Below, one piece after another: positions 1-64,000 of a stretch of DNA of 64,000 nt. The position numbers and the translations under genes were made by a program. The DNA comes from Cyanidiococcus yangmingshanensis. Lineage: Eukaryota; Rhodophyta; Bangiophyceae; Cyanidiales; Cyanidiaceae. The stretch is from assembly GCA_013995675.1 (NCBI GenBank), contig VWRR01000005.1, forward strand, positions 1 through 64,000, written 5' to 3'. How positions within the stretch are numbered: position 1 is the first letter of the stretch; the number at the start of each line of letters is the position of its first letter. The notes under the pieces were generated by a model. The model saw nothing but the letters and a program-made list of their open reading frames with translations, was not told where the DNA came from and searched no databases.

Positions 1-1234
1 GTGCTATGCTGGCGCCGCCATCGCCGCCATCGATTCGGCGCTCCTTGGCCGTTCTGCGATGCCGCCGCTCCCATCCCAGAGGCCCGGCGTCCAACCTGAT
101 CTCTTGGATATACTTCACTGGCCCAATGGCGCCTGCTCATCTTGGATAGGCATGCTGCCGATCGGGGTTGCTTCGGACGAGCCCTCGACGTCGCAGCTGG
201 GACCACAGGTACGATCCTCCACGACGCCGCTGCCTGGCCTAGACGCTCCTGCAGGGATCTTTTCCGGTTTGAGACAATAACGAGCTGGCGAATGGCTGCA
301 CAACCAAGGACCCATGCAGATCCGAACGATGCTGGTTCGCTCGTCGACCACAGCATGAATCGTTGGAGACTCGCATAGATCTTCAAGGTTTTCGTTTCGC
401 TCTGACTTACTCTTTTGTGCCCAACTGCTCAGATATAGATTGATCGGACCAACTGACTATTTAACATCTCAATAGACCCATGGTTGTCTAGTCTGTGTGA
501 ACAATGATTGGTATTGGCGCTTTCTCAATATTATTCGAACTGACGACATGCTATGCTATGTCGTATTCAATGAATATCAGTTATGGAAACCTCTGGGGAG
601 TAGCGAACAGCACGATCGTTCACCTCGGACACGCTCGGTCGGTCGGCGATTGAGAACAGCGAACGCATCCTGCGCCGCTGTCGATCGCCAGGCCACGACT
701 GGACTGGACAGCACAGAATTGGACACGACTAGCCGCGACAGATCCATCGCGCGGCGCGCATCTCCCGCCAACGCCTAGGCGCAGGCGCAGGCGCACGCGC
801 ACGCACGCTTTTGCCTGACCGAAATTGGACAGACGCTGCGACGCCGCACGCGATCGCCAGCGAACGCTCGCACGAGCAATCGATGCGCCGCCCCCAGCAG
901 TGATGCGCCGCCGCCTCTGACGGGACAGCGTCCACGAGACAGCTCACCGTCACAGGATCAACGTGACAGCTCCCCAAGACATCATTCCCTGACAGCTCCC
1001 CAGGACAGCACCTGCTGCGCCACAGCGTCCTGCGACAGACAGACGGACACGGCGCGCACCCCAGCCGAGGCGTGCAAGCAGCCAATCCGAGCGTCCGACC
1101 CAATTCAACGCGCAACTGTCGTTTGGTCGGCGGCGCCAGCGCCAGCGCCAGAACCAGACCAACAATGCCATCCGGTATCATCGATCCTAGATCCTCACGG
1201 CGCGCCTGACGGAGACGATTTCAGCGATGGCCGA

Positions 1235-1330
1235 GAGCGATGCTGATACCGATGCCGATGGCCAAGAGCGATACCGATGCCGATGCCGATGGTCGAGAGC
1301 GATGCCGATGCCGATGCCGATTGACAATTC
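1235..1330. repeat. GATGCC-type hexamer microsatellite
   Basis: Imperfect runs of GATGCC/GATACC alternate with spacers of the form GGCCAAGAGC. The tract lies in copy A of the large repeat, and the matching part of copy B (about 6180-6300) lacks it, so it is a local expansion. Confidence 0.7.
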
Positions 1331-1618
1331 CGATCGCGATGGCCAACAGCGGCAACAGTAGCAGCAGCGGTATTCACAGAGATTGCGCAGTTGCTGGTGC
1401 CAGCATCGATCACAGTAGGAAACGACACCATGAACACTGGGAACGGACCTATGGTGACTTGACGATCCGAAACGAAGCGACCATGGGCATGCAAAAAAAT
1501 AACAAAAAAAATCTACTCGGCCTGATTCTTACCCTGCTCTTGAATGGAGGGTTACCTGAAAAAAATAGCAATACAAAACAGAGTTGGTGCAAAAAAAATT
1601 CAGCAACCTGCCTTGTTG

Positions 1619-1795
1619 GCCTGAGCTGAACTGAGCTGAACAGAGATTACCGGAGACTAACGGAGACTAACGGAGCTGAGTAGAGCTCAACATAGCTGAA
1701 CAGAGGTTACCGGAGATTAACTGAGCCGACCAGAGCTCAACATAGCTGAACAGAGGTTACCGGAGATTAACGGAGCTGAACAGAGCTGCGCTGCA
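1619..1795. repeat. GAGCTGAAC-rich short tandem repeats
   Basis: Motifs such as GAGCTGAAC, TTACCGGAGA and TAACGGAG recur. A longer unit beginning AGAGCTCAACATAGC is repeated at 1682 and 1732, a period of 50 bp. The tract is absent from copy B. Confidence 0.75.
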
Positions 1796-2490
1796 CCCTC
1801 CAGTCGTGGTTCTGTTCGACGCGGTGCGCAGCACTAGCACCGACACACACGCACGCACCCTGGTGGGACCGGATCATGCTCCGACCCCACAGCTCTCAGC
1901 AACCATAAAAATCATATGAACCTTTTTTTACAAACACAGGGGAACCGAAAAAAAAAAAAAGAAAAACTGCGCAGCTCAAGAAATAAAGCGCCCAGAACCG
2001 CAAAGACAGTAACTCGTCCTGGAGCCACGACCAATTCTCTCTACAGTTACTGGGCGCACCAGACGCACTACAGGCACTGGAGGCACCGGCGAGCGCCTCC
2101 GCACACCCACCTGCAGTCGACTGAGCTGAGCACTACCAACACCAAAACCAACACCAAAACTAAAACCACCAACAATAACAATAACAACCAGTATTCTAGA
2201 CTGAGCGATAGCAAAAAAATAAATAATAAAATAAAAAACAAAATGCAGAAACCGACCCAGCCAGAAACGATACGTACGACGCGTCGACCAGCTCGCACAG
2301 CTGGCCAGCGAGGAATAGATGCATGGATACGCAGCGGCCATCGCGCCACGCTGTCCCGTTGCGGGCGCGCCCTCGTACCGTCCCTAGAAACGGAGGGACG
2401 CTCTCGGGGGGAGCACCTGATCACCGACGATTTTGGCGAAATCAACAAATCACGCCAAAATGTCCCTCACATACTCAGGGACAAGAATAT

Positions 2491-3490
2491 AAAAAGAAAC
2501 CGGAGAAAACCCAAAGAACAAGGCCAGAAACCAGCCTTGAGACCCTGTGAAAACACAGCTTCGGGCCCCGGCTCGACGCCACCAGTCGATAGACTGGCCC
2601 GGGCCAGCCAGTGCACCCAATCACCGACGATTCTCAAAATCACAGCGAGGCATACCAAACCAGGCCTGAAGCTACCAATAACACGTGTGTAAAAAGAAAC
2701 CGGAGAAAAACTGAAGAACAAGGCCAGAAACCAGCCTCGAAAGACTCCGAAAACACAGCTTCGGGCCCCGGCTCAACGCTACTGTCTGGCAGACTGGCCC
2801 GGGCCAGCCGGTGCACCCAATCACCGACGATTCTCAAAATCACAGTGAGGCATACCAAACCAGGCCTGAAGCTCTCAGTAACACGTCTGTAAAAAGAAAT
2901 CGGAGAAAAACTGAAGAACAAGGCCAGAAACCAGCCTCGAGAGCCTGTGAAAACACAGCTTCGGGCCCCGGCTCGACGCTACTGTCTGGCAGACTGGCCC
3001 GGGCCAGCCGGTGCACCCAATCACCGACGATCCTCAAAATCACAGCGAGGCATACCAAACCAGGCCTGAAGCTACCAATAACACGTCTGTAAAAAGAAAC
3101 CGGAGAAAAACTTAAGAACAAGGCCAGAAACCAGTCTCGAGACCCTGTGAAAACACAGCTTCGGGCCCCGGCTCAACGCTACTGTCTGGCAGACTGGCCC
3201 GGGCCAGCCGGTGCACCCAATCAGCGACGATTCTCAAAATCACAGCGAGGCATACCAAACCACTCTTGAAGCTCTCAATACCATATACGTAAAAAGAAAC
3301 CGAAGAAAAAAAGAAGAACAAGAACAGAAACCAGCCTCGAGACCCTGTGAAAACACAGCTTAGGCCCCGGCTCAACGCTACTCTACCACAGACTGGCGTG
3401 GGCCAGCCGGTGTGCACCCAATCACCGACGATCCTCAGACTCTCAACAAAACACACCAAACCGTCCCTCACATACTAATCAACAAATATA
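2491..3490. repeat. 200-bp tandem array, five units
   Basis: The landmark AAAAAGAAA recurs at 2491, 2691, 2891, 3091 and 3291, an exact 200-bp period, with a degenerate sixth start near 3492. Each unit also contains GCTTCGGGCCCCGGCTC, CACCCAATCACCGACGA and CATACCAAACCAGGCC in the same order. Units two to four are most alike; the first and fifth are more diverged. Copy B has a single degenerate unit (about 7030-7290), so the array grew inside copy A. The open frames seen in each unit on both strands are a by-product of the period and match no protein I recognise. Confidence 0.9.
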
Positions 3491-3587
3491 CAAAAAGAAA
3501 ATAACAAAAAACAAAAAAACAACACCTCAAACGCACCGCCAAAACTCTTCAAAACACTGCTACAGCCCTAGGCTGACACGCCACAAG

Positions 3588-3665
3588 AGGCTGCGCTGGG
3601 CTGCGCTGGGCTGCGCTGGGCTGCGCTGGGCTGCGCTCGGCTGCGCTCGGCTGCGCTCGGCTAGG
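3588..3665. repeat. Decamer satellite (GGCTGCGCTG)n
   Basis: About seven head-to-tail decamers shift from a CTGCGCTGGG form to a CTGCGCTCGG form and then decay into CTAGGCTAAG. The tract lies just to the right of the 200-bp array. Confidence 0.85.
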
Positions 3666-4927
3666 CTAAGCTCTCAGCCCTGGCGGACCCGGGCACACAC
3701 CACCACCCTCGACTGCCCAGCCGTACTCTCTCGAGAGGTCATCAAAATACCCAAAAACAACAACAACAACAATAACAAAAACAGAAACTGGAACTCAAAC
3801 CAGACCAAAAGAAACTTCACCACAAAAAAAATCAAAACAGAACAAAACCGAACAAAACAGAGAGAAGGAAAACGTCACCAACACTCAACCACAAGCTCAA
3901 GAGCAGCGGACGAGCGCAGACACAACGCCCGATCGAGCTTGAGAGGCGACCTCGATCGCCCAAGGGCCGCTCACCTGTGACCCGCGTCCAGCAGAGCGCT
4001 GCCAGCCAGCATGGAGTGCGTAACCAGGACACACTCTGAAGCCCTAACGATAAATAGAAAACCGACTTCTGGTTGATAGGGAGCTTGGCTCCATCGAAAG
4101 GGCCCAGAACAATCATATCCCACCAGCCCATTCACCCCTTTCACCACAATTTCATCATGTCATCCCATTCACCCCGTTTCACTGAGGCATCTCATTCACT
4201 CCATTCACCCCATTTTCATCATGTCATCCCATTTTCCTTATGCCACTGAGGCTTCTCATTCACTCCATTTTCATTATCCACAGCGTCTCAATGATGTCTC
4301 AAGTCAGCACGATCAATGGCTTTGCGCCATGCTCATCATCGATTGCTCTTTGAGCATGCTGCATGGCTGGCGCTGACCACGTTGGTGGTCGCCTACAGGA
4401 AAGTGTTTCTGCTTCGCTCGCCGACTCGGTTTTTTAGCTGGAGATGTGTTTGGTCGCTTCGTTGAGCTTTCGTTTGGGATGCTGTCGCTATTCAGTACCT
4501 TTAGATTCGCTTACGTTTTTGTGCTTTCTTCTTTGATGATTACATTTTGAGTTTTGCTCTTGCGTTGGTTGATACTGCTCAGACACAGATGTTTATTAAT
4601 ATTGGTTTACGGACGCTGCTTTTTTCTTCCATTTTTTCTTATTTCCGGGTTTTTTTTCGGAAACGATTGGGGTCTAGATCCTTACCAGTAGCTGGCTTCT
4701 CGGTTTGGGGGACCTTTTCGAATTGTCACTCTTTGAGCTCTTGTTCAGATCTACATCTCCATCGCTCTTTCGCCGCCGCTGGGGATGCGTACCGGTTGCA
4801 GCGCTCGTGCACGATTCGCACTTTGATCGCGCCCAGGGTTACTCGTTCCTGATCATTCGATTTCGGATTCGATGGCGCACCTCCTCGCGCACAACCATCG
4901 GATCGCACGGTATTCGTTAGGCTGCCC
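3666..4927. other. Gene-free spacer between repeat copies, with CATTCACC/CATCATG repeats
   Basis: No gene is recognised here. From about 4128 to 4270 there are imperfect repeats built from CATTCACCCCATTT and CATCATGTCATCCC. The + strand is A/C-rich up to about 4130, then T-rich between about 4400 and 4720, with long T runs. Short open frames in the T-rich part look like chance. Confidence 0.6.
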
Positions 4928-7330
4928 ATGTATGCTATGCTGGCGCCGACATCGCCGCTATCCCCAGAATCTCCGCCCTCGCCGTCCTCGATTCGGCGCT
5001 GCTCGGCCGATCGGCGATGCCGCCGCTTCCATTGGAGAGGCCCCCGCGTCCAACCTGATCTCTTGGATATACTTCACTGACCCAATGGGCGCCTGGGCAT
5101 CTTGCATAGGGATGCTTCCGATCGGGGTTGCTCCGGACGAGCCATCGACATCGCGGCTGGGACCCCAGTTACGACGCTCAAGCACGCCGCTGCCTGGCCT
5201 AGATGCTCCCGCAGGGATCTTGCCCGGTTTTAGACAACTACGAGCTGGCAAAGTGCTGTACAACCAAAGACCCATGCAGATCTGAACGATGCAGGTTTCC
5301 TCGTCGGCAACAGCATGAATCGTCGGAGACTCGGATATGTCTTCAAGGTTTTTGTTTCGCTCTGACTTACTTACTTTTTTGTGCCCAACTGCTCAAATAT
5401 AGATGGATCGGACCAACTGATCATTCAACAGATCAGTGAACATATGGTAGTCTAGTCTGAATGAGCAATGATTGGTATTGGCGCTTTCTTGATATTTTTC
5501 GAACTGACGACATGCTATGCAATGTCGTATTGAATGAGAAGTAGTTATGGAAACCTCTGCGAGTTGCGAACAGTACGATCGGTCACCTCGGACACGCTCG
5601 CTCTGTCGGCGATTGAGGACAGCGAACGCAGCTTGCGCCGCCTTCGATCGCCAGGCCACGACCGGACTGGACACGACTGGCCGCGACAGATCCAGCGGGC
5701 GGCGCGCATTTCCCGCCAACGCCTAGGCGCAGGCGTAGGCGCAGGCGCACGCACGCTTTTGCCTGACCAAAAATGGACAGACGCTGCGACGCCGCACGAG
5801 ATCGCCAGCAAGCGCCAGCGAAGCCAGCGAGCGCCAGCGTACGATTGAGCGATTGCATGCGAACGCTCGCACGCGCAATCCATGCGCCGCCCCCAGCAGT
5901 GATGCGCCGCCCCTAGCAATGATGCGCCGCCGCCTCTGACGGGACAGCATACGCGGGACAGCGCGCCGGCGGTACAGCTCACCGTCACAAGATCTACGGG
6001 ACAGCGCTCGGAGGCAGCACTTGCTGCGCCACAGCGTCTTACGACAGAATCGCGGGATGGCACTCCAACCGAGGCGGGCCAGCGCCAGTGCCAACAAAAA
6101 CCCTGCTAGTTTTTCGATCCCAGATCCAGGTGACCCTCCAATAAGAGACGATTTCAGTCATGGGAGCGACCGTTGCCAGAATCGTTAAAAAAATGAAGAC
6201 AACGCCAACAGTCGCCATACCAGCATCATGGATTCCTGGTCCAGATGACACACCTTTGAGAGTCGATGCCATCGATGGTCATGGCCGTCGCCACGGTCGA
6301 TCGAAAAATCAAGACAGCACCATGAACGTCTGACATGGGCCTATAATGACTTGACGTTATGGATCGACGAAACCATTCAGGAGTGGAAAACATCCATTCT
6401 GCTCGACATATACATTGTTCTGGATTGTAGAGACAACAGCCAAATTCAGCGGCTGCGACCAGACCCATGGACCGGCCGCTCTAGCATCGGATGCGCTCTC
6501 CTCTACGGGCGGAGCTGATCGTCACTGTGCTAGTCCGTCCTCGGACTGAATCCCTGCCGCCAGTGGGACCTGATCATCAGGGTCCGGTCTCTCAAGTATC
6601 AACCACACTAAAAAAATTGCATGACATTCATGCAAAACAAGGGGAACAGAACAAGAAGAGAAACTTGGAGAGTTATGTACCAAAACATTTTTAAGCGTCA
6701 TGACCGCAACCAGTCCTGGAGTCGAGACTATCCCCATTCTCAATAGATGCTAGAAGCGCCGGGCGCATCTCGGCGCTCCTACCCACCGGCGACTGGTCTG
6801 AGCACTAAAAACCGCCAACGACAACCAACGACTCTAACGATAGCCGACAAGCAATCGCGTGGACCCAGAGCGCAAGATGAAGCCGAATCCACCCCCCGAA
6901 AATCATGATGGGTGTGCGCTATCGACTAGCTGGCCCGAGGAAATTGCTGGCCGCGACTGCGCCGCCCTCGATCCATTCCCGGTGCGCGCTGGCACGGCCA
7001 TCGACAGGGACGCTGCTCTCCTGGGGTGCACCCTTATTACGGACGATTTTCTGAATCTCAGCAGAACATACCAAACTTGCCTTCATGTAACCAGTAACCA
7101 CCAAATAAACACTTAGGGAGCAAATACGTAAAAAAAGACCAGAAATGTACTGGAAAAAAAATCTTATGAAAAATGACTCTATTCAGGCCCTGGCCTAGCC
7201 CACGATACCGGGCAGAGCTTTCAGAGCGTTCAGAGCGGGCGGACAGAACGGGCAGAGCGGCGCATCGCCTCTGTGGGTGCACCCAATGACGAAAGACCTG
7301 GGTGATCTTTGCAAGCACGCAGAGTCCAGC
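4928..7330. repeat. Large diverged repeat, copy B
   Basis: This is the second copy of the segment described at 1-3490, in the same orientation. Shared stretches include TCCAACCTGATCTCTTGGAT (100 and 5050 regions), GCTGCCTGGCCTAGA (230 and 5190) and GCGCACGCACGCTTTTGCC (805 and 5747). Copy B lacks the microsatellite expansions and has one 200-bp unit instead of five. It contains no recognisable gene. Confidence 0.75.
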
Positions 7331-8462
7331 TGAGCGAGAACCCCAAAGTCGTCAATGTTTTACGCAAAAGGACTCGTAAACAAAAAAGTGCTCTATTCAA
7401 GTCTTCGGGGACAGCAATACAGGACAGAAACACCATGTCGAGGATTCGGGTGTGGCACCGACACGTGCCAGCCCCGTTATTGATCGAGCGCGCATCATCG
7501 AGTCGGGAGCAGCTGCGTGAGGCCATTCTGAAAGTTCGTCTCTGCATGGGTGTTTCAACCTACAACACGACATCCACTAGGAGGATTTATAGGATGGTTC
7601 CTTCACCGCGACTCGGAATCTGTTACTCGATGTCAATTGCATGTACAGGTCATTTCGTATCGTGCAGCACTTTGTTTCTGGACAGAATTGTTTCCCAGCG
7701 CTTTCTTGCATTCAGGCTCGTTCCTAGTGCAGGGATGCGTTCTACGCACGCTCCATTCGGCCAGAGGCCAGGAGCACCGCTTTTCTGCACTTATAACGGG
7801 CTTCAATGTCTCTCAAAGAGTAAATATGAGAAAATGAGAATGAGAGAGATAGAGACTCAAAACAAACAAGTCGGTATGCTCGTATACACAACCCGGTCAT
7901 CTTCTCAGAAAGCATACGGGACTAACAGCAATGTATCCAGGTGCAGAACATCGTTACCCCGATCGCTGATCAAGTAGAGACAGATGAGTCGCCAAATATG
8001 TTTGCGAATCCCATGCGGGTCCAAGCCAATATGGGCAATGAGAGAGGTCGTGAACCGATGACGAATCTGGTTCTATTCGTGGACCCCCTTCAATGATTTG
8101 TATTCATCGTTATCGACTGCTCTTTATAGATTCTGTCCATGACGCTCCAGCACAATCGTACTTCGTTCATCTCATTACGCGTTTGTTTTTCACAAAAGTA
8201 TTTCACTAGTTTTCTCTTTTTCTCTTTTTTCTCCGTCCAGTTGTGCTCATTCATCCCTCTCTCCGTGTTGTAATTCCTGTTGACAAGTTGTATCGACTAG
8301 AGTTCTCGTTGCCCAGCAGTATTCATGTAGATCCTCATGCTCATCATTTCCAGCTCGGTGTTCATCAGCCGTCTAGGCTCCGTGGCGGTTGTTCATCGAA
8401 ACATGCTTGCGGTATCGACCACTCCACCAGTAGCCTTCGTTACGCTTTCGCTACGCCCATGA
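7331..8462. other. Spacer without recognised gene
   Basis: A 222-codon frame is open on + at 7309-7977 but starts without ATG, runs out of the repeat and shows no family features. Around 8160-8240 the + strand becomes T-rich, much like 4400-4720. I see no RNA gene or regulatory element I can support. Confidence 0.5.
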
Positions 8463-9582
8463 TTAGCAGGCCGCAGTGATCATGCCCACTTTGATTCCAT
8501 GGCTCACGCGATCGATGCTCGTCCACAACCCATAAAGGTGTGCTGCGTATGGCATCATACCCTGGGTGTGATGGACACCCAGCATTGACGCCCAGCGACC
8601 ACGAAGCGTATCGACGCGTGCTGGCCACAGCACCGCATGCGACACCGCGTGCGAAGGATACGTGCCGTAGCAGCTCACCAGGAGTCCGTCGACCACGAGG
8701 CGTCCCGTACGCGTCAGGGGAGCGTACAGACCATGCAGGGTCTGGGTGCTCTCTATGGACACGACGCGGTCTAGTGAACGCGACACGGCATCATACAGAG
8801 CATCGCCAACGCGGACGCGCTCCGCATAGACAGCCTCAAAGGCGCTCCCCAGGTCGGTACCCGGACGACGCTGGTACCAATTCTCATTCATGTACCGATC
8901 TTTCTGCTGTTGCTGTTGCTGTTGAAGACGATATACCAGATGGTGTCTGGTGAGACGCAGCCGCTTGCCCGACGCGGTCGCAATGACCAGCACCTCACCA
9001 ACAGCGCTAGGCTCATAGTGCAGCCAGCTCAGGACTGTGTCTGGGACGAGACGGCCATGCTGGTCGGCGCCCATCACCTTCATGCCGGGACGTATCTGAC
9101 TCATGGGAACGACGTGGTTCTGGTCATCGATGAGCACGGATGCATCGGCAGGGAAGCACACTGCACTGCCATCAGTGAATGCAGGTTCTGGCTCTGGTGT
9201 AGGCGTGGCGAGCGGCCCAATGGCACCAGCTGGCAAATACGCACTGCTATTGCTGAGAGCCTTCCTGCTTGTTGTAGCAGCCTGAGACAAGGTGTTCGAG
9301 TTGCATGTGCTGGACGTGATACATGCGAACAATATGTTGTATATAGCTTGATAATCACCAGAAGCACGAAAAGCTATAGGCTCCGACAGTTTCGTAGTGG
9401 TCCTCTTTGTACTGAAGAGATGTATAACTGGAGAAAGGGGAAAAATAGAATCGCAGTTGCTCGTGACATTCACCGCAACACTCCGATTTGCGAGCGTATT
9501 CTTGATATACTTGGTGATATTCACTTGGACTTCAGCACACACTGTTCGATTCGGAACTAAATATACCTCCGTGATAAATATT

Positions 9583-9615
<33 letters not shown>

Positions 9616-10985
9616 AATACCTCTGCCAGTGTGAACACATCGTTCAAAAATCCGATAGCAGATGTGTTCGAGTACCCATCTCCGCCAAATAGAATTGGAT
9701 CATTGTCGTTGATATTCCAGAGTACAGAGCCGTAACGAGCTCCAGGCACAACATTTGGGCTAGTGACATTAAACACCCCATAATCAGCGATTGCATTCAC
9801 CTGTGTGCTGCCGTTGATCCATGCCCATTGACGCGAGCTAAGGTCGAACACCCACAAATCATTCAGGAAATTAGGAGCGTTGTTGGTCGAGTTTCCAATG
9901 CCAAGGCCGCCAAAAAGCTGCAGGTTACCCAGAGCATCCATAAAACTCATGGCAAAAGCCCTTCCGCCGGGATAATTGGAAGGTGACAGCTCTCCAAAGG
10001 TACCATATACTCCAAGATTATCCACCGTGTAATTCCTGCGATGAAAATCCAGACTGATAAACTCGCGTTATAGACCCAGAGGTCATTCAGATAACCTTGC
10101 TGTGCTGAGCTGTTTCCGAGGCCAAATCCGCCATGTAGCCATAGATTTCCTTCGGCGTCCGTCCAGGTAGCGGGTCCAACACGCGCACCCGGTGCATTGG
10201 AGGCATTCACAACGCCTGGTGCACTGTAGTTACCTTGTTGATTGGGCGCTATAGAGCCACCTTGGTATGCCCATTCAATCAATGAAATATTGAAGGACCA
10301 CAAATCCGAAAAATACTTATCAAAGAAGCTCGCTCCACCAAACAACCATAGCAATCCATCTGATCCCGTCCAGAATGCGGCACTGGATCGACCGCCAGGA
10401 TTATAGTTTTGATCATAGGACCCTTGCGGCCCATACAATGGTGCAGTGTTCAAAGTGTTATTCTCTGCCACTGAAGTCTAGTTACCGCTTGATGTATCGT
10501 ACAACCATACATCGGTCATGCAACCAGCACAAGCACCACTGCTGAAGCCACGGCCCCCAAATAACCAGAAATGCTGTTCACCAGTCTTCCAGAATGCGCT
10601 GTGCCGACGCCCACCAGGAATATTCGTTGGGCTGCCCACGGGAAACTTTCCCTACACTCCGGGCTTATTCACTGTAGTGCTTCCGCCTCTCCACGACCAT
10701 TGCAAGGAGCTTGTATTACGGTACCACAAATCGTTCAGGTATCCGGATGATGTCGAATTCCCATTTCCGGATCCTCCAAATAAATAGGCCGTGTCTGCGC
10801 TTCCAACCCCTGCCACTGAGCCATAACGCCTTTCTGGAACACCACGCGCAGAGTTCTGGTTCGGCGTCTCATACTTTCCATCGTTGTTGATTCCAGTCTC
10901 GCCACGGACCCAAGTTCAACGCACTGGAGTTACAGGAACTGGAGAAGGTTTAACAGTTTTTGCATTTGTCTCTAACCCAGCGAGG
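8463..10985 (-). pseudogene. Kelch-repeat protein with C-terminal Hedgehog-type Hint domain, decayed
   Basis: The N-terminal two thirds encode Kelch/galactose-oxidase-like repeats (recurring LWLFGG, LNDLWVY, PGGR and PGAR motifs). A Pro-Thr linker follows, encoded by a GGTGTC microsatellite at about 9582-9615. The C-terminus, from Cys codon 9158-9156, is a Hint module: CFPADASV block A, LTRHHLV with the T-x-x-H pattern, then GLYAPLTRTGRLVVDGLLVS, which closely follows the end of animal Hedgehog Hint domains. Such modules self-cleave at the N-terminal Cys. The Kelch part has three in-frame stops (about 10916-10918, 10652-10654, 10478-10480; the first and third replace an expected Trp) and a frame change near 10025-10045, so the whole gene reads as a pseudogene. 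The last 520 codons, including the complete Hint region, are uninterrupted. No signal peptide with a start codon could be fixed near 11000. Confidence 0.75.
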
Positions 10986-13900
10986 AGGAGCACGACGCGG
11001 AACACAACGAGCTACTTGCCCAAACATACCAATTAGTCGGCGATATCTGCATTTTCACCAGGCGGAAGCAGATCCGAACGAAAGGACGAAACGCAGAGCC
11101 ATGCTGCGGTGCGCTTCCGAAAGCTGCTGCAGCCTGGAAACAATTCCGAAAGAGAGAATTCCGTGCCGGTGCCTTTGGAGCGCCGATGCAGCGCTGCTGC
11201 GACGGGGAACATTCCAGAACTTGGAGTACTCCGTCACGGCCTGTGCGATCGCCTGGAATCACGAAAGCTGTATAGGTGACGTGATGTATGGCATTCGCAG
11301 ACCACGCGCACACTGGTGCAAAGTTGCACCGCATGCACCAACCGAAACAGTCTGTCATAGATTGGTCTCTTTCAAGCAGTGTCGTCTTTGAACAGTTAGC
11401 GGTTCCAGCAGGCTACAGTGTTGGCTTTACGATTCAAGCCGTTTTATAGAGTCCTCATGCAAATCGAAGACTTCTTTTTTCGCTGAGGCTCCGTGAAGTG
11501 TCTCCACGACGCTGCAAGGATTCATTTTTTCGTGGATCGCTCGAGACAGAATAAATCGTCTTTAACCATTCATTAGAAAGATGCATTTTTTGGAATAGAT
11601 AGACACACTGTCACATTTGTGGTACTAGAAAAGGAAAACGCAGGCTTGTCAATATTTTTCTGCGATTTGTGGCTTCCACACGCTCGGTGTTGTCTCGGTG
11701 AGTCGGCCTTAGCCGGTTCTCAGCGCGATGGAGCTGTCTCTTGTCGTTGCGATGCCATAGAACGGACATCTGGGATTTGCTCAACACTTTAGGGAACTGT
11801 CACAAGAGCAAGAACTCTCAAGAACAAAATGAGCACCGGAGCAGGAGATTTTGCTCTGTCGGGTCGTATGCTCGCAGAGAGCCCAGATGATGCTCCCTGT
11901 TGGAGATAGAATACTTTCCTATGAAATTGGAGCTTCATCGCGATATTATCGGCGAAACATTTGTCTTTTTTTGCGAAATAAATATAACTAAAACCATGAT
12001 TGCCCCTGTCCAATGCAGCGATTTCTATCTTGCCCAGATCGATGATACGTCTTGATTGGTACAGCGAGCAATATCTGATCTTGGGCGCACCTGGGGATGC
12101 TGGGCGCGGCCTGCGCCAGGAGATAATACCTGAAATGCCCATGACCATGATGAAACAGGGCTTGCGTCTCGTCATTACTTCTGTAAAACGTCACGTGTCG
12201 GGCTCTTCGGTGCGCGCAGGGATCGTCGAACGTCTCAAGAGTCACGGATCGCTCGTTGAGACCTGGGTTCATATGAACACTCGCTTGCCCGCGGCTCTCA
12301 TGAAAATTTTACAAGATAGGTTCTAACGATCCAATGAGATCGTTCCCTATTGTCTGAGATCCTCCCGAGGCCCACAAGCATGTTTCAGCGGTTCATGATC
12401 CAAGGTCAATACCGCAGTATAGCTTCCAGTGGTCGCCCCCACTTCGGTCGATGTCCCGGTTGGCTAGTTGCCGTTGTTTCTGCACCATCTATCAGCATTT
12501 CTTGTCGTTGAACTCATCCTTTGAATTTTCCACTCGCGACGCGGTCGCGCACTCTACGAGAACCTTACTATTCCCTGCGGCCCTGGGCATGACAGAGTGG
12601 ATATCGTTCACTGAAATATTGAGATCACAGATGCATTTCACGTCCAACGTTTTTCACTGTCTCAGGGTCGAGAAAACGATTTGAACCCGATGTCAATCCG
12701 AAGAGTATGGAGCAGAGAAACACGATTTCCTTGTCATCTTTTTAGTATTGAAGAACGATCTCCAGGGAAAGTTTTGAAAAAAGCACGGGGTCTGTGGAAA
12801 ACACAAGTATATTGCGATTATTTTACCAGAGGCTCCAAGTTGAAGACGACTCCTGGTCGCGGCGTGGACGACGAGGAGAATCCTTAGCATGTCCACGCTC
12901 TCCTCGTGTTTAGAGATGACTTAATGATGAAGTTGTCGAGGTTTCTGCCCATTTGAGTTATACTGAATATTGAATACAGAGAAAACGTAAAAAATTCGCA
13001 GGTCTACCGGATGCTGCTTATGCAGCGCAAGGCGCCCGTCTCGCGAATCTCCCCGTTTGGCTTGGCCTAGGCTACACGCGTGCTGCAGTGTCATTTCAAT
13101 TCAAACCATCGAGGCTCTTGGCGGACGTTGCGATTCCATGGAGATAGGATGTTCGTACATCAAATGGCAGCATTGCGTCACCGCCCTTGAAACGGAGATG
13201 ACATGATCGTTCAACACTAGAGCGAGATCCGCTTGTTGGGACAGACACGAACTGAAGCAACCAAAATGCGCGTGTATCCGGTATTTCGGCGAAATCTCTG
13301 ACCAACGTATCGCCGGTGACACAGGCCTTTAGAAAAGCCCAAAAGTTCTCCTAGGGGGCTCGATCGAAACCAAGGCAATTAGAACACAATCCTTTCCAAG
13401 CTCGAGGCTTTAGAACCCTAAACACCCACTCACGTATCCAATACGGAGATGGAGAGTTGTGTACAAGTTCGTTTCTCGGAAAATATTCTAGATCTACGAT
13501 CTAGAGTGCGTATTCCTACGACTACCATCTCAATGGATTGTCGGACCAGCAGTGCCAAATCTGGAGTCGAACAATCTTTACCAGATGGTACAGAGGAAGA
13601 CCACCCGGCTGCGACCGATGCTCGTGCTCCAAACTATAGCAATATTTTTCAAGTCTACCCGCTCCCTCAGTACCTCGAGAGGTGTGATTCGGAGGATTTT
13701 TTTGTTCAGCTGAGCTGCGGAGATCGCAAGGTCGAGCATTTCACAAACAGTTGACCTGACTGCTCGTTTTTATAGCCATACCACCCATAGGAGCTACGAC
13801 CGGTGTCGTGCGGGAGTGGCGCTGTGGTCGCACTCTAGTTCTGTGGCGAGAACAGAACTCGAAACTTTTGAGTACTGGATAAAAGGTAGAAATCTTGTCG

Positions 13901-14555
13901 AGATGGGTATCTCCCCGGCAGGAGGTAGCGGGCAATACATCACTTATGCATTGCAGTATTTCCAGGAAGTGTAGCTGAATATATCTCACTGGCGAACCCT
14001 TCGCAGTCAGAATCGACTGACAGAACTGGTGCTGTTTTTTGGGTCCTGAAGCTCCCGCTCGGGCCCCACTAGAGCGAGTGCACAAAGGCGAACGAGTCGG
14101 TTTACATCTCCAATAAGCCATTCACCAGCTCATACGGCATATGATCATGTGTCTGCTCTCATTCTAGGACCGAACGAGCAGACGCTTGCGATAGCCCTTG
14201 CGACGCTACAGTGCCAATGAGCTCCTGACCAAGGAAAAAACCTCCATAGGCCGATTGCAACTACAGCGTTTTTGTGTAGCTGACTCGCGATACCATCTTG
14301 TCGTGGATTCACGGGAAGAAGGATCTTCTGGAAAGCAAGGTTTCTGCATGCAATAATTCTGTGGACGTCCCAGTCGATCCCATGTAACCTGGATATTTCG
14401 AGTGACGTTTGTGATCATTATCCTGGATTCGTGATCTCCAAAAGCCGAGGGGCGCCGCTGCCAGCCTAAAGGCGATGCAGTTCGAATGCAGATGCATAGC
14501 GAATGCCGAGACTCGTTCTTGGCAAAAGCTCGTGGCGTTTGGGCGACATAGAACA
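10986..14555. other. 3.6 kb stretch without recognised gene
   Basis: No protein family, tRNA or tandem repeat is recognised here. The longest ATG-started frames (for example 13449-13754 on +, 101 codons) have no conserved motif. The right part (13740-14550) could hold the 3' flank of the mannosyltransferase gene. Confidence 0.5.
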
Positions 14556-15542
14556 TCACTTTCGCCACGATTGTCCAAAGAGGTGCCGAATACAGCCCTC
14601 TTCCTTGGGTCCGCGATCCTCCCATCTGAATACATGGAGCGGTTGAACCAGCAGATCATTAAACAAGGTCGGTTTGGTCATTCCACTGAGGTTCACAAAT
14701 CCGTATCCAAAGGACTGCATGTAACGAAGCACAACATCGGTAAAATATCCCGGCCCAGTCATCTCCATGACGTCCGTCCAACCGATTTCATCTTTCGACA
14801 TCCGCGTGCTATTAATAAATATGCCTTGTATTGCCATCGCATAGAGCGGATGTAACGGCGACGAGGCCAGCGTCCATACCGATACTTGTATCTGTCGACT
14901 TACGATCATATCCCTCCAGTTCGGCAAGTGGCTGAACTCTGCTTCGAGACCAACAACGGCACGTGCGTCTGGCACCTTAGGCCAGGACCGAATTGGCCGC
15001 AGACAAAGTGTATCCGTATCAGAATAAAAACCACCAAAGGTGAAAATGATCATATACCTCAAAAGGTCTGCGCGCAAAATTGTCCGCGGCAATTTGGTCC
15101 AAATCGGCACCAAAGCAGGAAAGAACCTCTCAATCAGACAATTCACGTCGTCGTCTCTCCAGAGCGCGTAGTAAAAGTCCGGGTTCTGCTCGATGAAGCT
15201 TTTCTGGCTCTGTAGAAACGTCTCCGGGAAAGGTTTGTCGCCTAACCACACTTGATGGATGATCGGCGGGAGCAGGTTCTCCGACTTGGACTCCTGCGCT
15301 TTTAGCATAAAACTTTGGCTGATATTCTGAACGGTCTCGATCAACGTTGACGAGCAGCTTATGCGCCCGGTCAGCGGCCCGCTGGAGTCGCTCACACTGT
15401 TGCGCTTCGAGTGTCTACCAGAGGCGCCCCGGAAGAAAAAGAATGCAGAGAGGAGAGTCCATAGAAACAACCCAACCAAAAGCGCTCTCCTCGAAAGCTT
15501 CAGTTTTCCGCCAGCATTCTCAGTAGAGAAACTCGGTCTCAT
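14556..15542 (-). CDS. Och1-like alpha-mannosyltransferase (GT32), type II membrane protein
   Basis: This is a 328-residue protein with a short cytoplasmic tail, one hydrophobic anchor at about residues 20-38, a Ser-rich stem, and a catalytic domain of the GT32/Och1 type. Diagnostic parts are PPIIHQVWLG at the start of the catalytic domain, TILRADLLRYMIIFTFGG, and the metal/nucleotide-sugar binding DxD as YSDTDTLCLRP. It ends HLFGQSWRK, like the H-x-x-x-G-S-W close of Och1 proteins. Such enzymes work in the Golgi and add mannose from GDP-mannose to N-glycans or glycolipids; the exact acceptor cannot be told from sequence. The start is the ATG at 15542, because the frame before it opens with a non-ATG codon. 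Confidence 0.85.
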   Translation of the reverse strand: MRPSFSTENAGGKLKLSRRALLVGLFLWTLLSAFFFFRGASGRHSKRNSVSDSSGPLTGRISCSSTLIETVQNISQSFMLKAQESKSENLLPPIIHQVWLGDKPFPETFLQSQKSFIEQNPDFYYALWRDDDVNCLIERFFPALVPIWTKLPRTILRADLLRYMIIFTFGGFYSDTDTLCLRPIRSWPKVPDARAVVGLEAEFSHLPNWRDMIVSRQIQVSVWTLASSPLHPLYAMAIQGIFINSTRMSKDEIGWTDVMEMTGPGYFTDVVLRYMQSFGYGFVNLSGMTKPTLFNDLLVQPLHVFRWEDRGPKEEGCIRHLFGQSWRK

Positions 15543-16319
15543 TGAGATCAAAACCGAAAGAAAGTAAACTCGTTACGCCGAATAAAACAGCTTTCGAAGA
15601 GCGCTGCTCAGGCCTCCGGAGCGAAACACAGCTCCAGAGAGACGCCAGTGGCCTGGACTGAAGTATCCAACCTAGTTTCGCGGCGAGGGTTTTCGTTCCC
15701 GCGAAACCTTGCCGCAAGCGAAACGGCAGCAACGCAGTCCCCCTCCAATAGCTTGGGAATCTAAGGTCCACTGCTGACGGAACTCGTGTTCTCCCTAACT
15801 CGCACACATGTTAGGATGTTGATCACCAGCGCAGCACACTCACTTGTGTCGACTGTTGGCAGTACACTCCTGACCCCCAACCCAGACAATGACAAAATTT
15901 GGAACACGACGCGGGGCGTCATCGATTTGCGGAGGACAGGAACTTCCGAAGGACGCCACGACGATCAACCAGTGCTGCACTACATGACTGGCGAACGTTC
16001 AGGTGAATCGAATAGATTTAGGACCCAGTCTAGTCGGGCGAAGCACAATTGTGAATAAAGACTATAATTCAGCTGAAGAGACGAGTATCGAGTTTCGTGA
16101 TGAGCGAGAGACGGACCGTGACGTTTCAAATCAGTGCCGGAGCACCCCACTGGAGTCACCTGTTCGGGGAGCGAGCGTAGTAGAGACCGGTTACGAGCGC
16201 ATCAACCACTGTGCGTTTTCGACAAACGCCGAAGCAGAGGCACGTATCCATTCGCGAAAAGATAGACGCGCTCGTCGGTGATCTTATTTAGAGTCATCCA
16301 AGCACGAAAACCTCAAGCA
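15543..16319. other. Intergenic, no gene seen
   Basis: This is the upstream region of the mannosyltransferase gene and the 3' flank of NOL10. Short open frames on both strands have no recognisable motif. Confidence 0.5.
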
Positions 16320-17861
16320 TCAAATCTTGGCCGAGGAGTGAAGTCGACGCCATCGTTCATGTGATTCGTCAACAGCATACTCTGCTCTAGTGAAGCGCTC
16401 CTGGAACCGCTCATCATCTTGATCCTGGTGGCCCTTAGAGAGCCGTTGAGATTTCGCCTCAACTGCCCGAATGCGTTGTTCCTGTTGTGATGCCAAGCGC
16501 TCACGGATGCGCTGCTTGCGCCACTCTTCGTATTCGACAGGATTCGCCGCAGCTCGTGCTTTGCGATACAGTGACAGCTCCATCAAGAAACCATGAAGAT
16601 GGGGCATCAGGCGCTCAGAGCCCAAAAGCGAATCCAGACCCAAAATGGTTAATTCTTCCCGAGTCACGAATTTGTAATGGTCGTAGATCGCGATCACCGA
16701 GTCATCGCGGAGTCCGTGGTGCTCCGCCAGCTCCTCTGTCAGATGCTCGAGGTACGCACACCACTTGGGTGCTGGGCCCAAAGCCGGTATGAAATAGCAA
16801 TGTATGGGACGATCTACACAGGCCGCCATGAGCAGGCCTGCACCACCAAAGGACGCTTCAACTTGTTCAATATCAGCAGGCGTCTCAAAACTAAGAAACG
16901 GCGCGTTTTCTACTTGCCTCTCAGCAAAAATCTTCACGCATTTGCGGTCTGCTGCAATCAGCCAAGAGCGATTCGGCTCGTGCATTGCGGTATGAAAATT
17001 GATCGACTGCACAGGCAAGTTGTAACCAAGAGAGCGGACGCCCAGCGGTTTGGCCGATCGAATATCATACAGAAGCAGCGTGCCATCATCGAGGCCCACA
17101 CTGAGATGTAATCCACGAAACGCTGCAGAGGTAATGGTACTCCCAGCCAGATCCGTTGTGTACTTGGAAGGATTCCAACACCCCGCACGTGCATGCGGCT
17201 CGGTGCGCGGATCGAACACCTCGTAGAGGCCCGCGTCACCACCAACTCCTATGAGGTTGAACTCACTATTCAGTTGCATAGTCTCGTTGCTTTCAGAGAG
17301 TGTCTCAATGGGCGGCAAGAAGCGGCCCTCATCGAGGTTCAGGCGATAGACACGCGAACCCGCCGCAGCAATGAATACATCACAGTTGCTCGGGTGATAG
17401 GCGAGCGCCCGCCCCGCATGAGGAATACGCACTTTTTCATAAAGACCACTCTGGGCGTGCAATTCAAGAAAGCGGTCATTGCGCAAAACCGCCAGTTTCC
17501 GCCAGTCATCCGCAAGAACGAGCAAGTCAACGGGCGCGGCATCGAGGTGTCGGACAAACTTGAGGCCAAGCTCAGCGAACTCATAGACGCGCAGCTGCGG
17601 CGGATAAGTGCCAACAGCAACCAAGTGCGTGCCCGATGGTGTTGATCGAACTCGCGCACACGCCCCGGGGAACTCCAGGTCCTGCAGGAGCTGGACATCT
17701 GAGTCGCTGCTGTGGACAGCGCCCCTGGTCACACGAGCGCGACGACGTGACGACCGCAGCCCCTCCTCTGTGACCTGTGCAAGAGGCGACGCGGCCGGTG
17801 GCGATGTTATATGATACACCGCGGCCCCAGGTACGGCCTGACGCTCAAAAGTGCGCACCAT
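16320..17861 (-). CDS. NOL10: Nucleolar protein 10 / Enp2, SSU processome WD40 protein
   Basis: This 513-residue WD40-like protein belongs to the NOL10/Enp2 family. Family hallmarks appear in order: LLQDLEFP, VAVGTYPPQLRVYE, VLRNDRFLELHAQSGLYEK, VYRLNLDEGRFLPP and EVFDPRTEP. Then comes the conserved NUC153-type region with APKWCAYLEHLTEELAE, YDHYKFVTREELTILGL and LMPHLHGFLMEL. The C-terminus is a charged, Arg/Gln-rich tail. Enp2 is an early 40S assembly factor in the nucleolus and binds the pre-rRNA processing complex. The ATG at 17861 is taken as start; a GTG two codons earlier is only an open-frame extension. The gene is divergent from the permuted tRNA gene, about 170 bp away. In yeast Enp2 is essential. 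Confidence 0.93.
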   Translation of the reverse strand: MVRTFERQAVPGAAVYHITSPPAASPLAQVTEEGLRSSRRRARVTRGAVHSSDSDVQLLQDLEFPGACARVRSTPSGTHLVAVGTYPPQLRVYEFAELGLKFVRHLDAAPVDLLVLADDWRKLAVLRNDRFLELHAQSGLYEKVRIPHAGRALAYHPSNCDVFIAAAGSRVYRLNLDEGRFLPPIETLSESNETMQLNSEFNLIGVGGDAGLYEVFDPRTEPHARAGCWNPSKYTTDLAGSTITSAAFRGLHLSVGLDDGTLLLYDIRSAKPLGVRSLGYNLPVQSINFHTAMHEPNRSWLIAADRKCVKIFAERQVENAPFLSFETPADIEQVEASFGGAGLLMAACVDRPIHCYFIPALGPAPKWCAYLEHLTEELAEHHGLRDDSVIAIYDHYKFVTREELTILGLDSLLGSERLMPHLHGFLMELSLYRKARAAANPVEYEEWRKQRIRERLASQQEQRIRAVEAKSQRLSKGHQDQDDERFQERFTRAEYAVDESHERWRRLHSSAKI

Positions 17862-17986
17862 TCGCACGAGAACTCGCTCTGTACTGGTGCTGCGATCCGA
17901 ACGAGCCTAAGACCAGGTCCCAACAGCGACCCAGGCAGCCTACGGCGAGGCGCATGCGTACACCGCGACCAAGCGAGATACGTCCC

Positions 17987-17995
17987 TTTATATAT
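17987..17995 (+). promoter_or_regulatory. TATA-like element upstream of the permuted tRNA gene
   Basis: TTTATATAT lies about 35-40 bp before the first base of the tRNA 3' half. In this gene the internal B box (about 18043-18053) comes before the A box (about 18096-18106), the reverse of the normal order. An upstream TATA helping Pol III is therefore a reasonable inference. It could also serve the divergent NOL10 gene. Confidence 0.45.
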
Positions 17996-18028
17996 CAATT
18001 TTGGCCCCCGTCTCAGAGCAATGTGGCG

Positions 18029-18124
18029 ATGAGAAGGTCATGGGTTCAATTCCCATCGGAGGCTACGTGGCGTGACGGCGTTCTCGAAGCCTTCGTAGCT
18101 TAGTGGTAGAGCATCTCACTAGTA
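18029..18124 (+). tRNA. Circularly permuted tRNA-Thr(AGU) gene
   Basis: The 3' half comes first, at 18029-18064: nt 38, anticodon 3' stem TGAGA at 18030-18034, variable loop AGGTC, T arm ATGGG-TTCAATT-CCCAT, acceptor CGGAGGC, discriminator T. After a 24-nt spacer (18065-18088) the 5' half follows at 18089-18124: acceptor GCCTTCG, TA, D arm GCTT-AGTGGTA-GAGC, A, anticodon stem TCTCA, loop CTAGTA. Joined 5' half to 3' half, they give a full 72-nt cloverleaf with a 7-bp acceptor stem (one G-U), a 5-bp anticodon stem (TCTCA/TGAGA), a 5-bp T stem and loop CTAGTAA, so the anticodon is AGT (Thr). The join falls between positions 37 and 38, the canonical intron site. CCA is not encoded. In the known Cyanidioschyzon cases such genes mature through a circular RNA intermediate. 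Confidence 0.9.
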
Positions 18125-18129
18125 GTTGC

Positions 18130-18133
18130 TTTT
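18130..18133 (+). terminator. Candidate Pol III terminator (TTTT)
   Basis: TTTT begins six bases after the tRNA 5' half ends, as expected at the end of a short Pol III transcript. Just before it, TTGCT (18126-18130) is complementary to AGCAA (18017-18021) ahead of the 3' half. That pairing could bring the two splice sites together for circularisation. Confidence 0.5.
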
Positions 18134-18184
18134 GCTCGAGAGACTCGCCACAAACAAAGTTCTTTTGCTCAGTCTGTCTCAAAT

Positions 18185-19031
18185 ATGGCTACTGAGTGTG
18201 AACTGGAGACTGTGCTGATAGCTCTAAGAAGCGATACAGTCGAGGACGCCGTGATCGAGCTGCAGTCGACGCTTGAGCGTAACACTAGGGCGCAAAAACG
18301 CAGGGACTTGGCGCCTATTGTTCTCGTCAGCGCTGAGCGTGGAGAGCTCGGTTCGGGAACGAGCACTTGCGGCCGTTGGGCACTGGCGAGTGCTCGACAC
18401 CCTCTATGCCTGCACCGCTGAGAACGGTCAAGTCCGACTGGAGGGCCTGGCCGAAGCGGAGGCACAGACGCTGCAGCAGAGGTTTCGTGGCGCTGGTTGG
18501 CTCGTTGGTGCCCCTGTTCTCTCGACGGATGGTGCAGGGCCGGAGTGCGAGCTGCCCGGGGGTACAGTGGCCCCGACGAGGATGACTTTGTGCGCAACGA
18601 GGCCGCCCGATGAAGTAAAAGTCGGTGGTGTTTTCCGTGTTCCAGATGCGGCACTGAGCTCCGAGTACATCGATGAGGAGGAACTGCTACCGAGCACAGA
18701 ACTTGACGGCTCCCGAGATCAGACTGCGAATGGGCTTGCGCGCTCGGACTGCAGCGGCGCGGCCGTGTTTGCTGCTCGACAGCCGTGCGCAAACTGCACC
18801 TGTGGGCGACGCGAGCAAGGCCAAGTCGACCGAGCAGCTCAAGCGGTGCCTTTGAAACAATCGGTGTCAATGACCAACGAGGAAGCATCCTCCAAGACAA
18901 CAGGTTCCTGTAACAAGTGCCATCTGGGTGACGCTTTCCGTTGCGCAAGCTGTCCGTACCTGGGTTTGCCTCCATTCAAACCGGGAGCGCCGCTGAAGAT
19001 TGAATCTAGCCTCTTGGAGGGAGACTTGTAA
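18185..19031 (+). CDS. DRE2: Anamorsin / Dre2, cytosolic Fe-S assembly protein (one apparent frame break)
   Basis: The C-terminus is unmistakable: a CANCTCG cysteine motif for one cluster, then [19 protein letters not shown] followed by PPFKPG, the second cluster motif of CIAPIN1 proteins. Dre2 passes electrons from the Tah18 diflavin reductase to the cytosolic Fe-S assembly machinery. The ATG at 18185 starts a frame ([15 protein letters not shown]) whose later codons lose homology. The conserved part lies one frame over, where the first true ATG is about residue 104 of that frame. Reading the A run at about 18294-18298 as four instead of five A's would join the two into one protein of about 281 residues, with a degenerate methyltransferase-like N-terminal domain. 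This may be an assembly error, a real lesion or a tiny intron. The gene begins 60 bp after the permuted tRNA. Confidence 0.88.
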
Positions 19032-19595
19032 GGACCAATCTCAGATAAAATTCGCGGCACAGTTTTGAATCGGACCGTAAATGTTCGAGGAGACCTCGTG
19101 ACTAGTACTTGATGCAGTGTCGTCGCACACGAGCCATACGAGGGTACTAGGCAACGCCCGAGTCTGATGATCGTGCCCGAAACCGATACTTCAGCCAGAA
19201 AAACCTTGACGTAGGCACAACTGCGCGAATGGGACAGTCGCGACATGCGAGCCCCAAGCTCGTTGCTGGCGATTGCACAGGCATCTACGTCGTAAACGTT
19301 GACGATCCAATCCGTTGTGGTTCGGAAAGCATCATGAACCATTCACATCGGACGCTCGAGCGATGGGTTTCCTCGATGGCGAAAGAGCCGCCAAGAACAT
19401 CCAAGCCACCGATCTGCTCGATTCAGCGCCAAAGTCATGGTCGTTTTTACATATGAGAGATATTGAATGAACAGGCCAGTTCGTCCGCCTGTACAGTCTA
19501 TGCACGACTCGAACCGGGTCCTTGCCGAGCAGTGAGCACATCCGATACACCCAAGCCAGTACGTTTGAGGTGACCTCCGCCGCCCGCCCAGGTCA
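19032..19595. other. Intergenic between converging DRE2 and TADA1-like genes
   Basis: Only 3' flanks are expected here. I see no RNA gene, repeat or supported reading frame. Confidence 0.5.
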
Positions 19596-20798
19596 CTACA
19601 CCGGGAGGCGAGGACGCTGGGCACCAACAAGACCCATCTGCTCGCCGCGATCGTCCGGAAGGCCGTAAATGACGTCTAATAGGTCACGAACTTGCATTTC
19701 AATGCTGTGTACCAACAATGCAACCGCTTCGTCACGAATCCCAGTCACCGCGCTGCGCGAAGAAGCCTTTGCAGTCGAGCTGAAACCCAGTGGGAGGCTC
19801 TCGTAACCCGCCCAGACTTCATTCCCCGTCGCGTTCGTGGACATCTGTTCTACGGCTTCAAGCAAATGGACCAAACGCCGCTTAAGTTTCAAAAATATCT
19901 CTAGATCTAGGCTCAAACCCGGCGGGAGCGGCGAGAACGGCAGCGCAGGGTACCCGGCATGAGTGCCAGCAGCTGGTGACGCCCGTCGCAGCGGTGCACC
20001 CCGCTGTTTGGCCATGGCCAAGGTCATGGCATTCGCCACCGCAGGCATGTCGAGACGCTCCGACCTTCGTAAAAGCTCTCGCTGGCGCAGATCCGCCGTC
20101 GCCTGCTGGAAAATCGCCTCGTCTCGATAAGATGCTGCGCTCACAGTTCCAGCTCTGGCCGAATCCCCAAAAAGCATTCCGACAGCCGTCGGGCCAGGCC
20201 GTGTATCGCGGGCAAGACGCGAGCGGCGGTCCGCAACAGCCGAAGAGCGCGTACGGACGCGACCTCCAGTCTGCCCTCTTGCGACCACCTTCGGCTCGCG
20301 TCGAGCGGAGCCGCGCACTTTCTTGAGCATTCGCGGCTGCACTCACGTCCAAAGCGGCTGCGGCTGCGGCTGCTGTCCCACTTCGTTGCCGTTTGGCCGG
20401 TCGACGAGCCGAGTTTCGTGCGCTCTGCTCGGCCCGAACCAGTTGCTCAGCCTCTTTGCTGCTGAACGGCTTGAGTTGCAGCAGGCTCTGATGGTGATGT
20501 CCAGAGGAGCGAGCGAGCTCGTGAATATCCGGCAGCGGAGGCAAATCAACGTCAGCGCCATGTAAAATACGGCTCTGTAGATCACGCATAAACGTATTGT
20601 GCTGATGCAGCTCCTCTGCCGTCAATAGCTCCTGCAGCGCATCCTGGAACTCAGCCTTGGTCAGCTGTGCGCGAAAAAAATTACGTAAAAGCTGAAAAAT
20701 ATTGTCTCCTTTTCGGATGACAGACGAATTCCCAGCAGCTCCAAGCGTTGATGGAAAGGCCCTTTCAGCAATAAATGCTCTGGCATCGTCTCTGTCAT
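19596..20798 (-). CDS. TADA1/Ada1 (Hfi1)-like SAGA subunit, spread over shifted frames
   Basis: The frame at about 20710-20560 encodes QLLRNFFRAQLTKAEF, then a short stretch, then EELHQHNTFMRDL. This follows the SAGA-Tad1 family pattern (F-L-x-x-x-L-x-K-x-E-F, then L-H-N). A Lys/Arg-rich, Ala-repeat linker follows. The C-terminus, from about 20340 to 19596 in another frame, has DEAVALLVHSIEMQVRDLLD, resembling the Ada1 histone-fold helix. Ada1/Hfi1 is a structural subunit of the SAGA histone acetyltransferase complex. Two frame changes are needed: one before the Tad1 motif (one more T in the T5 run near 20692-20697 would join it to an upstream frame starting with ATG at 20798) and one between about 20230 and 20340. 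The true start could lie further upstream, for example ATG at 21014. Introns or assembly indels are both possible. Confidence 0.6.
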
Positions 20799-21714
20799 CC
20801 CAAGGAGTGGAGGCATACGCTTTGTACCGCTCTCCGCTGTTCGCCAGGAGCTCGTCGGAGAGCTATTCTGATTGGACGCATCTCCGGGACGACTCGCAGC
20901 AGGCGATACGCTGTCGCTATGCATCGAGGAGTCGGCCCCATCCTGTAGATATTTCGCGCTGCGAAGACCACGCACAGCTTTCTCCGCTCGTTCGTTCAAG
21001 TCCCCGTTTTGCATGGGTGTGCTCTTTGGACGAGGTAACGTCAACACCTCATCAAGACTGTGCCCAGAGGAGCGCCCACTCATCAAAGGCGCACGCTTCC
21101 ACAGCGCGGCTTCTTGGTGCGCAGGCACAGCAAGTCGTGACTCGTCACAGGATCCCGCGCCTGCTGCAGTGCCAGTCCGCGTCAGGACGAGCGATGAAAG
21201 CGCTTCGAGGTCCCGTTTTCGATTGCTAGCCGTCTGCCCAACCGCAAAGGCGGCTCGAGACCCAAAGAACAGCGTCCGTGTCACTGCTGCCGGAACGCTG
21301 ATCCAGTGAGACCGCTCTGCACCCGTGGCTGCCGCTCGGTACCCACTAGCACACCACCTGGTCAACAACAGAGATGGTTATTGTGCCAGTGAGGGGACAA
21401 GCCTTGCCAGTTTGGCTGAGGCGGAACCCGGTAGAGACCTGGGGGACTCGTAAACGTGCGCCGTTCGGTGTCACGTGACACGAATCGCCGCGGCGGCCGC
21501 TTGGCGTCCAAGACGTCCCGCAATCGCAAAATCGTTTATGTTGTCCTATTGAACGACATCCGAGTCTTGGCGCTGGTTGCCAGACTTACCGTAACGCATT
21601 CTCAAGGATACACCTGGTTTGCCAGCTTGGGTATCTCATCTTCGGGTCGAGTAGACTTGGACGCTGTAGCGAAAGGGGACAGTCGTTGGCATCTTCTCAC
21701 CCGTTGGCGGCAGT
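20799..21714. other. Upstream regions of the TADA1-like gene and eL13
   Basis: A minus-strand frame continues to 21368 in register with the likely TADA1-like N-terminus, but it has no conserved motif and opens without ATG. The 350 bp before eL13 should hold its promoter; I see no clear TATA box. Confidence 0.4.
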
Positions 21715-22353
21715 ATGCGTCACAACAACGCGATCCCAGCGAATCGCTTTCGAAAGCACTGGCAAGAACGTATTCGTACGTGGTTCGACCAACCGGGTCG
21801 GAAGAAACGACGAAGGTTGGCGCGAACGCACAAAGCAGAGCGTCTAGGCAAGCGTCCGGTAGCTGGTCTACTGCGTCCTGTGGTGCACTGTCAGACTCAG
21901 CGTTACAACTGGCGCCTTCGATGCGGTCGAGGGTTTACTTTGGAGGAACTCCGTGCTGCGAAAATATCCCCGAAATTTGCACCGACGATAGGAATTGCCG
22001 TTGATCATCGCCGCAGAAACCGGAGCGAGGAGTCTCTGGAAGCGAACGTGACCCGACTGAAGGAGTACATGTCTCGACTGGTAGTATTCCCGCGGAAGAG
22101 GAGCCGCCTGCGAAATGGTGACGAGGTCGATCCGAGCATCTTGGCGCAGGCAACGCAGCTCAAGGACAAAGAGATCATTCCCATCCAAAAGAGAAGCAGT
22201 GTCATGGTAGGTGCTCGAGCGATCACTAGCGAGGAGCGAGATTTCCAGGCGTATCGTGAGCTGCGCAAGCTACGGACCCTGAAGCGCTATGAGGGCATCC
22301 GCAAGAAGCGCGCCATGGAGAAAGCGTCACAGGAGGAGGATAAGAAGAAATGA
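21715..22353 (+). CDS. RPL13: 60S ribosomal protein L13 (eL13)
   Basis: This 212-residue basic protein starts MRHNNAIPANRFRKHWQ and continues with TWFDQPGRKKRRR, the family signature (asparagine-rich start, then H-F-x-K-x-W and N-Q-P-x-R-K-x-R-R). FTLEELRAAKISPKFAPTIG and the DHRRRNRS segment are also typical. The length matches eL13 in other eukaryotes. The protein sits on the 60S subunit and contacts 28S rRNA through its basic N-terminus. The ATG at 21715 gives the exact conserved start, so earlier open codons are not used. It converges on the uS9 gene about 450 bp away. Confidence 0.95.
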   Translation: MRHNNAIPANRFRKHWQERIRTWFDQPGRKKRRRLARTHKAERLGKRPVAGLLRPVVHCQTQRYNWRLRCGRGFTLEELRAAKISPKFAPTIGIAVDHRRRNRSEESLEANVTRLKEYMSRLVVFPRKRSRLRNGDEVDPSILAQATQLKDKEIIPIQKRSSVMVGARAITSEERDFQAYRELRKLRTLKRYEGIRKKRAMEKASQEEDKKK

Positions 22354-22803
22354 TGAATCATTGTGGGAGGGCGCTATGCTTCATGTTCATTGCTGGCATG
22401 GATATTGGCGGATCGCTTTTACGTTCGTGAGCATATTCGTAACGTGTTTCGAGTTTTGGCGTGTCCCGCAGTAGATCATAAACAGCGATTGTCCGCCTTG
22501 AGCTGCTGGACAATTGAACAAGTAAATGAAGCCAGTGTATGAACATCCATCGCAAGCTCCCGTTAGCGGATTCCGCGACAGCGTGTGTTTACCTGCGCGC
22601 GTGCGGAGTGCTTGTGCACGTAGCAGGCAACCCACGAAACAGACGCCATCACTTTCGAATAAGGTGGCATCATGCGCAGGTGAGACATATCACCAAGCCA
22701 ATACCCGTCCAGAGTTATGCTGGAGCGGCAAACCCATAGAGAACGCAACCGATCACAACACCGCAACCGTATCCAAGACGCGCCTCTGCTTCTACGCTCG
22801 GCC
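22354..22803. other. Intergenic between convergent eL13 and uS9
   Basis: The spacer should contain only the two 3' ends. No RNA gene or repeat is recognised. Confidence 0.5.
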
Positions 22804-23229
22804 TTACCGGTAAGATTTTTGGAATCGTGCCCGGGCTCCACGTCCGCCAAACTTTTTAGGCTCGCAACGGCGCGGATCAGCCACGAGAAGCGAGCGATCA
22901 TAGCTCACCAGGATATCCTTGATCGTTTTCTTGCTCGCTTCGTCCACAAACTTCTGGTAATAGGCTACAATAGCTTTCGATATTGCCTGGCGAATCGCAT
23001 ATATCTGGGCTGTTGTACCACCACCACGCACTTGAACCCGAATATCTACGTTTGCAAACGTCTCCTCACCCAGTAATAGTAAAGGCTCAAAGACCTTTGC
23101 TCGCAATAGCTCAGGCTGCACGAGATCGAGAGGAACCCCGTTCACCTTTACGAGACCTCGTCCCTCCTTGCAGTGCGCAACCGCAACAGCGGTCTTTTTG
23201 CGACCGAATGTCTGCACAGCGTTTACCAT
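22804..23229 (-). CDS. RPS16: 40S ribosomal protein S16 (uS9)
   Basis: The 141-residue protein is collinear with eukaryotic RPS16: it starts [19 protein letters not shown] and has [13 protein letters not shown], then [20 protein letters not shown]. It ends [17 protein letters not shown], the conserved basic tail that reaches into the P site. It is full length with a clear ATG at 23229. It helps position tRNA in the decoding centre of the 40S subunit. It is the cytosolic form, not a plastid or mitochondrial S9. Confidence 0.96.
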
Positions 23230-23983
23230 CCAGTGCGCTCAGCTGGGCAACTGTTCACCAACGGTAACGACCGATATTGTAAAGCCAATACACGTCAAGC
23301 ACGCTCCAGTACGACCGAAGCGTCGGCTGCTGCCAGCGGGCGCGCAGGGCGCCGCCGACACAATCCAAATATCCCCATCGTTGTACATTCGGGGACAGAC
23401 CACGTCGGAGCGAATGGCGCCATCCGTACGCGCAGCACGGAACGCCATCGATGGATCATCGAAATCGACCCGAGGGCGAAGCTGCGCCGCCATCGCGTGC
23501 GCCGGTCTCGGTCGGAGACTTGGTTGCGGATTCATCCGCAATGGGTGCCCTCTCAAGTAAAGCTTCCCACCATGTGGCGCTCGCTCCAGTCCAGTCACAC
23601 AGTGAGCGCAATAGAATGTTTGGTTTCGAGTCTGGATATAGGTGATCGACTCGAGCTCGCCTTATTCCGAAAATGTGCACGCTTCCGCGTTCCGTGCTCT
23701 CGTCGAGGCTTCGGCCATGAACCTCGCATTGCTGACGCCGGGGAATCAGGCATCCTCACAGATGATCCTGTCCATTGATGCGCTATGGCAAAAGATTCTG
23801 GTCTGGAGGCTTGAATCATTTGTGAGCGGTGCACTGGCAACATCTGCATCGCCCTCGCCTCTGGTAGATCCGTGGTGGCTCGAGCCAGCGCGGCGGGAGC
23901 GGGCGATCGTCGACATCTCCGCAGCCCTGAACAGAAGGTATGGCTTGAGGGTTTCGCTTGCGGACTCTCTCAAAGCAGTAACC
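23230..23983. other. Shared upstream region of RPS16 (-) and RPB11 (+)
   Basis: The two genes diverge across about 750 bp. The frame of RPB11 stays open back to 23642, with a possible earlier ATG at 23717 giving 89 extra residues. That stretch looks fairly protein-like (ILVWRLESFV, DPWWLEPARRERAI) but has no counterpart in RPB11 that I know of, so its status is open. Minus-strand frames here match nothing recognised. Confidence 0.4.
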
Positions 23984-24385
23984 ATGGCAGACGATAACTT
24001 GCCGGATCGCTTCGAAGCGATTGTGCTTCCAGAAGGTGTCAGAAAGCTCCAGTACGAGGTGGATACCAGAATCCCGAACTGCGCGAGTTTTACCATTGAA
24101 CGAGAAGATCATACGTTGGCAAACGCGCTTCGTGCACAGCTGCTTCGGGACCGAGACGTGCTCTTTGCGGCGTACCGCGTTCCTCATCCGCTGGAGCACC
24201 ACATAATTCTCAAAGTGCAGACCCGCCGGGCAGACTATACACCTTTAGAGGCTCTGTGTGCAGCGTTGGCTGCCCTGAAAAATGAGGTTCACGTGCTCGA
24301 GGATGAGTTTGCGAACGAGCTGCAGAACTGGGCTGCGGTGCGTCAAGCAGGGGTAGCGACCTCAGCAGCGACTTGGCGTCCATAG
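23984..24385 (+). CDS. RPB11: RNA polymerase II subunit RPB11
   Basis: The 133-residue protein follows RPB11/POLR2J from end to end: FEAIVLPEGVRKLQYEVDT, then FTIEREDHTLANALRAQLL, then VLFAAYRVPHPLEHHIILKV and a long C-terminal helix with LEDEFANELQNW. EDHTLAN and VPHPLEH are the diagnostic motifs and separate it from the related RPC19/AC19. RPB11 pairs with RPB3 to seed Pol II assembly, as the bacterial alpha dimer does. The ATG at 23984 sits in ACCATGG and gives the usual length. An in-frame ATG at 23717 would add 89 residues and cannot be excluded. A short tail after the helix is extra relative to the human protein. Confidence 0.92.
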   Translation: MADDNLPDRFEAIVLPEGVRKLQYEVDTRIPNCASFTIEREDHTLANALRAQLLRDRDVLFAAYRVPHPLEHHIILKVQTRRADYTPLEALCAALAALKNEVHVLEDEFANELQNWAAVRQAGVATSAATWRP

Positions 24386-25822
24386 AACGAAACTCGATGC
24401 TATGGGGTTCCCTGCGAGCGCGTTCCCCGGAGACGGCGCTGCTGATCGAGCTCTATAGACAATGTCTCCGTGATGCGCACTGGAGCGTTCGCGTCGTTAT
24501 CATGGAGACGTCAGCGGTAGAAGATGTATCGTGTGTGGCTGATCCTTCCCGGAGATATGGCGCTGCTGACTGTGTTCAGGCCTTGATCGCGACGAGTCGT
24601 TCAGACCCGCCATTAGCATTAGATGCTCAGCTTGAGCGGAGATGTCTCCATCGCTTAGGACGTGTTCGGATCCATCCGGGAGCGATGTCGCCACCAGCAA
24701 GCGAGTGCCACGCGCGAAAGACACCAACTAGACCTCATAAGACAGAGGCCGATGGTTGGTCATGGACCATGCTGCATAGTCGTGATCGGGAGCATGGAGC
24801 GCTCAGGGGCATAATCTGATTTTCCTCAAGACAACGACATTTCGATGACGGACGAAGAGTTCCGTTGCTGGCTGGGGTGCGCCCCGGGACCAACGCACAT
24901 CAGCAGCATTACTTTAGGTTATGAACGATGCGGCTTCGACGCCCGGTTGTAGAGAGCAGTGTACATGAATCTCGACGAGTATCCGGATGTGCAAAGCGTA
25001 TCGCGTCGAAGGCCCAGCACCTAACGGCGAGTACTGCCATGTCCGCGCTTGCTGGATGACGACTCGCGAGGCTCTCTACTAGAATCCATCGTGTGGAGTC
25101 TGACGCTCGCTGTCTAGCTCTCATATGTGCTCAGAGAAAATCTCGAGCGCACGACCTCATCAAGCCAGGATTCGAAATCATCTGGCGATGCCCTCACAGT
25201 GCCGACGAGATCGAGCCTCCCGTGACGAAGACATTCAGCGGGACACGCAGGCAACGAGAAGCGCCCTTCGCAGCACCCGATCAATCATTGACGGCCCGCA
25301 CAACGACATGGAAGCGGACGGGACAGTCGTATGAAAAGCCATGGAAACACGCTGCAGATCGAGCCGTGTGCACAAGACAGAAGTACATTCAGACGCCAAA
25401 AAAGTGTCCTGCAAAGCCGCGCTGCAACTTGAGCGGCATTCCGGTGCACTGAACGAGGAACAAACGAACCATCGAGTCCCGCGTCTTTCGCGAAGCGCTT
25501 CTGCCAAAGAACTCGCGACGAGAACTGCACCCTCGTGACCACTGATAGACTGGTCCGGAAAGATGTATGCGCGACCGGCACTATACCGAGCATGTACATT
25601 GCTCCCCAGCGATGCCATGGGTTGGTGCCGTACTCGGCTACTGTGGTCGAAAAGATGACGTTCTTGCGCAGGTCGCGACACCAGATGCGACCCTCAAGCC
25701 TGAGACTTGGTCGCTTTATTCCATTCGATGTGGTGAGTATTGCGGCCGAATTATGAACGAGTGTTCGGAGGGGCAGCTCCGGTGCATGAACTTTTCATCT
25801 GGTGCTCGTTTTACAACAATTA
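24386..25822. other. 1.4 kb intergenic, no supported gene
   Basis: It lies between RPB11 and the 3' end of UTP5. Several frames of 100-150 codons are open, but none has a recognised motif or a consistent start. No tRNA-like T-arm is seen. Confidence 0.5.
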
Positions 25823-28800
25823 TCAAGCGGTTGATTCGTCAGTGCTCGGCGTCTCATCCGATTCACTCGTCGTTGTCGAAGAAGCAGTCGTGGTGGAAGA
25901 CCGCGTGGATTCCTCGTCTCTGGCAAGCGTCTCGTCAACCACATGAGCAGGCGCCCTGGACGATGCTTCTCGACCGCGACGGGTCGAACTGAACTTGGCG
26001 GACGGGCGCGGGGTCGTAGACGTCTGGGACTGCGCAAACGCCAGCAATAGTTCGAGTCGGCCCTCAAGACGCACAAGCGCCTCCCTCAAACGCTGCTGCT
26101 CTTCGATAGCGTGATACAGGGCGTGCATCGCCTCACGAACACTACGCAGACCAGATGATGGTTGCACCAGAGGAGTATCGCGCTGACTCAGCAGAAACGA
26201 TGCGTTACAAAGAATAAGCGCGCGGAGCCAGCGTGAGAGCGCCGGTGTACGCACAGAACGAGAGCAGAAACGCTCCACCAGGACACAGAATAAGGGAAGA
26301 ACAACCCGCGCGGGGAGTCTACGAACTGTCCGCGAGACGCCTCCAATAGTGTGCACAGCCGCAAGTGCCTTGTCTAGCAGTTGTGCGTCATTAGCATCCA
26401 ATGCCTGCACGATAAAGGTCGCAACGGACTGGACAGGTACCGGAGCTTGACGGGAGAGCTCACCCGTACGGTCGACATCAGAGGAAGACCCATCCTGTTG
26501 CTGCAAACGCAATAGTCGCTCGCCCAGAGTTAGCAACTCGGGCCCTTGGTCCACGCTTCCAGAAGCACCGGCCACGCTTGATGTCGTTGCAGACTTGATT
26601 GACAACTCAAAATCGCTTTGGTGCAATCTCCCATCGAATGCTTCCTTGTATGGTGCTTTGCTTTCCCGGGCTTTGCTTTGTGTGCGGATCCACTCTCTGT
26701 CGGTTGCTGCAGGTGCCTCCACTCCGAGTGTCACGTCCGCCGAGTGGCCATCCAGCACACGATGGATATGGTCGGGTTCGTCGGCTGCTTGTAGGTTCGT
26801 GCTCTTTGGGGAGGCAGGGGGTATCGAAGCCACTGGCAAGTGCGCGTATCCGAGCACTTTCGAATACTGTTCGTGAGCGCTACCGTTCATTCGGGATTCG
26901 CTTCGGAGATTATCCACCGAAGAGAGGGGTCTCAATTCTTCATGTTCCATCTCTGTTGCAAGCTTTGCCGGTGCAATCAATTTTGAGGACAGGGACTCCC
27001 CAAGCATAATGATTCGAGATGCGCCAGTCTGAGTTCCCTTCGCTGCCGCTGTCTCGTCGGACCACGTGGAGTCAGGCAGAAACTCAATGTGTGCGTTTCG
27101 GAGACTGCCATAAAAGAGCACAAGCCCAGCTCTTTGCTTTCCGGACTCATCTAAAAACCGAACGAGTGCTGCACTACTCATGCATGGTGCTGGCGGTTGA
27201 ACGATGACGGTCGGTTGCAACACATGGGTGCGTTTTCCTGAAGCATTTCGCGCCTGGTGACCATCACACACCGAAACCTTCTCGTTGATCACAAAGAGCT
27301 GGGCAACTCCGTCCCCGAGCAACGCCAGCAAGTCACATTCATCGTCGTCTTCACTCTGAGCATACGCATCATCGGCGTCTGCAGGGCTCCCCAGATCACC
27401 ACCATTCGATGACAAGTCTGCAACAACCTCGCTCGCGATTCGAAGGGACTCCACACAACGATCCTGATGCCCGTTCGCGACAGAAGTAGCACGCCCATTC
27501 ATCCATGGAATGCGCGGCTGCTCCCGATCAGGGCGCCGTATCGGAAGCAGTTGGGTCACAGAGGCAGGCAGCGCATCACCTGCTTGACAAAGCGCTGTGC
27601 GCCAGGGAGGAATCTCGACAAGATCTTCCAGCTGGGGACGACGATCAGCCCCAAATTCTGAATGGATCCTCCAAAGAGAGATCAAAGAATCGCCCAAAGA
27701 GGCGCTCGCAAGCAACCGACGGTTCAGAAACCCCAAACAGCACACAGGTGACGAATGACCCGTAAACCGCCAGACTCGCTCGGCCTCGATCGTGCTCGCC
27801 TCTTGATTGGCCTCGATCTCGGCACACCAGGACGGAAGCTGGAATGCACTCAAGCATTCACCGGCAGCGACCGCCATGAGTTGTCCATCCGGTGAGACTG
27901 CAATTTGCAGTTTCGCGCACGCATTCAGGTTCCTAATCTGCAGTTTCCGATGTTGTTCCACACCGTCCCATCGGTATCGATTCGTCAAGAAACCGTCGGC
28001 ATCGGTGTACTGCGAGCAGTGCAATCGAATCGCTCGGATCTCCGATCCCCCGCCATGACATGCGGTATAAACATGCTGAATACAGCTCCTCGAACATTTT
28101 ATTTCACGTCGCGAGCTGTGCCCGGATATCGCTATGGCGTCCACACGGCCGACCAAGGTGCAGACATCGCACAGCCGCAACGATCTGGTCGGTGTTGTAC
28201 CTACCTCGTCCACGGCATTCAGGGCACCAGAGACGTCCAGTTCCAGATATCGATCAAGCTCAACGGCAAAGAGGCGTAAGGCCCCGCTCTCGTAGCCCAC
28301 GACAACAACGAGTTCGAGGCACGTCCAAGACCCTGCGCCCTTTCTCGCTTCGACAGAAGCATTCATAGGCGACGCGTTTGTCGGCGAAACTAGCGTTCTC
28401 ACCCCGTTTCGTTGCCGCTTCGTCTGTTCGTCTCGGGTCGAGCGGTCCAAGAAACATCGCATGGCGGTGACGCGCCCCAGGAAATGACCAGTGCCCAGTT
28501 CATTCATGGCCGATATCGAGAGTTCGGTGGACAAGGACGGGTCATCTCGCCACTTGGCCAGAAGTACGCTATCTGGAGACCCCGATAACCCATCACGTTG
28601 ACCGCCCTCTCCAGTAGTCGGCATTCGACTGAGCCCGTAGACAGCGATTCGTCCGTCCGACCAAGCCATACACGTGCAGGCCACAAAACCCATCGGCGAG
28701 GCCGCAACAGGAACCATACCCGCCACCCGGGAAGCTCGTTTGCGCCCATACGCTCGATCTTGAGCAGGTTCTAGCGATGAGGTAACGAAGGGTCCGCAGA

Positions 28801-28993
28801 CGGGAACGATCTGTACAAACTGTCCCTGACGAAGACGATCGTCGGCGCCGTGCCTTCCAACCCGATGAGGCAGCGGAGCCGCGGACACAAAAGCTCCTTT
28901 ACTTCGCCGAGAAACGAGCTTGCCTCCGGATCCTTCCTGCTGCATCAAAGCGGCACCCTTTTTAGAGACTCTCGTCTCAGGTTTTTCTCGCAT
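25823..28993 (-). CDS. UTP5: WDR43/Utp5, t-UTP subcomplex protein of the SSU processome
   Basis: This protein of about 1056 residues is long for the family (human WDR43 is near 680) because of low-complexity inserts. The N-terminal half holds degenerate WD40 repeats, for example CTCMAWSDGRIAVYGL, LQIAVSPDGQLMAVAAGE and VWRFTGHSSPVCCLGFLNRR. The C-terminal Utp12 domain is clear: VATFIVQALDANDAQLLDKA, RRLPARVVLPLFCVLVERF, LSRWLRALILCNASFLLSQ and a final coiled helix LRSVREAMHALYHAIEEQQ followed by LEGRLELLLAF. It ends in a Ser/Thr-rich acidic tail. Utp5 belongs to the t-UTP complex that binds the 5' ETS and links rDNA transcription to processing. The first ATG in frame is at 28993; the frame is open upstream without ATG. 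Other Utp12-domain paralogues (Utp4, Utp12) are less likely, given the domain order and tail. Confidence 0.85.
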   Translation of the reverse strand: MREKPETRVSKKGAALMQQEGSGGKLVSRRSKGAFVSAAPLPHRVGRHGADDRLRQGQFVQIVPVCGPFVTSSLEPAQDRAYGRKRASRVAGMVPVAASPMGFVACTCMAWSDGRIAVYGLSRMPTTGEGGQRDGLSGSPDSVLLAKWRDDPSLSTELSISAMNELGTGHFLGRVTAMRCFLDRSTRDEQTKRQRNGVRTLVSPTNASPMNASVEARKGAGSWTCLELVVVVGYESGALRLFAVELDRYLELDVSGALNAVDEVGTTPTRSLRLCDVCTLVGRVDAIAISGHSSRREIKCSRSCIQHVYTACHGGGSEIRAIRLHCSQYTDADGFLTNRYRWDGVEQHRKLQIRNLNACAKLQIAVSPDGQLMAVAAGECLSAFQLPSWCAEIEANQEASTIEAERVWRFTGHSSPVCCLGFLNRRLLASASLGDSLISLWRIHSEFGADRRPQLEDLVEIPPWRTALCQAGDALPASVTQLLPIRRPDREQPRIPWMNGRATSVANGHQDRCVESLRIASEVVADLSSNGGDLGSPADADDAYAQSEDDDECDLLALLGDGVAQLFVINEKVSVCDGHQARNASGKRTHVLQPTVIVQPPAPCMSSAALVRFLDESGKQRAGLVLFYGSLRNAHIEFLPDSTWSDETAAAKGTQTGASRIIMLGESLSSKLIAPAKLATEMEHEELRPLSSVDNLRSESRMNGSAHEQYSKVLGYAHLPVASIPPASPKSTNLQAADEPDHIHRVLDGHSADVTLGVEAPAATDREWIRTQSKARESKAPYKEAFDGRLHQSDFELSIKSATTSSVAGASGSVDQGPELLTLGERLLRLQQQDGSSSDVDRTGELSRQAPVPVQSVATFIVQALDANDAQLLDKALAAVHTIGGVSRTVRRLPARVVLPLFCVLVERFCSRSVRTPALSRWLRALILCNASFLLSQRDTPLVQPSSGLRSVREAMHALYHAIEEQQRLREALVRLEGRLELLLAFAQSQTSTTPRPSAKFSSTRRGREASSRAPAHVVDETLARDEESTRSSTTTASSTTTSESDETPSTDESTA

Positions 28994-30615
28994 CGTGATC
29001 GCAACCTGGCAACGCCACCCGTGCAAACGCCACCGTCCGATGCTGCTGAGGCGCACCCGAACACTTCGTCCTCTGCGTAAGCCCACAAAGCCACAGAACA
29101 AAAACCTTTGGTTTCTTGAGACTCAAGTACACCAAACCAGGAAACAGCAGTGACCAGAGAACCGCTCAGCGTAGCACACAACAACGTCGTAACACCGATG
29201 TCCCTGAAGCAGCTCTGGCGTCGTAGCCGTCGTCCCTCCTGGCCGTCGGCCGAGACTCGGTGCGCCGCCCAGCCGCCGCAGCAGCCGTCGTCGACGATCT
29301 GCGCCATCGATCGGTCGCCGAGATGCCCGGGGGCCGGCCACGATGGCGCCCCTGGCGGGGGACGACGCGTCGACGACGAACACCATGGCGCGATCGCTGG
29401 TGTTTCGTTCGCAACAAAAGGTTGCGGACGCAGGGATGCCGTACGAGCTGCCGAGGAGCCATGCCGGGCGTCTAGCGGCACAGGCTTGAGACCAGATTCG
29501 ATCAGGTGATGATATCGGGGTGAACCACATGCTTTTTGTTGGGTTGGTTTTCATTGGTGAGCATGCACACCGGAGCGATGTCTCCGGATAGTGTAGCCGA
29601 TGTGCGCGTGGCGCTTCCCGGCCATGCAGAACGAAACGGTGGCTGGTCATGCACTGGTGGCCATGCCCATACAACTTGGATCGTATCGTCTTTCACGCCG
29701 AACATGAGGCAGGCAGGGGCATTGTTCAGGCGCTGACCAGTGTCGATACAACTTGGATCACGCGATATGGAATGCCGTTGAGCTGGGCGAACGCGACGCC
29801 TCCTCGACCGGCTTGTCGGACAAGTCGATCCGATCGATTGACCATGCATCGGGTCAAGTGCGCATGTGCACACGGGATGTTTCATGAAGAATATGGAAAG
29901 TCATATGCCCTGGCATGGCATCGACAAGACGACTGAAGCGAATGCATCGCATCCCGGCTGGAACGATTGGAGACGTTCGGCCACATACGTACCAAGCGTT
30001 TGCTTGATGATCGTTGAGAGCAATCAACGTGAGTCGTGGTGAAGTGCGGGATCCACGGGCATGTGACGCGACGCCTTCATGGTCGGTGCGTGAGGTTACG
30101 CACCCTCCGATGATACCGGAGTCATCGTCCCAAAAAGGCGAAAAAAATGTTTGAGGCAAGACTTATGAATGACCACACCGACGGGTACGCTGTGGTTCGT
30201 AAACTGGACCCAAACCATATCGTGACGTTTCGTAGGCAATAGAGACACAGGAACAGAAGCACTTGACGTTGCGTTTGGCCACTCCATCGACTTCCCTGGC
30301 GAGGCATCACGAGATGCAACCCTTCCTGTGTTCGTAGGGTATTGATGGAAGTCTTTTATCCGATGGGATGTCGATGCTGAGCACCTGCCAACGACTGGAC
30401 AATCAGCGAGCGAGCGCTTACGTAGCGGTGGCAACGCGTGCAGGCGTGTTGGCCTATACAGATCAAACCAGAACAAAATAGATCTAAATGGACAGGATGC
30501 GTCGAGGCAGTCGCCGCGGCTGCGCTGGCCATCATCCCCGCGCGTGCACGCTCGTATCAACTCGCTCTGGTTCGTCGTTTGACTGCGCATACGCAGACGC
30601 TTGTTTCACCAAAAC
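28994..30615. other. 1.6 kb intergenic, no supported gene
   Basis: This is the divergent upstream region between UTP5 and eL34. GC-rich open frames at 29150-29500 run on both strands at once, which suggests composition rather than coding. Nothing else is recognised. Confidence 0.5.
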
Positions 30616-31047
30616 ATGCCTGACAAAAGAATCACGTTGCGGAAGAGGAAACCTTATGCGACAAGATCGAATAAGATTCGCAAAGTCAAAACTCCAGGGG
30701 GCGTACTGACGGTGCACTACCTGAAGAAGCAGGCGAAACCTCCGCGCTGTGGTGACACTGGTGTGAAGTTGAACGGCATGCCGGTGCGAAGGCCCCGTGA
30801 GTATGCTCGGCTCTCCAAGCCCAAAAAGAGTGTGTCTCGAGCATACGGTGGGGCGCTTTGCGGTGCGGCTGTTCGGGACCGAATACAGCGGGCGTTTTTA
30901 ATCGAAGAGGCCAAAATCGTTAAACGAGTGCTTCGGCAGCAGGAGCAGGCTGCTCGACAGACCAAAAAAGCGGCAGAGCGCGAAGGCATCCGCAAGAAAA
31001 AGTCGAAGAAAGGTGGATCAGAAGCCACTGGCGTGAAGAGAAGCTAA
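30616..31047 (+). CDS. RPL34: 60S ribosomal protein L34 (eL34)
   Basis: The 143-residue basic protein has the eL34 layout: ITLRKRKPYATRSNKIRKVK, TPGGVLTVHYLKKQ and RPREYARLSKPKKSVSRAYG. Then come the strongly conserved GGALCGAAVRDRIQRAFLIE and EEAKIVKRVL, and a Lys-rich tail. The two zinc-binding Cys pairs found in many eL34 proteins are mostly missing (KPPRCGDTG keeps one Cys), as in some other lineages. The ATG at 30616 gives the conserved start. The stop lies only 5 bp from the stop of the YHM2-like gene on the other strand, so the two 3' UTRs must overlap. Confidence 0.94.
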   Translation: MPDKRITLRKRKPYATRSNKIRKVKTPGGVLTVHYLKKQAKPPRCGDTGVKLNGMPVRRPREYARLSKPKKSVSRAYGGALCGAAVRDRIQRAFLIEEAKIVKRVLRQQEQAARQTKKAAEREGIRKKKSKKGGSEATGVKRS

Positions 31048-31052
31048 GACTC

Positions 31053-32051
31053 CTAAGTTGGTGTGGGAGAAGACGCCCCTGACTTTGGCTGGAGACGTCG
31101 TGCCTCGCGACGCGCAGCAACGCGCTCTTTGAGCTGGTCACCACCAAATACCATGACGGAAGTCAGGTAAACGCTCAGACCAATGCGCGGTGTTACGCCG
31201 CGATAGAAACCACGGACTCCATTGCGTTGGTAAATCCATTTGGCTACATTCCACATGTTCACTGTTCGGCTTGCTGGCCAGTCGTCCCGCTTCATGGCCG
31301 ACTGCATCTCTACTCGTATCACTTCAATCGGTTGATTCCAACAGGCCAGCGCTCCACCAACGACGCTACTCGCTAGTCGTTCGGATACAGTGAGCGCTCG
31401 CTCGGGGTCATTGCGGCGAAAACACCATTCGGTCGCTCGACTGAGACCAAAGCGGCTGCCCCAGTTCGTGAGCTGTCGCAGCGCGACAGCATTGACTCCC
31501 CGATACATGCCCGCAACACCGTCGCGTTTCAGAATATCACGCGCGACCTGCCAGGTCGAGACATCACTCCCAGGGCCTGTTCGCGCTCGAGTGACCTCCA
31601 CGGTCTTCATGAAGGTGCAGAACCCCATGGTGGTGTACGCTTGACAGACGCCACCGGCCATGCCACCTACGGCAGCCGCCCAGCCAGGCGATAGACCGAT
31701 AAGGTTCTGTGCGTAGAACGTTGTTTCCGACTGCGTCAGTAGCAAGACGGCACCTTTCGTGGCTGCCTCGATCCAGGCCCAAGGGATAAGGCCAGTCCAG
31801 AACGCAGCCAGGCCACCACGAGCGTGCAGCTTCCGGAACGCATCGAACAACGAATCGGTTCGGTTTGCTGCCAGATGGGTCTTGATCACCTCAAAAGGCT
31901 GTCCGAGCGTCGTGACTTCGAAAAGCTGCAGCGCGGCGCCAAGGCCCAAGTTCGTCCAGTCGATCGGTTTGCGAACTGGTCTCTTGGCCTGCAGTGTGAC
32001 AGCATCTGCGTCCGTCGCTTGAACCGACCGCAGCGTACCTAGTTCGGGCAT
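31053..32051 (-). CDS. YHM2: Mitochondrial citrate/2-oxoglutarate carrier, YHM2 type
   Basis: This is a 332-residue mitochondrial carrier family protein. It follows yeast Yhm2 closely: LFEVTTLGQPFEVIKTHLAA, TGLIPWAWIEAATKGAVLL, AYTTMGFCTFMKTVEVTRAR, RGVNAVALRQLTNWGSRFG, ACWNQPIEVIRVEMQS and YRGVTPRIGLSVYLTSVMVF. The second repeat lacks the usual P-x-D/E-x-x-K/R signature, a family-specific feature. Yhm2 exchanges citrate for oxoglutarate across the inner mitochondrial membrane and supports NADPH balance; a link to mtDNA maintenance has also been reported. The ATG at 32051 is the first in frame. Its N-terminal 35 residues are non-conserved. Convergent with eL34. Confidence 0.92.
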   Translation of the reverse strand: MPELGTLRSVQATDADAVTLQAKRPVRKPIDWTNLGLGAALQLFEVTTLGQPFEVIKTHLAANRTDSLFDAFRKLHARGGLAAFWTGLIPWAWIEAATKGAVLLLTQSETTFYAQNLIGLSPGWAAAVGGMAGGVCQAYTTMGFCTFMKTVEVTRARTGPGSDVSTWQVARDILKRDGVAGMYRGVNAVALRQLTNWGSRFGLSRATEWCFRRNDPERALTVSERLASSVVGGALACWNQPIEVIRVEMQSAMKRDDWPASRTVNMWNVAKWIYQRNGVRGFYRGVTPRIGLSVYLTSVMVFGGDQLKERVAARREARRLQPKSGASSPTPT

Positions 32052-33497
32052 GGTGGTAACCAAAGCGCCGCTGCACGCCGCACGCGAACACCCGAGTCAA
32101 CCACAAGCGACAGGCCCAATAGGCGCAACTCCCGAGCCAGCAGCAGCTCGCGCCAACAGCGTTCCTCAGGTCACACGCCAGGTAACCCGCAAACACACAC
32201 GGTGAAACGAATGGTGTAACGAGGCCCACAGCGTCTTCAAGAACGACGCTCAGACGAGACTAGAGTGGAGTGCTGGTTCGCGACGCGGCACCAGGTGGTC
32301 AGCGAACTGTGCGCCCAAGGCGGCACCATGCCTCCCGTCGACGTATTCCCTCGCTCTTGGACGGTTGACCCCGGTCTCCACAACGAATCTATAGACCCAA
32401 AGACTGGTATGTGAATCAGTGTAGAGGTTCAGAGTGCTCGAAACGATTCATTCGGGCAATGCTTCACCGGCACCTATGTTTGAAAGAACGACCAGGGTTG
32501 ACGAGCCTCGGCATATCCGCCTGGGAACGTATTTCAAGCCAAAGCATCCTCCGTGAAGGATCAAGTCGTGCTCGGTGCCAATGACTCGACATTCCACCGA
32601 CATGAACAGGATGGCTATGCTCCGCTGCTCGAATGAGAGGAGCCATGGATGTGTCCCTCTAGGAAACGATAGGAGAAGATGTCCGAGACATTCTCGGGGC
32701 GTTGTCCCTGCCCATAGAGGCTCGTTCATGGAGTCGTTGAGAGGCACCAGTCTGGTGAACCAAAGCAGTTCCGGAATGATGCCAACGGGAGCATAGCCGC
32801 TGGTCCCAGGAGTATTCTTTACAAAAGATATTCTTTAAAGCACTCTTCTCCTGGTTGTTGCCAGCGATACTGCGGAATCCGAACGACGATCGCGAGTCAT
32901 TAAAACCAAATCCGAAAGCCTCAGTGTGAAGCAGGAGCGGGCCAACAAGTCTCTCCTGGAGAGAATCCAGCTCGAGCTCAGGTTTGTTGAGGACAGTAAC
33001 CATCGCTGCACCTTCCCCTATGATTCTCAACATCAGTGATCGGGTCGGATTCGCTACGATCTATGACGGCACCTGCTAGGTGTCGCAGGCCTGCCTAGTT
33101 GACACGCTTTGTACGAGCAGGGATTTTCACGTGCAATTCGCTCGCTCATCGCTGAAACAACTCGTCATTCTGAGAGGAAATATACGAACGAGTCTGGGGG
33201 TCTGGCGACAGAGATATCCAGCACTCGGTGGATGTCCCGTCACGAGGCCTTTCATTTCAGGAGTGCAAGGCTCCAGACAGTTCGTTCGAATGCATTCTTC
33301 AAAGGCGAGTCTATCGAGAGTCTCGGCCACAAGCCCAAAAGAACCTCTAGTCCTGTTTATGTTAACGGGATTCAAAGACTCCATGACCTGGATTTGGTAA
33401 CGCATTCACCGGCCCATCGACGCTGCATCCTCGGAGACTCTATGCAACCAGTAGAGGAAGCGAGAAAGCACCACAGACACGGCTCCGTATCAAGAAC
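32052..33497. other. 1.4 kb intergenic, no supported gene
   Basis: It separates the YHM2-like gene's upstream side from the 3' end of the RsfS gene. Frames of up to 130 codons (33109-33501 on +) have no known motif. Confidence 0.5.
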
Positions 33498-34727
33498 CTA
33501 AATACGCTCCGAACCATCGTGTTCGTGGTCACGCAAAAAAAGCTCCTTGTCCTGGACATGTCCTGGCTCAGTGCCTGCACTCGCAGAGGTTGGGTCGCCG
33601 CTCTCACGCAGCATGCGCGTCTCCAGACGAGCATTCGAAGACAGACCCGCTTCATAGGGCTCAAAATCTGATGCAAAGGATGCCTCTGCACCAGGTTCCA
33701 AGTCCCATTCATCGCTGGCAAGCGCCGTTTCAGCATCATCCTCTGATGCTGGAGCAGTCGCTGGCAATGAGTTTGCCGCAGCGAATGCTGGCGCTCTCGT
33801 CTGGTGCATATTCAGGATTCGATCCACATCGACAGCCTCGCCTTGGCTCCACAATGACTCTATGTTGTAGAAGGACCGCGCCTCTGGCGACATGATATTC
33901 ACAATTACATCGCCATAGTCGATGGTCACCCAACCACTGCGGCCAGGGGGCGTTGCGTTCACACCTCGAAAAGAAGTCGACATGGGTTTGCGCGACAACA
34001 CTTCCTCGACGCGTTCTTCGATTCGACGAGCGATCGCTGAGATCTGTGTTCGGCTCAAACCGGTGGCAAACACGAAAAAACTCGTCACATAGGTCAGGTG
34101 ACGAACGCGTATGGCGGTCAGCTGTTCCGCTTTGCGCTCATCAGCGGCAAGCAGACAGGCCGTCACAAGGGGCATGCTCTCGTCCTCGTGCAGAGGAGTC
34201 GAGTCCGCTTCAGGCGTCATTGGAGACGACGCCAACGATGACACGCTGCGCCAGACTCGTCGTTTTCCGGCCGACGGACCCTCTGTCGCCAGAGAAACGT
34301 TCAAAGGTGCTCGTCCCGAGGCCCGCTTTCGCGCCTGACCCGTCGCAGCGGAACACCAGGAACGAGCAGCCAGGAGACTCGCTGGCGCCCAGGAAACCAA
34401 ACGGAACTTTGGCTGCAGGCGCAACCTCAACAACTTTATGAAAGCGTCCGCCACGACGTCGTTCCTGCATGACTCCACCATCTGTCGAGAATCGGTGTCG
34501 ACAAGCAAACCGTTGGTGACTATCACCGGTGACGCGACCCCCTCCTCGTCGGAGCGAAGAGGCTTGGTTAGCGCTCGAGACACTTTCAGCTTGTGACGTC
34601 CTCGTTCGAGCAGAGCATCCGAACGAGCCTGCAGTCCACATAACGGTCCAAACTTTTTGAAGTCGAGTCCTTGGACGAGGTTTCGCCCAGTTGTTGAAGC
34701 GAAACCACCGAGACAGTCGATACGCAA
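33498..34727 (-). CDS. Iojap/RsfS ribosomal silencing factor, probably organellar
   Basis: The central region (about residues 185-300) is an RsfS/Iojap domain: ACLLAADERKAEQLTAIRV, YVTSFFVFATGLSRTQISAI, RRIEERVEEVL and SGWVTIDYGDVIVNIMSPEA followed by RSFYNIESLW. RsfS binds uL14 on the large subunit and keeps subunits apart; eukaryotic versions act in plastids (Iojap) or mitochondria (MALSU1). Long non-conserved N- and C-terminal parts flank it, the latter acidic (SDEWDLEPGAEASFASDFE). The start is uncertain: the frame opens at 34727 without ATG, and the first in-frame Met is around residue 82. A true ATG at 34867 lies in another frame that shadows the same region, so the real start may be there with one frame change, near the A5 run at about 34660. 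A transit peptide is therefore likely but not proven. Confidence 0.8.
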   Translation of the reverse strand: MRIDCLGGFASTTGRNLVQGLDFKKFGPLCGLQARSDALLERGRHKLKVSRALTKPLRSDEEGVASPVIVTNGLLVDTDSRQMVESCRNDVVADAFIKLLRLRLQPKFRLVSWAPASLLAARSWCSAATGQARKRASGRAPLNVSLATEGPSAGKRRVWRSVSSLASSPMTPEADSTPLHEDESMPLVTACLLAADERKAEQLTAIRVRHLTYVTSFFVFATGLSRTQISAIARRIEERVEEVLSRKPMSTSFRGVNATPPGRSGWVTIDYGDVIVNIMSPEARSFYNIESLWSQGEAVDVDRILNMHQTRAPAFAAANSLPATAPASEDDAETALASDEWDLEPGAEASFASDFEPYEAGLSSNARLETRMLRESGDPTSASAGTEPGHVQDKELFLRDHEHDGSERI

Positions 34728-35731
34728 CTAGCGAGACCAAAGATTGCCGATGAGTGTCTGGTCGGCGGCGGCTTGCTGCAGGCTCCGCGCTCGATGGCCG
34801 CACAGGAACACAGGCACAAAAGGAACACGGTGAACGAGTCGTTCTCTCGATCGAGCGGTGACATCAATGACCAAGTTGTTCAATGTGTCTATGACGGTAA
34901 CTGCTTGTCGGCATTACATAGGAGAGCGTCATTGGGCAAACACATCACGCTGGATAGTGTTCGCTGGGCAGAGACGTTTCTCGCATCACTGCGCTTGACA
35001 CTCGGATCTGATACAACTTAAATATGGCGCACCAGACATACTTGCTCTGATCGAAAGTGCTGGAGTGCAGGGTAAATCTAGTTATTTGCTCGGTTAGACG
35101 CAGACTGCTCTCTGATGCTCAGCAGGTGCGCAGCAATGAACACACATGCAGGGTCGATTCTGCTGCCATACAGTTTTGACGGCTAGGGGCACTCATTCCT
35201 GGTCTCTTCCCGACACCCATGTCCTTTTCCTAGATCTCTCTTTGGTCGTGAGTCACGAAGATAACCTTTTTGAGGATGCAGTCTCGATATTGAAGAGACT
35301 GAGCTTGGGCAGCGAGTGTATGAACATGTTTTCGGTCGAGTATGACGGAGACGTACGTTTATGCTGGCGATGGCTTCGACGCTGGCCACCGCTCCAGGTC
35401 AAGACTTTGGTTTTCGCGCCCCTGACGCAGACGTTTGTTTATTCTCAGCTTTGTGCCTTTGGGTGTATTTTTACAGCGGGGTCTGTGAAAGGGGCCTTTG
35501 TTTCCTATTGATAGACTAGGCGGCTTGACCAACTTTGCACGGAAAGGAAGCGGCTTTGCGCCAACGACGTGTTGCGCTTGCTAGGCTAACGCCCTGCTCT
35601 CTGGTTAGGCAACTTGAACGGAAACCTACAAGGCGTGACTCGTCCTCGAAACAGAACCTCGTGTTGCTTCTGCCGAGGACTGGCTCAGGTCTCTTTCACG
35701 ACAGGCTCTGTTGCACTGAGGACGCGTGGTT
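34728..35731. other. 1 kb divergent upstream region of RsfS and the EF-hand kinase
   Basis: No gene is recognised. The stretch 34728-34867 may still belong to the RsfS N-terminus. T-rich tracts occur at about 35200-35500. Confidence 0.45.
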
Positions 35732-38700
35732 ATGAGCGCCGCTGCGGACTCTGGGAACTCGGACGAGCGCGCAAACTCCGACGACGCTGCCAAGTCGATC
35801 TCTAGCTCAGGACTGGCTGTAAAAGCGACTGTGCACTCGATCTTTGGTTTGCGACCACACGACGCGGAAGATGTTAGCGACACGACGGTTTCAGCCGACG
35901 CGCTCGTCAGGGACGCTAAGCAGTACCGAGCTGCATCACAACATGGCTCCATGAGCGCTCACCGTGGTGTGTTCTCTGGCTCGGAGCCTGGCGACGAGCG
36001 CCCGAGCAACCTCAAGGCAGCGCAGCCTGAGCGCGTTGGACTGCTGTCGACAGGTGACAGTGGGAGGACCACACCGAAAGAGGCGCCTGCTGCTGCGGAG
36101 AAGAGCACAAACGATTCAAACGCTTCGCCAGCTACTCAAGTTGGGGCATACTCCACGTCAGCATCAGAGCGTCAGGAAATGACGCCAACCGAGAAGCGCG
36201 CTCATTTAAACCTTGATCGTAGTGAGCTGTGGAAACTGCGCAAGGTCTTTGATGCCCACGATCCACAGCATCGAGGCCTGGGACTGGATGAGTTCTACCA
36301 GTTCATTCGCGAATACTTCCCTGAAACGGCATGGAATGATGTTGCCTTCGTCTTTCGTCTTTTCGATGTAGAGCAGAACGGCCTGCTCTCTCTACGTGAC
36401 TTTATGTGCGGGTACGCGATTATCTGTCATGCAAGTGGCGAGGATCGGCTTCGCCTCTGTTTCGCTATGGTTGATCGAGACGCATCAGGGCTTCTGGATG
36501 AGCGCCAAGTCGCTCAGGCACTTCACCTTTTGAGTAACTACGCTGACCTGCTGGCTCAGTTCAGCCCGGAGGGGCACCACGGACATCAGGGCAACCATGC
36601 CGTTGGTGCTGATGACCTCATCGACATGGCTCGATCCATTGTACGCAGCGCGAGAGAGAAACGAGCCATAGATGCAGCCAGGAGCGACAGCTCAAACTAC
36701 AAAGAGTCACTGGCGGGAATGACTGGCACAGACCTGGACGCCAATGCCAAAGTGATTACTTTTGAGGAATTTCTCAGCGGCGCGCTGCAGAGTCAACGTA
36801 TCCAGCACTGGCTCGCAGACGTTGCTCGCGTCGTTGGAGATGAGCAGCCCTCACTCCGCGACCAGAAGGAGGTTGAGATGATTGCGCTCGAGATTGAACG
36901 ATTGGGTCTCATCCAATCCGAAACGAACCTGGTGAACGCAAATGCCACCAGTGAAAGTCGAGCCTCCCTGAGTGATGCGAGCATCGCAAGTCCTGCCCCA
37001 GTATCCCGTTCGTTCTCGAGCTCGTTGGAAGAGTATATGCCCCATGGTCACGACGCACAATTGGCTGCACGTCGTGGACGTTCACGTGAATCGAGCCAAC
37101 GTGGCGGTACGCTGTATCTGTCACAATCGTTTTCGAATGTGCCCCTGTTGGAGCAGATGGCACAGAGACAGGCTCAGCGTCATCGAACAGCAGAGGTGAA
37201 TGAGACCCAGCCTCGGGCATCGACGCCGAAACCCCGAGCGCACGAGCGCTCCGAGAAACTTGCGTTTTCGAGTCCGAGGCGACTCGAAGTACACTCCGGA
37301 GCCAGAGAACAGGGCATGACGAGCGACATGTCGACGGGGCAACCCGCAGGGGACAGTGCAGCAGCCGTGCAGGGATCTGTGCTTGATGATGGAAATGGCG
37401 GCGGCAGTGTTGCCGCGTCGACATCCCAGAAGACTTCAGAGGAGATTGCATCTGTCCCGCAGCATCCAGAGACGGATGACGAACGAGCTACCGAGACACT
37501 GGCGAAGGCGTCGCCTGCGAACGACCCAGCCACAGTGACCCGGATAGGATCGCTGTTGACGCACTCCCCGTTCGTCATCGAGTACAATGCCCTCAAATTC
37601 GAGCGCAAAATCGGTGAAGGCAGCTTTTCCGAGGTCTGGGCAGGCGAGTGGCTCCATCTCCCAGTCGCCATCAAAGTCTTCAAGCGTTTTGATCCAAGTA
37701 TAACTGGCACATGGTCCGTGCTCGATCAAGTAGCGTCCGATCAGCAACCCTGTGATGATTCGTCTGCACCAGCGGCATCAGCAGTGATCAGTGAAACCGC
37801 TCGGAAGGACATCCTTGATGCTGATTCGAACACGCCAGCAAGTTCGGATACAGATTCCGAATCATTCATCGATGAGATGACGCTCGAGAGTGCTATCGAC
37901 GACACGAGCCTCATTGCCGGAATCGATGAGGATATCTTGGCTGGGGTACCGACCCAAGCACTGAGTGCCACCAACACAGGCCAACCGAGTCCACGGAGGA
38001 CGCGCCCGAGCGACAAGGCTCGAATGCCGCTACTCGATGAGAACCCCCAGCAACTGGATCGTTTCAATCTGGTCTCTTTCGTTCGTGAGGTGGAGCTGCT
38101 CTCGCAACTACGCCATCCGAACGTGCTTCTGTACATGGGTGCAACTGCGGACCCGCAACAACCGCTCTGCATTATCAGCGAGCTTTTCCCGGGCGGTTCT
38201 GTCCACGATCTGCTGTTCAAGAGACGTAAGCGACTGAGCAAACGTCAAAAGTTTCGGATTGCCGTTTCAGTCGCACGAGGGATGCTGTACCTGCACTCGT
38301 CGAGACCGCAGATTCTCCATCGCGACCTTAAGTCTAGCAACGTCCTCATTGACGAGTCAATCAACCGCATTGCCATCTGCGACTTTGGATTATCGGCCTT
38401 ACGCAAAGCAGGTCCCGGCGACTCTGAAAGTTTCGGACGAGCACGCGACGCGGATGCCATGGGAACACCCTACACGCTGGCACCAGAGGTCATGGCTGGC
38501 GAGTCCTATACCGACAAGGCGGACGTCTACTCCTACGGTATCGTGCTGTGGGAGCTCCTCGCAGCGAAGAGACCTTTCGAAAACCTCATGCCTATACAAC
38601 TGATGTACAAAGTGTACGCGCAGAACGCTCGACCGCCACTGGGCGAAGTGTACGCCGAATTCCAACCGCTGCTCTCTCAGTGCTGGGAACGGGACCCGCT

Positions 38701-39553
38701 TATGCGGCCCGATTTCGGCACCATTCTAGACTTGCTGGAGAATATTGGTGAGGCATCGAACCTGGAGGACACCTCAGACGAGGACGATGATAATAACCGC
38801 TCGCTACAGAGCAGTCAGATGCATCTCATGAACGCGGTCGCGCAGAACGATCTCAAAGCTGTCAAGAGTCTTCTGGACAGGGGCATCTCGCCGCAGTTTT
38901 GCGACTACGATCAGCGGACGCCCCTGCATATTGCAGCTGCCGAGGGCTATGTCGATATCGCTGTACAGTTACTGCAGCATGGAGCGGATGTGAATGCTCG
39001 GGACCGATGGGGCTCTACTCCGCTCAGTGAAGCGATCCGTTTTCGACACGAGCACTGTGCAGAGATCCTGCGAGATGAGTATGGCGGCCGTATCTTCGAC
39101 CGCAAGAGTCACTTTGAACTCATCGACGCCGTCGCTCGAGGTGACATCGCTGCTGTGCGCTCCTTCATCCAGGAGGCCGTCGATGTTCGTCAGGCAGACT
39201 ACGACCGACGAACTGCACTGCATCTAGCGGCTGCCGAGGGCTACACCAAAGTTGCGCATCTTCTTATCGAGGCTGGAGCGGACGTCCTAGCCACCGATCG
39301 TTGGGGTAGCACACCGCTGCAGGAAGCGATTCGATTCAAACACCCCGAGACTGCTGTCTACCTGGAGGCAGTCACGGGTGCACAGATGCGGCGTCGTATG
39401 CGTCCCGTAGTCCATGAAGGTAGCACCTGGACTGCGGCCTCATCACTGGGAACAGGCATGCGCTCCGGCACCCCCGAGTTAGAGGGCGTTGTCCGAGGAA
39501 GATCCTCGCCAGCGCCAACCTCCCCAGCGAATGTTGATTACTACGGGGACTAG
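35732..39553 (+). CDS. EF-hand / RAF-like (TKL) kinase / ankyrin-repeat protein
   Basis: This protein of 1273 residues has an unusual domain chain. Residues about 158-276 hold EF-hand-like units (VFRLFDVEQNGLLSLRDFM and AMVDRDASGLLDERQVAQAL, the latter with a good D-x-D-x-S-G calcium loop). A Ser-rich linker follows. The kinase domain (about 620-1003) has GEGSFSEVW, VAIKVFK, then an insert of roughly 110 acidic, Ser-rich residues before helix C (REVELLSQLRHPNVLLYMG), then HRDLKSSNVL, CDFGLSAL and GTPYTLAPEVM. All catalytic residues are present and the type is RAF/CTR1-like. At the C-terminus (about 1029-1216) two ankyrin pairs carry near-identical cores (TPLHIAAAEGY, TALHLAAAEGY, DRWGSTPL twice). 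A calcium-responsive TKL kinase is inferred. The ATG at 35732 is used because the GTG two codons earlier is not a start. Confidence 0.88.
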   Translation: MSAAADSGNSDERANSDDAAKSISSSGLAVKATVHSIFGLRPHDAEDVSDTTVSADALVRDAKQYRAASQHGSMSAHRGVFSGSEPGDERPSNLKAAQPERVGLLSTGDSGRTTPKEAPAAAEKSTNDSNASPATQVGAYSTSASERQEMTPTEKRAHLNLDRSELWKLRKVFDAHDPQHRGLGLDEFYQFIREYFPETAWNDVAFVFRLFDVEQNGLLSLRDFMCGYAIICHASGEDRLRLCFAMVDRDASGLLDERQVAQALHLLSNYADLLAQFSPEGHHGHQGNHAVGADDLIDMARSIVRSAREKRAIDAARSDSSNYKESLAGMTGTDLDANAKVITFEEFLSGALQSQRIQHWLADVARVVGDEQPSLRDQKEVEMIALEIERLGLIQSETNLVNANATSESRASLSDASIASPAPVSRSFSSSLEEYMPHGHDAQLAARRGRSRESSQRGGTLYLSQSFSNVPLLEQMAQRQAQRHRTAEVNETQPRASTPKPRAHERSEKLAFSSPRRLEVHSGAREQGMTSDMSTGQPAGDSAAAVQGSVLDDGNGGGSVAASTSQKTSEEIASVPQHPETDDERATETLAKASPANDPATVTRIGSLLTHSPFVIEYNALKFERKIGEGSFSEVWAGEWLHLPVAIKVFKRFDPSITGTWSVLDQVASDQQPCDDSSAPAASAVISETARKDILDADSNTPASSDTDSESFIDEMTLESAIDDTSLIAGIDEDILAGVPTQALSATNTGQPSPRRTRPSDKARMPLLDENPQQLDRFNLVSFVREVELLSQLRHPNVLLYMGATADPQQPLCIISELFPGGSVHDLLFKRRKRLSKRQKFRIAVSVARGMLYLHSSRPQILHRDLKSSNVLIDESINRIAICDFGLSALRKAGPGDSESFGRARDADAMGTPYTLAPEVMAGESYTDKADVYSYGIVLWELLAAKRPFENLMPIQLMYKVYAQNARPPLGEVYAEFQPLLSQCWERDPLMRPDFGTILDLLENIGEASNLEDTSDEDDDNNRSLQSSQMHLMNAVAQNDLKAVKSLLDRGISPQFCDYDQRTPLHIAAAEGYVDIAVQLLQHGADVNARDRWGSTPLSEAIRFRHEHCAEILRDEYGGRIFDRKSHFELIDAVARGDIAAVRSFIQEAVDVRQADYDRRTALHLAAAEGYTKVAHLLIEAGADVLATDRWGSTPLQEAIRFKHPETAVYLEAVTGAQMRRRMRPVVHEGSTWTAASSLGTGMRSGTPELEGVVRGRSSPAPTSPANVDYYGD

Positions 39554-40272
39554 AGGGTTTCGCCGATGGAGCGAGACCCTCAAGTGCATTGTTCCTCTCT
39601 AAACGGGTAGACGCTGGATTTGTTCGAGACTCGGGGCGATGGATGACTGTCGGTATATTTTCGGCACACTACAGCGATAACAGTTCATGGCGAAACGACG
39701 AATCACCATTTCCGCTCGACCGAATCTATGGCTCGGACCAGTCCGTATCCAACAGATACCCTGCTGGGAGCGGACAAGGACCAGGTCGACGTGACCGCTT
39801 GCCTGCGATGCCCCCAAAAGGGTACTCGCGACGACATGGGTACGAATAAACGACGAGCTTCGGTTGATTGTGAGCGGAGCCTTTACCAAACCTGGGGTCG
39901 GCAGCGCTCGATGATTCCTCTCAAAAAGAAACGACTCACTGCTCCATTATCCGAGTTTGGATCATTGTCCATGGAGCCGATTCTTCGGAGTTGAAAAGAA
40001 CGAAAGCTGCTCACGTCGCAACAGGTACGTATCACTTCTGTACAGCTGACTGAGCATATGCGCGCACTGACGAGGTGACTGCTCTTGTCAGCGAGTCAAG
40101 TATCCCGGTTCGGATCACTGGTGCGACGTGTCATCTTCAGGGGCGCTGGGAGCGAGCCACCCACATCCGGTGGTTCAGCGGAAGATTCCCCCCAGGCGTC
40201 GGTGTGGGTTTCGCCTGTGTCCCGCTCGACAAGCGACTTCGATCAAGTAGATGCTTCAGTGAGCGTCTAGGT
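39554..40272. other. Intergenic between converging kinase and Ima1-like genes
   Basis: Only short open frames are seen, and no RNA gene or repeat. Confidence 0.5.
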
Positions 40273-42474
40273 TCACAACGACGAGGCAGCGGAACGAGGC
40301 TGAAGCAGTCGTTGTCGCCTGATCAAGACGAGCAAAAGCACCAGCGAGAGAATGTCGAGCCGCAGGAGCTTTCGGAATCGTTGCCAAAGCCAGTCGCCAC
40401 AGGTATAGGATACACGAAACCATTCTCTTGCGACGAGTCCTCGAGCGAGACGCTTGAGTGCGTCCACATAGAGCGTTCCGTGGAGCACCAGCAGCGCTAC
40501 ATTGATCAAATCTGGTCTGCTCGAAAGCGGCGATGTCAACGAGCATGCTTCACAAGACGCTCCATGTGCTGTCGGAGATGTCAGCCCAGATGATCTCGAA
40601 TTCGAGAAGCGCTCTCCTTGTGCGGCACTCAAGTCACCTGGTTGGGGTCGGAAGGTCCTCGTGGACAACTGCATAGAGCCGTAAGGTTCAGTTGCCTCGT
40701 AGAGAGGCAGCACCCGCTCCTCCTTCGCGGCATTGGCCATCCGGTCATTCTGTGGTGATACGGTGCGCTTGCGAGTTGATATAGAGACGCGCCCATGATA
40801 GAAAAGGTTGAATAGCGAGCAGCTCAGCAGCAACAAGTAGATAAGAGGGGAGGTTAACGGCCACCGAAGCGTTCTCAGGAGAGACTGCGGCATGGCCGCT
40901 TCCGTCAGGTGAAAGAGAATGAGAGCGAATCGCACAGCATCGAAGCGATCCCAGCCCAGGAGTAAGGAGCCTACGTGTCCACTGAGGCGAGGCATCAGTC
41001 GTTTGTAAAGCTGAATCCATCCAGCAGCCACGAGTTGTCCCAGACGTCGACGGAACGCTGCGATGATCCAACGTGGTCGAGAGCGCTTTCGAGACTGGTA
41101 CGAATCGACGTCAAGCGCGTTCCGACCCGAACTGGAACGACACAAGAATGGACTCGTGATCAAGGTGGGATGGCGGGCAGCCATACCCTCTCCTCTGCGA
41201 GCTTGCTCTGCAGATAGCGCTGGCAGATGAAGTCTTTGCTGAAACGCAGAGGCTAACCGGACCTCTGGCCAGTCGGCATGGCCGTGGCCAGTATTCGAGG
41301 AGCATCGATCCCGATTCCCGAACCACCGACAAAGCATCCAGCAGAAAGTGCTCACCAGCATCATGATTCCGGCAGAGACGGGCGTCGCTAACGAGAACAC
41401 CAGCGGCTCCAGCTTTGTCCATCGCTGCAACATATGAAGATAGAGTCGATTCGTAGCAGCATGAATGGATTGTGTTTGCTGTACAAGCCAGCCTCCATCC
41501 TGAGGTAGCAGCGACATCCACTCTGGTCTGTTCCCGTGCCAGCCAGGGAATCCCACCCTATGGAGGCGCCAAAGCACCCAACCGAGCACCGCAGCTGAAC
41601 ATCCCATGGTCGCTATCCACAGCCGGGTGTGCCCACCAAGACTCTGACGCATACCCCAACGCCTCCGATCAAACGCTTCATGAATGACAGCAGGGGGGCT
41701 TTTCTGATCCACGCCATCCATCCTCCGCTTGTTCGGTTGCCATACGGTGCGTCGGAGCATGCCCTGTCGACCCTGACTCCCGGACATTCGACCGAGACCT
41801 CGACTGAATTCTCCATGAAGACGCTCCTGCTGAGAAGCCTCTAGTCTCTGCAGAACGAACCATTTCCGGACAGCCACATCAACCTGGGCGAGTCGTGATT
41901 CAACGGCTTGTACACAGCGGGGACATAGCGCGTAGGCAGCATCGATGGCGGCGAGTTCGTCTTCGAGCCTCGCTCGGTCTCCTGCAAGCGCACCGGAGCG
42001 CGCCCATGCCTTTTCCTTGGACCTTTGGTCAGCTTCGTCGTCTAGAGAGAGTGCTGCTCGTGCCAGTCTCCAGCGCTCGAGGTTTCGCAGACACGAGCCG
42101 CAGAGCACAGCACGCGAGTCACTGAACGCAAATGAGTCATTCGACATACCCAAACCGAGCTCATGAACCCGGTTCGTGCGCTTCCGTTCACGCACTCCTG
42201 TTGCTGTTGCACCGTGAACATTGCTCGGCTGCAAGCGCTGGGCCCGACTCGCACGTCCGCTACGAGCTGCGAACACGGCTGGCCAGCGATCGTCGTAACC
42301 AGTTTGGCTCCGCTCATCAAAGCCATTGTAACCGCCACACGCCGGACACTCTAATCGAAATCGTTCCGCCTCAACGACTGAGTTCTTTGGAGGACGCTTC
42401 AGCCACTGAAGAAAACGGCTTGGTTCCGGAAGCGCGGCGTTGCAAAAGTGACAACGTCGACTACAGCGCAGCAT
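40273..42474 (-). CDS. Ima1/TMEM201 (SAMP1)-like inner nuclear membrane protein
   Basis: This 733-residue protein has an Ima1 N-terminal zinc domain. It begins with CHFCN, then CPACGGYNGFDE, then LCGSCLRNLERWRLARAAL, and YALCPRCVQAVESRLAQVD, giving the four C-x-x-C pairs of the family. Several hydrophobic segments follow (about residues 285-305 LWIATMGCSAAVLGWVLW, 360-385, 505-525, 545-560 and the C-terminus DILSLVLLLVLIRR), separated by basic and Ser-rich loops. Ima1/SAMP1 proteins sit in the inner nuclear membrane and work with LINC complexes in nuclear positioning and spindle functions. The N-terminal match is good; the membrane part is too diverged to align by eye. Clear ATG at 42474. Confidence 0.75.
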   Translation of the reverse strand: MLRCSRRCHFCNAALPEPSRFLQWLKRPPKNSVVEAERFRLECPACGGYNGFDERSQTGYDDRWPAVFAARSGRASRAQRLQPSNVHGATATGVRERKRTNRVHELGLGMSNDSFAFSDSRAVLCGSCLRNLERWRLARAALSLDDEADQRSKEKAWARSGALAGDRARLEDELAAIDAAYALCPRCVQAVESRLAQVDVAVRKWFVLQRLEASQQERLHGEFSRGLGRMSGSQGRQGMLRRTVWQPNKRRMDGVDQKSPPAVIHEAFDRRRWGMRQSLGGHTRLWIATMGCSAAVLGWVLWRLHRVGFPGWHGNRPEWMSLLPQDGGWLVQQTQSIHAATNRLYLHMLQRWTKLEPLVFSLATPVSAGIMMLVSTFCWMLCRWFGNRDRCSSNTGHGHADWPEVRLASAFQQRLHLPALSAEQARRGEGMAARHPTLITSPFLCRSSSGRNALDVDSYQSRKRSRPRWIIAAFRRRLGQLVAAGWIQLYKRLMPRLSGHVGSLLLGWDRFDAVRFALILFHLTEAAMPQSLLRTLRWPLTSPLIYLLLLSCSLFNLFYHGRVSISTRKRTVSPQNDRMANAAKEERVLPLYEATEPYGSMQLSTRTFRPQPGDLSAAQGERFSNSRSSGLTSPTAHGASCEACSLTSPLSSRPDLINVALLVLHGTLYVDALKRLARGLVAREWFRVSYTCGDWLWQRFRKLLRLDILSLVLLLVLIRRQRLLQPRSAASSL

Positions 42475-42820
42475 TCACGCGGAGCACCAACGCACGCAAA
42501 ACGAAAGCAAACCAAGCCGATTTCAATCACGCACACACAAGTTCAGAGCAGCTGTCTTCGCGTCTATGCTACTGGCCCTGTTTCTATTCAAAACAGCACA
42601 CGTTTGGTCCCGAAACGCTACCAGAACCTCACCTGGTTGTCCGAGGAAGGCGTCAAGCGACCCCTCAGTCCGTTGGTTGTTCGCCCTCCGTCTCCTCAGT
42701 GCACCAGACCCAGTCAGGATTCAGTTCTTTACCACTACTCAAAAATGATACCACGTACAGTTGATAAAATCGCTGATCATTCGCGAAACAGAACGATAGC
42801 GACTTAGACACAAGAAGAGA

Positions 42821-44056
42821 ATGCGGGATTGGTCCCAGTCGTTCGTTTCGAGGACGCCACTCGTTCGCCAGCGACCTCTTCCACGTCTTCGAGAGGGCGT
42901 CCTAGTTTCTTCGCTGTCCAGCATCCAATCACATCGACAGAGTGTTTCGCTACATGTTTATATAAATAGTATGCAGAAATACCGAAGAGAAGCTGCACAC
43001 GCGGGTTCATGGTATACTGGGGAGGCAACGCAGCTCGAGCGAAGCCTCGCTCAGTGGCTCGCACAGGTTGCCGCGAAGGAGCGCTCACTTGGCCTCAGCG
43101 ATGAAACCGGTATGTTTCGTGACCCAAAAGCTTCCGAAAAGACCCATGGAGTGAACATTGATCCTCAAGGGGCACAAAACAGCGATGCGGTCCAGGAGGA
43201 CACGAACGTGGAAACAGTTGGCGCGAACGACTTGCTCAGGGAGCAAGCGCAGCTGGGGGTGCTCATTGTGCCACACGCCGGCTATGCCTACTCTGGCGAG
43301 ACAGCGGCATACGCGTACGCTCAAGTGAACCCAGAACAGGTTGAACGAGTCGTGATTCTCGGACCATCACACCATGTCTATATGCGGTCGTGCGGCCTGA
43401 GCGGAGCCCAACGACTCGCGACGCCCTTTGGTGACCTTGTTGTGGATACGGCGCTGATTCAGGACTTGATTGGACAGCATCCTGAACTGTTTCAGTTGCT
43501 GCCAAAGAAGGTGGATGAGGAGGAGCACTCGATCGAGATGCAGTTGCCTTTTCTTGCACAAGTGTTCCGAACTCGGCGCGAGCGGGTACGTTTCGTTCCC
43601 GTCATGTGCGGGGCCCTGTCACCATCCAAAGAGCAGGAATGCGGTCGATTTTTCGGCAAACTCATCGGTCAACCAGGTACGCTGTTGGTGATTTCCACTG
43701 ACTTTTGTCATTGGGGTCGACGTTTCCGGTATACGCGTGGCTGGGGCGACGACGCTGGTCGAGAACGCCAACGAAAAGGCGTCGCCCTTCATCAGTACAT
43801 TCGTGCCCTCGACTTTGCAGGACTGCGTCTGATTGCAGAAAAGAGCCCGGAAGCGTTTGTGAACTATCTGCATGAGACCGGAAACACCATATGTGGACGG
43901 CATCCGTTGGCAGTGCTGCTTTGGGCAATCCATTACGCAGAACCCTCACGGTGGAGCGTCCAGTTTCTTCATTACGCTCAGTCATCGGCCTGTACAGATG
44001 AGCGCGATAGCTCCGTGAGCTATGTCGCTGGTGCCTGTTGGCGACGAACCGCGTGA
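42821..44056 (+). CDS. MEMO1: MEMO1 family protein
   Basis: The protein follows MEMO1 across the whole domain: REAAHAGSWYTG, GVLIVPHAGYAYSGETAAYA, VVILGPSHHVYMRSCGLSGA, EEHSIEMQLPFLAQVF, FVPVMCGAL, LLVISTDFCHWGRRF and VQFLHYAQSS. The His and Cys residues that form the metal site in MEMO1 (PHAGYAYSG, EHSIE, STDFCHWG) are all present. Relatives include class III extradiol dioxygenase-like proteins; the animal protein binds copper and signals in cell migration, and the role in algae is unknown. Two ATGs are possible: 42821, giving 411 residues with an Arg-rich 50-residue extension that could be a targeting peptide, and 42971, giving 361 residues. An acidic low-complexity insert (about residues 85-130 of the long form) is lineage specific. 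Confidence 0.92.
   Translation: MRDWSQSFVSRTPLVRQRPLPRLREGVLVSSLSSIQSHRQSVSLHVYINSMQKYRREAAHAGSWYTGEATQLERSLAQWLAQVAAKERSLGLSDETGMFRDPKASEKTHGVNIDPQGAQNSDAVQEDTNVETVGANDLLREQAQLGVLIVPHAGYAYSGETAAYAYAQVNPEQVERVVILGPSHHVYMRSCGLSGAQRLATPFGDLVVDTALIQDLIGQHPELFQLLPKKVDEEEHSIEMQLPFLAQVFRTRRERVRFVPVMCGALSPSKEQECGRFFGKLIGQPGTLLVISTDFCHWGRRFRYTRGWGDDAGRERQRKGVALHQYIRALDFAGLRLIAEKSPEAFVNYLHETGNTICGRHPLAVLLWAIHYAEPSRWSVQFLHYAQSSACTDERDSSVSYVAGACWRRTA
42957..42969 (+). promoter_or_regulatory. TATA-like tract just before the inner MEMO1 ATG
   Basis: TTTATATAAATAG ends two bases before the ATG at 42971. It is too close to act as a TATA box for a transcript using that ATG, so it is either coding (in the long form) or an AT-rich leader. 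It is listed because it bears on the choice of start. Confidence 0.25.
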
Positions 44057-45183
44057 ATGTTCTGTATCCAACGCGATGAGATGATGCGTTCGTGACCAGC
44101 CCAATGGAGTGGTCGTTGGCAGAGAAGCGCGCGAACATGCGATGGAATGACATAAATGAGTCCATATCGGTTGCAGAAGGCACGGCCATGCGACGACAGG
44201 CCCAGTTCATGGCATGATTGAGACGCATGACGAGGAAACGACGCATTATGCGGGCTCCACGGTTGGGATGACTCACAACGTGCATGTTGAGAGGCCACGA
44301 CATCGACAACGAGGACGGACGAAACCGAAGAGCAGCGCATGAGCACTTTGTCAACGAACGACATCGATTCGCCTCCATCTTTATTCTGAAGCGGGTCTCG
44401 ATGCAAGCGACCGCTTTTTGGATTCACGGTCGGAGAATCGTTTGCGCTGCTCGCAGCGTACGCAAGTCGTACCGCTGGACACATCCAGATCTGATCAAGG
44501 GACCGTGAGACTGGTGAGCACTCCCTGCAACCGTTATACTGCTTACGTATTCCGCTGCTTGCAAATACGATGATGTACGCTGGTTTCTCCATAAGCCCAT
44601 TCGGCTGATCATTGCTTCGTTGAGGCCCTGCTCCGAAGAGTTTGAACGCCAACAGGGCAGGCCTTTACTCATGACTTGGTTCAGCGTCCATACCGACTTG
44701 TAGGGCCCGCGCCCTATGGGATCGCTGGTTTGCTCATGGAAAACATGTTACGCTCGTTGAGAGGGAATCTCGCGGATGACGTGCTCTGGAGAGTATCCTG
44801 CGGAAGACAGTGAGCGCATCCGGAACGGGTTTGGATCCGCACTGGACGAGCCCCACTATCATGAACGCGATCGGCTTGCTGCTCATACATGGGGGAAATC
44901 TGCGACGAACAGGCAACGTCCTAGAACCAAACTCTCTGGTCGATTTCCGTTTATAGCAGAAGAAAGCGTCGGGCATTCTACTGCTATGGGCTCGTCAAGA
45001 GCCGGGCACCGCGCATCCCTAGAGAGTACGTTTCGACCGGCTGTTCACGTCCGACTCGTCGAACTTGCGTTTGCGTGTGCGTGACTCCTCATGGCCAAGC
45101 TGGTCAGTTACCCAGCGTGAGACTCGTGAGCCAAACGTCCTTATCGGAATCGAACGAAATCTTTTTGGTTGTCTTCGGCGCTT
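44057..45183. other. 1.1 kb intergenic between converging MEMO1 and methyltransferase genes
   Basis: Longer open frames on the minus strand (44020-44652) overlap the MEMO1 end and have no motif. Nothing else is recognised. Confidence 0.5.
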
Positions 45184-46326
45184 TCATGATGTGCACGAAC
45201 GAGTCACAAAACGGTAATGCGACACAAACCACTCTTCGCCACCACGATAAGACCACAACTCGGCACAAGCCATGAAGAATGTCCGCCAGTAAGCCTCCCA
45301 CCGAGTCGCCTCCGTCTCGCTTCCATAAACCTGTCGGAAAAGCCTCCTGATCGCTACGCGGTGACGATCCATATTGCCCAGCCACAGTTCGGCAGTGCGA
45401 GCGTAATGCATCCCGTTTACGCTCCACTTGCGCTCAAGCAGCATATGTTCCTGGAAACGGTACAATAGTTGGTCGCTAGGCATGGTTCCTCCAGTGAAAA
45501 AGTAGCGACCCATCCAATCAGCGTCGCTGGTCTTCTCAAAATGATACGACACGGCGCGATGAACAAAGATGTGCACGAAGAGTTTGCCTTCGCCGTTTGG
45601 TTTCAACCAGCGAGCTAATTTCTCCATCAGCCTATCGTACTGCTTCATATGTTCAAACATTTCAATGCTGATGATACGATCCAAGCGAGTTCCGGTGGCG
45701 ATGTCGTCAGGGCCATCCCAGTCATTGATATCAGCAGTGATCACTTTAATTCGAGGATTCGGATCGTCTTTGGAAACGAATCCACTGCTCAGTAGTTTGT
45801 TTTCAATGTAAGCGCGCTGTGACTTGGAGTTACTGACCGCAACGACTCGCATATTGGGATAGCGTTCAGCGAGGTAGCGTGTGAGGGAGCCCCAGCCGCA
45901 CCCCAGGTCCATTACGTACTGTCCGTCGAAGAGGTCGGCACGTTCGCAAGTTATGGCCAGCATGGTCTCCTCGGCATCAGCCAGTGTTCCTGAACATGGA
46001 CTAGAAAAGTATCCACATGAGTACTTCAGACGAGGTCCCAGCACCAGTTCGAAGAACGCACTCGGCACCTCATAGTGCTGGGCGTTCGCAGCGACCGTCT
46101 CTTCAGCGATACGTTGACGGCTGCGTAGGTCCCGTAGGAACAACGCTTCCCGTTCCGCAATGCGTTCTACGACCGAGTTCTGGGAATATGTTCGCAGATC
46201 GCTCGATGGTAGCGGGCCGTAGAGCTCGACAAGTCGCTCGTGAAGAAGTTTGCGGATGCCAGCCCGAGTGACCCAGTCCGGCAGTCGGTTCCGTTCCAGT
46301 AACCGTTGCGCAATATTTACAAGCAT
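45184..46326 (-). CDS. SAM-dependent methyltransferase, cyclopropane-fatty-acid-synthase / coclaurine N-methyltransferase-like
   Basis: The 380-residue protein is a class I methyltransferase of the CFA synthase superfamily. Visible landmarks are [20 protein letters not shown] followed by CGYF, the SAM loop [62 protein letters not shown] and [19 protein letters not shown]. These fit the plant and algal proteins annotated as coclaurine N-methyltransferase-like better than bacterial CFA synthases, which are longer at the C-terminus. The substrate, a lipid or a small amine, cannot be read from sequence. No clear targeting peptide is seen. ATG at 46326. Confidence 0.85.
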
Positions 46327-47984
46327 GACGGAGTTTCTTCAGCGACACTTGTGATCAAACGTGTGCTGAGAGGATACTCGCCCAAGTCAGGTCAGAGCGG
46401 CCCCAGTAGACACTGTCGCGAGACTTATGGGCCGCCCGCCGCTGCTGAATGAGTCCAAGCAGGGCGTATGGAGTAGCGCCCAACAGCTGCATCAGGATGC
46501 GCTCGTGTCGGCTGCACTGCATTCGCAGCTCATTCAGAGAAAGACTCAGACTCCGAGATGATGCGAGGCATAGAGACAGCGCTGGCAGCTTATGACATGT
46601 GGGTGCATCCACCCAAGCCGTCCAGAATCACATGTCTCACTGATGGTTGCCCTCGACTCATCGCTGTGCCTTGGTCGAGCTTGGAGGAGACCCTGAACGA
46701 TCAGGTTGAAAAAAGATATGGTTGGACGCCACACGAGCGCAAAACTTGGTTGGATATCATAAAATGGTCACGATGGCCTGGGAAATGCAGTTGATTCCGA
46801 AAAACGAATCAGTGCATATACACAAGCAGAACGCTGATTCGGTCTCTATGCACGAGTGACAGAGCCGGAACGCTCCTCGAGCCGAGGCGAGTCGCCAGCA
46901 TGGAGGGGCCTCCTCCCCACTCGAACAGAACTTGAGATGCGAGCAAAGCGGTTGCTCTCCCGGAACCGATGCCTCGTGTCGGGTGCCAGCATGCACCGAA
47001 ATCGTGTCGGTAGCAGAACGGGTCACGAGTCAACACCGCGCCGTCTACCATCGTCGATACATCTGGGCTCCGTGCGAATCATAGGAAGAAGCATCGATTT
47101 CTTCCCTCGGGATGTGGACCGAGACCGCGAGACAGGGCTCATGCGTAGAAATACTGATTCAGGAGCAGTCACGTTATAGAATGATGTTCCATGGCTGATG
47201 ATGACCACGGCCACGAACGAGGACGTGCCGCAAGCCATTCGGTTACGCGCACGTCCGCAAAGCCAAGAGCGCCTCCACCACCGGGTCGCCAATATGCCCA
47301 GCCATACACACCGAGACTTGAGTATTTGATGGCGGCGAACCAGTGAGTACGCCTGGATACCCGGTGGAGCGGCTAATGATACCCGAAAGCTGTATGAGGA
47401 ATTCTTGCCGAGTGCAGTTCGGTCAACGCTCGTGGCTTTTCCGGCCAAGCGGCTTGTTGACGTGGCGCGCGTCCAAATGCCCTGTGCGGGTGCTCGGCCA
47501 ACGTTGCCCCCAAGCACGGGTCGACACACACTCGTTAAAGACGTGGAACAGTTTTTGTTGCTGAAAGGAATCAGAGACAGTTTGTGTATAAACCTGTCTC
47601 TCTCGGTCCTTGGATGTGCGTTTATATCTAGTCGCTGTAGTGCAGCGCTGTGCTCCTGTTTTTTCGGAACGCGTTGGGTGTGGCGCCATAGCAGACGGAG
47701 ACGCGCTGGGTTCAGAGGCGAGACGAGGTGACGCACACGAGTGGCTCCGTGAAGCGATCCGAACAAGCACGTGGCAAGTACAGAGCTGAGGTTGAGTGGC
47801 GGTCGGGAAACCACCGCAACGTGTCCCCAAAGACTCGATTGGCGACACGCCGCTGCGTACACGAGCAGAGGCTTTTTTTCAAAAGTGACCTTCTCTGGCG
47901 AGCCGGGTATGGTCGATTTGTGTCTGTGAGAAGCGTTTCTGCATCCAAGTCGTTTTGGCTGCCTATCTTGGAATCGTCGCGCAT
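46327..47984. other. 1.7 kb intergenic, no supported gene
   Basis: It is the upstream side of both the methyltransferase and the 47985 gene. A 78-codon frame at 46558-46794 (+) looks somewhat protein-like but has no family match I can name. Confidence 0.45.
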
Positions 47985-49949
47985 ATGGAATCGAGTCCAC
48001 CCCGTTCAGACGAGGGAGACGAAACGCCCTGTCCATCGTCGGCGACAGCAACGAGCGGAAGCGAGGATGTCGTCACCTCGCTGGAATCAGTACAGCGAAC
48101 GACTGCAGTAATACGGAAGCGGACAAGGTCTTTATCGAATGAACGCGAGGCGTCTCATCGAAATGTCTATCCGATGGACGGGGATGATCATTGGCAGCGA
48201 CAAGCTCTGGGGCGATGGCCAGCGTCGGACCCGAAAATAGGCAGCATCGATGGGGCGCTGGGCTCGAACGATGGAGCCGGTACTGCTTTCGGAGGAGCGA
48301 GCTCTGCGGCGGCTCGAGCATATACGGACTTGACACCGCTTCCAGGTCGTTCGTTCGACGGTGGTTCCTTGCAGCAGACCGATTTTTCAAACTGGTACAC
48401 CGATGAGCCGAATTCATCATTGATGATTCACGAGGAGCCTATCGACAGGAGCAGGACAGATGCGCTTCTGTCTTCCGGCTCCGTTTCAGTTCCAGCCGAT
48501 GAACTGAGCGAACACCAATCCTTTGGGTCACCGTCGACGGTGGAGGATTCCCTGGTCGACCGCGCCGCAATCACTGCACTTGGGGAAGAGGCAGAAACAG
48601 CGAACCTACCCTCGACCGAGCAGAGCGAAGCAATGGACGCGTTCGTGCCTTTTGGCGCAGCGGATAGAGTCGCACTTGTTCGCTCTCCGCGGGATGCCCT
48701 CGACTCGAGTGGCAGCCAGGATGCTGTGCCGAGCCAGAGGGTGTGTTCCATGCGATCAGATGTATATCCTAGGACGCTATCGCAAAAGTATTGTGCTGTG
48801 CCAGTTGAGCCTCTTGATAATATCGCTCGGCCTCGACGACACGACGACGCAGAGCGCACACTAGGAACAGGAACGGATCGTCTACACGATGGGGACGCGT
48901 CGCCAGAACCTCGAGTCGATGGGGCTCGTTCACTGAATCAAGCCCAGGAAAGTGTCGGCTGTGTTCCTATCGGTTTCCATGGCCTGGTGTCAACGGTTTG
49001 CTCCCTGAGAACAACTCCGGAATGGCTGGCTGACGCGCGTCCACAGACGGTCACAGGTAACCGAATCGCGAGCATGCAAATCACAGCTGAAGGCGAAGAT
49101 TCTGCACCTAATCACATGCTGAACGACGCTTATGAAACGAGTCCAACAATGATCGGTGGAATGCGGCAGCGTGTACCGATAACTGCTCGATCTGAGTGCG
49201 GTTGTGTCCAAGCGTCGCTGTCAAACACCATGGCGGGTAGCTGGGCTGCTCTGCATGCGTTTGAATGCCTGCTCCAAGCGAACGAATTGACTCCATTGGC
49301 GAGCACGAACACGAGCATGAGCTGCGTTCATGGCCAGAGCATGTCAGAGGTTGTCTCCTACCCAGAACCTGCATTGGTTCTACGATCTACGGCGACGCCA
49401 AGCTGCAACGTTGATGCCGCGAAGGCGAACACGAAAACGACATTCGAATCACCTGGTGATGGGGAATCGCCAACCTTCGTGCTCGCTACGACCTCAAAGC
49501 TGGTCAGTCCAATCGAAGGCGCTGCAGCTGACGACGCATCGACGGCGACAGCGAATGCTCAAGCAGATACGCTGCCACAGCAATGTGCCTCGCATGCCCA
49601 AGGTACCTCTCTGGCGTGTGTTCTCGAGCCGCTAGAGACCCGAGCCCACGCAAACGTTCCGCAGACGGATGCAGCGCGGGTCGTGGCCGATCGTCCTGAG
49701 GAGAACCCGCCATCCCAGATGAAAACCATGAGGTCGCAAGATTACGAGGCAAATCCGAATGTTCGGTCCTGGGTTTCCGATCCCCGCAAACGGCCAGTAT
49801 CTCTCGGAAGTTCTCTTTGTGAACGAACAAGCGACACTGAACACCATTGGGTTGATATCAATGGGGCCAGCGAAATGACCGTCGACGCCCTGGAGGGCCT
49901 CCGAATACCGGAGCTCAGTGCCGAGAGTGCGTTGATGGCTCACGAATGA
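47985..49949 (+). CDS. Low-complexity Ser/Thr/Ala-rich protein of unknown function
   Basis: This is an uninterrupted frame of 654 codons from ATG at 47985. The product is acidic and rich in Ser, Thr, Ala and Glu, with no transmembrane segment, no signal peptide and no domain I recognise. It looks intrinsically disordered. Short basic patches near the start (VIRKRTRSLSNERE) could serve nuclear import. Its last bases overlap an ATG at 49946 (ATGA) that opens the segment leading to the tyrosine phosphatase, and its frame is the same as the phosphatase core. It may be a separate gene, or the N-terminal part of a larger phosphatase gene broken by two frame changes or short introns. Confidence 0.55.
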   Translation: MESSPPRSDEGDETPCPSSATATSGSEDVVTSLESVQRTTAVIRKRTRSLSNEREASHRNVYPMDGDDHWQRQALGRWPASDPKIGSIDGALGSNDGAGTAFGGASSAAARAYTDLTPLPGRSFDGGSLQQTDFSNWYTDEPNSSLMIHEEPIDRSRTDALLSSGSVSVPADELSEHQSFGSPSTVEDSLVDRAAITALGEEAETANLPSTEQSEAMDAFVPFGAADRVALVRSPRDALDSSGSQDAVPSQRVCSMRSDVYPRTLSQKYCAVPVEPLDNIARPRRHDDAERTLGTGTDRLHDGDASPEPRVDGARSLNQAQESVGCVPIGFHGLVSTVCSLRTTPEWLADARPQTVTGNRIASMQITAEGEDSAPNHMLNDAYETSPTMIGGMRQRVPITARSECGCVQASLSNTMAGSWAALHAFECLLQANELTPLASTNTSMSCVHGQSMSEVVSYPEPALVLRSTATPSCNVDAAKANTKTTFESPGDGESPTFVLATTSKLVSPIEGAAADDASTATANAQADTLPQQCASHAQGTSLACVLEPLETRAHANVPQTDAARVVADRPEENPPSQMKTMRSQDYEANPNVRSWVSDPRKRPVSLGSSLCERTSDTEHHWVDINGASEMTVDALEGLRIPELSAESALMAHE

Positions 49950-50590
49950 ACCGAGACCATCGTATCTGCCAACGCTGGAGGGATGCTCATTTCGTGAATC
50001 ATGCGCTGCTCGAGATGTGCTCGAAAAGGGTCCAATGGTATGCCACTCAATCGAGTCGAATTCCGAGACATCATTGCTCATCATCAGAAGCGCGTGCCTC
50101 AGCAACGAGAACCAAAGTGAGCGCACCGCTAGGACGCTTCCGAGACGACGTTGACGTTTTCCCAGACTCCGAATCGGATTCTGAAAACCAGTCGGAACCT
50201 CGATCCATCAAATGGTCGCGGACAGAACGATGTTCACATGGCCAAGAAGAGGTACATTCGAAAACGAGCTTGGATCCAGATAGACGCAGAGAAGCAAGTG
50301 ATGTCGTAGCACCAAGCAAACGGTCCAAAGAGCGAGCACCACGTCGAAGCGTATCGATTCCGCGAGTTGTCTCGCGAGCTGAGCAGTCACAGAGCGCCCC
50401 TGGGAGGAAGCGCCCCGGCACAGTCGCTGGAACATCGTCGGGATCGCAAACGAGTGCAACGTCAACACGAAAGCGTCTGGAGGCGAACCGCTTCCGTGGT
50501 GGTGCGATCCCTCGAGCATGCCAAGTGGAGCATGCAGCGGACTGGCGGAAAACCAACACCATCGACAAGGATTACTGTCGGAGACGCTAG
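49946..50590 (+). other. Probable N-terminal coding segment of the tyrosine phosphatase, in another frame
   Basis: A 214-codon ATG-started frame encodes a charged nuclear-type low-complexity sequence (DVFPDSESDSENQSEP, then VAPSKRSKERAPRRSVSIPR). It ends where the phosphatase frame becomes convincing (about 50480-50530). One base shift or a short intron would join the two. No domain is present. Confidence 0.4.
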
Positions 50591-51584
50591 CGATGATGCC
50601 CCGCCAGAAACAGGCTTGTCAGAGAGACGCTCGATGACAACGTCGTCGATGCGGCAGACAACTCGAGTTTTCACCGATCTGTCGCTAGAACAGTCACATT
50701 TTTCTAGTTGGGCATTGGAACTAGAGCGCACCATTGCTCGTCTAGCGAGTCCTGTTGGCAGAACCTCGAAGCCGGGAGATGCGCCTAGCCAGAAAATGGA
50801 TCAGCGTCAGTCTCGTAAGCTGGGCATGCGCATGCTCGATCATTTTCGTCACCACCACTTTGGTCTTTGTCGTCGAAATCGTGACCCCAATCAAGTTCGT
50901 GATGCAGAGGATCCTGATATGCAATCAGGAAACGCGGCAAGCACCTCATCATTCGGTATATCTTGTTCAGACGGGTGCTCCGCAGGTGCTGGAGCCCCCA
51001 AGGAGATATGCGATCCTTTTCCAGAGCCCAGTTCCGCCGACGGTTTCACAGTCGCATTCAAAGCGCTCGATCGACGACTGGAGCGCGAAGGTCTCGCTGC
51101 TGGGGCGACTTTTGAAGCGGCTCGTCAACCTCTGAACAGACATAAGAATCGATACGCCGATGTGTTGCCTTTTGACCGCACTCGGGTTCGCCTACTAGAG
51201 GTGCAGTTAGCGACCGGAGAGCCACCTTGGCTTCCCGATACCGACTATATCAATGCCAGCTGGATTCGCGGGGTCGTTTCGGAAAGTCGTCGGAGTGCGT
51301 ATATCGCGACCCAGGGTCCCTGTTCGGTCTACGAGAATGTTCGCGACTTTTGGCATATGGTCGCCGAACAACGGGCGCCATGTGTGGTCATGTTAGCCCG
51401 CACGGTTGAGCGCGGGCGGGAGAAAAGCGCCCCCTATATGCGGAATGGTGTATTTGGGGCCTACCGAGTGCGGCTGCTGCATCAGCTGCGCTGGCAGGCG
51501 AATGAATCGGGTGCGCTAGATGCTACTGCTCTGGAGCGTTTGCCGGACGCAAATACGGAGGTGGCAGTGGCTATCGGCGAGAGC

Positions 51585-51619
<35 letters not shown>

Positions 51620-52358
51620 AGAGCCGGAATCCTCAGCACCATTCATTCTACGTGTTATTGAACTTGAGCGCGTTCGGCAACTTGCAGGAGAGGTGGACGC
51701 GAACTCCCAGCAGCGACGGACGCTTCCCCCGATGCAACGAGTCGGTGATCGATGGCGACTCCTTCATATTCAGTACACAGCGTGGCCTGACCATGGCGTT
51801 CCAGCAACAGCCTTGCCACTGATCCAGATCGTTGATCTCGTGAATCAAGCCCGCGTTCGGTATGGTGCCATTCAAGCCAGCTTTGCAAAAGAAGACGTCT
51901 TTGGATCCGTACCGTCGATGCCGCCCCGAGCGTTCACAACAACAGAGGCTATCGCTCCCTCGCTGTCGTCATCGGAGACTGTGCTGCACGCTGCCGAGGT
52001 CGATGCTCCGCTTTCACGCTCATCGACGAAAGGACGTTATGGGCCGGTTATTGTGCACTGCAGCGCAGGAATAGGTCGCACAGGCACCTGGATAGCGCTC
52101 CACCTGCTGTTGGAGAGGATGCGTCAGGGACTCGTCCCGCCCGGTGCTGATGCCCTCAGCGACCAAGTTGCACAGACGGTGCTCCAGTTACGAGCGCAAC
52201 GCCTGGGAATGGTCCAGACTCCAGCTCAGTATCGACTGTTGCACGAGGCGCTCTTGGTTGGCGTTCAGCGATGGAAGCAACGGATTCCCCCACTCCAACT
52301 GGACTGGGACGCGATTACGGAGCCGTTAGAGCCGAGCCACTCAACCTCGGCACCCTGA
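50532..52358 (+). CDS. Classical protein tyrosine phosphatase
   Basis: The 608-residue frame from ATG 50532 ends in a classical PTP domain. Motifs are present in order: the KNRY loop (NRHKNRYADVLPFDRTRV), DTDYINASWIRG, AYIATQGPCSVYENVRDFWH, the WPD loop (QYTAWPDHGVPA), the P loop VHCSAGIGRTG with catalytic Cys at about residue 509, and the Q loop GMVQTPAQYRLLHEAL. All catalytic residues are kept, so it should dephosphorylate phosphotyrosine. Two long inserts interrupt the domain: a poly-Ala tract (GCT repeat at 51583-51617) and a Ser-rich insert just before the P loop. The true N-terminus is unclear, since upstream coding appears in a different frame. The protein lacks membrane segments. Confidence 0.9.
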
Positions 52359-52542
52359 GCTCGAGCACACTGTTGGATATGACTGGTGACTGGAATATAA
52401 GGGCTTTGCGTTAAAAAGAAAGGAACGATGATGGCGAGCGAATACCATCGCGGTGCGACAGCTTGAGCCTCCGTTTACTTGCATACCCACTTGACGTCAC
52501 CGCGCTCGAGCGATCTTACCTGCTTTGTCCAACTCGTAACAA

Positions 52543-52941
52543 TCAACGACGTCTCGGATCATATTCACCAACGAAATCGTCCTGATCATCCTGTTTCGAT
52601 GACCATCCGATGAAGAGCGCCAGAATCGTGATGAAGATCCCCAGGAGCACAACCAAGAGGCGCGAGTCGTCGATGCCGAGCGGCTCACCCGTGCCGTCGG
52701 TGGCCCACGCAGCAGGGCCAAACGTCAAACTGCTCGCAAGCACCGTCGTCAAACCGGCTGACCACGATTGCATAACCTTGGGCAGGCGTGCCGCAACTGG
52801 CTTGGTGTCGTACGTGTCGCTATCGCGCGCACAACGTACCAGCGTGGCGACTCGAGAACGGCATGAGGTGCGCGTGCTCACTGCACTGGGGGCGCGCACA
52901 CGCCCCAGTCCTACTGCAGAAACAAAAGCATATGATGACAT
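52543..52941 (-). CDS. Small thylakoid protein, PsbW-like (photosystem II)
   Basis: This 132-residue precursor starts MSSYAFVSAVGLGRVRAP, a plastid transit peptide of the red-algal type with Phe near the N-terminus. A thylakoid-transfer-like stretch follows and ends PAAWA, a good processing site. The mature part of about 53 residues begins TDGTGEPLGIDDSRLL, has a single membrane helix (VVLLGIFITILALFIGW) and ends in a charged tail (KQDDQDDFVGEYDPRRR). The G-T-G-x-P-x-G stretch before a single helix resembles PsbW of green plants, but the match is short, and other small thylakoid subunits remain possible. The ATG at 52941 is chosen because the 14 codons before it open without ATG. It is divergent from the sensor kinase gene. 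Confidence 0.6.
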   Translation of the reverse strand: MSSYAFVSAVGLGRVRAPSAVSTRTSCRSRVATLVRCARDSDTYDTKPVAARLPKVMQSWSAGLTTVLASSLTFGPAAWATDGTGEPLGIDDSRLLVVLLGIFITILALFIGWSSKQDDQDDFVGEYDPRRR

Positions 52942-53183
52942 GAATTCCTCACTAGAAAAGGAAGGGACAAAAAACGAACGCAAAAACAGTCTAAAACGGA
53001 ATGTTCGCTCGAGCGCACTCGGATTGAGTCACCAGCGAGCACCCGAGTGGATAGCGTGCTCTGTGGACGCGTCCGATCCTACGCTCCGGTGCACGCGGGC
53101 GAGCTCGTGGGTTGGGTTGCGTGCCGGCGGGGGCACCTTCGCCCGACGACGCCGCCACGTCGAGCTGCGCGCATCGATCGATT

Positions 53184-53400
53184 GAATAGACGGAAATGAT
53201 TCATGGATAGACTTTAGGGACATGTCTGTATGTACGATCAAATGAATGAATAGACGGAAAGGATTCATGGATCGTATGAAGCACATGTCTATATGCACGA
53301 TCAAATGAATGAATAGACGGAAAGGATTCATGGATCGTATGAAGCACATGTCTGTATGTACGATCAAATGAATGAATAGACGGAAAGGATTCATGGATAG
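53184..53400. repeat. 63-bp minisatellite, three units plus a partial
   Basis: GAATAGACGG recurs at 53184, 53248, 53311 and 53374, giving periods of 64, 63 and 63 bp. Each unit also has ATTCATGGAT and ACGATCAAATGAAT. The array lies in the shared upstream region of the PsbW-like gene (-) and CSK (+), within 40-260 bp of the CSK start codon. Confidence 0.9.
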
Positions 53401-53439
53401 ACTGTTCGGGACATTCCTGAAGATCCCTTCATCACGGAC

Positions 53440-56169
53440 ATGTCCGGTGGCGGAGGCGCCGGCGATCGGCACGCGTCCCCAGTGGTCTGTATTACGACGT
53501 TGTACTCACATGTCGGGGCGTTCCTGCGTGCCAACTGCGTAATGCGCGTTCATTGTCCGCTAGCTTGGTCGTGTGTGCTAAGCATTGATGGGAAAAAGTT
53601 GCTTGATGAACATACTGTGCGGTTGTCGAGAGACGCTTCGCGCGTCTCATACTTCACTGCTGCAGGACGCAGGACGCAGCGGCAACGGAGCCAACGTCGT
53701 GCGCGACTGCCGGCTTTGGACGACACTGGGTTACTCGAGCGAGTGCGCTGTGGTCTGAAGCCATCGTCGTCGTCATCTTCATCAGGACAACCTAATGAAA
53801 ACAGTAAGAATGAGGAATGGTTGACGAACAGCAGTGCCGAAGTAGAGGGTGCACAACGGGGCAAGGGGCGAAAGCGAACGTCGCGATCACGTCGTTCTCG
53901 CGCAGAGGTCCGACTCGAGCAGCCGCTGGTGACGAGCGATCACGAGCACATAGTCGAGGCTACAAGTGCGAGTTCAGAGGAGCACGTCCGCTCGGTCGTG
54001 GCGGAAAGCACGCTTCCGCAGTGTTCTCGGGAGTTTATGCAGCTCTGTCGGGCTCAGTTCGAGGTGCTGGCGAGTATCCTGGGAGCCACGCAGTGTGCGC
54101 TCTGTGTGCGCCGAGAGGCGCCCGATGGGTCTCTGGAGTTTGTTCCACTGTGTGTGCACCCGGAGGCACAGACTGTCTGGGTGGTTGGAGCTGCACCAGG
54201 CTCGCGACCACTTGCGGGTCCAGCGGCGCTGCCAGGCGGCGTCGCTGCTGGCCACCTGCTTCCCGAGTACCCATTCATTTACTTGAATGAGGACACGGCC
54301 AGCCAGCTGGCGGACGGCGGTTTGTCCGCGCCTTTGCTCGATGGCAATAATGTGGTAGGGATGTTGGCGGTTTGGCGAGAACGTGGCCAGGACCGACCGC
54401 GTGACGGTCGGATCGCCGACGCAGAGCGCAGTCGATGGTCGGAAGGCGAGTGCAAGCAGCTGGTGTCCGTCGCAAAGACATTGGCGCTGGCACTGATTCT
54501 GGATCAACGTCATCGACAACAACAACCATCACCAGCGCGATCTCGAGTCCGAACGAATGATCCGCAACCGAGTTATGATGACAAGGGTCGGCAAGCATCA
54601 CGAGCGGAACCAGCCGTGTTCACACCTCTGGCCTCTGAACGAGCGGATACGGCAGCGGATGGCGCGCATCTCGAATTCCGCAGGCTGCATCGTCTCGACA
54701 TGTCTGTACCGACGCGACTATCCAAGTCGGTGTCGGTATGGACGGGAGAGCAGTCGCAACTGGCGAACTCGAACGCCATGGACGCGCAACGAGCCAGAGA
54801 AGGCGCAATGCTTGCCCAGGTGCGCGATATTCTGGGAAACATCCTCCATCAAGCTAAGAGTCCGATAACCGCGCTGCGCACCTTCGGCAAACTGCTGTTA
54901 CGTCGTCTTCCGCCCGGTGACGTGAATCGCGATCTTGCGCGCGATATTATTGTGCAGTGTGAGCGACTGAATGAGCTGCTGTCGCCACTCGATACGGTGA
55001 CGCAACATGTCGCCCAACTCCCGCCCCCGTTTGAATCTGAATCCATGAGCAAACGCTCTGGAGCCGGCGCGACGATGTCGTGGCCGATGCGCACTGCAGC
55101 CATCGACACCAATCCGAGCACAGTGCCGTCGCTACCACCACAATCGCTGCTTCTGCCATCGTCGACGAGCTCGAGTCCGCCAAAAATGTCGTCGAAACGA
55201 CGAAGCGACTTTGGTGCAGCCACGACGCCCGCCTCCGACCCGGGTGCTGGCAATATACAGCACCGACGCCTGCATCTCTGTTGGATGAATGACATCGTGC
55301 GGCCATTACTGGGGACGGCTACGGCGTTGGCGATCGAACACGGCGTTGAACTGCGTGGCCGACTGGATCATGTGCCGGCGATCCTGGCGGATGGATTTGC
55401 CCTACGTGAGGCGATCAGCAACGTCCTCGAGAATGCAATCAAATACACTGGCATGGTACGACCGGGCAGGCGCGGTCGCCTCGTCTATCTCTGGATTCAG
55501 TTGGTTTCGTTAGCTGGATCAGGACGTTCTCCCGTCGCCAGTGAGGTATCCGCACTGGCGCCTGCTCGACGGGACTCGGCACCGATGAATGACGCCTCTG
55601 AGCGCGACCAAGTCGCAGTGGCGCTTTTCGTTGGCGATACGGGCCCCGGCATACCTCGACGGGAATTGAAGCGAATCTGGGAGCGTGGATATCGCGGACG
55701 TCGTACATTTCACGGAGCGGTAGCGTCTTCGCGGCTGCTATCACCCAGCAGCACGGCCGAGACGATCACCAACAAGCCTTTGAACGCGAATGCACAGACG
55801 TCAATCGATGATAGCATTGCAACGCTGTCTTCGTGCTCTGAATGGACCCCTGAATCCGAGTCTGACTCGGCACCGCACGGACTCGGACTCTATCTGACGC
55901 GCCAGCTTGTGGAGAACATGGGCGGCATCGTCGTCCTTCAGAGTCCGTGGCCTCACCCTGAACGCGCTCGCGATCCGCCGGGTATTAGCGGCAGCGCGAC
56001 CGATCTCGACTGGGCCGCAAACATACTCCCGCAGTGCGTTGCGCCCCCCGAGCAGATGAACGTTTACGTCAAGGCGCCGCCGTTGCAGCCTGCCAACGCG
56101 ACCTGGCGTCGTGCTCATCAGCGTGGCACCCTAGTAGGTATTGTTTTTCAGCGCGCGATTTCAGCCTAG
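53440..56169 (+). CDS. CSK: Chloroplast sensor kinase CSK (GAF plus modified histidine kinase)
   Basis: The 909-residue protein has an N-terminal part that may hold a plastid targeting peptide, then a basic Ser-rich linker, a GAF domain (about 200-357, with GMLAVWRERGQ near its end) and a histidine kinase core. The DHp helix carries ILHQAKSPITALRTFGKLLL with the phospho-acceptor-position His near residue 470; this H-Q-x-K-x-P-x-x-A-L-R-T pattern is typical of algal CSK and cyanobacterial Hik2. The ATPase part has the N box VLENAIKYT, G1 GDTGPGIPRRE and G2 PHGLGLYLTRQLVENMGG. CSK senses the plastoquinone redox state and couples it to transcription of photosystem genes in the plastid. Long Ser-rich inserts separate the domains. 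Bacterial-type kinases with other sensors are the alternative, but the DHp sequence favours CSK. Confidence 0.85.
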   Translation: MSGGGGAGDRHASPVVCITTLYSHVGAFLRANCVMRVHCPLAWSCVLSIDGKKLLDEHTVRLSRDASRVSYFTAAGRRTQRQRSQRRARLPALDDTGLLERVRCGLKPSSSSSSSGQPNENSKNEEWLTNSSAEVEGAQRGKGRKRTSRSRRSRAEVRLEQPLVTSDHEHIVEATSASSEEHVRSVVAESTLPQCSREFMQLCRAQFEVLASILGATQCALCVRREAPDGSLEFVPLCVHPEAQTVWVVGAAPGSRPLAGPAALPGGVAAGHLLPEYPFIYLNEDTASQLADGGLSAPLLDGNNVVGMLAVWRERGQDRPRDGRIADAERSRWSEGECKQLVSVAKTLALALILDQRHRQQQPSPARSRVRTNDPQPSYDDKGRQASRAEPAVFTPLASERADTAADGAHLEFRRLHRLDMSVPTRLSKSVSVWTGEQSQLANSNAMDAQRAREGAMLAQVRDILGNILHQAKSPITALRTFGKLLLRRLPPGDVNRDLARDIIVQCERLNELLSPLDTVTQHVAQLPPPFESESMSKRSGAGATMSWPMRTAAIDTNPSTVPSLPPQSLLLPSSTSSSPPKMSSKRRSDFGAATTPASDPGAGNIQHRRLHLCWMNDIVRPLLGTATALAIEHGVELRGRLDHVPAILADGFALREAISNVLENAIKYTGMVRPGRRGRLVYLWIQLVSLAGSGRSPVASEVSALAPARRDSAPMNDASERDQVAVALFVGDTGPGIPRRELKRIWERGYRGRRTFHGAVASSRLLSPSSTAETITNKPLNANAQTSIDDSIATLSSCSEWTPESESDSAPHGLGLYLTRQLVENMGGIVVLQSPWPHPERARDPPGISGSATDLDWAANILPQCVAPPEQMNVYVKAPPLQPANATWRRAHQRGTLVGIVFQRAISA

Positions 56170-56591
56170 GAATCTTCTGACGAAGGGCGTATCACCAAGG
56201 GGCCGCGATGAAACCCATGGCGTGTCGCTGGGTTTGGTTTTGACCACGATTCCATCCCCGCCCGTTCGCACCCATATGGTCAGCCTGGATGGACGAACCT
56301 TGGTCGTTGTATCGTTCCAACGGGACGGGATGCTAGACGACCCCCGTTTCGCATGCGCGTGGAACGAATCCATGGTATTGCGTCTCTCGTGCAGCCACAC
56401 AACGGCACGCTGGACCATGGCGCGGTTGCGTATGATCATGCGCATCGGGTCAAGAGCGCCACTTGGATAAACGAGCCACCACGTCCGGGCGTTCAGTGCC
56501 CAATTTGAGCTTTTAGAAATGGCTTGCGAACCAGACGTCGACACCAGCACGTTCTGTCAATACAGACGGTTTCTTCAGCAGGCGTAATCGA
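56170..56591. other. Intergenic between converging CSK and SPX genes
   Basis: Nothing but 3' flanks is expected, and no RNA gene or repeat is seen. Confidence 0.5.
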
Positions 56592-58634
56592 CTAGTCAAG
56601 GGAGGCTCCCGTGTCGGCCTGTTTGATTTCCTGCGCCGCTCGATAGAACGCCAACAGCTGCAGCACTTGGCGTTGGAACGTTGCCTTGGTCTGCAATCCA
56701 GTCACTTTGTCGTGCTTTTTCAGGATTTTTTCAAAACCAGTAGCATTAAGTTCTACATAATTGACCAGTTCAACGATCTCGACATAGTGATCTCGATAAC
56801 GTTGACGGATCAGCGCAAGTCGAGTCTGGTCGCGTTGGGCAACCGAGGCTCTCGCATCGACCACGAGCGCCCTCGAGATTCGTTCAAGTTCCCTGTGCAT
56901 CGCTTGGAAGAAGGCATCGACTTTGGCCGCTTCGATATGCAGACGCTCGAAGAACCTGCGTTCAATTCGCCAAAACGCCTCTCGATGTGACTGGGCCCAC
57001 TCCTCGTTCGGCAAGAAGGAGGCGACTGGTTGGACTCCGGCCCAGGGCAACGTTACCGGCGAGAGGCTGGGACGTGCCAAGAATGATGTCGCCGCGGCCG
57101 CCGCGTTGGCGAGGTTTCCAGACACTCTTGCATGGCGGAGGTAGCGATCCTCCGTTTCGCCAGATGGATAGCCTGTTGCCGCCATCACGCCACGCTGGCT
57201 CGAGAGGACACTCGCCCTGGTTTCCGCTATCAATGGAGTCTGTTCATTCGCCAGGACGCTTGGTGCTGCACTCGTCTGGTGCAGGCCTCGTTGAGCGGAC
57301 TGCTCACGTTTCTGGTCAGATGCTGTTGTCCCGGCGCTCGCAGACGTGGCTTGAGCCTGGTGTTGCCCTCTTGTGGAGGCTTTTGCATTCGCGGCCTGAT
57401 CTGCAGGCATTTTCGAGGGCGTTGCGAAATAGTCGCCAGGAGAGTGACGCGGCGTTCCGTGCTCCAATTCGTAGAGCACATTTGAACTTGCGGTCTTCCG
57501 TAGCGCCGGTGCCAGACGGGTATTGCGCACATTGCGATGCTCGTCGATGACTGCCGTATGTGCTGCCCGACTCGTTCCCCATGGACCGTGCCGTGGAGCG
57601 CCTGCAGCAGTACCAGACTCGCGTCGTACTGTCGATGCGTCAATCACCGTTGACCGTGGTTGCAGAAGCAGCGGGTGACGGCTTTTCCGAACGCCAGTCG
57701 AGGCAGCTCCGTGGGTATGCGCCGCGCTGCTTCTCAGAGAGCGTTCGTGAGCGTCATCCACATGGTACTCGTTCTCAGGACATTCTTGTGCGGGCTGCGA
57801 CTGCACTGCAGCGGTTGTTGCCTCAATCGAGAGGGCAACTTGTCCGGCATGATCGCTGCGATCATCGTCACTGTCACTATCATCATCGTCGTCGTCGTCT
57901 TCGTCGTCGTCTTGCGTACGAACAAGCGCTTCGGGTTGGTGAATGCGTTCCGGCTTGATCGCCTCTGCGAGCGTCGTGCGCGACTCGACAAGCTCGGCCG
58001 AGCCCGTGCGAACCGAGGGTATCGCCAGAAGCGCTTCTTCCAGGCTGCGCGCTCGCGGCTCGAGCGTATCGTTTGCCGTTGAGGAATCCCCTCCATCAAC
58101 TGGGCGTTTCGCCTGATCACAAGACTCACTTTGACTCGCTGATGAACAAGTCGTTTTCGTCCTGATGGATGGAGAAAAGCGCGGTGGCAAAGATCTTTGA
58201 TCGCCTTCTCTCATCCATGACATGGTGCCGGACCCATCATCCGGAGAGGCGTCTGGCATTCGTGCTTCTACGCAGCTAGGTGCAGTCACCCCTGCCGTGG
58301 CACCATGAGCCTCGCTCGACAGAAAAGGAGCGAACCGCGCAGCTGCTTTGGCGTGCAGAGCGTCAACCTCGATTTCTTCTGGAGGTGGACTCGACAACGA
58401 AGCGGTCGAGTGTGAGGTACTTCGTCCGCGAGGTACATCGCCTCGTATCCAGATCGCTAGTGTTGCCTCTCTGAGCGGTGAGCAACTCGTAGCTGGATCC
58501 CCAGCACCATACTTTCGCAGCTGTTGGCGAACACTTCCAAGCCGCGAAATATATTTCTTCAGCTCACTATAGTCGAGGTAGTGTTCTCGCCACTCGGCGA
58601 CTGCATTGTACATAAGTTGCTTGGAGAACTTCAT
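56592..58634 (-). CDS. SPX-domain protein with a long disordered insert
   Basis: The 680-residue protein starts with the first SPX helix pair (MKFSKQLMYNAVAEWREHYL, DYSELKKYISRL). A low-complexity insert of about 480 residues follows, rich in Ser, Ala and acidic runs (DDEDDDDDDDSDSDDD). The SPX core resumes at about 530-660: FFERLHIEAAKVDAFFQAMH, DHYVEIVELVNYVELNATGF and EKILKKHDKVTGLQTK. The basic surface residues that bind inositol pyrophosphates (Y-x-x-L-K-K near the start, K-I-L-K-K-x-D-K at the end) are present. No EXS, RING, VTC or transporter domain follows, so it is a stand-alone SPX protein that probably reports phosphate status. It is divergent from an SPX-less phosphate transporter of the family that usually carries this domain. 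The ATG at 58634 matches the conserved SPX start exactly. Confidence 0.9.
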   Translation of the reverse strand: MKFSKQLMYNAVAEWREHYLDYSELKKYISRLGSVRQQLRKYGAGDPATSCSPLREATLAIWIRGDVPRGRSTSHSTASLSSPPPEEIEVDALHAKAAARFAPFLSSEAHGATAGVTAPSCVEARMPDASPDDGSGTMSWMREGDQRSLPPRFSPSIRTKTTCSSASQSESCDQAKRPVDGGDSSTANDTLEPRARSLEEALLAIPSVRTGSAELVESRTTLAEAIKPERIHQPEALVRTQDDDEDDDDDDDSDSDDDRSDHAGQVALSIEATTAAVQSQPAQECPENEYHVDDAHERSLRSSAAHTHGAASTGVRKSRHPLLLQPRSTVIDASTVRRESGTAAGAPRHGPWGTSRAAHTAVIDEHRNVRNTRLAPALRKTASSNVLYELEHGTPRHSPGDYFATPSKMPADQAANAKASTRGQHQAQATSASAGTTASDQKREQSAQRGLHQTSAAPSVLANEQTPLIAETRASVLSSQRGVMAATGYPSGETEDRYLRHARVSGNLANAAAAATSFLARPSLSPVTLPWAGVQPVASFLPNEEWAQSHREAFWRIERRFFERLHIEAAKVDAFFQAMHRELERISRALVVDARASVAQRDQTRLALIRQRYRDHYVEIVELVNYVELNATGFEKILKKHDKVTGLQTKATFQRQVLQLLAFYRAAQEIKQADTGASLD

Positions 58635-59355
58635 AGTGAGTGAGAGCGAGGACGTGGCGCCCTAGAGGCCCAGTCACCTCGTGAACTTGTCGACTGTTCA
58701 CGTCGAGCAGGGCCCAAGCACGAAGCTCTCGCTACGTATGTCAACTGCAGGTGCTGCGACAGCACTTTTCAGCTGTGCTCTAGGGCAAGGTCGCCAGCGT
58801 TCCAGACCCCAGCCCGCTCCGCTGAAGGACACAATGTTCAACAGGGTATCCCGCGATTTTGCACGCGCACCAGGCGCAACAAGCAAGTCCCAACGCTACC
58901 CAGCGTGTGGTCTCCAGTAAACGTTCGCGTACAGTTTAAGAAACTGCAAACTGGCCGTTGTCTTAGGCTGTAGCGTTGGCTTGAATCCTCACCTGGCCCG
59001 CCGCGCTGGTTCACCGAACGATACAGACGAGCACTGGCATGCCTCGCGTGCGAACAGCAACAAGTCCCCTAAACACAAACGGCTCTTGTGGGAGTTTCCA
59101 ACCCCTGACAGACCTTTGATCGTCACCGTATTTCACTTGACGAGGACCAGAGAAAACCAGACTCGCTCGGGCACGTCAAGTCTGTATCCGAAACGAGCGA
59201 CGAGTACACCACGCGACTGGCGATATGACGCGAGTATCTCGCTGGCTGGCTGGCTGGTTGGATAGCAAGCGGCTCTCTCGTTGCGGACGCCCTCTACAAC
59301 GAGGCATGAACGGTGACTAATCGATTTTCGTTTTTGGACACTGGAGTTCAAGATC
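58635..59355. other. Shared upstream region of the SPX gene and the SLC13-type transporter
   Basis: The 720-bp divergent spacer should contain both promoters, so co-regulation by phosphate is possible. I see no clear repeat of a PHR/P1BS or Pho4-type element that I would defend. Confidence 0.4.
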
Positions 59356-61245
59356 ATGTCGATGGATCGAAAGCACAGTTCGACAGGGATCACGTCATTG
59401 AAGAAGAGTGTCGAGGACGAGTTTGCGAGTCTCTTTCACGACGGGGACGTAGAAGCCGCACGAGCGGAGCTTAACGAGTCCGTACGCGATCTCATTATAT
59501 GGGAACGGAATACTGTCTGGCGAGACATGCTTCTGCAGGAGCGGCGCTTACGGGACACGCACGCGAAACGCAGTGGTCTGAGGGACTCGACTTTCAGGGC
59601 GTTCCGCGTGGTTCCGTTTCTGATCGCCGTAGTGCTCTTCGTCGGGGTCTTGCTCGCACCAGCGTCCCAGTTTGCTTTCCTGGAGCAGGCGCGGAATACT
59701 GGTGCAACTCATGACCATAGCGTTGCCGCTGCGGCTCGGGATGGCGCAGCCCAGCGCTGTTTGGCCCTGGTGACGTTCGCGTCGGTGCTCTGGGCCACTG
59801 AGGCGGTGCCCCTGTTTGTGACGTCGTTGGCGATCCCGCTGCTCACGGTTGTTCTGCGAGTCTTTCTAGACGAGAAAGGTGAGCGAGTCCTCGGAGCTAC
59901 AGAAGCCGCTCACAAAGCGATTACATCCATGAGCAGTCCGGTGCTTTTGTTGATTCTCGGCGGCTACAGCATCTCTGGAGCACTCAGCAAGCACACCATC
60001 GACAAGGCCATTGCAATCGCGGTTTTGCGACATGCACGGCGTCCTCCGGAACTGCTGCTTATGTTGATGCTACTTGCAGTATTTCTGTCCATGCTGGTAT
60101 CGAACGTAGCTGCACCCGTGCTACTCGTCGGCATTGTAACGCCTGTTCTGCAGAGTTTCCCGCCAGGAACTCCCTTTGTGAAATGTGCCTTGCTGGGCAT
60201 TGCTGCAGCCTGCAACATCGGTGGCATGACGTCGCCGATAGCCTCACCGCAAAATGCCATTGCTTTGGACGCGCTTCGGGGGGTGGCCTCTGTCTCCTTT
60301 CGTCAATGGGTAGCACTGGCGCTCCCGCTTGCCCTCGTTGCGGTGTTTGTGATGCACGCCTACCTCCTGGTTCGTTTTGGGCGTGGCCCCATCCAGGCAT
60401 TTCCGCTGGTCCCCATGCATCGTCCGCTCAAGTGGAAGGATACGGGCATGGCGCATCTCGTGGTCATTCTCACTGTTCTGGTTACGATTGCGCTCTGGAC
60501 GAGCAAGTCCGTATCCGAGCGACTCGGTGGTGACGGCATCGTAGCACTTGTCCCAGTGGTTGTTTTCATGGGCACAGGCCTCTTGAGTAAGGAAGATTTC
60601 AATTCTTTGCCTTTTAACGTGATCTATTTGGTATCAGGTGGCGTCGTCATGGGCGCTGCCGTGCGATCCAGTCGACTTCTCGAGATCGTCGCCGCTTCCG
60701 TTCGGTCCTCCGTTCAAGACGCCAGCTTATGGAAAGTCTACATGACCTTTATGCTGATGACGTTGCTTGTGGCCTGCCTCATGAGCCATACCGTGTCGAG
60801 CATCATCCTGAGCCCCATTTTGGCGGAGCTTGGAGCCGGTCTGGGCCACCCCCGACTCATGGTGCTCGGTGGCGCACTTGCCTGTTCCTGTGCCATGGCC
60901 CTACCTGTATCGAGTTTTCCCAACATGGCCGTGATCAGCGTCGAGGACGAACTCGGAAATCCCTACTTGAGCGCACAAGACTTTGTATGGATTGGTTTTC
61001 CGCTCACCCTACTCTCAGCTGCTATACTTGCCAGCCTAGGATACGGCCTTTTACGCTACACAGGGCATGTAGTCAGAGCGGCATACTCGCGTACATCCAC
61101 GTATGAGCCCGAGTCGCTCTGCGCACTTACAACGAGAGGATGTCGTCATGGCGCTTGCCAGAGACCAGCGGCGTATCCCCTGTACCGCCGACGGCCATCA
61201 AACGAAATGTCACCACAATCGCACAGCCGTGCATCATCTCTTTAG
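59356..61245 (+). CDS. PHO87/90/91-type phosphate transporter (SLC13/DASS), lacking SPX
   Basis: The 629-residue protein has about 12 membrane segments of the divalent anion:Na+ symporter family. Motifs include ATEAVPLFVTSLAIPLLTVV, SSPVLLLILGGYSISGALSK, AACNIGGMTSPIASPQNAIA, FNVIYLVSGGVVMGAAV, SHTVSSIILSPILAELG and ALPVSSFPNMAVISVEDELG followed by NPYLS. The cytosolic N-terminus (FHDGDVEAARAELNESVRDL, then WERNTVWRDM) matches the linker that follows SPX in fungal Pho87/90/91 proteins. The protein therefore looks like the C-terminal part of that fusion with the SPX domain removed. Phosphate is the inferred substrate; the membrane, vacuolar or plasma, cannot be told. ATG at 59356. Confidence 0.88.
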   Translation: MSMDRKHSSTGITSLKKSVEDEFASLFHDGDVEAARAELNESVRDLIIWERNTVWRDMLLQERRLRDTHAKRSGLRDSTFRAFRVVPFLIAVVLFVGVLLAPASQFAFLEQARNTGATHDHSVAAAARDGAAQRCLALVTFASVLWATEAVPLFVTSLAIPLLTVVLRVFLDEKGERVLGATEAAHKAITSMSSPVLLLILGGYSISGALSKHTIDKAIAIAVLRHARRPPELLLMLMLLAVFLSMLVSNVAAPVLLVGIVTPVLQSFPPGTPFVKCALLGIAAACNIGGMTSPIASPQNAIALDALRGVASVSFRQWVALALPLALVAVFVMHAYLLVRFGRGPIQAFPLVPMHRPLKWKDTGMAHLVVILTVLVTIALWTSKSVSERLGGDGIVALVPVVVFMGTGLLSKEDFNSLPFNVIYLVSGGVVMGAAVRSSRLLEIVAASVRSSVQDASLWKVYMTFMLMTLLVACLMSHTVSSIILSPILAELGAGLGHPRLMVLGGALACSCAMALPVSSFPNMAVISVEDELGNPYLSAQDFVWIGFPLTLLSAAILASLGYGLLRYTGHVVRAAYSRTSTYEPESLCALTTRGCRHGACQRPAAYPLYRRRPSNEMSPQSHSRASSL

Positions 61246-61388
61246 GATGGCAGGATCGAACTCCAGAGACGTCGATCTATGAGCCTGCAGAGGCGAATAC
61301 CTCGCCATCATGTCATCATGGACGCAGCTCGCATGTGCGTGTATGAAACACGTGTCCCGCGCTGTTGCATACGAGATCCGTGTACACA

Positions 61389-61436
61389 ACCACGCGCGCG
61401 CACACACACATGCATGCATGGATGCATGGATAGATG
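61389..61436. repeat. CA/GCAT/GGAT microsatellite before the ABC transporter start
   Basis: (CG)n, then (CA)n, then TGCATGCATGGATGCATGGA end at the ATG at 61434. Repeat length here could shift which ATG is used. Confidence 0.7.
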
Positions 61437-63872
61437 GATGACGACGAGGTCTTCCAATCAACAGCGGGCGCATCGTCCTTCGCCTCGTTGGCGACGGGGC
61501 ACCGAGCGCGAGACGCTCTCGCCGACGGATCGATCCAAAGGCATCGCGCTGGAACGGTACGGGCCCTGGCGCCGGTGCTGGCCGTCCAACCCCCGAGCGC
61601 CATCGCAACGAGCACGCACGATTGGCGATGCAGATTCGCTGCCAAGCCAAATCATCGCCAGGCGGGGGCGTTCTCAGGGAGCACACGACACTGGTTGGTA
61701 GACGAGGGTGTGGGGATGGTTTCCGCTGTGCTCTCTAGTTGCGACACGCTGCGTAGTGGGCCTATTCGGGACGGGACTCGATCGCCGCTGAGCTTTGTTC
61801 GTGCCGTTCCCGGGCTTGTGCCGTTCAGGGTGCGTGCAACAGAACAGTCGGCGGCGCTCGCGTGTGCGCGGCGTTGGCGTCGAACCAGCGACATCAGTTG
61901 GGTGCATCCGCGAGTGATTCGGGGGAAGAGGGGTGATTCTCGAGCTTCACGAGTTCGACCAGTTTGTATGGCGGGGATTGGTGGTTCCGATGGCCGTGTG
62001 CCGTGGCAGAACCGGCGTGAGCGAGCGCTAGCGTTGCTCGGACGACTGAGGGAGCTCGCCACACCGTTCTGGACAGAGCCTGGGAGCCGTCGCGCGGCGT
62101 GGTTGTGGACGCTGGGCACTCTGGCGCTTGCGCTTCTCTGTACCCTCTACGCCGTCTTGCTGTCGTTTATCCAGCGTTTCTTTTGGAACGCGTTGAATGC
62201 AAAGGACGTTGCCAAGTACCAAAAGTTCCTAGTACTCTTTGTAGCCGCGCTTGTGCTGGGGCCGCCTTTTTTGACCCTATTTGATTGGATGAGACAACGA
62301 ACGGCCTTGCAGTGGCGACGTTTTCTCACCAGACGCCTTATCGGCGGTTACTTTCACGATCGGATGTACTACAATATCAGTATCTTGCGCCTGATCTATC
62401 GCGACGACGAACGAGATGCCGCGATGAATGGCCGCGGCAGCACTGTGCGGGACGCCCTCGACAACGTCGATCAGCGCATCAGCGAAGACATACGCGTGTT
62501 CACGGAGCGAGCGGTGAGCTTCGGCTGCGGGATAGTGGTTGCGTTCTTTGACTTTCTTCTCTTTAGCGTCATCCTGTTCCGCATTCGAGCGCAGTTGTTC
62601 TATCTCTTGGTATTGTACTCTACAGCGGGGACGTTGGTGACCCTATGGCTGGGCGGTCGCCTGGTACGACTGAATTTCGCGCAGCTTCGGCGCGAGGCGG
62701 ACTTTCGTTACGCGCTCGTCCGGGTGAGAGAGAATGCAGAGTCGATCGCGTTTTACGGTGGCGAGGAGCAGGAACAGAGCGCCGTCTGGCGGCGATTTGG
62801 GGCAGTCTTCGATAACATGATCCAGCTGCTGCAATGGCAGCGAAACGTGACGTTTGCGACAACCTGGTATCGTTATCTGATTCAGGTCGTGCCTGCGTTG
62901 GTGGTCAGCAAGGACTACTTCTCTGGGCGGATCCCTCTTGGTGCCCTGAGCCAAGCGTTCTTCAGCTATAACCACGTGTTGAATGATCTCTCTCTGGTCG
63001 TGAATGAGTTTGTGAGCCTTTCGGCATTTGCGGCCGCAGTGAATCGCCTCTATGAACTGCATCGCGTTGTGGAGCCGCGCTTGCTTGCCGGCCGAGGCGA
63101 TGACGATGAGGCTTTGCTCGACACGGACGGCATCCTTAGTCTGACGGGATCGGAAGCTAGTTCAAAAGATAATTCATCGGCGCTTCGGCTGGAGAAGCTC
63201 ACGGTCTACACGCCGGAGGGTCGACGACTCCTCGTGAACCAGCTTGATCTGCTGCTGTCGAATGGTGCGCGCGTCTTAATCATGGGTGAAAGCGGTGTAG
63301 GCAAGTCATCAACGGTACGGGCGATTGCTGGCTTGTGGAGACGGGGTAGCGGTGTTGTTTACCGGCGCCCAAAGTCGCAAAATACGCTCTTCATACCACA
63401 GCGACCTTATTTGATGCTGGGAACCCTTCGGGAAAATTTGTTTTACCCCTTGCGCGGGGACAGTATCCATCGAGTCGACGAAATGCATATCCGCAACGTC
63501 CTCGATCGGGTCAATCTGCCGGATCTTATCGATCGAATGGGCGGTCTTGACGTTGAAGCCGACTTTGCCTCGATTCTGTCTCTCGGTGAGCAGCAACGCT
63601 TGGCTTTCGCGCGGCTCCTGCTTCAACCTGAACCGGTTGAACTGGCGATTCTCGATGAGTCAACGAGCGGCTTGGACGTCGAAAATGAACGCCGCATGTA
63701 CGAGATTCTAAGCGTCATGGGAACGAGCGTCCTCAGCGTGGGGAATCGACCGACGCTCATTCGCTACCACAAACAGGTGTGTCGACTGTTCGCGAACGGG
63801 AGCTGGCGACTCGAATCACCGGCAGAGGCGCTCGATCAGCTACTGGGCGCGGGCCCGTCGGAGCTGACCTGA
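61434..63872 (+). CDS. ABC transporter, SbmA/YddA-type half transporter (plastid ABCD2-like)
   Basis: An 812-codon frame encodes one membrane domain followed by one ATPase domain. The membrane domain (about 220-520) has the ABC_membrane_2 type seen in SbmA, YddA and ABCD proteins: FIQRFFWNALNAKDVAKY, LFDWMRQRTALQWRRFLTRR, NVDQRISEDIRVFTERAVSF and FRYALVRVRENAESIAFYGG. The ATPase has Walker A GESGVGKSS (about 616), Q loop IPQRPYLMLGTLRENLFYP, signature LSLGEQQRLAFARLL, Walker B LAILDESTSGLD and a switch His. The first 200 residues are basic, Ser/Arg-rich and not conserved, fitting a plastid transit peptide. The ATG at 61434 is used, though an ATG at 61716 (MVSAVLSSCDTL) is a sound alternative. 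The substrate is unknown; peroxisomal fatty-acyl ABCD proteins are more distant. Confidence 0.85.
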   Translation: MDDDEVFQSTAGASSFASLATGHRARDALADGSIQRHRAGTVRALAPVLAVQPPSAIATSTHDWRCRFAAKPNHRQAGAFSGSTRHWLVDEGVGMVSAVLSSCDTLRSGPIRDGTRSPLSFVRAVPGLVPFRVRATEQSAALACARRWRRTSDISWVHPRVIRGKRGDSRASRVRPVCMAGIGGSDGRVPWQNRRERALALLGRLRELATPFWTEPGSRRAAWLWTLGTLALALLCTLYAVLLSFIQRFFWNALNAKDVAKYQKFLVLFVAALVLGPPFLTLFDWMRQRTALQWRRFLTRRLIGGYFHDRMYYNISILRLIYRDDERDAAMNGRGSTVRDALDNVDQRISEDIRVFTERAVSFGCGIVVAFFDFLLFSVILFRIRAQLFYLLVLYSTAGTLVTLWLGGRLVRLNFAQLRREADFRYALVRVRENAESIAFYGGEEQEQSAVWRRFGAVFDNMIQLLQWQRNVTFATTWYRYLIQVVPALVVSKDYFSGRIPLGALSQAFFSYNHVLNDLSLVVNEFVSLSAFAAAVNRLYELHRVVEPRLLAGRGDDDEALLDTDGILSLTGSEASSKDNSSALRLEKLTVYTPEGRRLLVNQLDLLLSNGARVLIMGESGVGKSSTVRAIAGLWRRGSGVVYRRPKSQNTLFIPQRPYLMLGTLRENLFYPLRGDSIHRVDEMHIRNVLDRVNLPDLIDRMGGLDVEADFASILSLGEQQRLAFARLLLQPEPVELAILDESTSGLDVENERRMYEILSVMGTSVLSVGNRPTLIRYHKQVCRLFANGSWRLESPAEALDQLLGAGPSELT

Positions 63873-64000
63873 ATGACGCAACACCGACCGAATTCATATC
63901 GAAGACGCTCCGTGGCAGGGGTATCGTAGGCGGCCACGCTGAGTTTGCCCTGTTTTTGACGGACGCTCATCCAGCGATGCCAGCAACGATGCGCGTGCGA
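63836..64000 (-). CDS. Possible C-terminal end of a gene running off the window
   Basis: The minus strand is open from the window edge to a TGA at 63836-63838, encoding 54 residues (for example HRWMSVRQKQGKLSVAAYDT) with a balanced composition. It would overlap the end of the ABC transporter gene by about 37 bp, tail to tail. No family is recognised and the frame may be chance. Confidence 0.25.
   Translation of the reverse strand, partial: SHAHRCWHRWMSVRQKQGKLSVAAYDTPATERLRYEFGRCCVIQVSSDGPAPSS

Follow-up and report, generated by a model that had tools for sequence, protein, structure and literature searches.

A circularly permuted tRNA-Thr(AGU) gene in the red alga Cyanidiococcus yangmingshanensis and further permuted tRNA genes of the same genome

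The permuted tRNA-Thr(AGT) gene of Cyanidioschyzon merolae 10D was reportedly described by Soma et al. in 2007. Cyanidiococcus yangmingshanensis, the alga of the present study, is the sister of C. merolae. The available part of PMC3978253 lists 11 permuted tRNA genes in C. merolae, the spacers of which range from 7 to 74 nt. Table 1 of that article gives Thr(AGT) as a type II gene permuted at 37/38, with a 24-nt intervening sequence and no intron. In most of the C. merolae permuted genes, a TATA-like element lies within 50 bp and a T stretch is present, and circular intermediates and aminoacylation of the permuted tRNAs are reviewed in the same source (PMC3978253). Type II genes with the same half order and the 37/38 junction are also listed for Ostreococcus, Micromonas, and the nucleomorph of Bigelowiella natans; they encode Ser, Cys, Leu, iMet, Arg, and Asn tRNAs, and no Thr stands in that part of the table (PMC3978253). 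The halves are likewise reversed in permuted tRNA genes of the green alga Auxenochlorella, a distant host (PMC12633428), and of the archaeon Thermofilum pendens, which is also distant and has its junction at 59/60 (PMC3978253). No title or abstract start on permuted tRNAs in Cyanidiococcus was found in a search that left most subscription journals outside. The words "permuted" and "tRNA" occur only in the reference list of PMC13353863, and the main texts of PMC9812998 and PMC13062707 contain neither word.

In the present study, we analyzed a 64-kb window, which is the whole stretch of positions 1 to 64,000 of contig VWRR01000005.1. Positions 18029-18124 on the plus strand are a circularly permuted tRNA-Thr(AGU) gene with a 37/38 join and a 24-nt spacer. 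The 3' half (18029-18064, 36 nt) holds tRNA positions 38 to 73 and comes first. It ends with the discriminator U73 without a CCA, and T18064 is followed by ACG in the DNA. The intervening sequence (18065-18088, 24 nt), expected to cap the acceptor stem of the precursor, separates it from the 5' half (18089-18124, 36 nt), which holds positions 1 to 37 with the anticodon AGT at 18121-18123. This half order and the close spacing on one strand represent the type II permuted layout. When the 5' half was placed before the 3' half, the resulting 72 nt was read as tRNA-Thr(agt) by ARAGORN, with seven acceptor, five anticodon, and five T-stem pairs; all four D-stem pairs were recovered with a structural descriptor. 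The join lies between positions 37 and 38. Direct reading of the rejoined sequence revealed the conserved residues U8, A14, G15:C48, G18G19, and U33, followed by A34G35U36, A37, U54U55C56, A58, and the discriminator U73.

These results agree with a sequence-only reading of the same DNA. The coordinates it had proposed for the two halves and the 24-nt spacer are exact to the base, and the complete 72-nt cloverleaf with an AGU anticodon and a 37/38 join was recovered by ARAGORN with its stems closed. It had also named Cyanidioschyzon and a few green algae as known carriers of permuted genes; for C. merolae, the same permuted Thr, junction, and spacer length are published in the available part of PMC3978253. 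The isoacceptor, the 37/38 junction, the 24-nt spacer, and the lack of an intron are common to the C. merolae Thr(AGT) gene and the gene examined here (PMC3978253). We conclude that the two genes, likened by isoacceptor, junction, spacer length, and intron state, are very likely orthologs. The gene is a further example of a rare but known arrangement, and the added value of the present study is the comparison of two related permuted sets, above all the permuted Glu(CTC) gene described below.

The tRNA-Thr(AGU) gene is very likely functional, judging from its sequence features. Among the 27 long ORFs of the window, 18 were counted for codon use; they contain 580 Thr codons, of which 246 are ACC or ACT. 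A DNA search for another copy of tRNA-Thr(AGU) returned only the two halves. None of the 21 Rfam tRNA matches of the genome was read as Thr(AGU) by ARAGORN and by eye, with L009 and L028 unassigned. The sequence-only reading had named an intact conventional tRNA-Thr(AGU) gene as one of two joint findings that would count against it, and neither the DNA search nor the 21 Rfam matches contained one, although these searches for a conventional copy are not exhaustive, given the many interrupted tRNAs of this genome. We are highly confident that the locus is a working nuclear tRNA-Thr(AGU) gene in permuted form, probably single-copy, and that the permuted C. merolae tRNA-Thr(AGT) gene is its ortholog.

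The most probable of the rejected alternatives is a dead remnant, in which two neighboring tRNA-Thr genes were reduced to their inner halves, now without function, and the tRNA is supplied by a conventional gene elsewhere. Duplication with loss of the outer segments is the origin proposed for permuted genes in the available part of PMC3978253, and the function of the present gene is predicted from its sequence. However, the stems and conserved residues are all intact, promoter-like and terminator-like signals are retained, no other copy was found by the DNA search, and the layout and spacer length are the same in C. merolae. We consider a remnant to be improbable.

Signals resembling those of transcription flank the locus. 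A promoter-like element, CCTTTATATATCAATTTTGG, occupies 17985..18004 on the plus strand, with a TATA-like core at 17987-17995, and starts 44 nt before the 3' half. It was scored with a matrix of 20 columns built from the upstream regions of 20 other tRNA genes of the same genome; 19 genes passed the seed filter and one had no usable segment, leaving 18 contributing genes, four of which are permuted. The tRNA-Thr(AGU) gene of the window was left out of this training. The element at 17985 scored 28.0 bits, which was the best value on either strand of the 64-kb window, and the next-best scores were 13.9 bits on the other strand and 10.3 bits on this strand. None of the best 12 window sites listed was located in the spacer (18065-18088).

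Elements like CTTTATATAnnnAATTTtG were found upstream of other tRNA genes in the same genome. The seed TTTATATA, with at most one mismatch, was present within 100 nt upstream of 15 of the 20 other tRNA genes, a raw count that carries no background rate. The shared element CTTTATATAnnnAATTTtG lies approximately 33-79 nt upstream of these 15 of 20 genes (loci L002-L021). This shared element is likely to be a TATA-driven RNA polymerase III promoter, and searches for hidden tRNA genes could make use of it.

A T4 run at 18130-18133 on the plus strand, after the 5' half, presumably terminates transcription by RNA polymerase III. Of the 20 other tRNA genes, 19 likewise have a T4 run no more than 30 nt downstream. 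The 24-nt spacer (18065-18088) contains no T4 run. The only other T4 run recorded in 18001-18200 was at 18163-18166, and TTTT also occurs inside the promoter-like element at 17998-18001. Therefore, a TATA-like element lies at most 50 bp upstream of the gene, and a T stretch is present downstream, with none in the spacer. Since the promoter-like site is upstream and the T4 run follows the 5' half, the layout is that of one transcription unit starting upstream of the 3' half.

The sequences flanking the two halves may pair with each other. The leader arm (18015..18022, plus strand) of the outer helix (h') of a presumed bulge-helix-bulge pairs with the trailer arm (18125..18132, plus strand), the last three bases of which are within the T4 run. 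The eight consecutive pairs comprise two G-C, four A-U, and two G-U pairs, and three of the eight use the T4 run. Eight pairs were reached by 2.4% of 4,000 random 25-mer pairs; the outer helix is only moderately unlikely to arise by chance alone. The corresponding outer helices of the other permuted genes of this genome had six (Glu), six (iMet), four (Lys), and four (Ala) pairs, and this measure is no better than chance for these genes because random 25-mer pairs reached six pairs in 16% and four pairs in 66% of cases.

The central helix was read by eye as C32:G18026, U33.G18025, and A34:U18024 with a G-G mismatch, beside a 3-nt bulge (C18027, G18028, and A18029) at the 3' cut site. In a constrained fold, it was replaced by a two-pair alternative. 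Since the central helix is weak in both cases (three pairs and a G-G mismatch, or two pairs), the bulge-helix-bulge is at most a relaxed one. When no constraint was set, the minimum-energy fold (-45.4) was lower than the fold with the tRNA helices imposed (-41.0); in the former, the anticodon stem was absent and the UGAGA of the 3' half paired with UCUCA of the leader (18011-18015). A bulge-helix-bulge at the leader/trailer junction is thus no more than plausible. When the 96-nt RNA was circularized in silico, the acceptor, T, D (three pairs), and anticodon stems were closed.

The arrangement of these signals bears on whether the halves might be transcribed separately and joined in trans as a split tRNA. 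The coding sequence does lie in two separate halves, and such tRNAs are described in archaea in the available part of PMC3218864; however, the single promoter-like site with a high score lies upstream of the 3' half and none of the best 12 falls in the spacer, the 24-nt spacer has no T4 run, and the leader is able to pair with the trailer, as a precursor acting in cis needs. We regard a split tRNA as extremely unlikely.

A permuted gene transcribed as one unit may be expressed as follows; for transcription, the circle, processing, charging, and inosine, this scheme draws on what is published for C. merolae and on general knowledge. Transcription by RNA polymerase III would begin downstream of the TATA-like element, run from the leader through the 3' half, the spacer, and the 5' half to the trailer in a single RNA, and end at the T4 run. 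Pairing of the leader with the trailer would then form a helix next to the anticodon stem, and cuts by the tRNA-splicing endonuclease would fall before 18029 and after 18124. A ligase, for which RtcB is present, may join the cut ends to give a circle of 96 nt. The 24-nt spacer would be removed from it by RNase P and tRNase Z, and CCA would then be added. A34 may be converted to inosine, allowing the tRNA to read ACU and ACC.

Candidate enzymes for several of these steps were found in the genome. There were two PF01974 matches for the splicing endonuclease, matches to RtcB, and six PF00383 deaminase matches, among which ADAT was not singled out. PF09511 (Trl1-type ligase) gave no match, a blank that is uninformative because none of the control genomes gave a match either. 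The RtcB matches (L026 and L027, G000:C5:165663-166977) are two overlapping pieces in different frames that cover profile positions 1-235 and 215-426. Since the pieces are in different frames, a short intron, a programmed shift, or an assembly error may interrupt the RtcB gene.

Conventional tRNA searches did not detect the gene. The sequence-only reading had stated that a standard scan would miss it or call two fragments, and ARAGORN without introns and Rfam at its gathering cut-offs both found nothing at the locus and no tRNA in the whole 64-kb window. A strict descriptor of type II permuted tRNAs was applied to both strands of the window. It yielded one candidate in 64 kb, which had 5/5 T-stem, 7/7 acceptor, 5/5 anticodon, and 4/4 D-stem pairs; the proposal of a circular permutation is borne out by this being the one fully paired candidate in the window. 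The same descriptor applied to 400 dinucleotide shuffles of the window gave no fully paired candidates and two looser ones.

In a laxer test, doubled 160-nt tiles were passed through ARAGORN with introns allowed. This yielded three matches, one Thr(agt) and two Ala, all in overlapping tiles at 18029-18124. The doubled-tile scan is weak evidence alone because it also fired in 29 of 500 shuffles. We also built a covariance model from nine tRNAs of the genome in permuted order with N linkers, the tRNA-Thr(AGU) gene among them. The gene scored 72.5 bits and was the sole match in the window at E up to 10, a score that is partly circular because the gene itself is one of the nine training rows. A chance fold or an assembly artefact, to which the firing of the lax scan in shuffles lends some color, has a negligible probability in our view given that none of the 400 shuffles was fully paired under the strict descriptor, the promoter-like site is in place upstream, and the same gene is known in C. 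merolae.

Four more permuted tRNA genes were identified in this genome, and each was read as a tRNA by ARAGORN once its parts were rejoined. The Rfam tRNA search of the genome gave at least 20 matches at E up to 1 and at least 21 at E up to 10, with 63 of 292 candidates scored. Junction positions and intron edges of the four genes were assigned by hand. Permuted tRNA-Lys(TTT) is located at L016:1507-1616 (G000:C12) on the minus strand, with the junction at 59/60 and a 38-nt spacer; both values are the same in C. merolae Lys(TTT) (PMC3978253). Permuted tRNA-Ala(TGC), at L019:1479-1559 (G000:C1) on the plus strand, has a 59/60 junction and an 8-nt spacer, again as in C. merolae (PMC3978253). The permuted initiator tRNA-Met(CAT), at L021:1457-1549 (G000:C13) on the plus strand, has the 50/51 junction of its C. 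merolae counterpart, whereas its spacer is 21 nt as opposed to 74 nt in C. merolae (PMC3978253). The fourth gene, type II tRNA-Glu(CTC) at L020:1954-2063 (G000:C6) on the minus strand, has a 37/38 junction and a 23-nt spacer; Glu is absent from the list of 11 in C. merolae (PMC3978253). A T-arm intron of approximately 15 nt was left out when the parts of this gene were rejoined. A TATA-like element was found upstream of each of the four genes, and Glu(CTC) has its own T run.

Three of the four genes match the C. merolae entries of PMC3978253 in isoacceptor and junction, and two of these also match in spacer length. Seven of the 11 C. merolae genes (Leu TAA, Gln CTG, Leu CAG, Thr CGT, two Gly CCC, and Arg CCT) were not seen in our search, which was not exhaustive. 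We consider it fairly probable that the permuted set partly differs from that of C. merolae: the Thr, Lys, and Ala genes would be frozen with the same junctions and with spacers of 24, 38, and 8 nt, iMet would share the junction but differ in spacer length, and Glu(CTC) would be extra. If permutations were gained or lost between sister genera, their origin is testable by comparison.

If these assignments are correct, a probably essential tRNA has been kept in circularly permuted form in two genera, with junction and spacer length unchanged. Such persistence argues that permuted genes are stably maintained and functional rather than transient accidents. Since the two permuted sets overlap in part, comparing them would offer a way to date gains and losses. 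It is also suggested that tRNAs required by the cell are overlooked when this genome is annotated with ordinary tRNA methods.

The covariance-model search covered 25 of 27 loci; L024 and L025, which overlap L001, were left out. It gave 28 matches at E up to 1, from which L001 (the tRNA-Thr(AGU) gene) and L020:1954-2063 were accepted. The match L021:1452-1536 led to the type III gene. Readings of L020:1535-1614 and L016:1529-1598 as type II were rejected on inspection of the alignments, and L016 proved to be type IV. The remaining 23 of the 28 matches were taken as tRNAs matching in part, without one-by-one inspection. Twelve loci (70,018 bases), including L022, L023, L026, and L027 of the 25, gave no model match at E up to 10.

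A conventionally ordered tRNA-Glu(TTC) with an insertion in its D-arm was read by eye at L020:1441-1570 on the plus strand, where ARAGORN had called Ser. It has a TATA-like element at L020:1400 and lies approximately 380 bp from the permuted Glu(CTC), and the two genes converge. This pair possibly represents traces of a local duplication.

The genome analyzed here comprises 12,072,675 bases in 20 contigs, and the window has a GC content of 55.4%. The available parts of PMC13353863 and PMC9812998 give 12.0-12.1 Mb, 54.6% GC, and 20 contigs for C. yangmingshanensis and 16.5 Mb, 55.0% GC, and 20 contigs for C. merolae; the C. merolae genome is larger, at 16.5 Mb as opposed to 12.07 Mb here. No telomere repeats were found in the window or in 36 loci, including the end of contig C16. 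The absence of repeats would be odd if this genome is one of the published assemblies, which are nearly all telomere to telomere (PMC13353863). In two protein searches, the closest relatives of the window proteins had 75-98% identity. Galdieria partita, at 59%, was the closest named red alga among the matches listed in the window protein search. A tandem array at 2490-3437 of the window contains 4.7 copies of a 200-bp unit with 90% matches and sits in a stretch with a strong AT skew.
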